DNA of 64,000 nt. Source: Deltaproteobacteria bacterium. GTDB taxonomy: Bacteria; Desulfobacterota; Desulfuromonadia; Geobacterales; Pseudopelobacteraceae. Positions 1 to 64,000 of the stretch are shown one piece after another. Location: contig JAJZRX010000001.1 in assembly GCA_021850095.1 (NCBI GenBank), positions 1 through 64,000 of the forward strand, written 5' to 3'. The number at the start of each line of letters is the position of its first letter. Position 1 is the first letter of the stretch. Position numbers and translations under genes: made by a program. The notes under the pieces were generated by a model. The model saw only the letters and a list, made by a program, of their open reading frames with translations. It was not told the origin of the DNA and ran no database searches.

Positions 1-1
1 C

Positions 2-2881
2 ATTGATACAATCGCCCTGGAAGGCATCACACTCGATCTGCGCCGCAGCAGCGCCGGGGTCTGGAATTTTGACGGTCTGCAGCGGCGCTTGTCGGCTTCC
101 AAACCGTCTTCGGCAGAAACCCTGATCCGGCAACTGATTATTACCAAAGGCGCTGTGCAGATCGATGATCACCGGCTGGCGGGGCTGGCCCTGAAGGTTG
201 CCAACCTTGCCAACCGTGGCGCTGAAAAATCCGGCTTCCAGCTGGAGTTCGACGATCCCTTCCGCAACCATTACCGCTTGTCCGGCCGTGGGCGCCTGGG
301 CACGGAGCCCGAACTGGAGCTGGCATTGTCTTCGTCCGCCATTGCGCTGAAAAGCCTCTCCGGTCTACTGAAGATCAAAAATGGCTACCTGCCTGACCAG
401 GGCGATGCCGCTCTTCAACTGACGGCCGAGCTGCGGAAAGGGATCATTCAGAGCCAGGGCAGGATGACCTTCACGGGGGTCGGCATGGCTGCGGCCGGAA
501 AGGGTCAGCTCTTCAGCGGCAATCTCGCCCTGTCGGCCAGCTATGATTCGCACAAGGATGACCTCACGGTCGACCGCCTGACGCTGCTGCTGGACAGGTT
601 GCTGACGGTCCGGGCTTCCGGCAGTGTGCAGCAGCTCAAGAAGGCACGAAACTTCGCGGTCGATCTGGCGACAGACGAGGTTGATCTGGCCAAAATTGCC
701 CCGCTGATTCCGGAACTGGGGCGCAGGAAAATTACGCTCGGCGGCAGACTGGATAAAAGCGCCCTGCATCTGTCCGGCTCCGCCAGGGACGGGATAAGCG
801 CCGCACGGGGAGACCTGCGTCTTGCACTGGGAATGATGAAACAGGGCCAGCAGCTTTTCTTCAAGGATCTAATGGCGACCGCCGCCCTTTCCGGAAGCGG
901 CGATGCAGTGACGATCAGCGGGAAAGCGCTCCAGGGGCAGGCGCAAGCGGGGGCGCTGCTTGAAGCCCTGGATGCGCCATATAACATTACGCTCAACCGT
1001 CAGTTGGCGCTGCTCAAGGCAGAATCACCGGCCTTGTCGGCCCGGGCCGGGGGGCTGTCTTACTCCGGGAAGACGACCTATGCGGCCGGTGCCGTCCTGG
1101 TGGAGAATGGTACGCTGACCGGCAAGGATCTGGCGCTGACAATTGGACGACTCTCGGCCCGGATGCCGCTCAAGCAGGTCGGGCGGGGAGCGTCGCGCTA
1201 TCCACTGCAGGCGGATTTTTCCGGCGCTGATCTGAAGCGTGGCGAAATCCGGCTTAATAATCTTTCCGGAAGCATTCGCGGCGCCTATGCCATGGCTCCC
1301 CAAGCGAAATGGCTGGAGGGGAGCGCCGACCTGAAGGCTGAAAAGGTGGCCTGGCAGGAGAAAGAGGCCGGATCGACAGGGGTTAAGGCGCGATTTTCGG
1401 AGGCGGGCTGCAGCGCCGATTTCACGACTTCCCTGCTGGGGGGTACGGCGGCCGGAAATGCGCGCTTCAACCCGTTTGCACTGCAGGAGCGGGTTGACTT
1501 CACCGTCAAGGCCCAGGGCATTCCGTTGGCCGGGATCATCAACTACGCTGGAGTGCGGAGCGATGTGGCCATTACGGGAGGCGTTCTGGAGGGATCAGTC
1601 AGCGGCAGTTTTTCCTCATCAGCGGGTCTTGCCTGCCATATCGAGGCGCAGGGGAGCGCTATCTCCCTGACCAATAAAGCCAAAAAATCGATTCTGTCCG
1701 ACGGCGGAATCAGAATCAACACTGATCTGGCCGGCCGGAAGCTGGTGATCAACGATTCCCTGCTGACGGTTGGTAAAGATCTGGCCGTCAAAGCCGTCGG
1801 TGCGCTGGAGAACGCCTTTCAGTCCGAGCGCCAGGGTCAGATCGCCTTCAGCGTCCCGAATACATCCCTGAACGCCGTTGCGGATGCTTTTATCAATCTG
1901 CTGCCGCGCTCGCTGCAGGAAGCCACGCTGGGGGGCGGGCTGGCGGCGGAAGGCACCCTCAATCTGCTGAAAGGCAGCCTGCTGATTGCCGGAGCCGCCA
2001 CCCTGACCGCCGCCACTATCGAAGCCCCGGCCGAAAATGTGAGTCTCAACGCCATAAACGGCCTGCTGCCCTTTGCTTTTGATCTGAACGGCACCAGCGC
2101 CGCCAAGCAGCCCTCGTACCCGACCTTTAACCGTCAGAATTACGCCGCACTTCTGAAGCAGCTGCGCCAAAATCCCGAAAAAGGCGCTGCCCTGACGGTG
2201 GGAAAGGCCAGTTTCGGCGGCTTGAGCCTGGATTCGCTCACGCTCCGCCTGCGAAGCGGCCAGGGGATCACGGAAATTGTGTCCCTTGACGCGTCGCTGT
2301 ATGACGGCGCCTTGTCGGGAAAAGGTTTCATTACCGCACAAAACGGGATACTCTATCGCGGCGACCTGCTGATCAACGATCTGAGTCTGGTGCAGCTCTG
2401 TAAAGCGTTTCCCGCCATTGCCGGGTATCTGTCCGGCCGGGTGGACGGAATCGTCAGTATCCAGGGCCGGGGCCAGAAACTGTCCGATCTGGACGGCTTC
2501 AGCGAATTCTGGGCCCGGGGCACCAAGTCTGAAAAAATGCTGGTCAGCAAGGAATTCCTGCAGCGCCTGTCGGGGAAAAAACTGAGCGGTTTCTTTTTCA
2601 GCACCGATCGACCCTACGATCGGGCCGGCATCAAGGCGGTCCTTGAAAAGGGTTTTCTGACCTTCGACAGTCTGGATATCTCGAACACCAACGCTCTGGG
2701 GGTGCGCGACCTGAGCGTCACCATCGCCCCCGGCCAGAACCGGATTGCCATCGATCATCTGCTGAATTCGATCAAGGAAGCCACGCTGCGCGGCAAGAGC
2801 AGCAGCGGTTCGGGGGAGGGGGCGGATATAGGCGCCCCGGCCGCCGCTCCGCTGGAAACAGAATTCAAGTGGGTTGAATAA
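2..2881 (+). CDS. AsmA/YdbH-like intermembrane protein, 5' end outside the window
   Basis: The frame is open from base 2, so the gene begins upstream; the TTG at 89 is only an internal codon. About 960 residues are visible, made of long amphipathic beta-strand repeats rich in Gly, Ser and Leu, as in AsmA-like bridge proteins (YdbH, TamB, YhdP) that span the periplasm and help move phospholipids to the outer membrane. The first visible residues, with an N-F-D-G motif, resemble the start of the AsmA fold. The next gene encodes a YdbL-like protein, and ydbH, ynbE and ydbL form an operon in E. coli, which favours YdbH over TamB. The family call is good; the precise orthology is inferred. Confidence 0.65.
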   Translation: MDTIALEGITLDLRRSSAGVWNFDGLQRRLSASKPSSAETLIRQLIITKGAVQIDDHRLAGLALKVANLANRGAEKSGFQLEFDDPFRNHYRLSGRGRLGTEPELELALSSSAIALKSLSGLLKIKNGYLPDQGDAALQLTAELRKGIIQSQGRMTFTGVGMAAAGKGQLFSGNLALSASYDSHKDDLTVDRLTLLLDRLLTVRASGSVQQLKKARNFAVDLATDEVDLAKIAPLIPELGRRKITLGGRLDKSALHLSGSARDGISAARGDLRLALGMMKQGQQLFFKDLMATAALSGSGDAVTISGKALQGQAQAGALLEALDAPYNITLNRQLALLKAESPALSARAGGLSYSGKTTYAAGAVLVENGTLTGKDLALTIGRLSARMPLKQVGRGASRYPLQADFSGADLKRGEIRLNNLSGSIRGAYAMAPQAKWLEGSADLKAEKVAWQEKEAGSTGVKARFSEAGCSADFTTSLLGGTAAGNARFNPFALQERVDFTVKAQGIPLAGIINYAGVRSDVAITGGVLEGSVSGSFSSSAGLACHIEAQGSAISLTNKAKKSILSDGGIRINTDLAGRKLVINDSLLTVGKDLAVKAVGALENAFQSERQGQIAFSVPNTSLNAVADAFINLLPRSLQEATLGGGLAAEGTLNLLKGSLLIAGAATLTAATIEAPAENVSLNAINGLLPFAFDLNGTSAAKQPSYPTFNRQNYAALLKQLRQNPEKGAALTVGKASFGGLSLDSLTLRLRSGQGITEIVSLDASLYDGALSGKGFITAQNGILYRGDLLINDLSLVQLCKAFPAIAGYLSGRVDGIVSIQGRGQKLSDLDGFSEFWARGTKSEKMLVSKEFLQRLSGKKLSGFFFSTDRPYDRAGIKAVLEKGFLTFDSLDISNTNALGVRDLSVTIAPGQNRIAIDHLLNSIKEATLRGKSSSGSGEGADIGAPAAAPLETEFKWVE

Positions 2882-2889
2882 AAAAAAGG

Positions 2890-3020
2890 AACTGTTCAGC
2901 ACCAGACAAAAAACATAACTCCCCCTGCCCCCTCTTAACTTAAGAGGGGGAGCAATCCAGCTCCTCCCCTTAACGTAAGGGGAGGTTGGGAGGGGTTATG
3001 ATGGGGCGCTGAATAGTTAC
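2890..3020. repeat. Imperfect palindromic intergenic repeat, MITE/REP-like
   Basis: The ends are imperfect inverted repeats: AACTGTTCAGC at 2890 and its near complement GCTGAATAGTT ending at 3019, each followed inward by CATAAC/GTTATG. Between them lie two nested palindromes. One, CCCCTCTTAA-C-TTAAGAGGGG, is perfect (about 2929-2949); the second is CTCCCCTTA-ACG-TAAGGGGAG. There is no ORF. It sits just after the YdbH-like stop and could also act as a transcript-end hairpin. Confidence 0.6.
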
Positions 3021-3054
3021 AAAAAAAATATGCTCGGAAAAGGAGGATGCAAAA

Positions 3055-3723
3055 ATGAAACTTGTGAAATGGTTGTTGGCCGGGGCCTGCGGGCTGCTGT
3101 TTTCCTGTGCGATCATCACCGTCAATGTTTACTTCCCCGAAAAAGCGGTCAAGGAGGCCTACAAGTCGCTGGATGAAATGCTGCTGAAAAGCGAGGGGGA
3201 GAAACTGCCCGCCGGACAGCAGCCGCCGGCCGCCGAACCCGCCGTGCCGACAGCCGTGCCGCAGCCCGGGCCGCAATCCAGCCTGAAGGATATCTTGCGC
3301 GCCGTATCCCTGGTTCCGCTTGCCCAGGCCGCCGAAGAGGGCGATGATCTGGCGATAGAATTGGGCAGCATGCCGGAAGTTGTCAGCGCCTATGCCGAGA
3401 TGAGCCAGAGGCAGCCCGCGCTGAACGCTCTCTTTGCCAGCGGGACGGTCGGGTTGACCAGCCAGGGGCTGGTGACGGTGCGGGATAAAACGAACGTCTC
3501 GGCCCGGGACACGGAACTGGTTAGCGCCGAAAACAGAAGTCGCAAGACCGTTATCGGCAGCATGGCCAGGGCCATCCTGAAAATCACCAAGCAGGAAGCG
3601 ACCAAAGCCGCCTTGGATCAGACCATGGGCAAAGCCGCCGCCACCTATGCCGAAACACGGCGCGAAGCCGCCCAGCCGGGCTGGTGGATGCAACTTCAAA
3701 ACGGCAAATGGGTGCAGAAGTAA
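3055..3723 (+). CDS. YdbL-like lipoprotein (DUF1318)
   Basis: A 222-residue protein with a lipoprotein signal peptide; the lipobox is L-F-S-C with Cys18 as the lipidated residue. It then has the V-N-V-Y-F-P motif and a DUF1318 region around residues 120-185 (A-L-F-A-S-G-T-V-G-L-T). The C-terminal N-G-K-W-V-Q-K resembles the N-G-Q-W-L-R-K end of E. coli YdbL. It is longer than E. coli YdbL (about 108 residues), and the N-terminal third may replace the small lipoprotein YnbE, which is not seen here. A strong AGGAGG ribosome site precedes the ATG. Placement directly after the YdbH-like gene supports a joint role at the cell envelope. Confidence 0.72.
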   Translation: MKLVKWLLAGACGLLFSCAIITVNVYFPEKAVKEAYKSLDEMLLKSEGEKLPAGQQPPAAEPAVPTAVPQPGPQSSLKDILRAVSLVPLAQAAEEGDDLAIELGSMPEVVSAYAEMSQRQPALNALFASGTVGLTSQGLVTVRDKTNVSARDTELVSAENRSRKTVIGSMARAILKITKQEATKAALDQTMGKAAATYAETRREAAQPGWWMQLQNGKWVQK

Positions 3724-3742
3724 GGGCTGACAGGCGCTGACG

Positions 3743-5287
3743 GTGAATCGCAGGGATTTTCTGAAAGCGGCGGCTGTCTCTGCCGCAGGGCTGGCTACGG
3801 GCGCTTGCGCCTCCAGCCCTCCGCTCTGCTTCAGCCCGGATCTGGCCGCCAACCTGGATCGTCTACCCTACGGCGGACTGGCCGAGTCGCTTGCGGTTGA
3901 ACAGGATTATGCGGCCGAGGTCAGCGGGAAAATACCCGATGAACTGCGGGGGTCGCTCTATCGCAACGGTCCCGGCCTGTTCGAACGGGCCGGGCAGCGC
4001 AAACGGACCATCCTGGACGGCGACGGCCTGATCCAGCATTTCCGCTTTCACGATAAAGGTGTCCATTACCGGACCCGCTTCGTGAAGACCGAAAAATACA
4101 AGGCCGAATCCGCCGCGGGGCGCTTTATCTACCCCTCCTGGAGCACCCAGGCGCCCGGCGGCTGGCCGGCCAACTTCTGGGTGACCGAGGGGCTCAAGAG
4201 CCAGGCCGGAATCACGGTCTACCTGATCAACGGGCGCTTGTACGCCTTTGATGAATCATCCTACCCTTATGCGCTTGATCCGGCCACGCTGGAGACAATC
4301 GGCGAAGCCACTTTCGGCCTGCCGCGCGAAGAGACGATCTATTCCGCACACTCCAAAATCGACCCGCACAGCGGAGAATGGCTGCATTTCGGTGTCTTCT
4401 ATGGCGCCACGCCCCGGCTGCACATCACCGTCTTTCATCGCAACGGCACACTCAACTACCACCGTGCCATAACCATGCCGCGCTTTGTCTATATCCACGA
4501 CTGGTTCGTCTCCTCCCGCTACCTGATCGTCAGCCTGCACCCGGTCGTGATCGACTTCTGGCCGGCCCTGCTCGGTTTTCGCAGCATCTCCGACTCGCTG
4601 CGCTGGAGACCGGAGCAGGGCAACCTGCTGCTGGTGATTCCCCGCGACAGTTCGCAAGACCACTTCACGGTCGAAGCGCCGGCCCGTTTCATGTGGCATT
4701 CGATCAACGCCCATGACGACCGGGGAACGATCATCGCCGACTTTATCGGCTACGACAACCCGGATCATTTTGTCGGTCCGGATCCGATCATCAGCGCCGT
4801 CATGCAGGGGCGCGAAGGGGAACACCGCTATCCGGGACTGTTGAGGCGCTACCGGATCGATACCGTTCAGAAGCGGCTGACGGAGGAGATCCTTTCTGAG
4901 GGAAGTTTCGAATGGCCGAGCATTGACCTGCGCCGGCTTGGTCAACCCCATGAGCATGCCTGGATGGCCGAGGCCCGGCCGGGCAGTTTCTTCTGGAACG
5001 GTCTGGCGCGCTTCAATCTGCGGAGCGGCAGCCTTGACCGCTATGATTTCGGGGAGCGTACCTACTGCAGCGAGCCGCTCTTCATAGCGCGGCCGGGGGC
5101 GGGTGCCGACCAGGGCTGGCTGCTTTCGGAGTGTTACGACGTGCGCACCGGCAGAAGCTTCCTGGCGATACTGGATGCCGAAAGGGTAGCGGATGGTCCT
5201 CTGGCCAGTATCCATCTGCGGCACCACGCGCCCTTCAGTTATCACGGCTGGTGGCAGGCCGCCCAGCCACCCGTAATCACCGGTTGA
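3743..5287 (+). CDS. Carotenoid oxygenase family protein, Tat-exported lipoprotein
   Basis: A 514-residue member of the RPE65/carotenoid cleavage dioxygenase family, iron enzymes that oxidatively split conjugated double bonds. The four iron-binding histidines fit H203 (S-A-H-S), H252 (I-H-D-W), H319 (M-W-H-S) and H501 (S-Y-H-G-W). The N-terminus is a twin-arginine signal (N-R-R-D-F-L-K) followed by T-G-A-C with Cys22 as possible lipidation site, so the protein should be folded and metallated before export. It starts at GTG, 19 bases after the YdbL-like stop. Substrate is unknown; no carotenoid synthesis gene is in the window. An O2-using enzyme is unexpected in a largely anaerobic lineage. 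Confidence 0.82.
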   Translation: MNRRDFLKAAAVSAAGLATGACASSPPLCFSPDLAANLDRLPYGGLAESLAVEQDYAAEVSGKIPDELRGSLYRNGPGLFERAGQRKRTILDGDGLIQHFRFHDKGVHYRTRFVKTEKYKAESAAGRFIYPSWSTQAPGGWPANFWVTEGLKSQAGITVYLINGRLYAFDESSYPYALDPATLETIGEATFGLPREETIYSAHSKIDPHSGEWLHFGVFYGATPRLHITVFHRNGTLNYHRAITMPRFVYIHDWFVSSRYLIVSLHPVVIDFWPALLGFRSISDSLRWRPEQGNLLLVIPRDSSQDHFTVEAPARFMWHSINAHDDRGTIIADFIGYDNPDHFVGPDPIISAVMQGREGEHRYPGLLRRYRIDTVQKRLTEEILSEGSFEWPSIDLRRLGQPHEHAWMAEARPGSFFWNGLARFNLRSGSLDRYDFGERTYCSEPLFIARPGAGADQGWLLSECYDVRTGRSFLAILDAERVADGPLASIHLRHHAPFSYHGWWQAAQPPVITG

Positions 5288-5355
5288 ATAATTAACCAAG
5301 TCGGAGTAGAAAGGGTCGTGAAAATATTTACGCTGTTATTTCCGGGGCTGATGCA

Positions 5356-6564
5356 ATGAAAAACACCAGGATTTTGAACGCAGTTTTGCTGGTTTCCCTT
5401 GTGGCGGTGTTGATTCTGCCGACTTACACCATGTTTTTCCTGACCCCGGCCTTTACCGGATTTCTGATTTCCGACACCGAAAAGCGGCTGGTGCTAGTGG
5501 CCGAACGGATGGCCGATTCGCTACTGAAGCAAGAAAAGCAAATTTCGGCCCAATCCATCACCCCTTATTTTATTCGCGAACTGGGGCATATTCGTGAAGC
5601 GATTGACGTCTGGAAGGTCAAGGTGTTCACCCTGGACGGCACCATCGTTTTTTCCACTGATCCGGCCGATATCGGCCAGAAAAGCGGCAAGGATTTTTTT
5701 GGTAATGTTATCAGCACCGGTCGTCCTTATTCCTATCTTGCAGCCAAAACGATCAGGGGGCGGGATGGGCAGCCGGTTGAGGCACAAATTATAGAGACCT
5801 ATGTGCCGGTTACGCACAACACGAAGGTGGTCGGCGTTTTTGAGATTTATTCCGACATCACCGCCACAATCAAGGCTCTGGACCGTTTGACGAACAAAGC
5901 CTATTTAGTGCTGCTCGGCATCGTGTTGCTGCTGTTGGGGGCGGTGCTGGTCAGCGTGGCCAAGGCCCGGGCCAGCATGCGGGCGCGTGAAGCGGCGGAA
6001 GCTGAGGTTCGTCAGCAGAAACAGCTGCTGGAGGAACAGAATCGGGAACTGGCCCTGCTGCATGAGCAGGCCCAGGAGCTTTCTTTGCGGGACCATCTGA
6101 CCGGCCTGGGCAACCGCCGTCTGATGGAAATCCATTTTGAGCGGGCCATCTCCCTGGCGCACCGTTACGGAAAGTCCCTCTCTCTGATCATGCTGGATGT
6201 GGATTTTTTCAAAAAATACAACGACACCCACGGCCATCCGGCCGGAGACGAGGTTCTCCGGCGGGTGGCGCTGGTCATCCGGGAACATCTGCGCGAGGCC
6301 GACGCCGCCTTCCGCTATGGCGGCGAAGAGTTTCTGCTGCTGCTGCCGGAAACCGGCATGAATACGGGCTTGCAGGCGGCGGAAAAGCTGCGTCTGGCGG
6401 TTGCCAAAGATCTGGATGTCACTGTCAGCCTGGGTGTTTCGTCCTACCGAGCAGGTGCCACGGCGGCTGGCATGATCAGGGAGGCCGACCAAGCGCTCTA
6501 CGAGGCCAAACGGCAGGGGCGCAACCGGGTTGTCCGCGCACAGCTGCCGGCCGCTTCTTCCTGA
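5356..6564 (+). CDS. Membrane sensor diguanylate cyclase (GGDEF)
   Basis: A 402-residue protein with a membrane segment at residues 9-29, a periplasmic sensor region of about 150 residues (Cache-like), a second membrane segment near 182-202, a coiled coil and a C-terminal GGDEF domain. The active site is intact (G-G-E-E-F, residues 322-326). An inhibitory site R-x-x-D lies exactly five residues upstream, so product inhibition by c-di-GMP is likely. Asp298 in G-H-P-A-G-D is the usual guanine-contacting Asp; promiscuous cGAMP-making GGDEFs of Geobacter carry Ser there, so this enzyme should make c-di-GMP. There is no EAL domain. It appears monocistronic. Confidence 0.9.
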   Translation: MKNTRILNAVLLVSLVAVLILPTYTMFFLTPAFTGFLISDTEKRLVLVAERMADSLLKQEKQISAQSITPYFIRELGHIREAIDVWKVKVFTLDGTIVFSTDPADIGQKSGKDFFGNVISTGRPYSYLAAKTIRGRDGQPVEAQIIETYVPVTHNTKVVGVFEIYSDITATIKALDRLTNKAYLVLLGIVLLLLGAVLVSVAKARASMRAREAAEAEVRQQKQLLEEQNRELALLHEQAQELSLRDHLTGLGNRRLMEIHFERAISLAHRYGKSLSLIMLDVDFFKKYNDTHGHPAGDEVLRRVALVIREHLREADAAFRYGGEEFLLLLPETGMNTGLQAAEKLRLAVAKDLDVTVSLGVSSYRAGATAAGMIREADQALYEAKRQGRNRVVRAQLPAASS

Positions 6565-6651
6565 TCCACCGGCGGGCAAGGGTTGACATCCGGCCCGTGC
6601 AGGTGCGATAAACCTGAATCCGTCCCAAATCCACAACCCAAGGAACTGTCC

Positions 6652-8247
6652 ATGCCGATCTTGCCGCTGGTTCTGACCCTGCTGCCGATCATCGTCATTC
6701 TCTGCCTGCTGCTGCTGTTCAGAAAACCGGCCGACGTAAGCGGCGCCCTGGGGTGGCTGACCATCGCCGTCATCGCCTGGGGCTTTTTCCAGACCTCGCC
6801 CGAAGTAATCCTGCGCTCCACCGCCGCCGGCCTGATCCGCTCGTTCTCGGTTTCGTTGATCGTGGCCACCTCGCTGCTGCAGATGGCCCTGATGGAGAAG
6901 ACCGGCGCGCTGCGGCGCATCATCATCTTCATCAAAACCCTGGCCAGCGGCAACCAGGCCGTCCAGATCATGATGATCAACATCGGTTTCGGCACCCTGA
7001 TGGTGGCGGTGGGGGCCACCCCGGTTTCGATCCTGCCGCCGATCCTGATCGCCATGGGCTACTCCACCACGGTGGCCATCGCCCTGCCGGCCATCGGCTA
7101 CGACTCGCTCTGCACCTACGCACTGCTGGGCGCCCCGATCGTTGTGTTCGTCGATATCGCCAACAACTTCCTCGGCCAGGGGCAGGAAATCAGCCTGCAC
7201 CAGGCCGGAAGCATCTTCTTCATGTTCCTGCCGCTGGTTTCCACCCTGATCGGTTTCTGCATGCTCTGGATTGTCGGACGCTGGCAGGCTGTCCGGCGGG
7301 GCTGGCTGCCCTGCCTGATCACCGGCGCCGTGATCGGAATCGTCTCCTGGTTCAGCAACCACTTCGACAACCTGGTGGTCCTGACCGGGGTTTTCTGCGG
7401 CATGGCTGTGGTTCTGGCCATGGCGGGCTATCTGCGCATGACCGGCGGCACGCTGATCGACAGGAGCATTCTGACGGCGGATGAGCAGGCCTATGCCCGC
7501 AGGTTCCCGCTCTGGAAGGCCTTTACCCCCTGGATGCTGCTGGTTGTGCTGATCCTGAGCCTCAACATCCCCCAGGAAATGTTCACCCTGCTGTACCGGA
7601 CGCTGAAATTGCCGATCACCGGCCTGACGGCTGACGGCAAGCCGCTGGACACCCGCATTCTCTGGCAGGCCTACACCTGGATTCTGGTCAGCACGCTGCT
7701 GGCCCTGCCGGTGCTGCGCCCCACGGGCAGGCAGCTGCGCGAGACTCTGCAACTCTGGCTGAAGCGTGCCCCCCGGCCGGTGTTTGCCGCCGCAGTCTTT
7801 TTCGCGATCGGCGAGGTCATGAATATGACCGGCTACGACATGGCCGCCGGGAGTTACGTCGCACCAAGCATGGTCAGGGTTCTGGCGGACTGGTCGGCCC
7901 AGGGCTTCCAGTCGGCCTATGGTCTGGTGGTCACCTTCATCGGTCTTTTCGGCGGCTTCCTGACCGGCAGTGAAGCCTCGACCATTGCCATGTTCGCCAA
8001 ATACACCATGACCACCGCAAAAAACCTCGGTCTTTCCAGCGACGGTCTGCTGATCATCACGGCCGGGCTGGCCTTCGGCGGCGGACTGGCCAGCGTGGTT
8101 TCGCCGGCCAAGCTGCAGAACGCGGCCGCAGCCATCGACCGGATCGGCGAAGAGGGGGCCGTGATCAGGCTCGCCTTCATCCTGGCGCTGATTCTGACCG
8201 GCGTGACCTCGCTTTTTGTGGTCATTCTGCTGGCTGTCTACGGCTGA
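6652..8247 (+). CDS. L-lactate permease family transporter (LctP/GlcA)
   Basis: A 531-residue polytopic membrane protein with about 12-14 hydrophobic segments and the family's conserved central stretch (I-N-I-G-F-G-T-L then G-A-T-P-V-S). The family imports lactate or glycolate with protons. The start was set at 6652 (M-P-I-L-P-L) because AAGGA lies eight bases upstream and the membrane segment begins at once; the longer frame from 6583 adds a polar, non-family leader. No lactate dehydrogenase gene is adjacent, so the substrate is by family only. Confidence 0.85.
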   Translation: MPILPLVLTLLPIIVILCLLLLFRKPADVSGALGWLTIAVIAWGFFQTSPEVILRSTAAGLIRSFSVSLIVATSLLQMALMEKTGALRRIIIFIKTLASGNQAVQIMMINIGFGTLMVAVGATPVSILPPILIAMGYSTTVAIALPAIGYDSLCTYALLGAPIVVFVDIANNFLGQGQEISLHQAGSIFFMFLPLVSTLIGFCMLWIVGRWQAVRRGWLPCLITGAVIGIVSWFSNHFDNLVVLTGVFCGMAVVLAMAGYLRMTGGTLIDRSILTADEQAYARRFPLWKAFTPWMLLVVLILSLNIPQEMFTLLYRTLKLPITGLTADGKPLDTRILWQAYTWILVSTLLALPVLRPTGRQLRETLQLWLKRAPRPVFAAAVFFAIGEVMNMTGYDMAAGSYVAPSMVRVLADWSAQGFQSAYGLVVTFIGLFGGFLTGSEASTIAMFAKYTMTTAKNLGLSSDGLLIITAGLAFGGGLASVVSPAKLQNAAAAIDRIGEEGAVIRLAFILALILTGVTSLFVVILLAVYG

Positions 8248-8368
8248 CCCCACTCTCCGGCAACGGCTTATTGCCTGGTAAAATCTCAATGGTTATGTTT
8301 TAATGTTCAGCCGTGAATCCGGAATCCCGAACAGGGTGAGCGGTATTCAAGAAACAGGGGGAGGAAAC

Positions 8369-8749
8369 ATGACGGGTGCGGAAATCGGGAAGAAGGCTGC
8401 CAAAGTCGCTGTATTGGCGGCTGTGGTGGTAATTGTTCTGTTTGCGGGTTATCTGACGTTCGTGCTCAACTGGAGCTATTCCAAAGGTGAGCGGGTCGGC
8501 TACATTCAGAAGTTCTCTGAAAAGGGGTGGCTCTGCAAAACCTGGGAAGGGGAGCTGCAGATGCTGCCGGTGCCGGGCGCGGTGCCGGAAAAGTTTCTCT
8601 TTTCGGTGCGCGACACGTCGGTTATCAGCAAGATCAATTCAGCCAGCGGTAAAAAAATTTCACTTTTCTACGAACAGCACATGGGTATCCCCACCAGCTG
8701 TTTCGGCGAAACGCAGCATTTCGCCGTTGATGTCAAAATCCTGGATTAA
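8369..8749 (+). CDS. Single-pass membrane protein of unknown function
   Basis: A 126-residue protein: a short charged N-terminus, one membrane segment around residues 12-34, then an extracytoplasmic domain of about 90 residues with W-S-Y-S-K-G-E-R-V-G-Y-I and two cysteines. Similar small proteins are found in many bacteria, but I know no function. The start at 8369 is preceded by GGGGGAGGAAAC, an excellent ribosome site; the in-frame start at 8303 has none. Confidence 0.7.
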   Translation: MTGAEIGKKAAKVAVLAAVVVIVLFAGYLTFVLNWSYSKGERVGYIQKFSEKGWLCKTWEGELQMLPVPGAVPEKFLFSVRDTSVISKINSASGKKISLFYEQHMGIPTSCFGETQHFAVDVKILD

Positions 8750-8851
8750 GGTGCGGGAAACCGCGCTTATCAAGCGGTGATTTGTATTGCGCCGGAACGG
8801 CAATCCCTTTATGCTGTCGCGGTTGTTTCATCCCACAAAACGAGAGATACC

Positions 8852-9478
8852 ATGAAGAAAAGACTGTTGCTGGCCCTGCTTATCGCACTTCCCACCCTGG
8901 CACACGCCGCTGACAGCGTTCCCGTTGTCGAGCCAAAGGGCGCTACCGCCACGATCGAAGCCGCTGCTCCCCAGACCCCGGCCGCACCTTCCAATCCGGC
9001 TGCCGCCGCCGTGCTGCCCAGTCCGAAGCTGGGTTATGTGGACATCGCCCGTATCGGCGCTGATTCGGAGCGCGGAAAAGCTCTTAAATCACTGCTGACG
9101 GCCAGAAAGGACGCCCTGCAGAAAAAGATCGACGGGCGCAAAAAGCAGATCGAGAAACTGAAAACCTCGATCGAATCCAAACTGTCAAGCATGACTCCCC
9201 AGCAGCGTGAAGCCAAGTCCAAAGAGTTCCAGAAAAAGCTTGAGGATTTCCAGAAGTTTGTCCGCAGCTCGGAAGAAGAGCTTTATACTCTGCAGGAAAA
9301 AGAGACCACGGCGCTTTTTGCGGATGTGGAGAAGACGGCGGTTGACTACGGCAAGGCCAATGATTTTGCGGTGATCGTCGTCAAGAAGGAACTGCTGTAT
9401 GTCGGCAACGCCGTGGATGCCCAGGACGTCACCGATGCGCTGATCAAGGCGCTGAATGCGGCCGGAACGAAAAAGTAA
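8852..9478 (+). CDS. OmpH/Skp family periplasmic chaperone
   Basis: A 208-residue protein with a cleavable signal peptide (cut after A-H-A, residue 19), an Ala/Pro-rich linker, then the Skp pattern: a short beta segment (L-G-Y-V-D-I), two long charged helices (residues about 80-165) and a C-terminal strand with V-I-V-V-K-K. Skp trimers hold unfolded outer-membrane proteins in the periplasm. It stands alone, not beside bamA or lpxD, so it may be a paralogue. An earlier in-frame start at 8777 adds a leader that would bury the signal peptide and was rejected. Confidence 0.8.
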   Translation: MKKRLLLALLIALPTLAHAADSVPVVEPKGATATIEAAAPQTPAAPSNPAAAAVLPSPKLGYVDIARIGADSERGKALKSLLTARKDALQKKIDGRKKQIEKLKTSIESKLSSMTPQQREAKSKEFQKKLEDFQKFVRSSEEELYTLQEKETTALFADVEKTAVDYGKANDFAVIVVKKELLYVGNAVDAQDVTDALIKALNAAGTKK

Positions 9479-9490
9479 TTTGAAAACCGG

Positions 9491-10240
9491 TCAGCCGAAC
9501 GGCTGCCAGCGGGTCCGCAGACGGGCCAGCTCCAGGCCGCTTTCGGCGTGTTCTATACGGTGCAGCAGACAGTGCTCATCCCCCTGCTCTGCTGCACAAA
9601 GCGAAACGATCGAATCCCCGTAACAGGCTTCCGCCCGGAAGCCGATCTCTATTTCCATCGGCTGACAGACGTCGGCCACTCTGCCCGGCGCCGCCTCCAG
9701 CCCCCAACCGGCATAGACGGTGTTGTTGACGTGCCGGTTCATGTCAAGATCGGCCCGCAGCACCGGCAGAGCGACCCTGTTTTCCGGAACATCCAGCACC
9801 GGCAGCGTGGCAAAAGCGTCCTCCAGAGCCCGCAGCGGACGCAGCGGATAATGCGGCAGATGCTCGTTGATCCTGACCGGCCGGCGGCTCTTCAGGTTCA
9901 GCACCGCCCACGACGTTGTGGCCGCCCCGATGACCATCCCCCCAGAATCCAGCACTTCATAATCCCGGATTGAAAACAGCCCTTCCCGGGTGGCCGGCCA
10001 GGACCTGATCGCAATTGTATCCCCCCGGTGCGGGTAGCGCTTCATCAGCAGATGTACCCGCGACATGACCCAGGTCAAACCCATAGCCTGCAGGCTCCGG
10101 ACCGAAACCCCCAATTGAGTGGCATGCTCCGAGCCCACATTCTGCAGATAGGCCAGCAGGATGACCGGGCGCAGTTTGCCGCGCACGTCCGTCTCGTGGG
10201 GTCGGATATCGTAGCTGCGTTCCAGCAATGGCTCGCTCAT
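9491..10240 (-). CDS. Acyl-ACP thioesterase (FatA/FatB type)
   Basis: A 249-residue protein made of two hotdog folds, typical of acyl-ACP thioesterases that release free fatty acids from acyl carrier protein. Visible family features are R-P-H-E-T-D near the N-terminus, W-V-M-S-R-V-H, and the second-half D-L-D-M-N-R-H-V-N-N with the conserved Asp, Asn and His of the active site. It overlaps the upstream small membrane-protein gene by four bases (ATGA), so the two are translationally coupled. It converges on the Skp-like gene with only 12 bases between stops. Confidence 0.87.
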   Translation of the reverse strand: MSEPLLERSYDIRPHETDVRGKLRPVILLAYLQNVGSEHATQLGVSVRSLQAMGLTWVMSRVHLLMKRYPHRGDTIAIRSWPATREGLFSIRDYEVLDSGGMVIGAATTSWAVLNLKSRRPVRINEHLPHYPLRPLRALEDAFATLPVLDVPENRVALPVLRADLDMNRHVNNTVYAGWGLEAAPGRVADVCQPMEIEIGFRAEACYGDSIVSLCAAEQGDEHCLLHRIEHAESGLELARLRTRWQPFG

Positions 10241-10566
10241 GGCTGTTCTCCGGTGCGCCCGGAACGCCGTTTCAGATAAAGCTGCCCGGCCAGATCAAAC
10301 ACGACCATGGCGGTCACCAGCAGCAGCAGAGTACGGTTGCCGTTGAAATAGCCCTGGCAGTTGAACAGCATATACAGCACGACCAGCGCCGTCAGCAGGC
10401 CGCGCACCGAGCGGACGGCGCTTTCCTGCAGTTCCGGCTCCTCCTGGCCGCGCATCCGCACAATACGTGGGGCAAGGTGATAGCCCAGTGACGCGTCCAG
10501 AAGCACCAGCAGTATGTTCAGGATAAAGAGGGACAAAAGGATCAGATCGGGAGAAATGGCATTCAT
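10237..10566 (-). CDS. Small membrane protein, unknown function
   Basis: A 109-residue protein with three predicted membrane segments (about residues 7-28, 56-74 and 80-97) and a charged loop E-E-P-E-L-Q-E between the first two. It is the first gene of a two-gene unit with the acyl-ACP thioesterase (four-base overlap), which suggests a membrane-lipid link, but that is inference. Confidence 0.7.
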   Translation of the reverse strand: MNAISPDLILLSLFILNILLVLLDASLGYHLAPRIVRMRGQEEPELQESAVRSVRGLLTALVVLYMLFNCQGYFNGNRTLLLLVTAMVVFDLAGQLYLKRRSGRTGEQP

Positions 10567-10584
10567 GCAACCACTGATACCACA

Positions 10585-10751
10585 AGGGGGGTATCGGCTT
10601 CAAGGCTGCCAGGGATACGTCAAAGTTCCAAGAGTATAAAGAAGCACACATCGAAATATGTGAGCCATACACATTCAGTCAGGTTTATGTGCGTGTCGAA
10701 TCCTTTCCGGAACAGGCGGAAGCGCAACTACCCATTGTATGGCGTTTTTAG
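10585..10751 (+). pseudogene. Possible gene remnant beside the insertion sequence
   Basis: An open stretch of about 55 codons follows an in-frame TGA, has no start codon, and ends in a TAG that touches the tentative left end of the IS. Its composition looks coding (F-S-Q-V-Y-V-R-V-E-S-F) but I do not recognise it. It may be the tail of a gene damaged by the insertion; chance is also possible. Confidence 0.25.
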
Positions 10752-10778
10752 GGTGATTTGATTGATTTTAGAAAAGCT

Positions 10779-11225
10779 CTACAGGCCGATCAATGCGAGC
10801 GAGAGGTGTTGCTGTGCTGCGAAGTGGCGTAATGCGCTGGCGATGTTGGTGAATGAATTAAGCCGTAAAATGCTGATAGCCAGATTTTTCAACGTAGCCA
10901 TGACCTGTGGAGCCGTTTTGGTGCGAATTTGAGATCGATCTTCGTCGAAGGTTGTATCTCTGACGTGGTGCAGCGAATTTTCAATTGACCAGTGCCCCCT
11001 GTTTAGCTCCAGCAACCGTTCTGGCGACGCCTTTTCCGGGGAGAGACTCGTGATACCGAAGACCACTTCGTGGCGCTGTTTACCGGACTTTAGCATTTCG
11101 GTAATTCGTTCAATGCGCATTACCTGCTTGTGGCAAGGAAACTCCAGGTATCCATTCAGATCGCTACTGGCCCAGATTCTTCTGATTTCCAGCCGGCCAT
11201 GACCTTTATCGACTGTTTCATGCAC
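10779..11225 (-). pseudogene. ISAs1 transposase, C-terminal part after a frameshift
   Basis: A 148-residue frame that continues the ISAs1 transposase: H-E-T-V-D-K-G-H-G-R-L-E follows the DDE core, and H-W-S-I-E-N-S-L-H-H-V carries the third catalytic acid (Glu). It overlaps the N-terminal frame by eight bases. Removing one base from the C-run at about 11226-11230 (part of a T5-C5 tract on the coding strand) would join both frames as E-S-F-S-P-V-H-E-T. The transposase is therefore either inactivated or the run is mis-sequenced. Programmed frameshifting would have to be +1, not the usual -1 of IS elements. Confidence 0.8.
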
Positions 11226-12561
11226 CGGGGGAAAAAGACTCCATCGAGAGGCTTTCGATATCCTGTTTCAGGGTGGGCTGATTATCTTTCACCGTAAAGA
11301 GATAGTCAGCATGTTTTTCCTCCACGATAAAACGGGCGGTATCCTTCTGGGTATGCATGGCATCTGCGGTTACGACACAACCGGCAATGTCAATATTTGC
11401 CAGTAAGGGGCGTACGGCGGTAATTTCATTGCTTTTAGCGGCAACGGCCTGTTGGGCGATCACGACACCTTCTTTATGGAGAAAGACGCTTACCAAGTGG
11501 GTTTGTTTCCCACCTTCAGAGGTGGACCCACGCGAGGTCTTACCATCAAGAGCAATGGCATTGCCCGCAACCGGAGTCTGGGTAATCAGCCACTGACTGA
11601 CCGCCGTATCCAGAGCTACGGCATCGACCGCTTGCATGGTTCTACGCAACGTCGGTTCGCTTGGGGTAATAAAGAAAGCGGTTTTCTTGTCAAAGCGGCA
11701 TCCCATACGCTTACGCATATCCTGGGTAGTTCTTTCTGCCCATTCGCCAATAGCGATATATGACTTTGCTCCGCTCAAGACGGCGCACACTGCAACCGTC
11801 AGCACGGAAAGCATTCGGTGTCTGACACCTCGCTTCATACGCGGATCGGGCACAGTACGCAAATAATCGATAAGCCCGCCATCTGTTTCAATTGCTACGG
11901 CATCAAGGTTCATGGCAACCTCAGCGGGAAGAAGTTCCGGATGTGGTAAAGGGTCGGCAAGCAGGCGAAGAGCGTTGTGTGAAAGCGGGCGAACAAAGAT
12001 GGTTTTAAGGTTCCCATGCTGATAGTATTTCCTGCCATTTCTATTGAATCCGCGGGTTTTACCGAGAGGGAGCCAACCGGCAGCCTTGTAGCAGGTCCCA
12101 AGAAAACGGCTGTCATCGACAAAGGTTTCCACCATGAGGATCGGGTGGCCGTACAGCGCCTGCCAATCAGCGGAAAGTCGTTTTGTCGTCAGCGACAGCA
12201 CCTTGGAGGCAAGGTTCTTTATTCTGACATCAGGCAGAATCAAAAAGCGGACATTGTTGGCAACCAACTTCAGTCGTTGCCATTGAATTGCCGGTTTCCA
12301 ACCGATAAAGCCATCTCGGTGGCGACTCTTCAAAGCAGCGGCACCAAAGCCGACAAGGGCGACCCACTGTCCGTCAAGGATAGCTACATAGCGCATGGCT
12401 TCGCCGACAATCGCACGTAAACCGAGATAGTGGTGCTTCTTGACAAGATCATTCCACCGGGATTGCTCGCTGGGAAAAATAGGACGGACTTCGAGGAGAC
12501 CAATCGGCTGGTATTCAAAATGAAGGGAAGAAGTGGCTGCTGATCCGGAACGAGTTTGCAT
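11218..12561 (-). CDS. DruA (DUF4338) domain fused to ISAs1 transposase, N-terminal part
   Basis: A 447-residue frame. Residues about 20-205 match the DUF4338/DruA type (R-W-N-D-L-V-K-K-H-H-Y-L-G, later R-K-Y-Y-Q-H-G-N-L-K-T-I-F), the domain known from the Druantia anti-phage system. Residues 220-290 are the ISAs1-associated helical domain (V-P-D-P-R-M-K-R-G-V-R-H) and the DDE fold follows, with D339 (A-L-D-G-K) and D400 (T-A-D-A-M-H). It then shifts frame and stops after S-F-S-P-G-A; the missing Glu is in the downstream frame. The fusion places a DruA domain on a transposable element rather than in a defence operon. Confidence 0.82.
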   Translation of the reverse strand: MQTRSGSAATSSLHFEYQPIGLLEVRPIFPSEQSRWNDLVKKHHYLGLRAIVGEAMRYVAILDGQWVALVGFGAAALKSRHRDGFIGWKPAIQWQRLKLVANNVRFLILPDVRIKNLASKVLSLTTKRLSADWQALYGHPILMVETFVDDSRFLGTCYKAAGWLPLGKTRGFNRNGRKYYQHGNLKTIFVRPLSHNALRLLADPLPHPELLPAEVAMNLDAVAIETDGGLIDYLRTVPDPRMKRGVRHRMLSVLTVAVCAVLSGAKSYIAIGEWAERTTQDMRKRMGCRFDKKTAFFITPSEPTLRRTMQAVDAVALDTAVSQWLITQTPVAGNAIALDGKTSRGSTSEGGKQTHLVSVFLHKEGVVIAQQAVAAKSNEITAVRPLLANIDIAGCVVTADAMHTQKDTARFIVEEKHADYLFTVKDNQPTLKQDIESLSMESFSPGA

Positions 12562-12688
12562 ATCGATATGTTACACGCAACGGAGAGAAAAAACCAGTGA
12601 AATTTAATCGCTCTTAAATTGTCTAGAGATAGCACTGACTTTGACGGGACCCTGAAGGCTGCAGATGACGGCAGGGCTCATTTTAGGG

Positions 12689-12955
12689 TCAGACCATCGG
12701 CTCCGGCCGCGTTGCCTGTTCCCACTCGGCCAGCTTCCGCAGCGCTTCGGCGGCGCTGGTTCCGCACATTTCCGGGCAGGGGCGCAGGCTGGTGCAGACC
12801 GCCGGACGTTCGGGCCGGCCGAAGATCCGGCAGCGCTTGTCGGGTGTCAATTGCGGGCAGGGTACCCCGGCCGGCTTGCCGTCCGGCAGGCCCGGAATCG
12901 CCGACGAGATTGAGGGCGCGATGCAGCAGGCGGCACAGCCGCTGCGGCATTGCAT
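12689..12955 (-). CDS. YkgJ-family cysteine-cluster protein
   Basis: An 88-residue protein with the CxxxCxxCC pattern at its N-terminus (C3, C7, C10, C11) and a later Cys group (P-C-P-Q-L, R-C-R-I-F, V-C-T-S, P-C-P-E-M-C) typical of the YkgJ/UPF0153 zinc- or iron-chelating family of unknown role. The ATG at 12955 overlaps the stop of the upstream ATPase gene (TGATG), so translation is coupled. A longer frame extends upstream but is a shadow of the ATPase gene. Confidence 0.78.
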   Translation of the reverse strand: MQCRSGCAACCIAPSISSAIPGLPDGKPAGVPCPQLTPDKRCRIFGRPERPAVCTSLRPCPEMCGTSAAEALRKLAEWEQATRPEPMV

Positions 12956-13710
12956 CAGCTGGTGGGAAACCATATCCCGGCCCCCATGGCCATGCCGATA
13001 TCGCGGCAGCCCAGGTAATCGCTGTGAACCCGCAGGCAGTTTTCGGTGATGGACAGGCCGACCTCGACCTTGTGAAAGGCTTCGTTGCGGCTGTGGTCGG
13101 CCACCAGCAGAACGGTGGAGTTTATCTGGCGCAGTTTGAGATACAGTTCGGAAATGTTCTTCAGGTTCTCGGGGAAAAAGTCTTCGACCGGGTCGAGCAC
13201 GATCAGCTTGCATTTGAAGTATTCGCTGAACTGATGCAGGTAGGTATAGGTCTTGGTCATGCTTCCGGAAACATCCACCAGCTGCGGCGAAACACCGAAG
13301 CACTCGTCAAACAGGGAAACATGGGTGAAGTTATCCAGGTTTTCATCGATGCGGGCTGACAGATCCGGAGCGGAGACCGACCACTCGCGCACCAGGCGCT
13401 TGAAGCGGCGATGGCTGTCTTCATCGGTGTCGCGGCCATTGATATACAGCACCTTGCCCGGCTGCAGGCATTCATAGCGATTGAGGAATGGCAATCCGAA
13501 AGCGACCGACATGGCCAGTTGGGTCGCCAGGGTTGTCTTGCCGAAGATGTCACTGGTCTGCAGCGAGACCAGGGCCTTGGCCGGGATCAGTTCGCTGATC
13601 AGGTACTCTTCCGGTTTCGGCTGGATAAACTGGCGATTCTGCCACTCCTGTATGCCCAGTTTCCGGGCAAAGGGATTCTCTTCGATCTTCAGGTTGGCGC
13701 TGACGGTCAT
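12955..13710 (-). CDS. RecA/RepA-like P-loop ATPase (AAA_25 type) with degenerate Walker A
   Basis: A 251-residue soluble protein. Residues 43-90 follow the RepA-like ATPase pattern (A-K-A-L-V-S-L then G-K-T-T at 57-60, then P-G-K-V-L-Y-I-N-G). The canonical first glycine of Walker A is missing: the loop reads Q-T-S-D-I-F-G-K-T. Walker B is K-L-I-V-L-D-P-V-E-D (residues 168-177), followed by V-A-D-H-S-R where related proteins carry sensor residues. It is coupled to the YkgJ-family gene. The start at 13710 was chosen because the extra N-terminus from 13803 is not family-like. Role unknown; ATP binding is likely but needs testing. Confidence 0.72.
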   Translation of the reverse strand: MTVSANLKIEENPFARKLGIQEWQNRQFIQPKPEEYLISELIPAKALVSLQTSDIFGKTTLATQLAMSVAFGLPFLNRYECLQPGKVLYINGRDTDEDSHRRFKRLVREWSVSAPDLSARIDENLDNFTHVSLFDECFGVSPQLVDVSGSMTKTYTYLHQFSEYFKCKLIVLDPVEDFFPENLKNISELYLKLRQINSTVLLVADHSRNEAFHKVEVGLSITENCLRVHSDYLGCRDIGMAMGAGIWFPTS

Positions 13711-13912
13711 AATCTGGTCCTTGTATTGGCATTCAACAACTAAAAGCCGGGATGAAACGGCATGTTTGATCCCGGTTTTGCCAGCTGAAAGGTGAAATGT
13801 CAACCTTTGCAGAAACTCCAGGTTTGCTGGGCCTTTCCGACTGGTAGAAAAGTGAAATGGTATATGATTCGCTTAATGTGTAAAAAATAATATTAAATTT
13901 TAGATGGTTAGC

Positions 13913-13940
13913 TTGACATGCGCTTTATGTGCGCTAGCCT
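13913..13940 (+). promoter_or_regulatory. Possible sigma-70 promoter of the large lipoprotein gene
   Basis: TTGACA at 13913-13918 is followed after 16 bases by TAGCCT at 13935-13940, about 42 bases before the start codon. The -35 is perfect; the -10 is weak. Confidence 0.4.
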
Positions 13941-13982
13941 TGCAGATACAGGTAATATAAATCCGCAGCAAGGAGGACTATT

Positions 13983-15758
13983 ATGAAAAGGGTTTGGAAG
14001 TTGTTTATGTCGGTAAGCCTGATGGCGCTTACCATGTTGTTTGTGTCGGCGTGCAGTGACGGTGGCGGTGGAGGGGCGCCTTCTACGGCCCTGAAGGGGA
14101 CCGCCGCAGCCGGTGCGCCAATTATTGGTACGGTTTTCGTTAAAGACAGTAAAGGTGAGGAAAGGTCTGAACCTGTTGAAGCAACCGATAACGGTAACTA
14201 CTCCATTGATGTCAGCGGCATGACCGGGCCTTTCAAGCTCAAGGCGGTTGGTATGGTCGGCAACAGTTCTGTTACCTACTGTTCGCTGGCAACTGCCGAT
14301 GATCTTGGTAAAAACATCAACATTACGCCCTTCACTGACCTGATCGTGGCCAGCATTGCCAGCCAAGTTGCCACAAACTTCTACTCAAACGGCGATCCGG
14401 CACAGATAACAACAACTGCCATAGCAACTCAGGTTGAAGCCTTAACCAATGCGCTGACACCTGTTTTACAGGGTATGGGCATCTCCACATCTATTGATCT
14501 GCTTAGGGCATCGTTCACACCTAATGTGGATGCCGTTGACAAGATGATGGACATAGTCAAGGTATCTGTTGATCCGGCTACGACAGCGGTGACTATTGAA
14601 AACATAATCGATAAATCCAAAATCACCTCAACAACTGCTGGTGGGACGATGACAGGCACATTGACTGCCCCGACGACAGCTCAACTTACCGACATTGAAC
14701 TGATTCGCGACGGCATTAAAGCCTTCACGGACAAGTTCGCATCTTCAATGCCCTTATCACCTTACACTGAATTGAAAGCCCTCTTTGACGAAACCAACTT
14801 CATGGATAACGGTCGCAATCTCGACAATTTCCTGCAGGAAATTACGACAGACGGGTCGGTTATCGGTATGACTGCATCTGCGCCAACCTTTATCGAGTTT
14901 GACTCTGCTACTGGCAAGGCATTGGTCGAGTTTACCGTTACGCTGCCTAAAAACGCCAATTCAACAGAAGTCATCAGATGGCGTTTCCAGAAAACCAATG
15001 GCAAATGGTATGCACTTGGCGATGGTCGCATTCTGGATATTGAAATTGTTGCTACCGCTTATAAAATGCAGGCTACGACACAACAAAATCGTTCTGTTTA
15101 TGGTACCGGCATTGCCCTGCATGTTGATGACGAATTCAAAACTAGCGGTGTCCACCATGTGACTGTTGCCGGCCCTGGACTTCCTAGCGCCGGCGTCACG
15201 CTCTATCAACAAATAAGCAATACCGACAGCAATTCAAGGCAATTTACCATTGATCCGAACGGTATGGATATGAACAACGTGTATTGGCTTGCCCAGGACA
15301 CTGCTGCCAATGACAGCGCTATTCTGGCAGCATTCCCTGCCGGTAGCGACAGCAATCTTCCCTATACTGTCACACTATTCAATTCCATCAATGGCCAGAT
15401 GGATCAATACACTATCATGATGACAAAGCGCCCTTACACCTATGCCGAGCTGGCAACAGCACCTTTTGCAACACTCGTCAAGCCGGCAACCCTGGCTGAT
15501 CTGGCCGGATTTCAGCTTAATGTTGCCCAGACAATCACCTGGACGCTTGCCCCAGGTACTACATCTGACTGGCTGCAGGTACAGGTTTGGGGTGCAGCAA
15601 ATGGTGAGTACACCGATAAAAGCGTGGATTTGACGGATGCGCAAACATCTGCAACCGCCACATTGTCAGGCTCCTTCACTCCGATGGCCGGTTCGGTTTG
15701 GCTTACGGTTGATGATGCCGACAAGCGCATGTTGAGCACTTCGATCAACGGCAATTAA
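13983..15758 (+). CDS. Large secreted lipoprotein, unknown function
   Basis: A 591-residue protein with a lipoprotein signal peptide (F-V-S-A-C, Cys24) followed by a Gly-rich tether. Residues about 35-90 look like a carboxypeptidase-regulatory-like beta-sandwich (K-G-T-A-A-A-G-A-P-I-I-G-T-V, then N-G-N-Y-S-I-D-V). The middle is helical and Thr-rich, and the C-terminal 250 residues look like beta-sandwich domains. It has an excellent AAGGAGG ribosome site. Base composition is visibly more A+T-rich than neighbouring genes, which may point to later acquisition. The product should sit on the outer membrane, perhaps at the surface; no catalytic motif was recognised. Confidence 0.8.
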   Translation: MKRVWKLFMSVSLMALTMLFVSACSDGGGGGAPSTALKGTAAAGAPIIGTVFVKDSKGEERSEPVEATDNGNYSIDVSGMTGPFKLKAVGMVGNSSVTYCSLATADDLGKNINITPFTDLIVASIASQVATNFYSNGDPAQITTTAIATQVEALTNALTPVLQGMGISTSIDLLRASFTPNVDAVDKMMDIVKVSVDPATTAVTIENIIDKSKITSTTAGGTMTGTLTAPTTAQLTDIELIRDGIKAFTDKFASSMPLSPYTELKALFDETNFMDNGRNLDNFLQEITTDGSVIGMTASAPTFIEFDSATGKALVEFTVTLPKNANSTEVIRWRFQKTNGKWYALGDGRILDIEIVATAYKMQATTQQNRSVYGTGIALHVDDEFKTSGVHHVTVAGPGLPSAGVTLYQQISNTDSNSRQFTIDPNGMDMNNVYWLAQDTAANDSAILAAFPAGSDSNLPYTVTLFNSINGQMDQYTIMMTKRPYTYAELATAPFATLVKPATLADLAGFQLNVAQTITWTLAPGTTSDWLQVQVWGAANGEYTDKSVDLTDAQTSATATLSGSFTPMAGSVWLTVDDADKRMLSTSINGN

Positions 15759-15787
15759 ATAAAAATAAGCTTTCATATTCACACAAG

Positions 15788-15822
15788 AAAGCCGCCCTGC
15801 ACAGTCTGCAGGGCGGCTTTTT
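15788..15822. terminator. Intrinsic terminator between converging genes
   Basis: AAAGCCGCCCTGCA and its exact complement TGCAGGGCGGCTTT enclose a five-base loop and are followed by T residues. The A-run on the other side lets it serve both the lipoprotein gene and ahcY. Confidence 0.9.
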
Positions 15823-15842
15823 GCTGTTGATATGCTACCTGA

Positions 15843-17237
<1,395 letters not shown>

Positions 17238-17385
17238 GTGTGTATTCTCCTTTTGTTGTGGTGTTGATGATAACAGGCTGGAAGATCATCTGACTGCTTT
17301 TTGGGCAGATCGTAAGCCTGGTTATGTGCTTACTGAAAGAACATTTACTCAACTCGTCACTTGTTCCGGCTGTCTTGCAACTTTC

Positions 17386-18717
17386 CTAATCTATCACTTC
17401 CCAATGCCCAGCTTTGGTTGGCCCGACATGTCGAATGATCCCGGCAAACTTCAGTTTTTCCAGGTGATACTTTATGCCGTTGGCGCTGATACCAAGCTTT
17501 GTGGCCAGTTCCTTGCGAGTAATGGATGGTCGACCTTTCAGAAGCTCTACAATTTTTTCTTGGGTAGTTTCTTGGGTAGTTTCTTGGGTAGTTTCTTGGG
17601 TAGTACTGCCCAAATGGGTCAGGTAATGAAACACCAACCACATCCCGGTCGCCTCGCAATGCACCTCCGGCATCGGCGCACCTGCCATCACGCAGGCCTC
17701 CACGATTCGCTCGATGCCGCGCCCCCAGGCTTCGATCTTCCCGGCCCGGAAAAAGGCATTGGCGATGTCGGGGTTGTAGGGCTGCGACGGGTGCTTGGCC
17801 AGCAGACGCTCCACCGTCCAGTCGTGGGGCAGTTGACCGGGGTTCCAGATCATCAGCTTGTCGGGATAGACACTGATCTGGATCGGAATGCCGCTGGCGT
17901 ACTCCTTGTGCACAACCGCGTTCAGTATCGCTTCGCGTAGGGCCGGTTCCGGCACCGGCAGGGTTTCGATCCGCTGCAATCCTTCGTAAGAGATCCAGGC
18001 CTTGAGGTATTTGGCCAGCAACACCTCAATCGTCCGGTTCACCTGCCCGAACAGGTCACCATGGATTTCGTCCTGGTAGCGCAGGTTGGTATTGCTCTCA
18101 AAATAACCGATCTTGACATATGCGCCAGTGACGAAGCGCTCCGGATCAGGATGGAACAAGAGCAGGGCAGCGCGTTTCAAATAGGTGCCATCCAGCAGAT
18201 GGAGTTTTTCCAGCAGCGCCTGATCCGATTCTTCCAGGGTTTCCTCAGGAAGGCGTTGGCTCTTGCGGGCTTGTTTTCGGAAGTAGGCAAGTGCGTTTAC
18301 ATTCAGATCGCTAGCGGCCACATGCGGCACCGGCACGCTGTCCCAGTGTCGTCCCAGCCTGCGGAGCAGAAAGCGGTCCAGCGCGGCCCCCTTCAACTCC
18401 TGTTTTGTGCTGCCGCTACGGACGTGATACTCGCCTTTGTAGCTGATCGGGCTGGGGTACGGTTCCACTTCGATTTCCAGCAGTTCCTTGTCACCTTCAG
18501 TTTTCAGGCTTACCGGCACGATGATGCCGAGCAAGTCACGCACCTTGTTGGGGATTTCTTCCAGCAGCCGGGCCGCATTGGCCACGCCGACCGCCTCGCC
18601 CAGGTCATTGCGGCCGATGATCAGCGTGCCTCCCTCGGAATTGGCAAAGGCGCAGATCCACTTCAGGTACTCATCGCGCCATGATTGTTTGAATTCGGTA
18701 TGCTGGTCCTCTCTCAT
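17386..18717 (-). CDS. AlbA_2/Schlafen-type ATP-binding protein with winged helix
   Basis: A 443-residue protein. The N-terminal AlbA_2 (Schlafen-type) domain starts E-F-K-Q-S-W and contains E-G-G-T-L-I-I-G. The middle carries a RecG-like/HATPase_c_4 region (R-E-A-I-L-N-A-V-V-H-K-E-Y, then A-W-G-R-G-I-E-R-I). A linker of four T-T-Q-E repeats joins it to a C-terminal winged helix. The family is often annotated as a transcriptional regulator; its real role is unsettled. The ATG at 18717 overlaps the stop of the upstream methyltransferase gene (ATGA) and has GGGGGAG in front, so this start is preferred to 18813. Confidence 0.8.
   Translation of the reverse strand: MREDQHTEFKQSWRDEYLKWICAFANSEGGTLIIGRNDLGEAVGVANAARLLEEIPNKVRDLLGIIVPVSLKTEGDKELLEIEVEPYPSPISYKGEYHVRSGSTKQELKGAALDRFLLRRLGRHWDSVPVPHVAASDLNVNALAYFRKQARKSQRLPEETLEESDQALLEKLHLLDGTYLKRAALLLFHPDPERFVTGAYVKIGYFESNTNLRYQDEIHGDLFGQVNRTIEVLLAKYLKAWISYEGLQRIETLPVPEPALREAILNAVVHKEYASGIPIQISVYPDKLMIWNPGQLPHDWTVERLLAKHPSQPYNPDIANAFFRAGKIEAWGRGIERIVEACVMAGAPMPEVHCEATGMWLVFHYLTHLGSTTQETTQETTQETTQEKIVELLKGRPSITRKELATKLGISANGIKYHLEKLKFAGIIRHVGPTKAGHWEVID
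17556..17603 (-). repeat. Four tandem 12-bp repeats coding T-T-Q-E
   Basis: The unit TTTCTTGGGTAG (plus strand) occurs four times without interruption. Each adds four residues to the linker before the winged helix, so changes in copy number would change linker length but keep the frame. Confidence 0.92.
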
Positions 18718-19631
18718 GCCCATCTCCCCCGTACCACCAGCACCGCCTCCTGTCCGCTGGCACCCTCGATCCGCTCGCAGACAATCTCGCCGAATCCCGT
18801 CGCCTTCAGCCATTCCGTCAGTTCCGCCTCGTCAAAACCCAGCCACTGATCGGCCAGCTGTTCACGGGCCGCCTCTCGCTCGTGGCGGGCCAGATCGGCC
18901 AGGAGCAGGCTGCCTCCCGGCGCCAAAACCCGGCTGATCTCTGCCAATACCGCCTGCGGATCGGCGGCGTGGTGCAGCACCATGTTGGCCACGACGCAAT
19001 CAGCCGCAGCATCCGGCAGCGGCAGGTGGGTCATCTCTCCCAGGCGCAGTTCGATGCCGCCGGCTTGGCAATTTGCCAGCCGCTGACGGGCTTCCGCCAG
19101 CATGGCCGGCGAGTGATCCACACCGATCACTTTTGAAGCCCTCGCCGCCAACCCGGCCAACAATCCGCCGGTTCCGGAGCCGACTTCAAGGACAACACCC
19201 CCTTCCGGCACCTGCTCCAAAAGCCGGGAATGGTACTCGGGAAGCGGCAACAGGGTGCGGGCCAGATCATCCCACTGACGGGCATGACGGTCAAAAAATT
19301 CCTGGCTGCGCCGCCGGCGCTCCTCCAGGATCGCCGCCACGGCGGCCAGATCCTGCAAACGCTCCGGCAAGGACTCCATCTCGCGCTCGAAAACCGGACG
19401 GATGGCGCAAAAGAACCGGTTGGACTCGCTGATGCGGTAATAACCCCAGGTGCCCTGACGTTTTACGTCGAGCACGCCCGCTTCGGTAAGGATTTTCAGG
19501 TGTCGCGAAACGCGCGACTGCCCCATACCCATGATGCGGGTCAATTCCTGGACAGTGAATTCACCGCGCAGCAGAATCGCAATCAGGCGCAGGCGGGAGG
19601 GGTCGGCAAGAGATTTGAAGGTTTCGAGCAT
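18714..19631 (-). CDS. ArsR-type repressor fused to SAM methyltransferase domain, SahR-like
   Basis: A 305-residue protein. Residues 1-85 are an ArsR winged helix (L-A-D-P-S-R-L-R-L, then S-R-V-S-R-H-L-K-I-L). Residues about 120-300 are a class I methyltransferase fold with the SAM loop V-L-E-V-G-S-G-T-G-G and V-L-H-H-A-A-D. This ArsR-methyltransferase design is that of SahR, known to sense S-adenosylhomocysteine and to repress ahcY and methionine genes in several Proteobacteria. Proximity to ahcY supports that role. No cysteine metal site is seen in the ArsR part. It is translationally coupled to the AlbA_2 gene downstream. Confidence 0.83.
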   Translation of the reverse strand: MLETFKSLADPSRLRLIAILLRGEFTVQELTRIMGMGQSRVSRHLKILTEAGVLDVKRQGTWGYYRISESNRFFCAIRPVFEREMESLPERLQDLAAVAAILEERRRRSQEFFDRHARQWDDLARTLLPLPEYHSRLLEQVPEGGVVLEVGSGTGGLLAGLAARASKVIGVDHSPAMLAEARQRLANCQAGGIELRLGEMTHLPLPDAAADCVVANMVLHHAADPQAVLAEISRVLAPGGSLLLADLARHEREAAREQLADQWLGFDEAELTEWLKATGFGEIVCERIEGASGQEAVLVVRGRWA

Positions 19632-19681
19632 GCTATATCATAAATCCGGATTTTCATAAATCAACTTTTCTTGATATAGCA
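19631..19681. promoter_or_regulatory. Putative operator of the SahR-like regulator
   Basis: A perfect 10-bp inverted repeat, TGCTATATCA (19631-19640) and TGATATAGCA (19672-19681), brackets the region just before the regulator's start codon. Inside are the palindrome AAATCCGGATTT and a direct repeat CATAAATC. The A+T-rich dyads fit autoregulation by an ArsR dimer. Confidence 0.5.
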
Positions 19682-19710
19682 CGCTCTGACATCAGGATCA
19701 AGTGAATATA

Positions 19711-19743
19711 AAAAAGGGACATATCCACCTGGATACGCCCCTT
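19711..19743 (-). terminator. Intrinsic terminator of the PEP-CTERM gene
   Basis: On the minus strand AAGGGGCGTATCC pairs with GGATATGTCCCTT (with G-U pairs) around a short loop, followed by a run of six T. It lies 27 bases after the stop codon. Confidence 0.82.
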
Positions 19744-19769
19744 GACTACCTCAATGTTTTGAAAACGGA

Positions 19770-20375
19770 CTATTTGTTGATTCTCTTGCGGGCAAAGGCC
19801 AGCCCTGCCAAGCCAGCACCCAGAAGTATGATTGTGGATGGTTCCGGTACCGCTGGGTTCGGATCGGGGATTTGTCCGCCGTCAACGGAAAGCGCCGACT
19901 TGGCAATGGCGACATACCAATCTTCCTGTAAAGTATCGATATCGACGTAGACCTGCAATCCAGAATTTATGTCGTCGCTTATGTTTGCCAGATACGGTGT
20001 CAGGTCAAATGTAGACCAGGCCCAGGTGTCATTCGAGCCGCCCAGGAAACCGAGAGAAAAAGGGGTTGCACCGTCGTAGATAAAAATTTCATCTCTTTCG
20101 CCAACAAGTCCAAATAGAGGTTGTCCAGCAAAGTCCACGTCAAAGGCGCTGATGTTTAATGATGCGCTCGTAAAAGTGCCGGCTATCCCACTATGTGTCC
20201 AGCCCCAGCTATTAGAGCGGGGCCGCCAGTAATCCGGGTAGTCACTTTTGTTGGCTTCGGTGGCAAAATGCAGGGTCGGCGCCTGCTGAACATCAACCGT
20301 TGGCACCGCAAAAGCCAGACTGCCGAAAGCCAGAAGAAATGTTGCTCCCATCGTCAGAATGCTCGAGATTTTCAT
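19770..20375 (-). CDS. PEP-CTERM sorting-domain protein
   Basis: A 201-residue exported protein with a signal peptide (cut near residue 23), a beta-rich domain (W-G-W-T-H-S-G-I, later T-W-A-W-S-T-F-D-L) and a C-terminal V-P-E-P-S-T anchor followed by a Gly/Leu membrane helix and R-K-R. This is the PEP-CTERM signal recognised by an exosortase and normally linked to exopolysaccharide export. No exosortase gene lies in the window, so the sorting enzyme must be elsewhere. AAGGAGG precedes the ATG. A sigma-54-like promoter lies about 80 bases upstream. Confidence 0.9.
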   Translation of the reverse strand: MKISSILTMGATFLLAFGSLAFAVPTVDVQQAPTLHFATEANKSDYPDYWRPRSNSWGWTHSGIAGTFTSASLNISAFDVDFAGQPLFGLVGERDEIFIYDGATPFSLGFLGGSNDTWAWSTFDLTPYLANISDDINSGLQVYVDIDTLQEDWYVAIAKSALSVDGGQIPDPNPAVPEPSTIILLGAGLAGLAFARKRINK

Positions 20376-20452
20376 AATGTCCCTCCTTGCATGTTCATAA
20401 GGTTAGATTGACAATGCGCCAAAACAGGCTGAACGTTAGTACAGGACAATTA

Positions 20453-20468
20453 TACAATTTACATGCCA
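20453..20468 (-). promoter_or_regulatory. Sigma-54-like -24/-12 promoter of the PEP-CTERM gene
   Basis: On the minus strand TGGCATG-TAAA-TTGTA matches the consensus TGGCAYG-N4-TTGCW except for T in place of C. The predicted transcript start leaves a leader of about 65 bases. PEP-CTERM genes in several lineages are controlled by the sigma-54 regulator PrsR. Confidence 0.6.
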
Positions 20469-20627
20469 TATCCTTGTGCGCTTTGTTTTTCAACATGTTA
20501 TCATACAGCAAAAAAAGCGCTTGTGCTTTGATGTAAAATCCGCCGACAAACCGTTCCGGCAACTTTTCAACAAAAGACCGCCATTATTCGCGCAGATGGG
20601 CCCATACACCGAAGAAGCACATATTCC

Positions 20628-22268
20628 TCAAGCGTACTTTTCCCGCAGGGCCACCTTGCTGACTTTGCCGACACTGGTTTTGTCAATGGCCGCCACAAAG
20701 CGCACCTTCAGCAGCACCACCTGTTTGTTGACCAAACCCTTGTCGGCGTATTCCTTGACGTGGTGGCTGATGTCTTTTTCAGACAGAGCGCTGTCGGGAT
20801 GCGGCACAACCAGCGCCAGCGGCCGTTCGCCCCACTTCTCATCCTGGACGCCGATCACCGCCACCTCGGCCACGGCCGGATGGTGGGCGATGATGTCCTC
20901 CAGCTCCAGCGATGAAACCCATTCGCCGGCCACCTTGATGATGTCCTTAGTTCTGTCGGTGATTTTTACATAGCCCGCTTCGTCGCGCACCGCCACATCG
21001 CCGGTGTGCAGACAGCCCCCCTCCCAGAGGCGTTCCGAGGCTTTATGGTCTTTCAGATACCCCTGGGTTAGCCAGGGGGCGCGTACAACGATCTCGCCGG
21101 CACTGATGTTGTCGCGCGGCTGTTCCACCAGCGTCGCGTCGACGACTTTCAGATCCACCAACGGCAGTGAAATCCCGGTTTTACAGCGGATGGCGGCCTG
21201 CTCTTCCGCCGAAAGCTCCAGCATATCGGGAGTTAGGTGGGCAATGGTCAGAATCGGGCAGGTTTCGGACATGCCGTAGCCGGTAAAGAGATCGATGCCG
21301 CGCTTCAGGGCGTCGACGCAGAGGGCGCGGGACATGGATGCGCCGCCGATGATCAGCTTCCAGCCCGACAGATCCATGCGGTTGGCATGGGGATGCTTGA
21401 GCAGCATATGCAGGATGGTGGGCACGCAGTGGGAGAAGGTGACCCCCTCCTTCTCGATCAGCTCCAGCAAGTGGTCGGGCACATAGCGTCCGGGATAAAC
21501 CTGCTTGACCCCCAGCATGGTGGCCACATAGGGCAGACCCCAGGCATGGACGTGAAACATGGGTGTGATCGGCATGTAGACATCCTGGCGGTGGAAGCGG
21601 CCATGGCCGACCGCCGAACCGAGCACACCCATAACTCCCAGCGTGTGCAGCACCAGCTGGCGCTGGCTGAAGTAGACACCTTTGGGCATGCCGGTGGTGC
21701 CGGTGGTGTAAAATGTCGTGGCGCGGATGTTTTCATCAAAGTCGCCAAATTCGAACTCGGGCGAAGCCGTCGCCAGCAGGGTTTCGTACTCGCCGGCAAA
21801 GGGGAGTGTGCTGACAGGAACGGTTGGCTCGTCATTGAGCAGGAGATAGCTTTTAACCGTGTCCATGCGGCCGCGGATCTGCTCGAGTATCGGCAGGAAT
21901 TCGCTGTTGACCAGCAGCACATCATCTTCGGCGTGGTCGATGGTGTAGAGAATCTGCTCCGGGGACAGGCGCACGTTGATAGTGTGCAGAACCGCCCCGA
22001 TCATCGGCACGGCGAAGAAGCACTCCAGGTAACGATGCGAATCCCAGTCCATGACCGCCACTGTATCGCCCGGTTTGACGCCCAGTCCGGTCAGGACATT
22101 GGCCAGCCGCTGAACTCTTTGGCGCAGCTGACGGTAGCTGCCACGGAACGTGTCCCGGTAAACGATTTCCTGATCCGGGGCATCCACCACCGGACAGAAG
22201 AGCAGGTTTTTGATCAGCAGTTGGTAATCATGGGCGGATGGGGTGCGGGGAATGCGTGAATCGGGCAT
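20628..22268 (-). CDS. Long-chain fatty acid--CoA ligase family protein
   Basis: A 546-residue AMP-forming acyl-CoA synthetase. It has the P-loop-like T-T-G-T-T-G-M-P-K-G, the G-Y-G-M-S-E-T adenylate motif, T-G-D-V-A and D-R-T-K-D-I-I-K-V-A-G-E-W motifs, and a C-terminal Lys in S-V-G-K-V-S-K. The family activates fatty acids to acyl-CoA via acyl-AMP, usually for beta-oxidation or lipid synthesis. It starts at 22268, where GGAGG stands nine bases upstream; the longer frame to 22502 runs through a terminator. The precise chain length is not predictable here. Confidence 0.9.
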   Translation of the reverse strand: MPDSRIPRTPSAHDYQLLIKNLLFCPVVDAPDQEIVYRDTFRGSYRQLRQRVQRLANVLTGLGVKPGDTVAVMDWDSHRYLECFFAVPMIGAVLHTINVRLSPEQILYTIDHAEDDVLLVNSEFLPILEQIRGRMDTVKSYLLLNDEPTVPVSTLPFAGEYETLLATASPEFEFGDFDENIRATTFYTTGTTGMPKGVYFSQRQLVLHTLGVMGVLGSAVGHGRFHRQDVYMPITPMFHVHAWGLPYVATMLGVKQVYPGRYVPDHLLELIEKEGVTFSHCVPTILHMLLKHPHANRMDLSGWKLIIGGASMSRALCVDALKRGIDLFTGYGMSETCPILTIAHLTPDMLELSAEEQAAIRCKTGISLPLVDLKVVDATLVEQPRDNISAGEIVVRAPWLTQGYLKDHKASERLWEGGCLHTGDVAVRDEAGYVKITDRTKDIIKVAGEWVSSLELEDIIAHHPAVAEVAVIGVQDEKWGERPLALVVPHPDSALSEKDISHHVKEYADKGLVNKQVVLLKVRFVAAIDKTSVGKVSKVALREKYA

Positions 22269-22344
22269 GGCGGCTGGCCTCCTGGCGTGACAATCAATAG
22301 GGCAGGCACCTTTGTAGCATGATCCCTGGCTACTTTCCAGACGC

Positions 22345-22375
22345 AAAAAAACCGCCGGAACAGATTCCCGGCGGC
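22345..22375 (-). terminator. Intrinsic terminator of the nitronate monooxygenase gene
   Basis: On the minus strand CCGCCGG and CCGGCGG form a stem followed by seven T. It separates the NMO-type gene from the acyl-CoA ligase gene. Confidence 0.85.
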
Positions 22376-22407
22376 CAATTCTGAACAGTCGTAACTGGAG
22401 TCGGGGA

Positions 22408-23466
22408 TTAGCCGAACAGTTCGTCGAAGATCGCCTGGACCGTAGTGATTTTATCGGACTTCCAGGCATTGGTGCCACAGAAGACCAGACCGGTGTCCAC
22501 ATCCCCTCGCTGGGCCCGATCCAGCGAGGTGACGATGCAGAAACGCTCGCCGGACTCTTTGTAGGAGCATTTCTTCAGGCAGCCCAGGCGGCAGGGGGTG
22601 TGGTGATCCAGGTCGTACTGGCGGATATTATCCTGATTGGTGAGGATGGCGCGTCCCGGCAGACCGGCCGGGCTCATTATCAGCCCGATGTCCTCCTGGG
22701 TGCATTCAAGGTACTTCTGCTTGAAAGCATCTTCGGCATCGCACTCCTCGGTGCAGACAAAACGGCTGGCCATTTGCACGCCGTCGGCCCCTTCGGCCAG
22801 GGCGTGCTCCAGGTCGGCGCGATCCCAGATGCCGCCGGCCGCAATAATCGGCACATCGGCGCCATACTCAACCCGGAACAGTTCCTTGACCTGGCGAACG
22901 GTTGCGTACTGGTCGTATTCACCGGTGCCGATATTTTCCATCTTCTCACCCAAGTGGCCGCCGGCGGTGTCCGGGTCTTCGACCACGACCGCATCCGGCA
23001 GGCGATTGAACGATTTGTGCCATTTTTTTGCGATCAGCTGCGCTGCGCGCAGCGAGGAAACAATCGGGATCAGGGCGACATCCGGGGCATGGGCGGTTAT
23101 TTCCGGCAGGCTCAAGGGGAGTCCGGCTCCGCAGACGATGACTTTTGCGCCGCCTTCGATGGCCGCCTTTACCAGCTGCTCGTAGTTGGAGAGCGCCACC
23201 ATGACGTTAACGCCGATGATGCCGTCCGGCGCAATTTGATAGGCTTTGCGAAGCTCGTCTTTAAAGGCCTCCGAATCGGCCTGGAAGTAGTTTTTGCCGT
23301 TGTAGAACGGGCTGTTGAGGCAGATGCCGGGAGCGGCCACCAGGCCGACGCCGCCGCACTTGGCAACGTGTCCGGCCAGCCGGCCGGCGGATATGCGTAC
23401 GCCCATGCCGCCCTGTATCACCGGATAGCGGACGGTGTATTTACCGATCTTCAGCTGGTGCGTCAT
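22408..23466 (-). CDS. Nitronate monooxygenase / 2-nitropropane dioxygenase family flavoprotein
   Basis: A 352-residue FMN-binding TIM-barrel protein: P-V-I-Q-G-G-M-G-V near the start, G-V-N-V-M-V, A-G-G-H-L-G and P-I-I-A-A-G-G-I in the FMN site, then G-A-D-G-V-Q-M-A-S-R-F. The related family includes nitronate monooxygenases and enoyl-ACP reductase FabK; the substrate is not certain. A C-terminal Cys group (C-R-L-G-C-L-K-K-C) is characteristic of one anaerobe-rich subgroup. The start at 23466 has GGAGGA seven bases upstream. Confidence 0.82.
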   Translation of the reverse strand: MTHQLKIGKYTVRYPVIQGGMGVRISAGRLAGHVAKCGGVGLVAAPGICLNSPFYNGKNYFQADSEAFKDELRKAYQIAPDGIIGVNVMVALSNYEQLVKAAIEGGAKVIVCGAGLPLSLPEITAHAPDVALIPIVSSLRAAQLIAKKWHKSFNRLPDAVVVEDPDTAGGHLGEKMENIGTGEYDQYATVRQVKELFRVEYGADVPIIAAGGIWDRADLEHALAEGADGVQMASRFVCTEECDAEDAFKQKYLECTQEDIGLIMSPAGLPGRAILTNQDNIRQYDLDHHTPCRLGCLKKCSYKESGERFCIVTSLDRAQRGDVDTGLVFCGTNAWKSDKITTVQAIFDELFG

Positions 23467-23639
23467 TGACACTCCTCCATTTCCATCTAAATGTGCGCAT
23501 CATAGCAAGCGGCAGTCGTTATTGTGTGTAATATTTTTGTAAAACAGTGCCGCTCCCGCAATCGGCCGCTCTGTTTTTTTCTGGACTTGTTGAATGATTC
23601 TCACTAAAATGATGAGCTAATTAAATTCAGGAGTACGCT

Positions 23640-23993
23640 ATGGAACCGGAAAAACGGGAATATTTTAAAAACATTCTGAACGAAGAAATGAAGGCTCTCC
23701 TGGGTGAAGCCGGTAAAACAGTTACCGAGATGACCTCCGATGCCTCCAACTTCCCTGATCCGACCGACCGCGCTACCCAGGAGTCCGACCGTAATTTCGA
23801 ATTGCGCATCCGCGACCGGGAGCGGAAATTGATCAACAAGATCAAGGATGCACTTGATCGGATTGAAGCTGACGAGTTCGGTATTTGCGAAGATTGCGGC
23901 GAAGAAATCAGCGAAGCGCGCTTGCGGGTCAGGCCGGTTACAACCCAGTGCATTAACTGCAAAATGGACGCGGAAAAAAAGGAACGCCACTAA
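23640..23993 (+). CDS. dksA: DksA/TraR-type RNA polymerase-binding regulator
   Basis: A 117-residue protein with two coiled-coil helices and a C-terminal C4 zinc finger (C-E-D-C then C-I-N-C). The D-P-T-D-R-A sequence at the coiled-coil tip keeps the D-x-x-D-x-A motif needed for action in the RNA polymerase secondary channel, so it should work with ppGpp in the stringent response. CAGGAG precedes the ATG. It is a little shorter than E. coli DksA (151 residues). Confidence 0.9.
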   Translation: MEPEKREYFKNILNEEMKALLGEAGKTVTEMTSDASNFPDPTDRATQESDRNFELRIRDRERKLINKIKDALDRIEADEFGICEDCGEEISEARLRVRPVTTQCINCKMDAEKKERH

Positions 23994-24034
23994 TACCAAC
24001 CCACTTGACCCGACCAAACCGATCAGGGGCAATA

Positions 24035-25411
24035 ATGACGATCCGCCATCCGCTACAGCATGCTGTTGTCGACAACCGCTTGTCGGAACTGACCCTTCTC
24101 TATCAGTTCAGCAACACCATGCTTTCCACCATCCGCCTCAACAAATTAACCCACCTGATTCTCACCGCCCTCACCATGCCGGCGTCCGGGCTGTTTGAGC
24201 GATCGCTCATCTTTCTGCGCAATGAAAAATCCGAAATCCTTCAGGGCATGCTCGGGGTCACGCGACAAACGTCAGAAGAACTTGAAATCATTGGTGAGCA
24301 GGACTCGCTGGGAAGCCGCTGGGATATCAGCGACGAGGTTGTGAACCGGCAGCGTTCAAACGAGTTCTGCTCGCGCGTCCGCCGTTCCCGGATCGCAATC
24401 AATGAAGATTGCCAGCTGATCCGGCAGGTCATCAGCGAACGCCGCATGGGACACATGCACGAATGCAGCTGCCTTGAATGCCCGGTCGGCTGCAGCATCA
24501 GAAAACTCTGCAAGGGCACCTTTGCTGCAGTGCCGCTGGTCGCAATCAATAAAACCATCGGCATCATCGTGGTCGACAATCCAGAATCCGGCAGCGAAAT
24601 CACCCAGGAGCAGCTGCATTTCCTGCAGCTGTTCGCCAATCAGGCCGGCATGGCAATCGAAAACTCGATGCTCTACAACCAGATCGAAGAAACCAACGAC
24701 AACCTGCGGGATGCCCGCGAACGCCTGCTGCATGGTGAAAGGCTGGCGGCCATCGGCGAGATGGCGGCCAATCTGGCCCACGAGCTCAAAAACCCGCTTA
24801 TCACCATTGGCGGATTTGCCGGCCGGCTGCTGAAGGCACTGCCGGAGGAAACCCGCGAATATTCCTATGCCGACACGATTGTGTCCGAGGTCAGCCGGCT
24901 TGAAAAAATGCTGACCGAAATCCTGTCCTTCTCTCGTAAACCGACCATCTGTTTCAGCCGCTGTGACCTGCTGGAGATACTCCAGGACTGTATTTCCAGC
25001 TGCACGACTACACTGGAAGACAGCAACATCACGCTCTCGGCACAGCTCAAGGAAGGCACCTGGCCGCTTTCGGGAGATCCGCACCAGCTCAAGCAGGTAT
25101 TTCTGAACCTGATGCTGAACGCCTGTGACGCCATGCCGGACGGGGGACGCTTGAGCATCATTCTCGACCACGCCCCCCTTGACAAAAAATCTGCAGTGGT
25201 TAGTATACAGGACACCGGCGGAGGCATCCCGAAAGAGACCCTGCCCCGGATTTTCAGTCCGTTTTTTACCACAAAGCATCATGGCACCGGCCTGGGTCTG
25301 GCGATTGCCAACCGTATAACGATCAACCATTACGGTTCAATTGAAGCGGAAAACAGTGAAAACGGAGCACTGTTCAAGGTCACACTGCCGCTGGCTGTAT
25401 ATAACGAATAA
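24035..25411 (+). CDS. Soluble GAF-domain histidine kinase with a cysteine cluster
   Basis: A 458-residue cytoplasmic kinase without membrane segments. Residues about 15-215 are a GAF-type sensor, into which a cluster is inserted: C144, C146, C149, C153 and C159, with H140 and H142 just before. This could bind an Fe-S cluster or another metal, or sense redox state. Then come HisKA with H249 (A-H-E-L-K-N-P) and an ATPase domain (L-N-A-C-D-A-M-P, D-T-G-G-G-I-P, G-T-G-L-G-L-A-I). No response regulator gene is adjacent. An earlier TTG at 24005 was not used. Confidence 0.85.
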   Translation: MTIRHPLQHAVVDNRLSELTLLYQFSNTMLSTIRLNKLTHLILTALTMPASGLFERSLIFLRNEKSEILQGMLGVTRQTSEELEIIGEQDSLGSRWDISDEVVNRQRSNEFCSRVRRSRIAINEDCQLIRQVISERRMGHMHECSCLECPVGCSIRKLCKGTFAAVPLVAINKTIGIIVVDNPESGSEITQEQLHFLQLFANQAGMAIENSMLYNQIEETNDNLRDARERLLHGERLAAIGEMAANLAHELKNPLITIGGFAGRLLKALPEETREYSYADTIVSEVSRLEKMLTEILSFSRKPTICFSRCDLLEILQDCISSCTTTLEDSNITLSAQLKEGTWPLSGDPHQLKQVFLNLMLNACDAMPDGGRLSIILDHAPLDKKSAVVSIQDTGGGIPKETLPRIFSPFFTTKHHGTGLGLAIANRITINHYGSIEAENSENGALFKVTLPLAVYNE

Positions 25412-25415
25412 GCAT

Positions 25416-25491
25416 GGGGCTGTAGCTCAGCTGGGAGAGCGACGCGTTCGCAATGCGTAGGTCGAGAGTTCGATCCTCTTCAGCTCCACCA
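25416..25491 (+). tRNA. tRNA-Ala (anticodon CGC)
   Basis: A 76-base cloverleaf with encoded CCA. The acceptor stem GGGGCTG/CAGCTCC contains the G3-U70 pair that identifies alanine tRNAs. The anticodon loop TTCGCAA gives CGC, which reads GCG. The T-arm has GTTCGATC. Confidence 0.96.
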
Positions 25492-25650
25492 ATCAAAACA
25501 GATGGTTATGCTTTGGCGCATAGCCATTTTGTTTTTAAATGCAGCTACGTTCAGCAATAACTGCAGTTAATAACCATTGTGCAGCATCCCGATAACCCAT
25601 GAGTATGGCGCCACCATTACAAGCACGTTAATGCTACCTGCGATCACCCC

Positions 25651-28600
25651 ATGAAAATCAAACGCCTCGAAATATCGGGATTTAAATCCTTTGCCGACAA
25701 GGTTGTGCTGGACTTTCAGCAGCCGGTCACCGGCGTGGTCGGTCCCAACGGCTGCGGCAAGTCCAATATTGTGGATGCCATCCGCTGGTGCATGGGGGAA
25801 CAGTCGGCCAAGAACCTGCGCGGCAAGGCCATGGAAGACGTGATCTTCGCCGGCAGCGAGAACCGCAAGCCGTTGGGGATGGCCGAGGTGTCGCTGGTTT
25901 TTTCCACCGAAGATGGCCGCGCGCCGGCCAAGTATCTGGATTACTCCGAGATTCAGCTGACCCGCCGCCTGTACCGCGACGGCGAGAGCGACTACCTGAT
26001 CAACAAGACCCCCTGCCGCCTGATGGACATCACCGAACTGTTCATGGATACCGGCGTTGGCACCCGCGCTTATTCGATCATCGAACAGGGCAAGATCGGC
26101 ATGATCCTGCATTCGCGCCCGGAAGAGCGCCGCTTTCTGATCGAGGAGGCGGCCGGGGTCACCAAATTCAAATCCCGCAAACAGCTGGCCCTGAAAAAGA
26201 TCGAGGGCACCCGTCAGAATCTGGCTCGCCTGGCCGACGTGCTGGGGGAGATCCGCCGTCAGCTGGCTTCGCTGCAGCGTCAGGCCAAAAAGGCCGAGAA
26301 ATTTCGCGAATACCGTGACGAGCTGCGGGAAATCGAGCTGCTCTTCAGCGCCTGCGAATATCGTGAAACACAGCGTGCCCGCAGCGTGGTGGAGCGTGAA
26401 ATGGCAGCGCTTAACGAGCGCATCCGTCAGGTTTTTGCCGCTTCGGCGTTGGGAGAATCCCAGGCCGAGGAGGCCCGGGTCAGACTTCTGGAAGCGGAAA
26501 AGCATCTGGCGGCGGCCCAGGAGGATATCTTCCGGAACCGCAGTGAATTCGGCACGACCGAAAACGGTCTGGAATTTCAGCGCAAGGAACTGACCGCCCT
26601 GGATGGACGCCTGGCGCGTCTGGAGGCCGAAACCGGTGAGCTGGAAAAACGCCTCAAGGAGTGCGCCGATCAAAAGCTCGCTCTGGAACTGCGCCGCGAC
26701 ACCGGCAGCCAGGATGCCGCCGGCACCCAGGCTGGGCTGGAGCAGGCCGAAGCCGAACTGGCCGAACAACAGCAGCAGGAAGATGAGCTGAATCGAACCC
26801 TGGAGACGCGCCGCAAGGAGCTGTTCACTGCGCTGGCCGAAGCGGCCCAGTTCAAAAGCCGACTGGAAAATGCCCAGAAACGGCTTTCCGGCCTGAATGA
26901 GCGGATTGAGCGTCAAAAGCGCGAAGGAGCGCAACTGACCGAACGGCGCGAACAGCTTCGCCAGCGAAGCGCAGCCCTTGAAAAGGAAATCACGGCCGGA
27001 CAGCTGGAACTGGAAACGCTGCAGGCCGAACTGTCCGGCCTGCGCGGCCAGGAAGAGGATCTGAAAAAACGCTTGCCGGAGATTGAGAAGGGCTGGCAAT
27101 CCCGGCGGGATGAACTGAACCGCTCTTCGTCGCGATTGCATTCACTGCGGGAGCTGGAAGCGCAGTTCGCCGGTTTTGGCCAGGGTACCCGCACGCTGAT
27201 GAAGGACGCCCGCCTGCGCGCAAACTTCAGCGGGGTGCTGGCGGATGCCGTCCAGGCTCCGCCCGAGCTGGAAGCGGCACTTGAGGCGGCTCTGGCGGAG
27301 CGGCTGCAGAGTCTGATCTGTGAAGATGAGGGTGCTGCGCTTCAGGCGTTGAAGTTTCTGAAAGACAACAACGGCGGCCGGGCCGCTATCGCGCTGCCGC
27401 TGGAATTCGACCCTCCACTGACGGCAGACCTGCCCGGCGCCCTGCCGCTGGCGGATCTCGTCCAGAGCAGCGGCACGTTTGGCGGAATAATCAGGCATTT
27501 GCTGGCGCCGGTCAGGCTGGTGGAGGATCTGCTCACGGCGATCGGCCTGGCCCGCAGTCACCCTGATCTGGATTTTGTCACCCGCGAGGGGGACATGATC
27601 TCGGCCGGGGGGATCGTCAGCGGCGGCTCGGGTGACCAGGTCAACAAGGGACTGATCCACAAGAAACGCGAAATCAGAGAACTGGAAGAGCGGGTGACCG
27701 GGCTGGAGCAGGAAGTCGCCTCCTTCGGCCTGCTGCGCGAGGAGCTGCGCCGCAGCAGCCAGGAAGTAGCCGAAGGGCTGAAATCCGGCGGCGCCCAGCT
27801 GCACCAGTACGAACTGAAACTGTCCGGCCTGCGCAAGGATCGCCAGCAGGCCGGCGACGAAGCGGCTCGCATCGAGGAGCGTCTGGAGTTGCAGGGACTG
27901 GAGAGTGATAATCTCAACGAGGAGCAGCAGGCGCTGGAGGCCGAACTGAAACTGGCCCAGGAGCAGATCGGTCAGACCGGCAACGCCTCCCGGGATCTGG
28001 AACAGGAAACCGCCCGCCTGAAGGGGACGCTGGATCTGCAGCGGGCCACCCTGGCCGCCACCCGCGAGAAAGTCACCGCCATCCGGGTTCAGACCGCCAC
28101 ACTCAAGGAACAGCAGGAAGCCCATCTGCGGGGCCTGGCCGATCTGGAGCGCCAGACGGAAGAGCTGACCCGACGCATGGCCAGTGACCGCCAGGAGATC
28201 GAGTCGGGGGCGTCCGCCAGAATCCAGCTCCAGAGCACCATTGCAGCCGGCTCTGAAAAGCTTGAGGAACTGCTGCGCCAGCAGATCAAGGCCGAACAGA
28301 TCCTGGCTGTGGCGCGGGAAGCCTTTGAGGCCGCCGGCGCCGGCCTGAACGAAAACGAAGCGCGCCTGAAAACGGCCCGCGAGGAGAGTGACGCCGTCCG
28401 CCAGGCCCAGGCCGACCTGAATCTGCGCTTCTCGACCCTGAATCTGCAGGCCGAGCATCTGGAGCGGGCGCTGCAGGAGCGCAGCCGGATCGATATGGCC
28501 GAGGCGCTGGCGCGTCTGGAGGCGGCGGATTTCGACGAGGCCGGCCGCCGTGCGCGATTGATCGAGCTGCAGCGCCTGCTGGACGAGATGGGTGAGGTCA

Positions 28601-29181
28601 ACCTGATGGCGATCGAGGAGTGCGCCGGCATGGAAGAGCGTTTCACCTTTCTGAACAGTCAGAAGGACGATCTGGAGGAGTCGCTGCGCGGACTGCAGCA
28701 GGCCATTCAGCGCATCAACCGCACCACCCGCCAGCGCTTTCTGGAAACCTACAATCTGGTCAACGCCAAGTTCCAGGAGGTTTTTCCGCGACTGTTCTGC
28801 GGCGGAAAGGCCGAACTGCGCCTGACCAATGAGGAAGATCTGCTGGAAACCGGCATCGACATCATCGTCCAGCCGCCCGGCAAGAAGCTGCAGAACGTGA
28901 CCCTGCTTTCCGGCGGTGAAAAGGCACTGACTGCCGTAGCCCTGATCTTCTCCATCTTTCTGATCAAGCCGACCCCCTTCTGTCTGCTGGACGAGGTTGA
29001 CGCACCGCTGGACGATGCCAATATCGGGCGCTTCAACGAGATGGTGCGCGAGATGAGCGCCATTTCCCAGTTCATCATCATCACCCACAACAAGGCTACC
29101 ATGCAGGTGGCCGACACCCTCTACGGCATCACCATGGAAGAGCCGGGAACCTCCCGAATGGTATCGGTCCGGCTGCATTGA
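25651..29181 (+). CDS. smc: Chromosome segregation protein SMC
   Basis: A 1176-residue SMC ATPase that organises and compacts the chromosome together with ScpA and ScpB. It has Walker A G-P-N-G-C-G-K-S-N at residues 30-40, long coiled coils on either side of a hinge (about 515-680, with G-G-I-V-S-G-G-S), the ABC signature L-L-S-G-G-E-K-A-L and Walker B C-L-L-D-E-V-D-A-P-L-D near the C-terminus. Length is typical. No scpA or scpB is adjacent. There is no strong Shine-Dalgarno at this ATG, yet the family N-terminus (M-K-I-K-R-L-E-I-S-G-F-K-S-F) fixes it. Confidence 0.97.
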   Translation: MKIKRLEISGFKSFADKVVLDFQQPVTGVVGPNGCGKSNIVDAIRWCMGEQSAKNLRGKAMEDVIFAGSENRKPLGMAEVSLVFSTEDGRAPAKYLDYSEIQLTRRLYRDGESDYLINKTPCRLMDITELFMDTGVGTRAYSIIEQGKIGMILHSRPEERRFLIEEAAGVTKFKSRKQLALKKIEGTRQNLARLADVLGEIRRQLASLQRQAKKAEKFREYRDELREIELLFSACEYRETQRARSVVEREMAALNERIRQVFAASALGESQAEEARVRLLEAEKHLAAAQEDIFRNRSEFGTTENGLEFQRKELTALDGRLARLEAETGELEKRLKECADQKLALELRRDTGSQDAAGTQAGLEQAEAELAEQQQQEDELNRTLETRRKELFTALAEAAQFKSRLENAQKRLSGLNERIERQKREGAQLTERREQLRQRSAALEKEITAGQLELETLQAELSGLRGQEEDLKKRLPEIEKGWQSRRDELNRSSSRLHSLRELEAQFAGFGQGTRTLMKDARLRANFSGVLADAVQAPPELEAALEAALAERLQSLICEDEGAALQALKFLKDNNGGRAAIALPLEFDPPLTADLPGALPLADLVQSSGTFGGIIRHLLAPVRLVEDLLTAIGLARSHPDLDFVTREGDMISAGGIVSGGSGDQVNKGLIHKKREIRELEERVTGLEQEVASFGLLREELRRSSQEVAEGLKSGGAQLHQYELKLSGLRKDRQQAGDEAARIEERLELQGLESDNLNEEQQALEAELKLAQEQIGQTGNASRDLEQETARLKGTLDLQRATLAATREKVTAIRVQTATLKEQQEAHLRGLADLERQTEELTRRMASDRQEIESGASARIQLQSTIAAGSEKLEELLRQQIKAEQILAVAREAFEAAGAGLNENEARLKTAREESDAVRQAQADLNLRFSTLNLQAEHLERALQERSRIDMAEALARLEAADFDEAGRRARLIELQRLLDEMGEVNLMAIEECAGMEERFTFLNSQKDDLEESLRGLQQAIQRINRTTRQRFLETYNLVNAKFQEVFPRLFCGGKAELRLTNEEDLLETGIDIIVQPPGKKLQNVTLLSGGEKALTAVALIFSIFLIKPTPFCLLDEVDAPLDDANIGRFNEMVREMSAISQFIIITHNKATMQVADTLYGITMEEPGTSRMVSVRLH

Positions 29182-29209
29182 GGCCGGTGTATGCGACAGC
29201 AGTAAAGAG

Positions 29210-29246
29210 AAACGCCCCGCAGCCAGAACAGGCTGCGGGGCGTTTT
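29210..29246. terminator. Intrinsic terminator between smc and the DUF937 gene
   Basis: AAACGCCCCGCAGCC pairs perfectly with GGCTGCGGGGCGTTT around a six-base loop; T and A runs on either side allow use in both directions. Confidence 0.9.
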
Positions 29247-29271
29247 CATAACAGCGCAAATGGGTGTGGCG

Positions 29272-30474
29272 CTATTTATTGGTCACCCTCAAGTCAATCC
29301 TGCGATTCATCTGTCTCCCCTCTGCGGTGGCATTGTCGCCAATCGGGTGCTGCTCGCCATAGCCTTCGGCTTCCAGTCTTCCCGCTTCGACACCTAACAT
29401 ACCGAGTTCCCGCATGGTGGATTCTGCTCTCTGCTGCGAAAGCTTGAGGTTGCTGGCCGGATTTCCCACATTGTCCGTGTAGCCGCCTATCTTCAAGGTC
29501 ACTACTGGGTAGGCTTTCAGGATTTCCGCAACGTTCTTGAGCTGTTCCGCCGAGGATGGCTTGAGCGTCGCGCTAGCGGTCTCGAACTCCAGGCGGTCAA
29601 AGCTGAACCAGGTCGTTTTGTCAACCGGCCTGTTCGGATCCTCGATAAAGGCGATCAGCTTCTTCTCGATACCGAATTCGGGGATGTTCAGCTCGACCCC
29701 GTTGGGCAGCCTGGTGGCCATGAATGCTCCCAGTTTGTCAATCGCCGTGCCGGTTGCGACGGCCACTTTTTCAGCAGCTTTTTCAACCGGAGCCGTCACC
29801 GGTGGAGTTTGGCAGCCCTTGTTGAAAAACATCGAAAACAGAACAGCGCCCAAAATGAGGGGCAGAAACCATTTGATATAGTTTCCGATCGAATCGCTTT
29901 TGGGCTGCAGCATCTGGCCGGCCATGTTTGCCGCTCCCGGCAACCCGATCAGTCCCGCCAGACCAGCCGGAAGTGCATTTTTCAGAAATCCGGACTGGCC
30001 GGCCAACAGACCCATCAATCCGGCGCCATCCAGCCGCGATTCTTTGGCTTGTTTGCCCAGAACACCCAGTACCACCGGCAGGGCCAGTCCGAGCAGGGAT
30101 GAAGAAGCGCTCTTTCCAACGCCGCCCGAAGTGGCCACCCCATCGATAAGCGCTTCGGTTTTGTCCCCGAAGATCCTTTTCAATAAAGCGGAGCCGCTTG
30201 CCAGCAGATTCTGGGTTGAATCGCCACCGGAAAGGGTCTGTGACAAACTCGTCAAAGTGCCCGCGCCGAATCCGGCTTTGGTTATCATTTCCAGAATCTC
30301 GGAAGCGCCCTGCGAGGTGCCCCCCTTGCTGGCTATGCCGCCCAGAACAGCTGGAAGGGCCGTCGCAAGCGCCGTCTTTACGGCTGAAGAATCCGTGCCG
30401 ATGAATTTCCCCAGTTTTACGATAATGTCATTGCTGAAATGCGAAGTCACCTGTTCGAGAATGTTCACTGACAT
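29272..30474 (-). CDS. DUF937 and OmpA-domain membrane protein
   Basis: A 400-residue protein. Residues about 5-150 are a DUF937 region of Gly/Ala/Leu-rich helices (V-L-G-G-I-A-S, L-P-V-V-L-G-V-L-G). A membrane segment lies near 205-222 and the C-terminal 120 residues are an OmpA-type peptidoglycan-binding domain (G-Y-T-D-N-V-G-N, R-A-E-S-T-M, N-R-R-I-D-L). Peptidoglycan binding by the OmpA domain is known; the function of the DUF937 part is not. The DUF3597 gene lies 79 bases upstream on the same strand and may be co-transcribed. Confidence 0.85.
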   Translation of the reverse strand: MSVNILEQVTSHFSNDIIVKLGKFIGTDSSAVKTALATALPAVLGGIASKGGTSQGASEILEMITKAGFGAGTLTSLSQTLSGGDSTQNLLASGSALLKRIFGDKTEALIDGVATSGGVGKSASSSLLGLALPVVLGVLGKQAKESRLDGAGLMGLLAGQSGFLKNALPAGLAGLIGLPGAANMAGQMLQPKSDSIGNYIKWFLPLILGAVLFSMFFNKGCQTPPVTAPVEKAAEKVAVATGTAIDKLGAFMATRLPNGVELNIPEFGIEKKLIAFIEDPNRPVDKTTWFSFDRLEFETASATLKPSSAEQLKNVAEILKAYPVVTLKIGGYTDNVGNPASNLKLSQQRAESTMRELGMLGVEAGRLEAEGYGEQHPIGDNATAEGRQMNRRIDLRVTNK

Positions 30475-30553
30475 AATGCGTCCCCTTTACCTGTTGTTTA
30501 GTAATCTGCGCTGGCCGCAACCTCGTTTGGCGGAGATATACCCCCGGTAATTG

Positions 30554-30946
30554 TCACAGCAGCTCTGCCGGCACATTGCCGCCGCTGGCAGCGATCTTCT
30601 GCAATACGGTTTTGTGCAGCCACATATTCATCTGGGCCGAATCGCCCATTTTTCCCTGCGGACAGCCCAATTCAGCCGCCAGTTCCTTGCGCGCGGCGAA
30701 ACTGCTGTCCATGCCGACCAGCTTCATCAGATCCACGATCGACGTTTTCCAGTTAAGTTTCTCCGCATTCTCCGAAGCCATCCACTCCAGCTTTGCAACC
30801 ACGTCAACCTCAGTTATCGGAGCAAACGCAGCCGGCTCCGGAACTCCGGCCGCCACGGCCGGAGCTTCTGCAACAGCAACCGCTGCCGCCTCTGCCTCTT
30901 TGTCGCCAAATCCGAGCTTGTTGAGCATCGTACTGAAAAGTCCCAT
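30554..30946 (-). CDS. DUF3597 domain protein
   Basis: A 130-residue protein: a short N-terminal helix (M-G-L-F-S-T-M-L), an Ala/Val/Pro-rich linker, then a compact helical DUF3597 domain (V-D-L-M-K-L-V-G-M-D-S, A-R-K-E-L-A-A-E-L-G, N-M-W-L-H). Function is unknown; related domains often accompany LysM or other cell-wall proteins, which fits the OmpA-domain neighbour. The ATG at 30946 has AAAGGGG upstream; the longer frame to 31051 has no family support. Confidence 0.78.
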   Translation of the reverse strand: MGLFSTMLNKLGFGDKEAEAAAVAVAEAPAVAAGVPEPAAFAPITEVDVVAKLEWMASENAEKLNWKTSIVDLMKLVGMDSSFAARKELAAELGCPQGKMGDSAQMNMWLHKTVLQKIAASGGNVPAELL

Positions 30947-31504
30947 GCTAATCCCCTTTCTTAAACCCAGATATTCCATTAGGCGCCGAAAACGGCTGCA
31001 CGAGCCCTGCCGGACGTTTTCCGGCATCTTGCCACCCGTATTCCTCGCCAATAGTTACGACTATTGACTCGTCATCCGGATGACAATCTGCTCGGAAACC
31101 GTCTCGGTAGCATCTCGTGCCCTAATGGAAAATCTGGGTTAAATTAAAATATATTCACTGACGAGTGAGTATACTACATATCTTCTCTCCGTCAATGCGA
31201 ACGTGATCTTTCCAATCCGCGAACGGCCGGTGAGCTGATTCATCAATCGAAGCGGCCATTTGGCATCGGCGCCTGTCGGCTTATGCCCAGGGATGCAAAG
31301 AAAAGTTCTTTTTGGGGATTCCGGCATCATTTTGATCATCACCTTTTACTGGCAATTATGATATAGATAAGCGCTGATCTGCCGGCTCTGCCCGGCTCCG
31401 GGGGCTTTGTGCGCAGAAACTGACGGATAATCAATGTGTTAATTTCGCCACGGCGACGGTGAAATTTGGAATTTTTGAAATGAATTGTGACACGGGAGTC
31501 TGCC
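30947..31504. other. Long intergenic region with one small dyad
   Basis: About 560 bases without a convincing gene between the divergent DUF3597 and roadblock genes. A perfect dyad CAATAGT-TACG-ACTATTG lies at 31049-31066 and could be an operator for the DUF3597 gene. No clear promoter, riboswitch or terminator was recognised in the rest. Confidence 0.5.
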
Positions 31505-31861
31505 ATGTCGTTTGAAGAAATCCTGAAAGATCTGGTGGATCAGGTCCCCCACGCAATCGGCGCCATTCTGGTGGACTGGGAAGGCGAAGCGGTTATGGAG
31601 CATTGCCACTGCGATCCCTACGATATGCGTTTTATTGCGGCCCACGAAGGCATCATTCTGGCGCGTCTACAGCAGATGCAGAGTATCGCTGAAATAGGAG
31701 CTATCCAGGATGTGGTGGTGAGCGCCAGCACCGAGCACCTGATTATCGGTGTAATAAACCAGGATTATTCACTGATGATGAGTGTCGATCGCTCCTGTCC
31801 CCTGGGGCTGGCGCTGTACAATTTTCGCCGGGCTATTGTTGAGCTGAAGAAGGAGATTTAA
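31505..31861 (+). CDS. Roadblock/LC7 domain protein
   Basis: A 118-residue protein filling one roadblock/LC7 fold (A-I-G-A-I-L-V-D-W-E-G-E, later E-H-L-I-I-G-V-I), the family of MglB-type GTPase-associated proteins. Its stop overlaps the ftsY start by one base (TAATG), so the two are co-translated. No MglA-type small GTPase is nearby; the adjacent GTPase is FtsY. A role in modulating FtsY is only a suggestion from context. The ATG has GGGAG upstream; a GTG at 31487 does not. Confidence 0.82.
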   Translation: MSFEEILKDLVDQVPHAIGAILVDWEGEAVMEHCHCDPYDMRFIAAHEGIILARLQQMQSIAEIGAIQDVVVSASTEHLIIGVINQDYSLMMSVDRSCPLGLALYNFRRAIVELKKEI

Positions 31862-32937
31862 TGGAACAGCACGAGAAAAAAGGTTTTTTCCGGGGGCTGA
31901 TGGCAAAAATTACCGGATCCGACCCGGCTGAAGAGAAGGAAAAAACGGCTGAAACAGCTGTCGATGAACAACGTCCCGAACCGCCTGCCGTGGCGTCAGT
32001 CTCGCCGCCAATTGTTGAAAAGCCGAGTTTTTTTGAACGCTTGAAATCGGGGCTGAAGAAAACCAAGGACGGTCTGGTAGGACGGATTGACACACTGGTG
32101 CTCGGCAAAAAGGAGATAGACGCCGACACCCTGGAAGAGCTGGAAGAGATCCTGATCACCTCCGACATCGGTGTCAAGACCACCGTGGAACTGATCCGCA
32201 CACTGGAGCAGCGCCTGGGGCGTAACGAACTGAAGGATGGCGAGGCGCTGCGAGGGGCGCTCAAAGAGGAAATCCTGTCCCGCCTGAACGCCCATCATCG
32301 CCCGCTGGATGTCAGCAGCCAGAAACTCTTTGTACTGCTGGTGATCGGCGTCAACGGCGTCGGCAAGACCACCACCATCGGCAAGTTGGCTTCGCGCTTC
32401 AGCGCCGATGGCAAAAAAGTGCTGCTGGCGGCCGCCGACACTTTCCGCGCCGCTGCCGCCGAGCAGCTGACCGCCTGGGGCGAACGTTCCGGAGTGGACG
32501 TGATCCGCCACAAGGAGGGGGCCGACCCTTCGGCGGTCGTTTTTGATGCCTGCAAGGCGGCGCTTGCCCGGGGTGTCGATATTCTGATCGTGGATACCGC
32601 CGGTCGTCTGCATACCAAGGTCAATTTGATGGAGGAAATGAAAAAGATCCGCCGGGTGATCGACCGCGAGATTCCCGGCGCGCCGCATGAGACGCTGCTG
32701 GTGCTGGATGCCGCCACCGGCCAGAATGCCATTTCCCAGGCACGGCTTTTCAAGGAGGCCGCCGGAGTGACCGGCCTGGCCCTGACCAAACTGGACGGCA
32801 CCGCCAAGGGGGGCATCGTTGTGGCGGTCAGCCACGAGTTTGCCCTGCCGGTTCGCTATATCGGGGTCGGCGAGTCGATCGACGACCTGCGCGACTTTGA
32901 TCCGCAGGAGTTTACGGATGCCCTCTTCCAGGCCTGA
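31861..32937 (+). CDS. ftsY: Signal recognition particle receptor FtsY
   Basis: A 358-residue SRP GTPase that docks ribosome-nascent-chain-SRP complexes at the inner membrane. The N-terminal 75 residues are charged and acidic (A domain), then the N and G domains follow with G1 [15 protein letters not shown] and [10 protein letters not shown]. Length is normal. Translation is coupled to the roadblock gene in front. Confidence 0.97.
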
Positions 32938-33055
32938 TAAATCGCGTCCGAAAAGCGGATCAGGCGCCAGGGAACCCCGCGAAATCAGACAATTAGGGCT
33001 TGACTTTGAACCCCTTGCGGCGTATAGTCCACCCCCTCGAAAGGAAATAGAAACC

Positions 33056-33232
33056 ATGAACCAGGAACTGATAGAAGTACTCGAAAAGAAGATCAGCGAA
33101 ATCGTTGAAAAGTATACTTCCCTTAAAGAAGAAAATGCCATGCTGCACGAAGAGATTCAGCGCCTTTCATCCGACCGTGAGGGAATCAAGTCCCGCGTTG
33201 ACGCTTTGCTTGGCAAACTGGACGGCATCTAA
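33056..33232 (+). CDS. zapB: Cell division protein ZapB
   Basis: A 58-residue coiled-coil protein (E-V-L-E-K-K-I-S, then Y-T-S-L-K-E-E-N). ZapB-type proteins stabilise the FtsZ ring through ZapA. AAAGGAAATAG stands before the ATG. The next gene is zapA, 21 bases downstream, which supports the call. Confidence 0.82.
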   Translation: MNQELIEVLEKKISEIVEKYTSLKEENAMLHEEIQRLSSDREGIKSRVDALLGKLDGI

Positions 33233-33253
33233 CCCGGCGCCGGCGGTCATCGT

Positions 33254-33526
33254 ATGAAAACTACCCATGCGGTGACAGTTCTCGGCCGGGAGCTTTCGGT
33301 CAGAAGTTCAGCTCCGGCGGACAAGGTTCAGGCGGTTGAAGCTTTTGTCAATGACCGGCTGCAGAAGATCGGCAGTGCCTTGAGCAGTGGCGACGCGCAG
33401 CTGGTGCTGACCCTGGCCCTGCTTAACACCGCCGAAGAGCTCTTGGAACTCCGCAGCAACAGAGAGCAGGACGCCGTTATCGACAGCAGAATGCAGCAGC
33501 TGATCAATAAACTGGAAACATCCTGA
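33254..33526 (+). CDS. zapA: Cell division protein ZapA
   Basis: A 90-residue protein with the ZapA pattern: V-T-V-L-G-R-E-L-S-V at the N-terminus, then a long C-terminal helix (L-A-L-L-N-T-A-E-E-L). It cross-links FtsZ protofilaments at midcell. It lies in the widespread order zapA, 6S RNA, fau. Confidence 0.9.
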   Translation: MKTTHAVTVLGRELSVRSSAPADKVQAVEAFVNDRLQKIGSALSSGDAQLVLTLALLNTAEELLELRSNREQDAVIDSRMQQLINKLETS

Positions 33527-33547
33527 TTTTACACGGTCTCTCAGGGA

Positions 33548-33732
33548 GGCTGATCATATATTCGCAGCCGCAGTGCCAACCATCGGACCCGTCAGTCGCG
33601 CAGAGCAGCAGGGCGCACCTGATTGCTGATATCAAAAACCCGCTGAATATATCCTCACCGAAAGGAAGAAAACGCTCCGGGCGGTATACCATACAGAACA
33701 TCTTTTTGCCGACGGCACTCGCGAGCCTTTTC
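33548..33732 (+). ncRNA. ssrS: Candidate 6S RNA
   Basis: The 284-base gap between zapA and fau is where 6S RNA, which binds the RNA polymerase holoenzyme, is usually encoded. Distant segments can pair: GCAGTGCC near 33570 with GGCACTCGC near 33714, giving a long closed rod, and the 3' side ends in GAGCC-TTTT. Ends are approximate. The call rests on synteny and partial pairing, not on a covariance model. Confidence 0.5.
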
Positions 33733-33810
33733 ATCCCCTTTCATCCCCCCTGTTTGACCTTCCCGGCGTAGTTTCGGGACCAATCCCTCTTTATCCTGTG
33801 AGAAACCGGC

Positions 33811-34380
33811 ATGCCCAAGCGTTCACTCCGTTCGCAACTTCTGGCGCAGCGGCGGGCACTTGGCCATGCCGAATGGCTAACGTCCAGTCAGGCAGCCCAA
33901 CGGAATCTGCTTGCTCTGGAAGAGTACCAGCGGGCGGAATGCATCGCGCTGTACGCCCCGGCCCACAACGAAACCGATACCGCCGAACTGCTGAAAAATG
34001 CCATTGAAGCCGGAAAGCGGGTGCTTTATCCGGCTGTCTGCGGCTCCGGGATGGTCTTCCGGCTCGTGGAGGGGCCGCATTCACTGCAGCGGGGAGCCTT
34101 CGGCATTCTGGAACCGCGTGCGATCGGGAATGACCATCAGGCCGATCACGCCGACCTGATCGTTGTGCCGGGCGTGGCCTTTGACCTGAACGGCCACCGC
34201 ATCGGCTACGGCAAAGGTTTTTACGACCGTTTTCTGCAGCACCCCGGCCGCCGGGCTCACCTGGTCGGGCTCTGCCACGATTTTCAACTGCTGGACAACA
34301 CGATCCCGGGTGAGCAGCATGACATCCCGATGGAGATTATCGTCACTGACAAACGGATCGTTCATATACAGAGGAAGTAA
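33811..34380 (+). CDS. fau: 5-formyltetrahydrofolate cyclo-ligase
   Basis: A 189-residue protein of the MTHFS/YgfA family, which converts 5-formyl-THF to 5,10-methenyl-THF with ATP. Motifs seen are an N-terminal [16 protein letters not shown] and the ATP/folate loop G-Y-G-K-G-F-Y-D-R. The position after zapA and the candidate 6S RNA is typical. Confidence 0.94.
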
Positions 34381-34427
34381 CCGAAGCCGCGTTGGCGGTT
34401 CGGATTCACATACAGGAGGTTAGTGAT

Positions 34428-35993
34428 ATGGAAGTCAGCATCTGGATGGTGGTAGTCACCCTGGTTGTAGCCGCCGGGGCCTATTTAGCCGGAAACAAAC
34501 TGAACAAGAGAGATACGGACTCGATCGTCAAGCAGGCCGAGGATCTGGCCAACAAGGTCATCGAAGACGCCCGCCGCGAAGCGGACACCATCACCAAGGA
34601 AGCTCTGCTGAAAGCCAAGGATGCCGCTATCCAGGCCAAGGAAGAGCACGAACGCATAACCCGTGAAAAGAACAAGGATCTGCAGATCCTGGAAAAGCGA
34701 CTGGCCCAGAAGGAAGAAAATCTCGACAAGAAAATGACCTTGATCGACCAGAAGGAGATGGATTTTCTCAAGAAGGAGCAGACCCTTTCACAGAAGGAAC
34801 AGAATCTTAACCTACGCGACGAGGAGCTGAAGAAATCTGCCGATGTGCAGAACGCACGGCTGGAACAGATTTCCGGCATGTCGGCCGGCGAAGCAAAGAA
34901 AGAGCTGATGAATGCCATGGAGACCGAAGCCAAGCACGACGCCGCCAAGCTGATCCGCACCATCGAGGATGAGGCCCGGGAGACCGCCGACAAGAAGGCC
35001 AAGGAGATCATGGCCCTGGCGATCCAGCGCTATGCCGGCGAATATGTGGCCGAACGAACCGTCTCGGTCGTTCCGCTTCCCTCCGACGAGATGAAGGGGC
35101 GCATAATCGGTCGTGAAGGGCGCAACATCCGTGCCCTGGAAGCCGCCACCGGCATCGACCTGATCATCGACGACACCCCCGAGGCGGTCATTCTGTCCGG
35201 CTTCAATCCGGTTCGCCGTGAAGTCGCCCGCCTGTCACTGGAAAAGCTGCTGGCCGATGGCCGCATCCATCCCGGCCGGATCGAGGAAGTGGTCGCCAAA
35301 TCGACCGAGGAGGTCGAACACTCGATCAAGGAGGCCGGCGAGCAGGCCGCCTTCGACCTGGGCGTGCATGGCATCCACCCTGAAATTCTAAAGCTGATCG
35401 GCCGCCTGAAATACCGCACCTCCTACACCCAGAACGTATACCTGCACTCGCTGGAAGTCGCCTTTTTGTGCGGCATCATGGCTGCCGAACTGGGCATCAA
35501 CGTCAAGCAGGCCAAACGGGCCGGACTGCTGCACGACCTGGGCAAGGCGGTTGACCATGAGGTGGAAGGGTCGCATGCCGTGATCGGCGCCGAACTGGCC
35601 CGCAAATACGGCGAAACCCCCAAGATCGTGCATGCCATCATGGCCCACCACGAAGATGAGAAGCCCAACTCAGTGCTGGCGATTCTGGTTCAGGCCGCCG
35701 ACGCGCTCTCCGGAGCACGTCCCGGAGCACGCCGTGAGATGATGGAAACCTACGTCAAACGCCTGGGTGATCTGGAGCGCATCGCCACCTCCTTCAGCGG
35801 CGTGCAGTCGTCCTTTGCGATTCAGGCCGGCCGCGAGATCCGTGTCATGGTTTCCAGCGACCAGGTATCCGATGACCAGTCGGTGGTCATGGCGCGCGAC
35901 ATCGCCAAGAAGATCGAAGCAGAAATGACCTATCCGGGGCAGATCAAGGTCAACGTGATCCGCGAAACCCGCTCGGTCGAATATGCCCGTTAA
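34428..35993 (+). CDS. rny: Ribonuclease Y
   Basis: A 521-residue membrane-anchored endoribonuclease that starts mRNA decay. It has an N-terminal membrane helix (residues 4-22), a long Lys/Glu-rich coiled coil (30-200), a KH domain ([10 protein letters not shown]) and an HD domain ([12 protein letters not shown]). AGGAGG precedes the ATG at 34428; the earlier start at 34392 was rejected. Its last 11 bases overlap the YmdB-type gene. Confidence 0.96.
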
Positions 35994-36768
35994 GATCCTC
36001 TTTATCGGCGACATCATCGGCAAACCGGGCCGCCAGGCGCTTTCGCGTGAGCTGCACCGCCTGGTGGACCGCCACAATGCGGATATTGTGATTGCCAATG
36101 GCGAAAACGCCGCCGGCGGCTTCGGCCTGACCGAGGAAACCGCCAAGGAACTGTTCAAACAGGGCATTCACCTCTTAACCGGCGGCAACCACATCTGGGA
36201 CAAGAAGGAACAGGTTCCGCTGATCCTGGCCGACCCGCGCATCCTGCGCCCGGCCAATTACCCTAGCGGCGCCCCCGGCAGCGGCAGCGCCGTGCTGACC
36301 ACGCCGGGCGGCGTCAAGGTCGGCGTGCTGAATCTGGAGGGGCGGGTGTACATGAAGACCCTGGAGTGTCCCTTCAAGGTCGCCGACCTCGAAATCGAAC
36401 GTTTGAAGCAGGAAACAAATATTATTTTCATAGATTTCCACGCCGAAGCCACCTCCGAGAAATCGGCTCTGGGATGGTATCTGGACGGCCGCGTCAGTGC
36501 CGTGGTCGGCACCCACACCCATGTCCAGACCGCCGACGAACGGATACTGACGCAGGGGACCGCTTTTTTGACCGACGCCGGCATGACCGGAGCCTTTGAC
36601 TCGGTGATTGGCATGGGCAAAGGGGAAACCATCAGCCGTTTTCTGACCCAGCTGCCGTCCAAGTTCGAAGTGGCCAAGAAGGACATCCGCCTGAACGGGG
36701 TCGTGATCGGGGTGGATGAACAGAGCGGCAAGGCCGTCAGTATTGAACGCATAAATATAAGTTGTTAA
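35983..36768 (+). CDS. YmdB-family metallophosphoesterase
   Basis: A 261-residue TIGR00282/YmdB-type calcineurin-like enzyme. Metal-binding motifs are [26 protein letters not shown] and G-T-H-T-H-V-Q. In Bacillus YmdB hydrolyses 2',3'-cyclic nucleotides and sits next to rny; the same order and an 11-base overlap with rny are seen here, suggesting a role in RNA turnover. Confidence 0.93.
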
Positions 36769-36774
36769 AAAACT

Positions 36775-36892
36775 TTGCCACAGAGGACACAGAGAGCACA
36801 GAGTATAGTACCAAGAAGCTAAAGGTATAATTTCATTACTTACTGATTTAAGATTTTAATTCTCTGTGTGCTCTGTGATCTCTGTGGCTAAC
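36775..36892. repeat. Long imperfect inverted repeat, MITE-like
   Basis: Arms of about 29 bases face each other: GCCACAGAGGACACAGAGAG at 36778 onward and its near complement CTCTGTGTGCTCTGTGATCT ending near 36890, with an A+T-rich centre of about 55 bases. It fills the gap between the YmdB-type gene and tyrS. Similar CACAGAG-rich inverted repeats are common in bacterial intergenic regions. The tyrS ribosome site lies outside the right arm. Confidence 0.75.
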
Positions 36893-36915
36893 ATGTTTTT
36901 GAGGAGTTATAAATT

Positions 36916-38127
36916 ATGTCCGTAGCTGAGCAGATGGCCGTCATCAAGCGTGGCGCCGTTGAGATTCTGGTTGAAAAGGAGCTGGAGCAGAAACTGGAAA
37001 AATCCCTCTCCAGCGGGGTTCCGCTCAAGATCAAAGCCGGCTTCGACCCTACCGCTCCCGACCTGCATTTGGGTCATACCGTCCTGATCCACAAGTTGCG
37101 CCAGTTCCAGCAGCTGGGGCACGAGATCAACTTCCTGATCGGCGACTTCACCGGCATGATCGGCGACCCGACCGGCAAATCCGAAACCCGCAAGGTTCTG
37201 ACCCGCGAGGATGTGCTCCGCAATGCCGAAACCTACAAGGAGCAGGTCTTCAAGATCCTTGATCCGGATAAAACCAGGGTGGTCTTCAACTCCGACTGGC
37301 TGAACGAACTGGGCTGTGGCGGCATGATCGCCCTGGCTTCCAAGTACACCGTGGCGCGCATGCTGGAGCGGGACGATTTCCACAAGCGCTACACCACCCA
37401 GCAGCCGATCGCGATTCACGAATTCCTCTACCCGCTGATTCAGGGTTATGACTCGGTGGCGCTCACATCAGATCTGGAGCTGGGGGGCACCGACCAGAAG
37501 TTCAACCTGCTGATGGGGCGCGAACTGCAGCGCGAATGGGGTCAGTCGCCCCAGTGCGTCCTGACCATGCCGCTGTTGGAAGGGTTGGACGGCGTCAACA
37601 AGATGTCCAAATCACTGGGCAACTACATCGGCATCAACGAACCGGGCGACGAGATTTTCGGCAAAATCATGTCGATCTCCGACGACCTGATGATCCGCTA
37701 TTACGAACTGCTTTCCGACATGCCGCTCTCCGAGCTGGAAAAGCTCAAAAACGGGCTGAAGGATCGTTCGCTGCATCCCATGGCGGTCAAAAAAGCGTTG
37801 GGCCGCGAGATCGTTTCCCGCTTCCACGGTGCCGGAGCCGGCGAGGTTGCCGAAGAGAACTTTGTCAAGCGCTTCAAGGAGAACGAGATTCCGGACGAGA
37901 TGCCCCAGGTCAGCTATTCTCTGGCCGACGGCGGCGTACTGCTGGCCAAAGCCATGACCGAAGCCGGTCTGACCAAGTCCAATGGCGAAGGGCGCCGCAA
38001 CATCGATGGCGGCGGGGTCAAGCTGAACGGAGAAAAGGTCAGCGATACCAACCTGGAGCTGACGGCCGCCGGCGAATACATCGTCCAGATCGGCAAGCGC
38101 AGATTTGCCAGGGTTGTTGTATCGTAA
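36916..38127 (+). CDS. tyrS: Tyrosyl-tRNA synthetase
   Basis: A 403-residue class I synthetase that charges tRNA-Tyr. It has the HIGH-type motif H-L-G-H (residues about 52-55), K-M-S-K-S in N-K-M-S-K-S-L-G-N and a C-terminal S4 RNA-binding domain (R-N-I-D-G-G-G-V). The H-L-G-H and C-terminal pattern fit the TyrZ-like subgroup. GAGGAG stands before the ATG. No T-box leader was found. Confidence 0.96.
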
Positions 38128-38151
38128 GGAGTAATTTTATCGCAGGATAAC

Positions 38152-38188
38152 AAAGGGGGGACCGGCATCGTGCCAGTCCCCCCTTTAT
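38152..38188 (+). terminator. Intrinsic terminator of tyrS
   Basis: AAAGGGGGGACCGGC pairs with GCCAGTCCCCCCTTT (one mismatch) and is followed by a broken T-run, 24 bases after the stop. Confidence 0.85.
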
Positions 38189-38214
38189 CTTTATAAACCG
38201 GTTAGAAACCCCGT

Positions 38215-38577
38215 TTACCTCAACTTCAGCATACTCAATACCTTGCCGGTCAATCTGTTGACAACGTGTTCGCGCGGCAATGCAGCAAAAGGCGGGGTCT
38301 GGCGGATGCCCAACAGCCTGAGCTCTTCCAGGATCCTGGCATCCTTGCGGATCTTGAGCCCTTTGCGGAAGGCTTTGATGGCATAATCTTTCTTGTTGGC
38401 CAGCAGATAGATGCGCCCGAGATGCAGGTAGTGGTCACTGTTGTGCGGATTCAGGGTGATCGCCTTGAGGCAGAGCTCGATCCCTTTTTGCAGCTGGCCG
38501 GCATCCCTGGCCAGACTGTAGCCCATCAGGGAGAGCATTTCCGGTGTTTCCTCATGCTGGTGATTATTCTGATTCAT
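38215..38577 (-). CDS. Small TPR protein
   Basis: A 120-residue protein with two to three tetratricopeptide repeats (A-I-T-L-N-P-H-N-S-D-H-Y-L-H-L-G-R, then Y-A-I-K-A-F-R-K-G-L) and no signal peptide. It is the last gene of a five-gene operon, 12 bases after rnj, and may be a protein-protein adaptor. The link with RNase J is inferred from position only. Confidence 0.78.
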   Translation of the reverse strand: MNQNNHQHEETPEMLSLMGYSLARDAGQLQKGIELCLKAITLNPHNSDHYLHLGRIYLLANKKDYAIKAFRKGLKIRKDARILEELRLLGIRQTPPFAALPREHVVNRLTGKVLSMLKLR

Positions 38578-38589
38578 GGGAACTCTCGG

Positions 38590-40263
<1,674 letters not shown>

Positions 40264-40266
40264 GAT

Positions 40267-40668
40267 TTATCTTTCCCGCTGCAGCGGAGCCAGAGCCGCT
40301 ATTTTTTTATCGCAGCGCGCAATCCATTCTTCACCGGGCGTCACCAACCAGTGGGTTGCATAAAACGAACTGCGCAGTGAACGGTAGGCGATCAGAGCCC
40401 GGTTGACGTCCCCCAGTTTTTCGTTGCCCTCGGCAATACGCCAGAGATATTCCGCCGACTTTTCGACTGTGGGGTGAAAAGGAATGTACATGCGGATGGC
40501 CGATTCGAATCCGGCCACCGCAGCCGGAAAATCACCCCGTTCCAAGGCTTCCTCTCCCAACCGGAACTGGCTGTTCATCCGCCACCAGGTCCCGGCCAAG
40601 AAGATCAGCAGGCAGAGTGCGACTATGACCGTACCGTTCAGCAGTATACTCTTTGTCTGTTGGTTCAT
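40267..40668 (-). CDS. Membrane-anchored TPR-like protein
   Basis: A 133-residue protein with one N-terminal membrane helix (residues about 10-28) and a helical domain with TPR-like repeats (G-E-E-A-L-E-R-G-D-F-P-A-A-V-A-G-F-E, later G-D-V-N-R-A-L-I-A-Y). Function is unknown. It stands 3 bases before rnj and 4 bases after the small two-helix protein gene. Confidence 0.72.
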   Translation of the reverse strand: MNQQTKSILLNGTVIVALCLLIFLAGTWWRMNSQFRLGEEALERGDFPAAVAGFESAIRMYIPFHPTVEKSAEYLWRIAEGNEKLGDVNRALIAYRSLRSSFYATHWLVTPGEEWIARCDKKIAALAPLQRER

Positions 40669-40672
40669 CGGA

Positions 40673-40855
40673 TCACCTGAAAAAACCGGGAATAAATGTC
40701 AGCAGAATCCCCATCGCTGCAGCGATCACACCCGCGAGAACCGCCAGGGCGGCCGCGATGTCATAGGGGCTTTTCAAGCGATGGGCGGCCGGCAGCCCCC
40801 AGACAATGCCCGCCATTCCGGCGATAATCAGAAACAGGTACTGATAGCCGTTCAT
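40673..40855 (-). CDS. Small two-helix membrane protein
   Basis: A 60-residue protein of two hydrophobic helices (residues 5-23 and 33-56) joined by a short charged loop (H-R-L-K-S-P-Y-D). Conserved spacing inside the operon (3 bases after plsC) makes it likely to be real. No function known. Confidence 0.65.
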   Translation of the reverse strand: MNGYQYLFLIIAGMAGIVWGLPAAHRLKSPYDIAAALAVLAGVIAAAMGILLTFIPGFFR

Positions 40856-40858
40856 TCA

Positions 40859-41560
40859 CTACTCCAGGGTGGATTGAATACTGCTGCGTACGTTTTCCAT
40901 CAGCCAGGTCTCGGCTTCGTTCCGCCGCAGATCGGGCGGCACGGTCACTGCCGGATGGAGTACCATGCGGATATTCCCGCTGTAGAGGCGGATCTGGTTG
41001 GGCGGGTTGACCCGGCCGCTGCCGTTGATCGTGACCGGAATCACCGGCACACTCGCTTTGCGGGCCAGAATAAAACCTCCCCGCTTGAAGGGGAGCAACT
41101 TTTGATCGGTGGAACGGGTTCCTTCCGGGAACAATACCACGCTCTTGCCCTGGCGAATCGTGTCAGCTGCCTCCTCCATGCTCTGCAGCGCCTTGCGGCC
41201 ATCGCCGCGATCGAGCGGGATATAGCCGCCGCGCCGCATGGAGGGGCCGAAAACCGGGATTTCAAACAACTCTTTCTTGGCAATCCAGTGGATCTGACGC
41301 GGCATGGACGACAGCAGCGCCAGGATATCGAAGTTGCTCTGGTGATTGCTCATGAATACCACCGGGCCATCCGGAAGGTGCTCGATTCCGCTGACCGTCA
41401 CCTCCACCCGGTTCAGAGCCAGCGCCAAACGCGCCCAGAGCCGGGCGTGCCGGGCATAGGCCCGTCCGCTGCCGTCAAAAAGCGTCGCGATCAGAGCGCT
41501 GACCGAAAACAGGAATGTCAGCGGGATGAAAAGTGCCAGATAAAGATATGCGCGTACCAT
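40859..41560 (-). CDS. plsC: 1-acyl-sn-glycerol-3-phosphate acyltransferase
   Basis: A 233-residue membrane acyltransferase that makes phosphatidic acid from lysophosphatidic acid. It has an N-terminal membrane segment, the catalytic H-x4-D motif N-H-Q-S-N-F-D, F-P-E-G-T-R-S (acceptor site) and V-P-V-I-P-V-T-I. It is the first gene of the five-gene operon leading to rnj. Confidence 0.91.
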   Translation of the reverse strand: MVRAYLYLALFIPLTFLFSVSALIATLFDGSGRAYARHARLWARLALALNRVEVTVSGIEHLPDGPVVFMSNHQSNFDILALLSSMPRQIHWIAKKELFEIPVFGPSMRRGGYIPLDRGDGRKALQSMEEAADTIRQGKSVVLFPEGTRSTDQKLLPFKRGGFILARKASVPVIPVTINGSGRVNPPNQIRLYSGNIRMVLHPAVTVPPDLRRNEAETWLMENVRSSIQSTLE

Positions 41561-41646
41561 CGAAATGCTCCAGATATAAACCCAGCTAAATTACAGCCTT
41601 ATCCGGAGACAGTCAAACTAATTCGTGGGCCGGCGGGGGGTGGGGG

Positions 41647-41970
41647 CTATTCCAGGGTTGTGCGCAGGCGTTTTTTTTCGGACAAAATCCGCTTTCCGCT
41701 CAAGCGCTGTTCCTTGGCCCGCTTCGGAACACGGGTCGCGATACGCTTTTTGACTTTGCGCTCGCGCTTCTCCAACGCCAGACGCAGACGCTGCAGGGCC
41801 ACTTCGCGGTTCTGGTACTGCGAGCGGAACTCGGAGGCCTGGGCTACGATGCCGGTCGGCAGATGGCGGATACGCACCGCCGAATCGGTCGTGTTGCGAT
41901 GCTGTCCGCCCGGTCCCGAAGCACGGTAAAATTCTATCTTTATGTCCGCTTCATTGATTTCGATTGCCAT
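41647..41970 (-). CDS. Peptide chain release factor-like (GGQ) protein
   Basis: A 107-residue stand-alone release-factor catalytic domain with [10 protein letters not shown] and a C-terminal tail very rich in Lys and Arg (R-K-V-K-K-R-I-A). It lacks the codon-recognition domains of PrfA and PrfB, as in ArfB/YaeJ, which rescues stalled ribosomes by hydrolysing peptidyl-tRNA with its basic tail in the mRNA channel. Whether it is a true ArfB orthologue is not certain. It is monocistronic. Confidence 0.83.
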
Positions 41971-42062
41971 AGCAACTTTGTACCATCAAAGATAGCCAGT
42001 GCAAATACAATTTTCCACCAGCGCCGAACCTTCAGTGCTCGATCCTATCATTAAAATAATTC

Positions 42063-42090
42063 TTGACAACTTCGCTGTTGCTGGCATAAT
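42063..42090 (+). promoter_or_regulatory. Promoter of the riboswitch-cytochrome transcript
   Basis: A perfect -35 TTGACA (42063-42068) and -10 CATAAT (42085-42090) are 16 bases apart. A sigma-54-like GG-N10-GC (TGGCATA-ATCT-ATGCC, 42082-42097) overlaps the -10, so the sigma factor is not settled; sigma-70 fits better. Confidence 0.65.
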
Positions 42091-42120
42091 CTATGCCAAA
42101 ATACATATATAGATACACGA

Positions 42121-42190
42121 GAATACTAAACCATCCGTGAGGATGGGACGGAAAGCCTACAGGGTCTCATGCAGACAGCCGGGTCGCCGA
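42121..42190 (+). promoter_or_regulatory. GEMM-I cyclic-dinucleotide riboswitch, likely cGAMP class
   Basis: The leader has the GEMM-I core: ACCATCC-GTGA-GGATGGGACG (P2 with a GNRA loop), then GAAAGCC, a second hairpin AGGGTCT-CATGC-AGAC, and AGCCGGGTCGCCG. Aligned by eye to the Vc2 c-di-GMP aptamer, the base that contacts the ligand as G20 is A here (42125). That change marks the GEMM-Ib aptamers of Geobacter, which bind 3',3'-cGAMP. Its 3' part shares bases with the terminator stem that follows, so ligand binding should allow read-through into the cytochrome gene. Confidence 0.85.
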
Positions 42191-42226
42191 AATGTCATTA
42201 CGATATTTGGCGACCCGGCTTTTTTT
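42178..42226 (+). terminator. Riboswitch-controlled intrinsic terminator
   Basis: AGCCGGGTCGCC pairs perfectly with GGCGACCCGGCT (12 bp, extended by GAAAT/ATATT) and is followed by seven T. The 5' arm is part of the riboswitch aptamer, the expected layout of an on-switch. Confidence 0.93.
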
Positions 42227-42404
42227 GTGCCGCACAGCCTATCAAAGGAGGGCCATCCATGATCTGAAAAACCGCAGAGAGCTGATCAGTACCCGGTTTT
42301 GACAACGTACCTCCTACACTGTGCCGTCAGAGACCACCACAACACGCCGATAAAGGCATCTCATCAATGACAAGGCGCTCCGCGCCGCATACCAAGGAGA
42401 CGAA

Positions 42405-44294
42405 ATGATGAATTTTACACGCATCGTGCGCGCAGCAACCTGCTGTACACTGTCAATCCTGGTGCTGCTGACGTTCATCCCGCAGTTTGCCCAGGCCGCG
42501 ACCATCGTCGTCAAGTTGACTACCGACAAAAACAGCTATCAGCAGGGGCAGATAATCAAGGCCAACGCCTATGCCGCCTATGCGGACGGCAAACCGGTGC
42601 TCTCGGTAAAGAAACGGGAAATCTCCATCAAGAATTCGGCCGGAGTAACCGTTCTCAAGACCAGCATGAGCAGTCTGGGTAACGGCTACTTCAGCTACAG
42701 CTATACCACCAGAAGCGACGCCAGAATCGGCACTTGGGAAGTCAAGTCCCAGATAGTGGATTCTGCCGATGTCCAGGCTGAAACAAAACTGCAGGTCAAG
42801 ATGACCGCCGTAACATCCACGCCCCCCCCACCGGTAACTCCTCCACCCAGCACCACCCCGCACGCCGGTCTGATCTGGAACGGCGCCGCCACCTGCCTGA
42901 CCTGCCATGCCAACCAGGCCAAGGCGGTGCACGGCTCGGTGCATTACCAGTGGAACGGGGCCTCCCCGGACATCAGCAACCATCCGGTTTCGGGCGGCAA
43001 AAATGCCGGAGCGGTCAATGCCTACTGCATCAACATCCTCGGCAACTGGAACGGCTGCAGCGCCTGCCATGTGGGGCGCGGCGCCAAGCCGACCGCCATC
43101 GCCGATCAGGCCCAGCTGGAAAACATCGACTGTCTGCTCTGCCACCAGGAAAAATACAAACGGGTCAAAGTCAATGGCGTCTTCCAGCCGGATACGGCCA
43201 ACATGACGGTTACGATGAACCAGGCCGTGCAGACGCTGCACAAGCCCACCCGCGCCACCTGCCTGCAGTGCCATGCCAAGGCCGGCGGCGGCGATGCCGT
43301 CAAACGCGGCGATATCGCACTGGCCCATGCGGCGACGACCGACCGCAACTACGATGTTCACATGGCTACCACCGGCGCCAACCTGACCTGTCAGGGCTGC
43401 CATGTCACCAGCGACCACAAGATCCCGGGCCGTGGCAGCGACCTGCGCCCCAGCGAAGGCAGCCTTGAAGTCAGCTGCTCCACCAGCCAGTGCCACTCCA
43501 ACAAGACAACCACCGGCGGACACACCACAGTCGGCATCAACAAACACCTGGGTCGCCTGGCCTGCCAGACCTGCCACATCAAAACCTATGCCCGCAATGC
43601 GGCCGACACGGTCGCCAGTGAAGCGACCGAAACCTTCCGCACCTGGCAGCAGAACCGCTTTGATGCGGCCAAGAACCAGTATCACCCGGCCGCAACATTG
43701 GCCAATGACCTGAAACCGGAATATTTCTTCTGGAACGGCACCAGCTGGGCCTATGATCTGAACGACCAGGCCGTCATCGATCCGGCCACCGGCTTCTACA
43801 AGGTCAGCCGTCCGCTGGGCGGCATCAACGACGCCAAGAGCAAGCTGTATCCCTTCAAGTACAAAACCGCCGAACAGCCTCTGGCAACCGCGCTCAACAA
43901 GCTGATCGCCCTGGATACCAGCGTGTTCTTCGCTACCGGCAACCTGTACAGTGCCGTCCAGTCCGGGCTGCTCAACATGGGGCTGCCGGCCGGCGAGCCG
44001 TACAGCATGGTTACGACTGACGAGTACCAGACCCTCAACCACCAGGTCACCACCAAAGATCAGGCCCTGACCTGCACCAGCTGCCACGGCAGCACCGCCC
44101 AGATGGATCTGAAAGGTAAGCTGGGCTATGGCCTGAAAGGGCCGGCCGCCACGGTCTGCATCCAGTGCCACGAAAACAAAGGCAGTATCAGTTTCGAGAA
44201 AGTACATTCCAAGCATGTGGACGACAAGGGCTACGACTGCTCCTTCTGCCACAGCTTCTCCCGCCCGGAGCGGGGATTGAAAACCACTCGCTAA
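42405..44294 (+). CDS. Decaheme c-type cytochrome with N-terminal Ig-like domain
   Basis: A 629-residue exported protein. The signal peptide ends after A-Q-A (residue 31), followed by a beta-sandwich domain (residues about 35-135), a Pro/Thr-rich linker and a heme region from residue 164. Nine C-x-x-C-H motifs and one C-x4-C-H (C-S-T-S-Q-C-H) can be counted, so ten hemes are likely; no lipobox is seen. Similar proteins serve in extracellular electron transfer. Its leader holds the riboswitch and terminator, so expression should follow the cyclic dinucleotide signal. AAGGAGACG precedes the tandem ATGs. Confidence 0.93.
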   Translation: MMNFTRIVRAATCCTLSILVLLTFIPQFAQAATIVVKLTTDKNSYQQGQIIKANAYAAYADGKPVLSVKKREISIKNSAGVTVLKTSMSSLGNGYFSYSYTTRSDARIGTWEVKSQIVDSADVQAETKLQVKMTAVTSTPPPPVTPPPSTTPHAGLIWNGAATCLTCHANQAKAVHGSVHYQWNGASPDISNHPVSGGKNAGAVNAYCINILGNWNGCSACHVGRGAKPTAIADQAQLENIDCLLCHQEKYKRVKVNGVFQPDTANMTVTMNQAVQTLHKPTRATCLQCHAKAGGGDAVKRGDIALAHAATTDRNYDVHMATTGANLTCQGCHVTSDHKIPGRGSDLRPSEGSLEVSCSTSQCHSNKTTTGGHTTVGINKHLGRLACQTCHIKTYARNAADTVASEATETFRTWQQNRFDAAKNQYHPAATLANDLKPEYFFWNGTSWAYDLNDQAVIDPATGFYKVSRPLGGINDAKSKLYPFKYKTAEQPLATALNKLIALDTSVFFATGNLYSAVQSGLLNMGLPAGEPYSMVTTDEYQTLNHQVTTKDQALTCTSCHGSTAQMDLKGKLGYGLKGPAATVCIQCHENKGSISFEKVHSKHVDDKGYDCSFCHSFSRPERGLKTTR

Positions 44295-44312
44295 TACTGT
44301 TTCCTGTGAAAT

Positions 44313-44351
44313 AAAAAAGGGCGCTCCACCAGCGGGGCGCCCTTTTTTTTC
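44313..44351 (+). terminator. Intrinsic terminator of the decaheme cytochrome gene
   Basis: AAAGGGCGCTCC and GGGGCGCCCTTT form an 11-12 bp stem with a six-base loop and a run of eight T. It may also stop the opposing rRNA methyltransferase gene. Confidence 0.9.
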
Positions 44352-44378
44352 AGTCAGGAAAAAATTACGAGACAGACC

Positions 44379-45587
44379 TCAATCTTTTACACAAACGGCA
44401 TATTTCAGATAACGCCCCTCGGGGAAGGTGGTCGGGTAGGGAAAATCCTCCGGCTGGCCGAAAAGCGAAATAACCCGCAGTTCACTCCCTCCCTGCAGCG
44501 CCCCCCGCCGCAGTTCTTTGAGATAATCGGCCAGGTCGACCTTCTGGTGATTGGAGGAGGCGATCAGCAGGCCGCCGTCGTTCAAGAGCGGCAGGGCTGC
44601 CGCCACCAGGTCGGAGGTGCCGCCCCGGGTCGTGAAGCGGTTTCTGGCGGTGGTCGAAAAGGAGGGGGGGTCCATCAGGATCAGATCATAGCGTTTCTTG
44701 CCCTTCTGCAACTCGCCCAGCACCGTCAGGCAGTCCCCGACGATAAATTCATGCCGTTTGGGATTGATGCGGTTAAGGCCGAAATTAGCCCTGGCCCATT
44801 CAGTATAGCCGGGCGAGGCGTCCACACTGGTCACCAGCGCAGCGCCGCTGGCGGCGGCCGCCACCGAAAAGGCGCCGGTATAGGAAAACAGATTCAGCAC
44901 CCGCTTGCCCTCCACCCGTTTCATCAGGTCGGCCCGGTTGCGGCGCTGATCGAGAAACAGACCGCTGTTCAGGCCCTGCTCCAGACTCACCAGAAAGTTC
45001 AGGCCATTTTCGCGCACCTCCAGCCGTTGCGGTGCGGCGCTGCCGGCCAGTAGACGGCCGTAGATCTTGCTTTCGCCGGCAGCCTCCAGCTCGCGGGTTT
45101 TCTGGGGCCGCTGTTTTTCGTAGATCCCCAGCGGCGACAGCAGATCCTGCAGAATCTGCGTGACCAGTTTCAGGTGCGGCCGCCAGGCGGCGCTGTACAG
45201 CTGGATCATCAGATAATCGCCGTAGCGGTCGATCGTCAGGCCGGGCAGGCCGTCCCCCTCGCCGTTGACCAGTCGGTAAGCATCGCTCTCGTTCAGATCG
45301 GCATGCTTCTGGCGCAACGTGATGGCGGCCTGCAATCGCTTGACCAGCCACGGTTTTTCCAGCCGGATCCGTTTTCTGGACAGCACGCGCGCCACGATCC
45401 TGTCCTGGGGGTCCAGCAGAGCGGTTGCCAGAAAACGCCCCTGCCCGTCGCACAACTCAATGGTCTGCCCGGCCTGGCCGGTCGGCCATTTCTTCGTATG
45501 GGCGTCCGCCAGAACCCAGGGATGCCCCAGTTCCAGCATTCGCACTGTTTCCGGTCCGACGATCCATATGTCCTGCTGTTTCGTCAC
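44379..45587 (-). CDS. RlmI-like class I rRNA methyltransferase
   Basis: A 402-residue protein with an N-terminal PUA domain (G-H-P-W-V), an EEHP-type linker domain (L-P-G-L-T-I-D-R-Y-G-D) and a C-terminal SAM domain (N-L-F-S-Y-T-G-A-F-S, then M-D-P-P-S-F). This is the layout of RlmI, which makes 5-methylcytosine in 23S rRNA. Substrate specificity cannot be read from sequence by eye, so the family name is used. Confidence 0.87.
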   Translation of the reverse strand: MTKQQDIWIVGPETVRMLELGHPWVLADAHTKKWPTGQAGQTIELCDGQGRFLATALLDPQDRIVARVLSRKRIRLEKPWLVKRLQAAITLRQKHADLNESDAYRLVNGEGDGLPGLTIDRYGDYLMIQLYSAAWRPHLKLVTQILQDLLSPLGIYEKQRPQKTRELEAAGESKIYGRLLAGSAAPQRLEVRENGLNFLVSLEQGLNSGLFLDQRRNRADLMKRVEGKRVLNLFSYTGAFSVAAAASGAALVTSVDASPGYTEWARANFGLNRINPKRHEFIVGDCLTVLGELQKGKKRYDLILMDPPSFSTTARNRFTTRGGTSDLVAAALPLLNDGGLLIASSNHQKVDLADYLKELRRGALQGGSELRVISLFGQPEDFPYPTTFPEGRYLKYAVCVKD

Positions 45588-45616
45588 AGTTTCCTCCGCG
45601 ACACTTCCGGTTTGTT

Positions 45617-45649
45617 AAAAAAAAGCCGTGCGGCGGATGCCTGCACGGC
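45617..45649 (-). terminator. Intrinsic terminator of the diheme lipoprotein gene
   Basis: On the minus strand GCCGTGC and GCACGGC form a stem followed by eight T. Confidence 0.85.
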
Positions 45650-45675
45650 GGAAAAGAGACCTGACGGCAGGGCTG

Positions 45676-46008
45676 TCAGTGGTGAAAGCGTCCTTTGCGC
45701 CCCTTGTGGGCCGGTGTGGGGGATTTGTGGCAATCAAAGCAGGCTTTTTCTTCGACCTTCTTGGTCTGCAGTGGCGATTCCTGGCCTCCCAGGGTCGGCT
45801 GATTGTATTCCGGAGTCTGGAACGTCAGCCGGCCCCGTTCGTCGGCAATACTGGCAACCTGATAGATGGCCTTCCAGTTGGTGCTGATCTCCACCGAATG
45901 GCACTGGTCGCAGCCACCCGGCGGCGGAATGCTTTTCCAGGCGGTGAACATGGCGCAGCCGCTGATCATGAAAACCAGCCCCGTCAGGGCCAAGAGGGTA
46001 TATTTCAT
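45676..46008 (-). CDS. Diheme c-type cytochrome lipoprotein
   Basis: A 110-residue lipoprotein (M-I-S-G-C, Cys18) with two heme sites, C-D-Q-C-H and C-F-D-C-H, and a Lys/His-rich C-terminus (H-K-G-R-K-G-R-F-H-H). It should be anchored to a membrane face in the periplasm and move electrons. It is not adjacent to an oxidoreductase; partners are unknown. AGGAG lies before its ATG. Confidence 0.88.
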   Translation of the reverse strand: MKYTLLALTGLVFMISGCAMFTAWKSIPPPGGCDQCHSVEISTNWKAIYQVASIADERGRLTFQTPEYNQPTLGGQESPLQTKKVEEKACFDCHKSPTPAHKGRKGRFHH

Positions 46009-46078
46009 CGCGCTTCTCCTTCAGAAGAAAATAATAATTGGAGCGATCCTAGCACAGCAGGTTGTGAAAATACAGCTT

Positions 46079-46846
46079 TCATGCGTGGTCAGGCTGCTGT
46101 CGCAGCACCCGGCGGGTATTGCCGGCAGTCGCCGCCATTAGCGTTTCGACCGGAATTCCCCTGATCTGGGCCAGCATTGCCGCCGTTTCGGCCATCCAGG
46201 CCGGCCGGTTGAAACGGCCGCGATGGTGTTGCGGGGTCATATCAGGGGCGTCGGTTTCCAGCACCAGAGCTTCCAGCGGCAACTCACGGGCAATCCGCAG
46301 CGGCTTGAGCGCATTGTCCCAGGTGACGGTGCCGGAAATGGAGATCGCAAAACCGAGCTTGATGAACTCACGGGCCATCTCCGGCGATCCGGAAAAGGCG
46401 TGCATGATTCCGCCGACCCGTTCAGCCTGTTCCTCTTTCAGCAGCTGCAATGTTTTCTGAAACAGTCGCCGGCAATGGACCAGCAGCGGCAGCCCCCGCT
46501 GCAGCGCGATTCTGATCTGTGCCCGGAAGGTTGCTTCCTGCAGTTCAAGCGCTACGTCATAAGCCGGATCAAGGCCGATCTCTCCGATCGCGACGCCGGT
46601 CGGCGCCAGACCCGACAAACGCTGGAGGGTTTTCCCATCCGCCGTTGCGGCATGCATCGGATGGATGCCAAAGGCCGGCATGATTGCTGGATAGCGCGCC
46701 GCCAGCTCCGCCATGCCCTGCCACCCCTCCGGATGCACGCCCGGCACGACAAAACGGGTGACACCGACCGCCTCTGCCTCCTGCAGAATCCGGGGCAGCC
46801 GGGAAAGCAGCGGTTCCAGATCGAGATGGCAGTGGCTGTCGATCAT
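46079..46846 (-). CDS. TatD family metal-dependent hydrolase
   Basis: A 255-residue TIM-barrel metallohydrolase. It keeps D-S-H-C-H-L-D at the N-terminus, G-E-I-G-L-D, L-V-H-C-R, H-A-F-S-G-S and E-T-D-A-P-D. TatD-type proteins are Mg2+-dependent nucleases with proposed roles in DNA damage and apoptosis-like DNA decay. The start at 46846 leaves the family N-terminus; a GTG at 46891 would overlap the divergent glycosyltransferase gene. Confidence 0.9.
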   Translation of the reverse strand: MIDSHCHLDLEPLLSRLPRILQEAEAVGVTRFVVPGVHPEGWQGMAELAARYPAIMPAFGIHPMHAATADGKTLQRLSGLAPTGVAIGEIGLDPAYDVALELQEATFRAQIRIALQRGLPLLVHCRRLFQKTLQLLKEEQAERVGGIMHAFSGSPEMAREFIKLGFAISISGTVTWDNALKPLRIARELPLEALVLETDAPDMTPQHHRGRFNRPAWMAETAAMLAQIRGIPVETLMAATAGNTRRVLRQQPDHA

Positions 46847-46902
46847 GCCGATCTGATCTTCAGATTGCAAATGTGGCTGTTTTAGGTACACTGGGGCCGC
46901 CC

Positions 46903-47979
46903 ATGACTTGTACTGTTCCCGATATATCGATCATTGTGCCGATGCTGAATGAAGCCGGCCAGCTGGCGGAGCTGCTGGCCTCGCTGGCCAGCCAGAGCGG
47001 TGTAAAGATTGAAGTGTTCCTCTCTGACGGCGGATCAGAGGACGGTTCACAGAACATTGCCGCAGCCTTGGCCGCCGATTGCGCATTTCCGGTCAGGCTG
47101 ATCGGCGCTGAAGCGGGCCGGGGCCGGCAGATGAACGCCGGAGCCGCCCTTGCCACAGCCGAACTGCTGCTCTTTCTGCACGCCGACTCGCGCTTTGAGG
47201 ATAGGGATGCCCTGCTGAAAGCCGTTGCCTGCTTCCGCAGCATAAGCACTGGCGGGCAGCCTTTCGCCGCCCGTTTCGGTCTGCGGTTCCGGCGCGGCCG
47301 GGGAGAACGCTCGCTGGCCTATTTCTACTACGAAGCCAAGGCCCGTCTGCCCCGCCGCGACTGCATTCGGGGAGACCAGGGCTTTCTGCTGAACCGCACG
47401 GCCTTTCAAGAGGCGGGCGGCTTCGATCAATCGCTGCCCTATCTGGAGGACCTGCGGCTGGTGGCTGCCACGCCAGCCTGGCTTCAATGGATGCTACTGC
47501 CGGCAACGGTCAGCACCTCAGCCAGACGTTTCGAGCAGGAGGGACTGCTGGAGCGCCAGACCCTGAACGCGATCATCGTCAATAACTTCCAGGCCGGCTG
47601 GGATGAATTTTTCCAATCCCTGCCGGGCCTGTACCGTCATCACGCTCATGACTCCAGCGGGAAATTACTGCTGTATCCGGTTCTGGACGGCATCAACACT
47701 CTGCTGAAGCAGGCTCCGGCCGAGTGGCGGCGTAGCTTCTGGCGCAGCACCGGGCAGCATGTGGCCGGCAATGCCTGGCAGCTGCTCTACTGGCTGGACG
47801 TTCGCCATGCTTTCCGGGCCGGCCGGGCCTCGGCAGCGGTGCAGCCACGCTGGCTTGATTTTTATCAGCGCCGGCTGGAGCCGTTCTTCCGAAGCCGTTC
47901 GTCCGCTTTTATTGCCCAGGCCGTTGTGCGGCTCTGGCTGCGCTGGATGCTGTTCAGAGGAACCAGGCAAACAGCCTGA
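46903..47979 (+). CDS. TIGR04283-type family 2 glycosyltransferase
   Basis: A 358-residue protein with a GT2 domain (I-S-I-I-V-P-M-L-N-E-A, D-G-G-S-E-D-G-S, H-A-D-S-R and G-D-Q-G-F-L) and a C-terminal extension of about 130 residues. It resembles the group named TIGR04283, linked in some genomes to arsenosugar synthesis, but no radical-SAM partner is here, so that role is not supported. Its last 26 bases overlap the convergent cardiolipin synthase gene. Confidence 0.8.
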   Translation: MTCTVPDISIIVPMLNEAGQLAELLASLASQSGVKIEVFLSDGGSEDGSQNIAAALAADCAFPVRLIGAEAGRGRQMNAGAALATAELLLFLHADSRFEDRDALLKAVACFRSISTGGQPFAARFGLRFRRGRGERSLAYFYYEAKARLPRRDCIRGDQGFLLNRTAFQEAGGFDQSLPYLEDLRLVAATPAWLQWMLLPATVSTSARRFEQEGLLERQTLNAIIVNNFQAGWDEFFQSLPGLYRHHAHDSSGKLLLYPVLDGINTLLKQAPAEWRRSFWRSTGQHVAGNAWQLLYWLDVRHAFRAGRASAAVQPRWLDFYQRRLEPFFRSRSSAFIAQAVVRLWLRWMLFRGTRQTA

Positions 47980-49165
47980 CGATCCGCTCCATGGCCCGGA
48001 CCAGTAGTCCGCGCCGCTCGTGGACATCCAGTATGACCCGGCGAGAGCCGGCAATGTCCTGCTGAAGAAGCCCTCTGATCTGGCTGCCGAATTCCACATT
48101 ATCCACCACACAGTTGATCTCATAATTGCGATGGAAGCTGCGCTGGTCGAGATTGGCCGAGCCGATCACGGTCCGTTCGCCATCGATCAGCATGACCTTG
48201 GCGTGCAGGATCTCCCGTTCCAGTTCATAAATGTCGACGCCCCCCTTCAGCAGGGTGCTGTAGGAGCTGCGCCCCAGGAGCAGCACCAATTTTACATCGC
48301 TGCGGGCCGGTAGCAGCAGCCGCACCCGCACCCCGCGCCGCACGGCGCGCAGCAACGATCGGATGATGCGCGGGCCGGGAACGAAGTAGGGAGTGGCGAT
48401 AAGGATCTCTTCGGTGGCTGAGGCGATATTGACCTGGAAGGCCTCGCGGATGTGGGAACGGCGCTGGCGCGGGCCTCCGCTGATAATTACAACGCTGGCA
48501 TGGCCGACTTTCCTGTCGGCGCGGCGCGACGGACGGATTTGCGCTGGACGGAAGAACCCTTCATGACCCCGCTCCCGGGTGGCCTTGAAAATGGCGGCCA
48601 GTTCGTTGACCGCCCCTCCCCGGATGCTGAATCCGAGATCACGGAAGCGGCGGTGGCTCTCCGCCCGGCCGGAGTACTCGTCACCGATGTTGAAGCCCCC
48701 CAGAAAAGCCAAGCGGCCGTCGACGATCGTCATCTTGCGGTGATCACGCTTGTCGAACCAGTAGACCCCGCGCGTGAAGGACGGTTTGTTGAAGGGGAGC
48801 AGGTCGATGCCATGAAATGCCAGGTTGTTGAAATAGGACGAGGTGGTGTCGACGCAGCCGATATAGTCATAGATCAGCTGGACCTTGACACCCCGCCGCA
48901 CGGCCGCCGCCAGCGCCATCGCCAGCTCGCGGCCGGTCTGATCGTCGTGAATGGTGTAATATTCCAGCAGGAGCGTGTGTTTGGCGGAGCGGATGGCTGC
49001 CAGAAGGGCATCGAAAAACTGCGCCCCTTCCGAGAAAAGCTGGACATGGTTGTGGCGGTGGGTCACCGGCAATTCGGCCGGTCGAAGCCGTTTGAGCAGG
49101 CGCAGAATCCTGTTGATCCGTTTTTTCTGTTTGAAACGTTTCTTGTGCACAAGCCGTCCCGCCAC
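47954..49165 (-). CDS. Cardiolipin synthase-type phospholipase D protein
   Basis: A 403-residue PLD-superfamily protein with two HKD motifs: D-H-R-K-M-T-I-V-D-G (about residue 140) and L-H-A-K-V-M-L-I-D-G with G-S-A-N-L-D (about residue 320). It resembles ClsB-type cardiolipin synthases, lacking the two N-terminal membrane helices of ClsA. The N-terminus is very basic (K-K-R-F-K-Q-K-K-R), probably for contact with the membrane surface. Confidence 0.88.
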   Translation of the reverse strand: MAGRLVHKKRFKQKKRINRILRLLKRLRPAELPVTHRHNHVQLFSEGAQFFDALLAAIRSAKHTLLLEYYTIHDDQTGRELAMALAAAVRRGVKVQLIYDYIGCVDTTSSYFNNLAFHGIDLLPFNKPSFTRGVYWFDKRDHRKMTIVDGRLAFLGGFNIGDEYSGRAESHRRFRDLGFSIRGGAVNELAAIFKATRERGHEGFFRPAQIRPSRRADRKVGHASVVIISGGPRQRRSHIREAFQVNIASATEEILIATPYFVPGPRIIRSLLRAVRRGVRVRLLLPARSDVKLVLLLGRSSYSTLLKGGVDIYELEREILHAKVMLIDGERTVIGSANLDQRSFHRNYEINCVVDNVEFGSQIRGLLQQDIAGSRRVILDVHERRGLLVRAMERIVRLFAWFL

Positions 49166-49168
49166 TGA

Positions 49169-49825
49169 TTATCCAACCGGTATCGTCATTCGGCCCACGC
49201 CCTCTATGGCAGCCTGCATGACATCCCCGGCCGCCACCGGGCCGACTCCGGCCGGGGTGCCGGTCAGGATAACATCGCCCGGTTCCAGGGTGAAGATTGC
49301 GGAGATGTGGGCGATGATCTGCGGCAGGCGGTGAATCATATCCGCTGTACAGCCGTCCTGGCGAACCTCGCCATTGACGGCTAATGTCAGTTTGAGCTGA
49401 TGCGGATCAAGCACCTGAACGGCCGGCACGAAATCCGAGAGCGGGCAGGAGCTGTCGAAACCCTTGGCGATCTCCCAGGGCAGCCCCTTGGCTTTCAGCT
49501 GGTTCTGAACATCCCGCAGCGTCATGTCGATCGCCACGCCGTAGCCGGCAACGCATTCCAGAGCCTGTTCCGCGGCAACCGCCCGGCACGGTTTTCCGAT
49601 CAAGACAGCCAGCTCGACCTCGTAATGGCATTCCTGCGAGTACGGCGGTATTCGTACGGTATCGCCATCGCCAATTACCGCCGATGCCGGTTTCATGAAC
49701 AGCACCGGCGCGGCCGGGGTTTCGTTGCCCAGCTCGCGGGCATGTTCGGCGTAGTTGCGCGCCAGGCAGACAATCTTGCCGATTGGAAATTCCTGATTGG
49801 TGCCGGTCAGTTTTCTTGAAACCAT
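49169..49825 (-). CDS. Fumarylacetoacetate hydrolase family protein
   Basis: A 218-residue FAH-fold enzyme with the metal-binding H-Y-E-V-E-L-A-V and the motifs G-K-I-V-C-L-A-R-N-Y, D-M-T-L-R-D and T-G-T-P-A-G-V. Members act as acylpyruvate hydrolases, oxaloacetate decarboxylases or isomerases in aromatic degradation, so the substrate is uncertain. The start at 49825 has AAGGAG six bases upstream; the longer frame to 50035 was rejected. Confidence 0.86.
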   Translation of the reverse strand: MVSRKLTGTNQEFPIGKIVCLARNYAEHARELGNETPAAPVLFMKPASAVIGDGDTVRIPPYSQECHYEVELAVLIGKPCRAVAAEQALECVAGYGVAIDMTLRDVQNQLKAKGLPWEIAKGFDSSCPLSDFVPAVQVLDPHQLKLTLAVNGEVRQDGCTADMIHRLPQIIAHISAIFTLEPGDVILTGTPAGVGPVAAGDVMQAAIEGVGRMTIPVG

Positions 49826-49925
49826 CATGCTCTCCTTTGCAGCCCGGTCGGTGTCCTCCGCTTGTGACATTGGTTGCGAGCGTGCCGTTTTGATTGATTT
49901 TGTCGTTATCGAAGCTGTTTTCTCT

Positions 49926-50681
49926 TCAGGGTGCCGTTGCCAGTATGACCGAGATGTTGTCCCGTCCGCCGTTTGCATTGGCGGCGGCAACCAGATCCAG
50001 GGCCAGGGGCTCAAGGCTGGGGTTTCCCTGTGCAAGAATGGTTACGATTTCAGCGTCAGACAGCATATCGGTCAGGCCGTCGGAGCAGATCAGAAGCATA
50101 TCGCCCGGCTTGAGTTCAACCGTTTTGAAATCGGGGGAAGGCGGATCCCCGCAGCCAATTGAGCGGGACAGGGTATGGAACTGTTTTTTTGCGATCAGTC
50201 CAGGGGAAACGCCGCTTGCCAGCAGTTGATCACCCAGGGTGTGATCACGGGTCAGCCGTACTAATCTGGCGCACTCCCTTGCAGCCTCAAACTGGGGAAC
50301 GGTTTGCTTCTGAAACAGATAGCAGCGACTATCCCCGGCGTGAACGATATGGGCCCTGTTGTCCCGCAAAAGTGCGGCAACCAGTGTTGTTCCCATGCTC
50401 CGCAACGCCGGGCTTTTCAGCGCGGTGGTGAAAATCTCCCAGTGGGCGGTATGCAGGGCATGCACCATCAGTTCGAAGATGCCATCAACGTCGGTATGAG
50501 CAATGTTTGAGCGCAACACCTCATACACGGTTTCAACGGCAAGCCTGCTTGCCACTTCGCCGGCATTCTGCCCGCCGATTCCGTCGGCAAGCAGGTAGAG
50601 CCCAAGCCTGTCATCAGTGCGGATGCAATCCTCGTTATTCTGGCGGACAAGTCCGGCATGGGTGGCGTGGGCGGATGGCAT
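49926..50681 (-). CDS. PP2C-type serine/threonine phosphatase
   Basis: A 251-residue PPM phosphatase that removes phosphate from Ser and Thr using Mn2+/Mg2+. Motifs seen: R-Q-N-N-E-D, L-A-D-G-I-G-G-Q-N-A-G-E, G-T-T-L-V-A, H-A-G-D-S-R, C-S-D-G-L-T-D and G-G-R-D-N-I-S. It is the last gene of a three-gene operon (kinase, GGDEF-like protein, phosphatase) and should oppose the kinase. Confidence 0.93.
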   Translation of the reverse strand: MPSAHATHAGLVRQNNEDCIRTDDRLGLYLLADGIGGQNAGEVASRLAVETVYEVLRSNIAHTDVDGIFELMVHALHTAHWEIFTTALKSPALRSMGTTLVAALLRDNRAHIVHAGDSRCYLFQKQTVPQFEAARECARLVRLTRDHTLGDQLLASGVSPGLIAKKQFHTLSRSIGCGDPPSPDFKTVELKPGDMLLICSDGLTDMLSDAEIVTILAQGNPSLEPLALDLVAAANANGGRDNISVILATAP

Positions 50682-50688
50682 GGAAATC

Positions 50689-52863
50689 TTATTGCAGCTT
50701 CGGCTGGCAATGAAACTGGTAGATCGAGCGCAAATAAGAAAGCTTGTCGGGCGTCAGTTTTTTATTATAGCCGCAGACGGTAACATGCGGCTCAACGTGT
50801 ACCGTAATGCCGTTGATTTCGAATTCGTTGCAGGGAAGTTCCTTGTCAATTCTCTTTTTTACAAAGAGCGCTCCGGTGATGTCGGTCATGGGCAATACCA
50901 TCAGCGGAATGCAGACCGTGTTGACTTTATAGACACCGACCAGATCCAGGTCTCTGCGCATTTCTTTCAATACGTTAAGAGCCTGGTTGGTCAGCTGGAT
51001 ACTGATGTCCGGAGTTACCTCAACGATCGTATAGGTCCGCAGGTCAACAACTTTCTGATAGGAGACCAGAACCGTTGAAAAGGGGGTGTTATAACGCTGA
51101 TTCAGCTTGATTTCACGATCCATGAAAAAAACCGTGGTGGCGGCGTTAAAGGCGCCCGGGGGAATTTCCAGCGCATGGGTTATTGCCGCTGCCGCCCGCA
51201 ATTGGGCTTTTTTGATGACCGCATCGATCGCGTCGGATGAGAAGCCATTGGAAACCAGAATCGCCCGGATCTCCTCCGTGACGCCGTTATCCTCCTGCCC
51301 GATTTCGGCGATCTGCTCGATAATCGAAAGCACCGTGTTTTCATCCGGGTTTTTCGTACGGGAGATATGGGTTCTGACCCAGTCCCCTTTCAGCAGTGAA
51401 ACCGTTTCGGCAAATTGAGTGGCAAGTTTCAGGGCTACGTCGGAAACCGTGTTCAAAGCCACATTCTGTGATTTCAGACGTTCGATAATTTCCTTCTCGA
51501 TTCTCGTGACGGCGGCCTTCAGCAGCGCTCCGCCGCCCGGGGCTGCCGTTTCGGGGGCCTGCAGCGCCAGGGCCCGGCTGACTTTTTCGATATAATCACT
51601 CAATACCGCTGACATCTGCTGCTGATCAGCCCTGACGCCCCCTTTCTTTATTTCCGCCGCCAGCACGATCAGCCTGGCCGACTCTTCCGGCGCGTCCCTG
51701 ATCCCTTCAACCAGTTCATTCAGGGTCAGGCCGATCTGGTCGGATGCTTCAGTCATAATCTGAATCAATCCGTCACTGTCGAGCTCACGGCTCAATTCCT
51801 TGACCAGCGACAGATAATCGGAAGGCGACATTCCTTCGGCAAATAGTCCGTCTTTGAGTTGCGGCAGCAGATATTTCAACTCAATGATATCAGGCAGCAT
51901 GCGTCGGATAATCTGGGCCAGACGTTTGACTGAAATTTTCCGGTCGTTTCGGTATTCTTCCCTGATCAGTCGCACAATAACCTGATAGGTGACCTGATTT
52001 AATTCAGTTATGACCAGCTCATCAGCGGAGAACAGCTTCCCGGTCTCCCTTTGAAGCCGGATATTTTCCAGAACGCTTTCTTTTAGCTTATAGACCGTTT
52101 CCAGCATTTCAGCCGGAGTAAGGCTGGCGCCATCTTCAGATTCTTCCGTTGCAGTAAGGCGATTATTGATCGATCGGATCTGGGAGGTGATGAATTTGTC
52201 ATAATCCTCCGGAGACAATCCGGAAGATGCGGCATTTCCTGCTGCGGAACTATCAGTATCATCTGCGGCAGCGCGCAGGGATAGAATTTCGGAAAATTCC
52301 TTGAGGATTCCCGCCGGATCAGCCTGCAGGTACGATCCGGATGCGAGGAGCTGCTGAACGTTTGATTGAGATCGGGTTTCCGAAAGGACATCCTTGTGGA
52401 CAATCGCATCGTCAAGCGTGACTTTCCGGTAAACGACATAATTGATCCGTATGCCCGCAATACGCTGCCTGGCAAGGTAGACCTGCATGCTGTCGACATT
52501 CGGAAAATCAGAGATCGAACCAAGCAGATAAAATAGTGCCAGAACACTCTCCCGGCAGGTTTCATTGTCAAAACTGATCGACTGGACTCCCGCCTTCTTG
52601 AAGCGATGGCTTATGCGCTGGGCGCTCACCAGCTTGTCCACGCAATGATTCTCGAAAAAAATGGATTCCTTGTCAGCGCTTACCGTAATAATGCCGGCAC
52701 TGTCGAGCATTGGTCGCACAACCTGAAAAAAGGATGCCGCGCTGTCTTTGGTCGTCTGGTGGCCCCCCCCATACATGAAGGCATTATTGAAGGCCAGGCT
52801 GAATGCCCTGGCAATCTGTAAGGCTTGCTTTAAATCAATGACAATGTCTGCCCTGTCAAGCAC
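50689..52863 (-). CDS. Large cytoplasmic signalling protein with a degenerate GGDEF-like end
   Basis: A 724-residue soluble, mostly helical protein. The N-terminal 120 residues (A-L-Q-I-A-R-A-F-S-L-A-F-N-N, then Y-G-G-G-H-Q-T-T) resemble an N-terminal region seen in delta-proteobacterial HD-type signalling proteins. The last 170 residues follow a GGDEF-like outline (Y-N-T-P-F-S, then D-L-V-G-V-Y-K-V-N, V-L-P-M-T-D), but the G-G-D-E-F loop is replaced by K-V-N-T-V, so cyclase activity is not expected. GTG at 52863 with GAGG in front is preferred; a TTG at 52881 is possible. It sits between a kinase and a phosphatase gene and may be their scaffold or substrate. Confidence 0.72.
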   Translation of the reverse strand: MLDRADIVIDLKQALQIARAFSLAFNNAFMYGGGHQTTKDSAASFFQVVRPMLDSAGIITVSADKESIFFENHCVDKLVSAQRISHRFKKAGVQSISFDNETCRESVLALFYLLGSISDFPNVDSMQVYLARQRIAGIRINYVVYRKVTLDDAIVHKDVLSETRSQSNVQQLLASGSYLQADPAGILKEFSEILSLRAAADDTDSSAAGNAASSGLSPEDYDKFITSQIRSINNRLTATEESEDGASLTPAEMLETVYKLKESVLENIRLQRETGKLFSADELVITELNQVTYQVIVRLIREEYRNDRKISVKRLAQIIRRMLPDIIELKYLLPQLKDGLFAEGMSPSDYLSLVKELSRELDSDGLIQIMTEASDQIGLTLNELVEGIRDAPEESARLIVLAAEIKKGGVRADQQQMSAVLSDYIEKVSRALALQAPETAAPGGGALLKAAVTRIEKEIIERLKSQNVALNTVSDVALKLATQFAETVSLLKGDWVRTHISRTKNPDENTVLSIIEQIAEIGQEDNGVTEEIRAILVSNGFSSDAIDAVIKKAQLRAAAAITHALEIPPGAFNAATTVFFMDREIKLNQRYNTPFSTVLVSYQKVVDLRTYTIVEVTPDISIQLTNQALNVLKEMRRDLDLVGVYKVNTVCIPLMVLPMTDITGALFVKKRIDKELPCNEFEINGITVHVEPHVTVCGYNKKLTPDKLSYLRSIYQFHCQPKLQ

Positions 52864-52902
52864 GTCAAACCTCGGAATCAACGGTATGTAATGATACGCC
52901 GG

Positions 52903-53799
52903 TTACTGTAGTCCGCTCGTTCGAGCGCAGGTTTCGAGCGCGGCTTTAAACTCTGGACAATCACTGAAACGATCCTCGGGACGGGATGCAATCGCCTTGA
53001 AGATGATCGCTTCCAGATCACCCGGCAATGAAGGATTTATTGATGACGGCCGGGTGGTGAAAAAGGAATCCGGCAGCTCCCGCTTGCGTTTGATCGCATC
53101 GGAAGCCGATTCTTTATGTGTCGGCAAAAAACCGGCTGTCATCTCCATCAGCATGACGCCGACCGAGTAGATGTCGGTTCGGCCATCGATTGCCGAGCAG
53201 GCGGCCTGTTCGGGCGACATATAGCGGGGCGTGCCGACCAGCGTCGGCAGCGCCCCGTACTCTGCCCAGATCGTCCGGGCTATGCCGAAATCCGCCACCA
53301 GGGCGCGTTTGAAGCGCTCTTCAACAAGGATGTTGGCCGGCTTGATATCCTGATGAATGACGCCTTCTTCATGGGCATAGCCCAGGGCATCCAGTATCTG
53401 GCAGATGTAGCGGATCGATTCCGGCAGCGGCAGGATTCGTCTGGTCGGAACGGGATTTTTGCGGGTCTTGCCGAGGATGGTGCGCAGATCGTTACCGATA
53501 ACCAGCTGCATGACCTGAAAAAAGAAATCGTCGGTTTCTCCCATCTCGTACACCGGCACAATATTGGGGTGGGCAAGTATCCCGACCGTCTCGGCTTCAT
53601 CGCGAAACATCTGCCGGGCTTTCGGGCTGCCGGCAAGTACTTTGGGAAGGATCTTGACCGCGACCTGGCGCTTGAGAGTGGCTTGATAGCCGATAAAGAC
53701 CGCGCCCATGGCTCCATGGCCCAGGAGCTTGACCAGGGTAACCGTGCCGATGTTTGTTCCGATGTATTGTGAAAGGTCAACAGATGCGATGGTGGTCAT
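52903..53799 (-). CDS. Eukaryotic-like serine/threonine protein kinase
   Basis: A 298-residue soluble Hanks-type kinase with a glycine-rich loop (L-G-H-G-A-M-G-A-V), V-A-V-K-I-L-P-K, the catalytic loop H-Q-D-I-K-P-A-N, A-D-F-G-I-A and the A-P-E-type motif M-S-P-E-Q. The usual H-R-D is H-Q-D, so it is a non-RD kinase and may not depend on activation-loop phosphorylation. There is no PASTA or membrane domain. GGAG precedes the ATG at 53799. The phosphatase is in the same operon and the FHA gene is divergent. Confidence 0.92.
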   Translation of the reverse strand: MTTIASVDLSQYIGTNIGTVTLVKLLGHGAMGAVFIGYQATLKRQVAVKILPKVLAGSPKARQMFRDEAETVGILAHPNIVPVYEMGETDDFFFQVMQLVIGNDLRTILGKTRKNPVPTRRILPLPESIRYICQILDALGYAHEEGVIHQDIKPANILVEERFKRALVADFGIARTIWAEYGALPTLVGTPRYMSPEQAACSAIDGRTDIYSVGVMLMEMTAGFLPTHKESASDAIKRKRELPDSFFTTRPSSINPSLPGDLEAIIFKAIASRPEDRFSDCPEFKAALETCARTSGLQ

Positions 53800-53948
53800 G
53801 GTTCGATCTCCGGCAGCGATCATCAAAGCAAAGATATATCAATTATTTACTGCGGGGTAAAGCTGTTATTGAAGATGCGCGCAGCACGAAACCTGCCCTG
53901 CCGCCCGTTCATTTGACAACCATGCGGCAGGCTGTTATACACGGAAGC

Positions 53949-55031
53949 ATGGATCGTTATCAGTTTCCCCGACAAAGAGTGCTCTGCGATGAACAGCCTT
54001 TTTCCCGTGACCTTCTGGACAGGTTGCTGGAAGAGGTCTATTCGGCGTCTCCTCCCTTTACCGGATACCTCAAGTTTGCCGGTGATGAGGATGCCCTTGA
54101 GTTCCTCTTTTTCTTCAATGGCGCACCCTATTCCGCCGGCCGCTATGCGCACGGCAAGCCGGTTCGCTACTCTGTCCGGGAACTGGGGGGGCGCCTGTCA
54201 ACTGCCGCCGCCGAAAGCATGTCCGTTACCCTCTGCGGCACGGATCCGGTTCTGCTGAAAAACATGCTGCTCTTTCTGCGGGAAGAGCCTGACATCAAGG
54301 CTCCCACTTCCCTGATCGACATTGAATACCTTGTCCAGCGGATTGGCGAGGCGGGCAGAAACGCGATGGTTGCTCTTTACCGGGACAAAAAAATAAATTT
54401 CTTCTTTTTCAAGGATGGCAAGGGGGCGCTTGCCCATTGCTCCGATCCGACCTTCAAGCGGCCGGAAGACATGACTGTCGAAGAAGAGCTGCTACTCTAT
54501 GCATTTCAACCCGGGGAAAAGGTGCAGGCCTTCGTTTTTCGCGACATGCCGGCCACTGATGCGGAGGACGCAAGCCGGTTGGACAAGGATTCCCTGTACC
54601 AGCTTCTGACAGCCGGGAACCTGAAAAACAGGGCTACCGATATGGCGGCCGTGCCTGGTGCGGGGGGAGGCACCGTTATCCGTCAAAAAACGAAGCCGCC
54701 GAGCTTTATGCTCTCGGTGGAATCGGGGCCCTTGCAGGGCGAACGCTTTGTGGTGACGCTCCCCTGTACAATCGGACGTCGGGACTGTGATCTGATACTG
54801 GATGATCACTGCATTTCACGACGGCATGCAGAAATCAAAACCGTTGACAATCAACTGGTCATCGAAGATCTGAAAAGCACAAACGGCACCAGGGTTAACG
54901 GCGAGCCGATTGTCAGGAAAGCGCTTGTCCCCAACGACCTGATAACCATCGGGCCGATCAACTTGAGAATTCAGCCAGCCTATGGCCGCAGGGCCAGTGA
55001 TCGGCAGCCCGCACTGCAGTTTACCATTTAA
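53949..55031 (+). CDS. FHA-domain signalling protein
   Basis: A 360-residue soluble protein with a C-terminal FHA domain at about residues 250-345: T-I-G-R-R-D-C-D, I-S-R-R-H-A-E-I and S-T-N-G-T-R-V-N-G, the phosphothreonine-binding residues. The N-terminal 230 residues have two alpha/beta modules (F-T-G-Y-L-K-F and F-F-F-N-G-A-P) similar to DUF4388-like regions. It is divergent from the Ser/Thr kinase and probably reads out its phosphorylation. The start is uncertain; ATG at 53922 or 53754 are alternatives. Confidence 0.86.
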   Translation: MDRYQFPRQRVLCDEQPFSRDLLDRLLEEVYSASPPFTGYLKFAGDEDALEFLFFFNGAPYSAGRYAHGKPVRYSVRELGGRLSTAAAESMSVTLCGTDPVLLKNMLLFLREEPDIKAPTSLIDIEYLVQRIGEAGRNAMVALYRDKKINFFFFKDGKGALAHCSDPTFKRPEDMTVEEELLLYAFQPGEKVQAFVFRDMPATDAEDASRLDKDSLYQLLTAGNLKNRATDMAAVPGAGGGTVIRQKTKPPSFMLSVESGPLQGERFVVTLPCTIGRRDCDLILDDHCISRRHAEIKTVDNQLVIEDLKSTNGTRVNGEPIVRKALVPNDLITIGPINLRIQPAYGRRASDRQPALQFTI

Positions 55032-55058
55032 CGACTCATATAAACCGGCAACAGAAAT

Positions 55059-55086
55059 GGTCGCAGTTGTCTGCGCCCTTTTTTTG
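55059..55086 (+). terminator. Likely intrinsic terminator of the FHA gene
   Basis: GGTCGCAG-TTGT-CTGCGCCC forms an 8-bp stem with one mismatch, followed by seven T. Confidence 0.65.
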
Positions 55087-55261
55087 TCAGCGTTGACAGT
55101 CGTCGCGCTTCAGGCCAGCGTTATGATCCGGCAGCCCTCCATGGTCGATCGCTCATTATTAATGCACACTATAACAAGGCTTGCTTCTTTTTGTCCCGTT
55201 CTGTATCTTTCTGTCCTGTATACAGTATATGAACTGGATCAGCGACTGAGGAAGATTCCCC

Positions 55262-56617
55262 ATGCCAACCATATGGATCTGTGACGATGAGGCCGAAAAA
55301 CTGCGTTATCCGGAGAAACTGCTGCGGGGCAGCGGCTACAGGGTAGAAACCTTCAGCCGGGGCGCCGACCTGCTGAAACGGCTGGAAACGGCCGAAGCCG
55401 CAACCTGCGATATTGTGCTGCAGAGCGTATGTCTGCCGGACATGGACGCTCTGCTGCTGCTGAAACAGCTGCACGGCCGTAATCCGGACCTGCCGGTCAT
55501 CTTCCTGACCGGACACGGCACGATCAACGAGGCGGTCCAGGCCATCAAGGAAGGGGCCTACGATTACATCACCAAGCCCTTTCCCCGGGAAAAGCTGCTG
55601 GGGGTGCTGGAACGGGTGCTGGACCACCGGCGGCTGGCCAACGAGAACCTGCAGCTGCGCAAGGAACTTCGGCGCGGGGGCAGCCGGACCGAGACGATGG
55701 TCTTCAGGAGCGCCCGCTTTCGCGAGGTTTATGATCTGACCCTGCAGGTGGCCGAAAGCGATGCCAACATCATGATCCTGGGAGAGTCGGGCACCGGCAA
55801 GGAGCTGATCGCCGGCACGATCCACGCGAACAGCCAGCGGGCCGGCCGGCCGTTCGTGTCGATCAACTGCGCCGCCCTGCCGGATACGCTACTGGAGAGC
55901 CAGCTCTTCGGCCATGTGCGCGGCGCCTTCACCGGCGCGGTCATCAACCAGAAGGGGCTGATCGAAGAGGCCGACGGCGGCACGCTCTTTCTGGACGAGA
56001 TCGGTGATGTCAGCCCGGCCATGCAGGCCAAGCTGCTACGGGTCATACAGGAAAAGGATTTCATCGCGGTCGGCTCGACCTGCTCCAAAAAAGTGGATGT
56101 GCGTTTCGTGGCCGCCACCAACAAGGATCTGCAACGCGAGGTGGCCGAAGGGCGGTTCCGGGAAGATCTGTATTACCGCCTGAATGTGATCACCATCGAC
56201 CTGCCCCCGCTACGCCAGCGGCGTGAGGAGATCGAGCCGCTGGCGCAGCACTTTCTCAAGAACTGCACCAAACGGATGAAAAAAGAACTGCGCGGCATTG
56301 ACAAGGATGCGCTGCAGATCATGCTGCAGTACGATTGGCCCGGCAATGTGCGCGAGCTGGAAAATGTGATCGAACGGGCCGTTATCCTGGCGCGCGGCGA
56401 CACGATTACAGCGGCGCTGCTGCCGATCGGCGCACAGCGCGAGCGGCCGGCCGCCCCGCAGGAGCAGACACCCCTGGTGACGTTGGAGGAGGTTGAGCAC
56501 CGTCACATCGAGGCGGTGCTGTCCCGGACCGGTTTTCATAAAAGCCGCAGCGCCGAAATCCTGGGCATATCCCGCAAAACATTGGACCGAAAGATCGCCG
56601 AATACGGCCTGTCATAA
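55262..56617 (+). CDS. NtrC-type sigma-54 activator with degenerate receiver domain
   Basis: A 451-residue protein: receiver (1-120), AAA+ domain (about 145-380) and Fis-type helix-turn-helix (K-S-R-S-A-E-I-L-G-I-S-R-K-T-L). The AAA+ domain is intact, with G-E-S-G-T-G-K-E, G-A-F-T-G-A for sigma-54 contact, and L-F-L-D-E-I-G-D. In the receiver the acidic pair (D8, D9) and K107 are kept, but the phosphoacceptor position is S55 (D-I-V-L-Q-S-V-C-L-P). It cannot be phosphorylated in the usual way and may be controlled by another means, including the nearby Ser/Thr kinase. Confidence 0.93.
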   Translation: MPTIWICDDEAEKLRYPEKLLRGSGYRVETFSRGADLLKRLETAEAATCDIVLQSVCLPDMDALLLLKQLHGRNPDLPVIFLTGHGTINEAVQAIKEGAYDYITKPFPREKLLGVLERVLDHRRLANENLQLRKELRRGGSRTETMVFRSARFREVYDLTLQVAESDANIMILGESGTGKELIAGTIHANSQRAGRPFVSINCAALPDTLLESQLFGHVRGAFTGAVINQKGLIEEADGGTLFLDEIGDVSPAMQAKLLRVIQEKDFIAVGSTCSKKVDVRFVAATNKDLQREVAEGRFREDLYYRLNVITIDLPPLRQRREEIEPLAQHFLKNCTKRMKKELRGIDKDALQIMLQYDWPGNVRELENVIERAVILARGDTITAALLPIGAQRERPAAPQEQTPLVTLEEVEHRHIEAVLSRTGFHKSRSAEILGISRKTLDRKIAEYGLS

Positions 56618-56859
56618 AATGCAGCGCCTGCGCTGCTGCACCATTATCGGGCAGCCTGCATAAAAAGCAGGCACACCCGGACACTCGGGATGCTTCAGCA
56701 GGCAGGTTATGCACACGTCATCCTGCAGCGCAAGCGCGTGAACTCCGGCTGGAGGGCGCTTCCCCTGTCAATGGCTGCAGCTTGTCAGGATGCTGCCGGT
56801 ATTCGGTAAGATTTTTGCACAACCAGCCCTGAAGAGAGCACCACAGGTCTGGAGCGCGT

Positions 56860-57597
56860 ATGACGGTCACTGCAGAAATACATGGCGGCGCCATCAGCGG
56901 CGAGCTGTTCCGGCAAATGGCCTACAATGAGAAAATGGCCGAGTTGGGACGGATTTCGGCCGGGGTCGTGCACGAACTTAACGCCCCGTTATCCGTAATA
57001 TCATCCGCTTCGCAGATGATTCTGAGGGAGAGCGATCTGCCGGAGTTTGTGCGCGAGATGGTCGCGCGGATCAATTCCGAAGCGCTGCGCCTTTCCCAGC
57101 TGACCCGCGGACTGTTAAGCTTCAGCAGCCACGATGATTCCGGCGGCGAATCCGATGTCAATCTGACGATCGCTTTTGTTCTGGATTTTGTGGGATTCGA
57201 GGCTGCCCAGCGGGGCGTGACGGTTTCCCGTCGGCTGGATTACCGCCTGCCGTTGGTGGCGGTCAACGGCAACGCTCTCAAGCAGATGCTGCTCAACATC
57301 GTCATGAATGCCCTGCAGGCTATGGCTGATGCGAGCGGAACCGTGCTGGTGGAATCCTCTGCAACCCCGGAAGGCAGGATCCGGATTGCGATCAGTGACA
57401 GCGGGCCCGGTATGGCGCCAGCCACGGTTTCAAAAATATTCGAGCCGTACTTTACGACCAAAACCGGAGAAGGGGGAACCGGTCTGGGCCTGTTTGTCAC
57501 CAGAACCCTGGCGGAGCAGTATGGTGGAAGCATCGATGTGGTCAGCCGGCCGGGCGAGGGGGCCTGCTTCAGCATCACCTTTGACGCTGCGGAATAA
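56860..57597 (+). CDS. Small soluble histidine kinase
   Basis: A 245-residue kinase consisting of HisKA (H in V-V-H-E-L-N-A-P-L) and an ATPase domain (L-N-I-V-M-N-A-L-Q-A-M, D-S-G-P-G-M, G-T-G-L-G-L-F-V). It has only about 25 residues before the kinase core, so no sensor or membrane domain is present; input must come from a partner. It lies 242 bases after the NtrC-type gene whose receiver lacks the acceptor Asp, so the two may not form a normal pair. Confidence 0.88.
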   Translation: MTVTAEIHGGAISGELFRQMAYNEKMAELGRISAGVVHELNAPLSVISSASQMILRESDLPEFVREMVARINSEALRLSQLTRGLLSFSSHDDSGGESDVNLTIAFVLDFVGFEAAQRGVTVSRRLDYRLPLVAVNGNALKQMLLNIVMNALQAMADASGTVLVESSATPEGRIRIAISDSGPGMAPATVSKIFEPYFTTKTGEGGTGLGLFVTRTLAEQYGGSIDVVSRPGEGACFSITFDAAE

Positions 57598-57620
57598 TCC
57601 GGAGCATCTGATTGATAAAC

Positions 57621-57660
57621 AAAGGCCGCTTGTCCGATCTGATCGGTCAAGCGGCCTTTG
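57621..57660. terminator. Hairpin between converging kinase and rlpA genes
   Basis: AAAGGCCGCTTG pairs with CAAGCGGCCTTT around a 15-base loop. It lies 23 bases after the kinase stop and before the rlpA end, so it may act in both directions; T-runs are short. Confidence 0.7.
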
Positions 57661-57683
57661 GCGTCGTGCTGTGAAAAGAATAC

Positions 57684-58175
57684 TTATGCCGGTTTTTCCA
57701 GTTTCTCCTGTAGCAGGGGGACGATAACGACCTTGATCTTGCCCTTGCCCCACAGGCCGATCTTTTTGGCGGCGGCGCGGGACAGGTCGATGAAGTGGAA
57801 CGCTTTCGGGGCGCAGCGATCGGTGATGGTTACATGAACTTCCTGTTTGGTGGCCGGATTGACAACCCGCACCACGGTGCCGATCGGCAGGCTTTCGTGG
57901 GCGGCGGTCAGCTTGTCGGGATTGTAGCGGTGGCCGGAAGTCGTCCGGCGCCCCTCAAAACGCTTGGCATAATAGGTGGCAACACCTTCGACCGACTCAT
58001 AGGGGCTGCTTTTTAAAAGCAGTTCCTCCAACACGGCGGCGGTCGGGTGTAAAAGCTCCTGCCTCGGAGTCTCGCCAGCGCCGGAAATCTGCTCGGCCCG
58101 GACGACGGATGCGGTCTGCAAAAGCGTCACAACGGCGAGCAGCAGCGTTATCGTATTGGAAAATAAACGAATCAT
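57684..58175 (-). CDS. rlpA: RlpA-type septal ring protein
   Basis: A 163-residue exported protein (signal cut after V-V-R-A) with a double-psi beta-barrel: G-V-A-T-Y-Y, T-S-G-H-R-Y-N, A-A-H-E-S-L-P-I-G-T, T-D-R-C-A-P and D-L-S-R-A-A-A-K-K-I-G. RlpA in other species is an outer-membrane lytic transglycosylase that cleaves naked glycan. No SPOR domain or lipobox is present, so it is a minimal form. Confidence 0.86.
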   Translation of the reverse strand: MIRLFSNTITLLLAVVTLLQTASVVRAEQISGAGETPRQELLHPTAAVLEELLLKSSPYESVEGVATYYAKRFEGRRTTSGHRYNPDKLTAAHESLPIGTVVRVVNPATKQEVHVTITDRCAPKAFHFIDLSRAAAKKIGLWGKGKIKVVIVPLLQEKLEKPA

Positions 58176-58207
58176 GGCGGCGTTTATACTACGACCAGCC
58201 CGACAAG

Positions 58208-59092
58208 TCAAGTTTTGCGCAGGTATTCGCCGATTCCCTCTTTGAATCCGCGTGGTTGAAAGCCGAATGTTCTCTGCCAGGCGCCATCGCAGATGCTCTC
58301 CTCCAGCAGCATCTGCAGCTGATCGGAGGTGATCGGAAACTGTGGCAGACTTTGCATGACCGGGATGATCATCTTCATCAGCCCCAGCGGCGCGTGCGGC
58401 TTGAACGGCTTCGACCTGCCTATGGCTGCGGCAATCGTATCCAGCAGCTCTTCATAACCCATGCGGTCGTTGCCGCACAGTTCATAGCTCTGACCGACCG
58501 TTTCCGGCTTTTCCAGCGCCAGGGCAAAGCAGCACGCCACGTCATCGGCATGAATCGGCTGCAGGCGGTAGCTGCCGCTGCCGATGACCGGCATGACCGG
58601 CGCCAGCCGCAGCTGATCAGCCAGCATGTTGATGAAGGCGTCTTTCGGGCCGAAAATCAGCGACGGGCGAAAAATGGTCCACTCCAGGCCGCTGGCGCGC
58701 ACCAGTTCCTCGGCCTGCCATTTGGTCCGGTGGTATTCCGCCACCGCATCCGGACGGGTTCCCAGGGCCGACATCTGCAGATAACGGCGGACGCCCCCCT
58801 TGCGGGCCGCCAGCAGCAGGTTGTCGGTCGCCTGGACGTGCAGCTTCCTGAAGGTGACCCCTTTCGAAGGGAACTCGCGGATAATGCCGACCAGATTGAT
58901 AGCGGCGTCACACCCATTGAGCGCCTCTTCAAAAGTTTCCGGCCGGGATACGTCCCCCTCGACCTGTTCGATCCCATCGGAAGCTTGTCTGCGCTGATGG
59001 GTCAGCAGACGCAGTTGGTGCCCGCGCTGCAGCAGTTCGCGGACCAGGTGGCCGCCAACAAAGCCGGTGCCGCCGCTGATGAAGATTTTCAT
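58208..59092 (-). CDS. NAD(P)-binding atypical SDR (NDUFA9-like)
   Basis: A 294-residue Rossmann protein with T-G-F-V-G at the NAD(P) loop (G-G-T-G-F-V-G-G-H), D-A-A-I-N-L-V-G, and Y-H-R-T-K in the place of the Y-x-x-x-K active site. It resembles the complex I NDUFA9/NAD-dependent epimerase-like group. The start at 59092 gives the family N-terminus M-K-I-F-I-S-G-G. Substrate unknown. Confidence 0.84.
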   Translation of the reverse strand: MKIFISGGTGFVGGHLVRELLQRGHQLRLLTHQRRQASDGIEQVEGDVSRPETFEEALNGCDAAINLVGIIREFPSKGVTFRKLHVQATDNLLLAARKGGVRRYLQMSALGTRPDAVAEYHRTKWQAEELVRASGLEWTIFRPSLIFGPKDAFINMLADQLRLAPVMPVIGSGSYRLQPIHADDVACCFALALEKPETVGQSYELCGNDRMGYEELLDTIAAAIGRSKPFKPHAPLGLMKMIIPVMQSLPQFPITSDQLQMLLEESICDGAWQRTFGFQPRGFKEGIGEYLRKT

Positions 59093-59280
59093 ACCGTCCT
59101 CCGCACTGCCTGTCCGGGCACACGCCAAATCTGCCGGACAGTCTGCAATAGAATTTTGAATGAAAATATACCTCTGCGGCGGTTAACTATCAATAGAGTT
59201 TAATCACATTCACTCGCTTCCATATAACCGGGCTGATGCTCATTTCAAAAAAAAGCACGATGTTATCCTGAAATAGCCAG

Positions 59281-59322
59281 GGCTCAACCGCAGACACCAG
59301 CTGTGTCGTCTGCGGTTGAGCC
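59281..59322 (-). terminator. Strong hairpin after the Cys-rich protein gene
   Basis: GGCTCAACCGCAGAC and GTCTGCGGTTGAGCC pair perfectly over 15 bases and contain an inner CAGCTG dyad. No T-run follows, so it may be a stability element or a partial terminator. Confidence 0.6.
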
Positions 59323-59332
59323 CCCAAAAACC

Positions 59333-61747
59333 TTAATCGTTGTCATCCCCCTGCAGGTCATTGCAGATACAGACCGCCCAGGGCAGCGACCAGGCGTGAT
59401 GGTAGCCGCCGTTCCAGCCGTCGCTCCAGGTTTTGTCCTGGGCATACAGCTGGAAGGTGTAGCCGCAGCATTCGCCCCGTTTGAGCGAGAATCCGGCCGG
59501 AACCGTGTAATGCTCACCGGCCGGGATGCTTGGCGCACAGACGGCGTCGAAGGCCCGCAGGTCGAGCTGGGTCAGCAGGCCGGCCATCTTGGCGGGTAAC
59601 GGTGGCGGGGCCGGACAGCCGCCTGTCGCGGGCAGCGGTTCGCAGCGGGTGCCGGGGTCGCCGACCCGCTGGGTCCCGATGAGCGGGTTGGCGCCATAGG
59701 TCACCAGGTCCGGGGTGATCGGTACCACCAGGCTCGGCCCGCCCTGGCGGGTAATGACGAGATGGTAGAAGTCGAAATTGTTACTCGGATAGCTTGGGTC
59801 ACTTTCGTCGATATACTCGTCATAGGCGATGCCGAACATCCCGCGCGGCCAGGGTATGGCGCAGGGTGCGCCCTCCGGAACGAACTGGGAAAGTTTGAGG
59901 TCCGAGCAGCCGGGAAGTCCCTCGATGCCGCTGAACTCGACCGAGATCGGCTTGTTGTCGAACCAGACCCGCTGGGTGTCGTAGAAGAGGTTTCCGAGGG
60001 TATCCTCCACCTGCAGAAGCAGGGTGTATTTGCCGCTTCTGCAGCGGTGATGGGGGTCGGGACAGCCGCCTGCATCGTTCACGCCGAGCGGCAGGAGCCC
60101 GGCACTGTTGAAGCAGAAGTCCTGCAACTTCCAGATCTTGAAGGGCGAGCCAAAGAGGTCGATTTCAGCCTCGACGAAGTGTGTGGTCAGCGCCCGCTCG
60201 ATAAGTTGATTCCAGGGCCCCCGTTTCTGCAGTTCAGCAGCCGGGTTCGCGTCGGTATAACAGGTCGGCCCGTAGGGAACCAGTAGCGAACCGCTGAAAT
60301 CGGCCGGATTAAAGCCCACCTCGCCCGGCCCGGGCAACCACTCCAGTCCGAAACGGAGATCGAAGCACTTGATCTTGCGATTATTGCATTCGCCGACAAA
60401 GGCGCTCCCTTTGACCGTCACGCAGCCGCCAACCGGTACGATCATGCCGCCCGGGTTGCCGCTGACGATGGGTGAGCTGGAAACAAAGGGACCCGGCGGG
60501 GTCTGTACCGGGGCGTTGGCCACCCGGTCGATCCAGACCAGACGTTTGAAAAGGCTGAACTGGGTGCAGTGACAGCAGCGGGCGGCGTTCGGCAGTGACG
60601 AATAGACGCAGAGCCTGATTTCATAGGATCCGGCCGGCAGCGCGGTCGTATCAAGCCAGCCGAGGGTTCCCGCCACCATCGGAGCGGTGCCGGCAGCGCC
60701 TCCGCCGGGGTAGATCATGCCGAGCGATTGCCAGTTGCTGTTGTCATCGCAGGGATCGCCTTCGACTTTGCGCCATTCAAGGGTGTAATGATGGAAAAAG
60801 CCGCCGGTAGCGGTGCCGACAATCTCCACCACCAGTCCGCCGCCGCCGGATTTGGGAACCTCTTCCGTGCATCCGTGCGGCTTGATCAGTTTGCAGGTCA
60901 GGGGCTTGAAGCAGTGGCGCAGACAGATGAAGTAGCGCAGGAGACACCTGACCGCTTCAAGCAGGTTCCGGGAACGGGCCAGACACCAGCCGAACCTGAT
61001 TGCGCACAGGCACCAGCAGCGGCAGAACCAGAAGCGCGGATCCTGGCGGTACTTCTCGAATACCTCCCGCCCGAATACCAGCGGCGCCCGCTCGATGGTC
61101 AGGAACTGGTTAATCAGGTCGCCAGCCTCGTTAAGTCCTTCGTCGCAGCCTATTTTGCCGGCAATGGTGTCGTCGGCGGTTTCAAAGGAACTGTCCAGGC
61201 TTGCCAGCTGTCGGGCCAGGTATGGTTTATAAACTTCAGCGAAGGCCTTGACGAGCTGCCGGAAATCCTGGCGTTCTTCCTCTGTCAGGGGGCGCCCGGC
61301 TGGATTGTTGCCGACTGACGCCCGGACGCACAGCCAGAAGCGGTACAGGTAGTAGACCGCGGCCCGCCAGCTCCTAGCCCGATGGAGAAGCCAGCCAAAG
61401 GTGTAACAGCAGAGCAGGTGCTTCTGGCACCAGCGCCACTGATCTACTGGGCCCAGTTGCTCAAGGGCGCTGGCCGGCAGCAGCCGCAACACCACCTTCT
61501 CATCGGCCAGCCGGGCGAAAAGGCGGTTTGCCAGTGCCAGTTCGTCGTCGCACGAAGGGGCCGTGTCGAGGGCTTCCTTTTGCAACTCTTCCGGCGATTG
61601 GGACCGTTTCAGCTCTTCTTCGAGAAGAGGCCGATAGGCGTTGAGCAGTTCCTGAAGGACAATCTGGAAATCCTCTTTGTTGACATCTTCGGGCAGCAGA
61701 CCGGCCGCATAGGCGGCTTCAATAGTTTCCGTGGTTTTTTTTGCCAT
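59333..61747 (-). CDS. Large Cys/Trp-rich protein with an internal duplication, unknown function
   Basis: An 804-residue protein with no signal peptide. The N-terminal 290 residues hold two copies of a helical module of about 125 residues: each starts with a D-F-x-x-L segment and Y-x-P-x-L, and ends with a Trp/Cys-rich pair of helices (W-R-W-C-Q-K-H-L-L-C-C-Y and F-W-F-C-R-C-W-C-L-C-A-I, both followed by F-G-W and A-R-S). The rest is beta-rich, with many Pro/Gly turns, paired cysteines and Ig-like patterns. AGGAG stands before the ATG at 61747. I do not recognise the family, and no operon partner is evident. More than 30 cysteines in a protein without a signal is notable. Confidence 0.8.
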   Translation of the reverse strand: MAKKTTETIEAAYAAGLLPEDVNKEDFQIVLQELLNAYRPLLEEELKRSQSPEELQKEALDTAPSCDDELALANRLFARLADEKVVLRLLPASALEQLGPVDQWRWCQKHLLCCYTFGWLLHRARSWRAAVYYLYRFWLCVRASVGNNPAGRPLTEEERQDFRQLVKAFAEVYKPYLARQLASLDSSFETADDTIAGKIGCDEGLNEAGDLINQFLTIERAPLVFGREVFEKYRQDPRFWFCRCWCLCAIRFGWCLARSRNLLEAVRCLLRYFICLRHCFKPLTCKLIKPHGCTEEVPKSGGGGLVVEIVGTATGGFFHHYTLEWRKVEGDPCDDNSNWQSLGMIYPGGGAAGTAPMVAGTLGWLDTTALPAGSYEIRLCVYSSLPNAARCCHCTQFSLFKRLVWIDRVANAPVQTPPGPFVSSSPIVSGNPGGMIVPVGGCVTVKGSAFVGECNNRKIKCFDLRFGLEWLPGPGEVGFNPADFSGSLLVPYGPTCYTDANPAAELQKRGPWNQLIERALTTHFVEAEIDLFGSPFKIWKLQDFCFNSAGLLPLGVNDAGGCPDPHHRCRSGKYTLLLQVEDTLGNLFYDTQRVWFDNKPISVEFSGIEGLPGCSDLKLSQFVPEGAPCAIPWPRGMFGIAYDEYIDESDPSYPSNNFDFYHLVITRQGGPSLVVPITPDLVTYGANPLIGTQRVGDPGTRCEPLPATGGCPAPPPLPAKMAGLLTQLDLRAFDAVCAPSIPAGEHYTVPAGFSLKRGECCGYTFQLYAQDKTWSDGWNGGYHHAWSLPWAVCICNDLQGDDND

Positions 61748-62116
61748 GTGCTGTTTCTCCTTTCGTTGGTGGATAGCGTGCAGATCCACGTCTGCCGGCG
61801 GATTCAAACGAGGGTTCACGGTGAATTTGATTTTTTGATGGCTGGCTGGCTGGTGCATAACGATACAGCAATAGGGAGGGATGACAAGATGACTAACGGC
61901 TAATTATTATAGCATCTTAAGTATTAATACCTGTGGTTGGATATGCGTATGCAAGGACTCTGGCTGGCTTCAACTGCGGTTTCCGTAAAAGCCCCTTAAA
62001 AACAAAAATGGCAGGATCCGGGCGGAAAACCGCCAGACCCTGCCAAAATTGAGTACTATAACTTCAGAGATGCAATTTTTATGATGTAACCGATTCGAAC
62101 GTAACCGGTTTGAGTG
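61748..62116. other. Intergenic region; terminator only
   Basis: About 370 bases between the Cys-rich protein gene and the 65-residue protein gene, both on the minus strand. It holds the terminator at 62001-62044; I see no ORF, clear promoter or repeat in the rest. Confidence 0.5.
62001..62044 (-). terminator. Intrinsic terminator of the small protein gene
   Basis: On the minus strand TGGCAGGGT pairs with the distal CCTGCCA, with an inner GGCGG-TTTT-CCGCC stem, followed by TTTTTG. Confidence 0.82.
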
Positions 62117-62314
62117 TCAATGAATCATTTCGGAGCACTCCCTGCGCTCCCACGAATCAAGCTCGCCGTTTTCAAGACGAACCTGAACCGTTTCTCCCTC
62201 CAGGGTACAGCCGAACGAGATACCTTTTTCACCGGTTTTGACGTTTGTCAATACTACGCCTTCATCACGCTGTTCGGTCCGGTAGCAGACCTGCTGATAG
62301 TTTTGAACTCTCAT
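62117..62314 (-). CDS. Small conserved hypothetical protein
   Basis: A 65-residue protein with a likely single beta domain (Q-V-C-Y-R-T-E-Q, G-V-V-L-T-N-V, G-C-T-L-E-G-E). The ATG at 62314 has AAGGAAGGTG upstream; the longer frame to 62356 does not. It follows the ferritin-like gene by 42 bases and is probably in the same transcript. Function unknown. Confidence 0.7.
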   Translation of the reverse strand: MRVQNYQQVCYRTEQRDEGVVLTNVKTGEKGISFGCTLEGETVQVRLENGELDSWERRECSEMIH

Positions 62315-62356
62315 GGCACACCTTCCTTTCTGAAAACTGATTGCCGTGTCGCGCAA

Positions 62357-62851
62357 TCAGAGTGAACGCAAATTGGAAAACTCTCCCCACTCCAGATAGC
62401 AATCCGGAGCTTCCACAAAATCGTAGATTCCTTCGACTTCTTTCAGGTGATGTTTCTCATTTTCGGCCAGCCAGGTCAGAAGCGCCTTGGTGTTCAGATT
62501 GGGCTCGGCCCTGGCCATCCCTTCGCACAGCCTGATCATCTCTTCTTCGGCCTGCAGGACATGATCAAAAGCGTCCCGGTCGCGCCGCATCGCTTTGGTG
62601 ATATCGTGGGTGAACAACAGCTCCCGGAAACCGTTCATGACATGAGCGGCCCGTTCCACCAGTTCCGACTCGGCATCGGCGCCGCGGGCGGCTTTCCTGG
62701 CCGCTTCCAGGGCATCCATATGCTTCCTCTGGCTGTCTGCCAGAAGGCGGTACAACTCGCTCAATTCGCGATCCTGCACATCCTTGCCGAGAGTTTCATA
62801 AAAGCGCAGGCAGTCATCTTCGAATCGTGTCATAAAATCCAGTGCGTTCAT
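62357..62851 (-). CDS. Ferritin-like / rubrerythrin-type protein
   Basis: A 164-residue four-helix protein (A-L-D-F-M-T-R-F-E-D-D, A-E-E-E-M-I-R-L-C-E, E-N-E-K-H-H-L-K-E). Ferritin-like proteins use two E-x-x-H motifs for a di-iron site. The second is present (E-N-E-K-H-H), but the first reads Q-R-K-H with no Glu, so iron binding may be altered or lost. AAGGAGGTGAG stands before the ATG at 62851. It may deal with iron or peroxide. Confidence 0.8.
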   Translation of the reverse strand: MNALDFMTRFEDDCLRFYETLGKDVQDRELSELYRLLADSQRKHMDALEAARKAARGADAESELVERAAHVMNGFRELLFTHDITKAMRRDRDAFDHVLQAEEEMIRLCEGMARAEPNLNTKALLTWLAENEKHHLKEVEGIYDFVEAPDCYLEWGEFSNLRSL

Positions 62852-62876
62852 AAAACTCACCTCCTTTTATGAAGTG

Positions 62877-62924
62877 AGTATACCACAATCGGATAAACAA
62901 GACTATAAAAGTCTTCTATTGATT
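62877..62924 (-). promoter_or_regulatory. Promoter with dyad before the ferritin-like gene
   Basis: On the minus strand AAGACT-TTTAT-AGTCTT (62908-62924) lies 17 bases before a -10 TATACT. The dyad would cover the -35, so repressor control is plausible. Confidence 0.35.
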
Positions 62925-63001
62925 CGCTAATGCTGATTGATGTGCAAAAGAATCATGGTTGGTTGTGCGGATCAGGGGAATCGGGAAGAAATGACGCCGG
63001 G

Positions 63002-63826
63002 CTAGTCATAGGTTTTCCTTACAAGGTGGGCCAGCAGCGCGATCAGCAGCATGACCGATACGGCCAGGGCTCCGGCTATCTTGCGCCGCTGGACGGCCTG
63101 GTCCCATTCGGTCAGAACAGCCTGGATCTTCTTCAGTTCAAGCTGAATCCGGGCCGCTTGCTTGTTGACCGTTTCCAGATTGACGTTGTGAAACAGGGAG
63201 TGGAAGCTGTTGCGCAGGGAAAACAGCTCCTTTTCCAGCTTCTCGGTGTTGCTGCCGATCTTTTTAAAGTCGTTCAGGCGGGTTTCGGTCGCCACGAGCA
63301 GCCCTTCAGTTTCCTGCATGGCAGCCCGGATCGTGCGGGCCCGCTCGTAGCTGTGGCAGCGGCTGCAGCTTTTTTCGTTGATCAGTTCCAGTGTGGCCTT
63401 TAGAACCTGGTGATTGCCGTGGCAGGTGACGCAAGTTGGGCCGCCCCGGCCCAGGGCCAGGCCGTGGGCGCTGGCCAGATAATCCCTCATCACGCCCACA
63501 TGGCAGCGGCCGCAGAAGGCCGGGATGTCCGGTTCCTGGGGGACACCCAAAAAGCCGCGCTGCGGGTTCATGGCGTTGGCGGCGTCCTGCGGGTCACCAC
63601 CGTGGCAGTCATGGCAGGCGATGTCGTTTTCGGCATGGATGCTGCCCCGCCAGAGCCGAATCGGCTGGCTGTATATTTCCGGCAGACCAGAGTGGCACTG
63701 GATGCAGACGATTTCGGCCGTCTCCTGGGCCAGGCCGGGCCGCGTCAGCAGGAGTGCGATCAGAATCAGTGGAATCAGGCTGAAAAGCCGCATGAAGTTT
63801 GCCATGATTATTTCCCGATACCTCAT
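63002..63826 (-). CDS. Pentaheme c-type cytochrome with coiled coil and C-terminal membrane helix
   Basis: A 274-residue protein with an N-terminal membrane/signal segment (residues about 12-34), five C-x-x-C-H sites (C-I-Q-C-H, C-H-D-C-H, C-G-R-C-H, C-V-T-C-H, C-S-R-C-H), a coiled coil (residues about 175-240) and a C-terminal membrane helix. The ATG at 63826 overlaps the stop of the upstream cytochrome b gene (ATGA), so the start is supported; 63805 is an alternative. It probably takes electrons from a menaquinol-oxidising cytochrome b/c complex and passes them into the periplasm. Confidence 0.9.
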   Translation of the reverse strand: MRYREIIMANFMRLFSLIPLILIALLLTRPGLAQETAEIVCIQCHSGLPEIYSQPIRLWRGSIHAENDIACHDCHGGDPQDAANAMNPQRGFLGVPQEPDIPAFCGRCHVGVMRDYLASAHGLALGRGGPTCVTCHGNHQVLKATLELINEKSCSRCHSYERARTIRAAMQETEGLLVATETRLNDFKKIGSNTEKLEKELFSLRNSFHSLFHNVNLETVNKQAARIQLELKKIQAVLTEWDQAVQRRKIAGALAVSVMLLIALLAHLVRKTYD

Positions 63827-64000
63827 GAGTAGTGCCCCCAGATGCCGAGCCCGATCCAGAGCAGCAGACCGGCGATAAAACAGGCCAAAAACAGCGGTCG
63901 TTTGAGCGGATGCCGCTGCCGGCCCCGGTCGATGAACGGCAGCAGCGCCAGGAAGGTCATGGCGGCCCCCTGCAGCGACAGGCCGATCAGCTCGTTCGGG
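63823..64000 (-). CDS. Cytochrome b, C-terminal part, cut by the window edge
   Basis: Fifty-eight residues are visible, ending G-I-W-G-H-Y-S. They hold P-N-E-L-I-G-L-S-L-Q-G, L-L-P-F-I-D-R, R-H-P-L-K-R-P and a last membrane helix, matching the C-terminal half of cytochrome b / subunit IV of bc1 and b6f-type complexes. The gene continues past base 64000. Its stop overlaps the pentaheme gene by four bases. Confidence 0.8.
   Translation of the reverse strand, partial: PNELIGLSLQGAAMTFLALLPFIDRGRQRHPLKRPLFLACFIAGLLLWIGLGIWGHYS

Follow-up and report, generated by a model that had tools for sequence, protein, structure and literature searches.

A predicted cGAMP-responsive GEMM-Ib riboswitch in the leader of an OTR-type decaheme cytochrome gene of the Geobacterales

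Results

The locus and its cytochrome

The window analyzed here is a 64,000-nt stretch of DNA (contig JAJZRX010000001.1) from a genome assigned to the Geobacterales. On its forward strand, a gene for a decaheme c-type cytochrome of 629 aa (42405-44294), recognized as an ORF with heme motifs and with domain and PDB matches, follows a Shine-Dalgarno sequence, AAGGAG, read from the sequence at 42394-42399. Upstream lies a sigma-70-type promoter, TTGACA-16 nt-CATAAT (42063-42090), which is a consensus match only, at 11 of 12 bases; a promoter scan of both strands of 41950-42420 returned 2 sites compared with a mean of 0.9 in shuffled sequences. Between promoter and gene, on the same strand, are a GEMM-I aptamer (42112-42196), an intrinsic terminator (42177-42226), an SD-like purine stretch, AAAGGAGGG (42244-42252), conserved in alignments of 9 and 11 cytochrome leaders, and a second conserved element (42292-42332).

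The encoded protein consists of a signal peptide (assigned by eye), an MG2-like beta-sandwich, an eight-heme core resembling octaheme tetrathionate reductase (OTR) and two C-terminal hemes. Ten heme motifs were found, as an earlier note on this DNA had claimed, nine of them CXXCH and one CX4CH (CSTSQCH, residue 358). The sandwich (residues 38-128, 42516-42788) matched PF01835 at 31.8 bits, narrowly short of the 32.8-bit cut-off, and two orthologues matched at 43.8 and 41.3 bits. AF2 predicted eight strands with good confidence over residues 34-134. The overall mean pLDDT was 42.4 (10 rows), and the model was usable for the N-terminal sandwich only; we therefore make no claim on the fold of the heme core.

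The core (residues 162-575, 42888-44129) was identified by alignment to 1sp3, with an E-value of 2.5e-53. All eight OTR heme motifs have counterparts in the cytochrome, CSTSQCH being the sixth, and two further CXXCH motifs lie C-terminal to the core. C208 aligned to Cys64 and K300 to Lys153 of 1sp3, numbered by counting along the aligned chain, and both residues were invariant in 10/10 aligned proteins. A conserved Lys binds the catalytic second heme of OTR (PMC11024163). The match to the NCBIfam OTR model TIGR04315 reached 278 bits, below the curated cut-off of 375. A generic decaheme reading was rejected because TIGR04315 and 1sp3 revealed an OTR core. The beta-sandwich plus decaheme design described earlier thus stood in its first part, on the MG2 match and predicted strands, and was refined in its second to an OTR-type core with added modules. 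N-terminal modules differed among four relatives: two had MG2 with chitobiase-C-like domains, one had MopE metal-binding repeats and one had neither. The architecture is unusual and is assembled from known parts.

Aptamer and predicted ligand

The GEMM-I core proposed in the earlier note matched RF01051 at 42115-42191 (+) with 44.6 bits, above the gathering score of 35 (E 1.8e-5 for the 64 kb against 4227 Rfam families), and was the single GEMM-I aptamer in the window. Its P1 is formed by GAUA/UGUC, 42112-42115 with 42193-42196. RF03167 (c-di-GMP-I-GGC) outscored RF01051 on the same aptamer (49.1 vs 44.6 bits). Membership in RF03167 was rejected, since the score lies below the gathering score of 59 and A47 is found where G47 is expected; the RF03167 consensus has G at both positions 20 and 47, and the window aptamer has A at both.

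The GEMM-Ib class was reportedly defined in PNAS papers of 2015. Model position 11 of RF01051, which we take to be G20 in Vc2 numbering, fell on 42125 in the Rfam covariance alignment. The base there is A, as the earlier note had read it from comparison with Vc2; the Rfam alignments give A, and G at position 20 was rejected. A42152 at Vc2 position 47 and C42187 at position 92 complete the A20/A47/C92 combination. In the crystal numbering of the cGAMP riboswitch, A42125 corresponds to A14, the selectivity base. A simulation study of the solved structure lists G8, A9, A11, A12, A14, C15, G40, A41, A42 and C75 as ligand contacts (PMC6274999). The window aptamer matched 10/10 of these contact bases, A20/A47/C92 included, and the C15-G40-type pair is present as C42126-G42151.

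Nine of the ten contact bases were invariant across 17 aligned A20 aptamers (alignment A1), and A12 was C in 4/17. A1 leaves out six duplicates of leaders already included under another handle, as well as the later-found L088 and L091. P2 covaried, with both sides changed in 5/6 pairs. P1 was weak, with 4 bp and 67.6% of cells paired, partly because MAFFT shifted the P1 strand in several rows. When the aptamer-length RNA was folded alone, the minimum-energy structure from the folding program was not the GEMM fold, a frequent outcome for RNAs whose folding depends on a ligand and on tertiary contacts.

The 3.4-Mb draft genome (90% complete) was surveyed for further components of a cGAMP circuit. 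RF01051 gave 14 matches, 11 of them over the cut-off. Seven of the 14 were A20 aptamers. Besides the window aptamer, these were three on contig 111 (a tandem pair and a solitary one) and single aptamers on contigs 12, 50 and 113. Six of the others were read as G20 by eye, and L014 (17.5 bits) was left unclassified at position 20. The A20 aptamer on contig 113 precedes an HTH gene and then pilM.

Two GGDEF-type proteins carry Ser at the Hypr position. One is a REC-GGDEF protein of 454 aa with the motif GHVVGS, whose best PDB match (E 1.7e-63) was 6d9m, an endolysin fusion of a cyclase and the Hypr crystal structure. The other is a HAMP-GGDDF protein with GYIKAS, which resembles GSU1937 (PMC8835794). 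By these sequence features, the genome encodes GacA-like and GSU1937-like putative Hypr (cGAMP) cyclases. In G. sulfurreducens, gacA deletion lowers expression of a transcriptional regulator, pilMNOP, cytochromes and lipoprotein transpeptidases (PMC6456294).

An aptamer of the A20 type could also be promiscuous and respond in the cell chiefly to c-di-GMP. In G. sulfurreducens, the omcST riboswitch, an A20 GEMM, is reported to respond to both ligands (PMC6456294), and among the 22 GGDEF matches in the window genome, 17 of the 20 Hypr positions seen were ordinary Asp, compared with Ser in 2 and Thr in 1. Against this stand the putative Hypr cyclases, all ten listed cGAMP contact bases with their C15-G40-type pair and the behavior of the pgcA switch, which is of the same class as the window's and prefers cGAMP about 1200-fold (PMC6456294). 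We consider c-di-GMP quite improbable as the main ligand and cGAMP the predicted one.

Terminator and switch logic

The terminator (42177-42226, +; -33.4 kcal/mol) has a 19-bp stem, formed by 42177-42196 with 42202-42220, and a T7 run at 42220-42226, the first T of which closes the stem. The earlier note had called it a perfect terminator sharing its 5' arm with the aptamer. The terminator and the shared arm were found as described; the stem is imperfect, with one bulged G at 42189. A simple terminator scanner did not call the structure at 42177-42226, presumably because of this bulge. Among the 17 aligned leaders, 77.7% of terminator cells paired and the basal seven pairs were kept in 17/17.

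The 5' arm at 42177-42196 contains the 3' strands of P3 and P1 as well as the ligand-pairing C42187, which the terminator pairs with G42210. The terminator and the ligand-bound aptamer therefore exclude each other. The terminator of the G. metallireducens pilM switch captures C75, and cGAMP blocks termination there (PMC9262584). Because the window terminator takes C42187 in the way that the pilM terminator takes C75, the same ON logic is expected. The cGAMP-type ON-switch predicted in the earlier note is supported: the A20/A47/C92 bases, the C42126-G42151 pair, the overlap of aptamer and terminator, and this genome's putative Hypr cyclases and GEMM-Ib-led pilM operon fit it.

Riboswitch linkage among orthologues

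Among the genes listed from 141 genomes of the order, 35 were close orthologues of the cytochrome (at least 464 bits); nine candidates at most were scored per genome, so copies may be missed. RF01051 lay upstream of 11/35: 9/16 in the window's family, 2/2 in a second and 0/17 in a third. The remaining 24 had no GEMM at the gathering score, so cGAMP control is not essential to the role of the protein. One of these 24 follows a GEMM-linked gene in tandem, and L063, at a contig end, has little upstream sequence. A Desulfuromonas MAG outside the 35, L045, also carries RF01051 upstream. Ten titled records showed RF01051 in 7/10, twice in L045; six of the seven come from genomes already present in the first set. 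The 13 distinct aptamers at orthologue loci were all A20.

GEMM linkage was clustered on both protein trees, with 6 and 5 changes compared with shuffled means of 11.6 and 10.6; as few changes were reached in 0/500 shuffles. The first tree included two unrelated rows. The second lost L051, L059 and L071 to an over-strict signature, dropped two unrelated ORFs and skipped four identical cores, and its deep forks are weak. With OTR-outgroup rooting, an early GEMM linkage that was lost in one family is possible.

In this genome, atypical sequences make up half of the RF01051 matches, and truncated repeats occur among them, as would be seen if the aptamer in the window were a degenerate relic with no regulatory effect. 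That explanation is highly improbable for an aptamer that keeps every listed contact base, has a strong promoter match and a strong terminator, and is maintained in synteny across genera.

A second leader element

The second conserved element (42292-42332, +) is about 40 nt long and lies between the terminator and the start codon. Its consensus is TTGACRACGNMCYTCC-N4/5-CYGTGYMGTCAA, with the core TTGACAACGTACCTCC-TACA-CTGTGCCGTC in the window, which scored 39.8 bits with sequence profile R1 as one of its training rows. In the cytochrome leaders it was more conserved than the remaining leader 3' of the terminator. Within the 35 close orthologues it was present in 11/11 GEMM-linked genes and in 0/24 genes without a GEMM of their own; L045, outside the 35, is an exception, with a GEMM and no second element. 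The window genome has one copy, and none was found at the other six A20 leaders. No Rfam family matched at E<=1. The literature searched, which included few subscription papers, named no such element; this is weak evidence of absence. The element and its leader block do not appear in the earlier note.

When 141 genomes were searched with a pattern, 24 matches turned up in 21 of them, compared with 2 for the reversed control. Training of R1 used 22 of these 24 matches, with L103 and L121 omitted as off-consensus (neither is an R1 hit). The 22 training matches score by construction, and only four matches above 20 bits were new. Two strong matches (32.3 and 29 bits) preceded aroE-pilB and pilB, and two weak matches (21.0 and 20.7 bits) both preceded pilM; Pfam confirmed the genes behind all four. 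The strongest argument for a real element is that 4/4 new matches above 20 bits fell in type IV pilus leaders. A search of 277 genomes from across the class, with strict filters and at most 22 candidates scored per genome, gave matches at E<=0.001 in 20 genomes, all within the order.

The 26 instances collected (A7) precede 11 decaheme cytochromes, 5 pilM genes, 2 pilB genes (one via aroE), 3 NiFe-hydrogenase small subunits and 4 small proteins, and 1 is at a contig end. The five pilM genes, the two pilB genes, aroE and two hydrogenases were checked with Pfam. The one small protein of four that was submitted to Pfam had no match, and names for the remaining hydrogenase and the other small proteins were assigned by eye. 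The element had the same direction as the gene in 25/25 instances that have a gene. GEMM-Ib lay upstream of 13/26 instances, comprising the 11 cytochromes and 2 hydrogenases with two aptamers each. In the GEMM-less instances, the site TAAAG-N-GCCGAT, which we take to be a sigma28-like consensus, was found 52-71 nt upstream in 10/13 with at most two mismatches and in 9/13 with at most one. At that distance one GEMM-linked instance had a site with two mismatches and none had a site with one; the background rate with two mismatches allowed was 0.20 sites in 130 nt. The pattern was written after inspecting the leaders, so these counts describe rather than test.

With either GEMM-Ib or a sigma28-like site upstream, the element sits near the start of the transcript and follows one of two types of input. 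An exchange is seen at the HTH-pilM operon, which is led by GEMM-Ib in the window genome and by the second element in L109 and L160.

TTGAC/GTCAA and ACG/YGT within the element could form a hairpin. Over the aligned instances, 0 pairs changed on both sides compared with 1.8 in shuffles, and 86.8% of hairpin cells paired compared with 88.9%. A control slid by one position (+1) had a higher covariation score than the hairpin (0.166 vs 0.080), and the loop was as conserved as the stem. With covariation and pairing no better than in controls, a proven RNA hairpin was rejected and we call the element a conserved sequence. A small covariation signal (2 pairs) was seen in the cytochrome leaders alone.

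Two other identities were rejected. TTGACA-N17 is followed by TGCCGT or TGTAGT, in which the -10 A is missing (by eye), and this did not fit a sigma70 promoter. A conserved leader peptide was dismissed as well, since a start after AAAGGAGGG opens frames of no more than two codons in the window and three relatives, and the other leaders showed no consistent frame. The constant orientation, the position 3' of promoters and of an intrinsic terminator, and the variation in loop length (one base longer in 3/26 instances) favor RNA. The element may instead act as a directional DNA operator.

In the window leader, CCUCC of the element can pair with an upstream GGAGG (-11.3 kcal/mol) or with the SD of the gene (-7.8 kcal/mol), and such alternative pairings would fit a translational switch. 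Together with the conservation of the element and its association with GEMM-linked genes among the 35, these pairing options could mean that the second element is the main control, for instance as an anti-SD hairpin or a protein site, and that the GEMM sets a basal level. We regard this as unlikely. The hairpin lacks covariation, the upstream GGAGG was not seen (by eye) before instances outside the cytochrome leaders, and neither the window leader 3' of the terminator (z 0.23) nor the element with its flanks (z 0.68) folded better than shuffled sequence.

We propose tentatively, at slightly less than even odds, that the element is a previously undescribed cis-regulatory sequence, probably acting as RNA, in a surface regulon of the Geobacterales that comprises pilM, pilB, NiFe-hydrogenase and OTR-decaheme leaders. 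It would stand by itself, in most cases with a sigma28-type promoter upstream, or be stacked after one or two cGAMP riboswitches, so that cGAMP and motility-linked control would meet on one transcript.

Discussion

We conclude, with a probability of roughly 0.9, that this leader controls transcription of an OTR-type decaheme cytochrome gene as an ON-switch of the GEMM-Ib class, with cGAMP as its predicted ligand. This reading builds on the sequence itself, on fold homology and base identities, on two mutually exclusive RNA folds and on the presence of cyclase genes. RNA polymerase would start from the promoter at 42063-42090 and the aptamer would fold first. In the absence of ligand, the arm at 42177-42196 would quit the aptamer and pair with 42202-42220, and transcription would end in the T-run. 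When 3',3'-cGAMP is bound, its adenine would lie at A42125 and its guanine would pair with C42187; P1 and P3 would then retain the arm, no terminator would form and the decaheme gene would be transcribed. The signal would most likely come from the GacA-like cyclase of this genome. The product would be an OTR-type decaheme cytochrome that is exported and either hands electrons on to an extracytoplasmic acceptor or reduces it. The read-through transcript would still bear the second element and with it, probably, another layer of control. We infer ligand binding, the direction of control in the cell and the substrate in this scheme.

The gene would represent a new type of cGAMP-regulon target outside the two model Geobacter species, with an OTR-type core and adhesion-like N-terminal modules. 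Such a target suggests that the reach of cGAMP may extend beyond conducting cytochromes and pili to a terminal reductase. If the second element truly regulates, it offers a testable sequence common to pili, hydrogenase and cytochrome genes, and it would bear on the coordination of surface growth and electron export.

A GEMM-Ib switch before a decaheme gene is an expected new example of a known Geobacter control system. The window aptamer shares its fold and A20/A47/C92 bases with the GEMM-Ib riboswitches of pilM in G. metallireducens and pgcA (GSU1761) in G. sulfurreducens, together with a terminator that takes C92 and the P1 strand, the expected ON logic and an electron-transfer target. Unlike those switches, it is followed in the leader by a second conserved element, its target is an OTR-type decaheme and its ligand is predicted. 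The protein resembles OTR (1sp3; TIGR04315) in the order of its eight heme motifs and in its Lys153 and Cys64 equivalents, K300 and C208, and differs in having one CX4CH for CXXCH, two extra C-terminal hemes, the N-terminal sandwich and a score under the TIGR04315 cut-off. MmcA of Methanosarcina, an OTR relative, likewise has a CXXXXCH motif, which carries heme, but is without the catalytic second heme (PMC11024163), whereas the window protein keeps the second-heme motif and its Lys.

GEMM-I elements elsewhere in the genome

Further GEMM-I RNAs were found in the same assembly as the decaheme gene. At locus L079 (C111:8922-9227), two tandem GEMM-Ib aptamers, both with A at position 20 (Vc2 numbering), precede a 687-aa lipoprotein-like ORF that contains two heme motifs. 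A G20-type GEMM-I, with base 20 assigned by eye, was seen at L082 (C105:18497-18571), followed downstream by genes for a small protein and an FKBP-like protein; this RNA likely senses c-di-GMP.

A repeated GEMM-I-like RNA was represented by loci L002, L012, L013, L004 and L010 (C99:60918-62189, C5:3446 and C116:10167), and a pattern search returned six copies, three of them clustered on contig C99. RF03168 was the top Rfam match: three copies scored 58.4, 54.2 and 52.6 bits and two truncated copies 31.2 and 23.4 bits, all five below the gathering score of 65.9. Inspection by eye placed G at base 20 and, in copies retaining the 3' part, U at base 92, a combination that would fit binding of a cyclic dinucleotide in the opposite orientation.

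Leader elements and cytochromes in the window and in other genomes

The second element, the conserved leader sequence found upstream of the decaheme gene, also occurs in hydrogenase leaders of relatives. In L119 and L120, tandem GEMM-Ib aptamers are followed by the second element and then by a NiFe-hydrogenase small subunit gene; the L101/L157 hydrogenase leader carries the second element without GEMM.

Close to the decaheme gene, on the opposite strand, lies a small lipoprotein-like ORF (window positions 45676-46008, minus strand) with two CXXCH motifs, CDQCH and CFDCH.

Riboswitch matches were also seen near OTR-type cytochromes elsewhere. The OTR-type cytochrome of L044, from a MAG titled Actinobacteria, has a match to the c-di-GMP-II-GAG riboswitch family RF03169 approximately 1.7 kb upstream on the opposite strand (59.5 bits; 4248-4334, minus strand). 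In L045, from a Desulfuromonas MAG, two tandem GEMM-Ib aptamers (1276-1480) lie upstream of a decaheme-type OTR cytochrome, whose N-terminus carries MopE-type metal-binding repeats in place of MG2.
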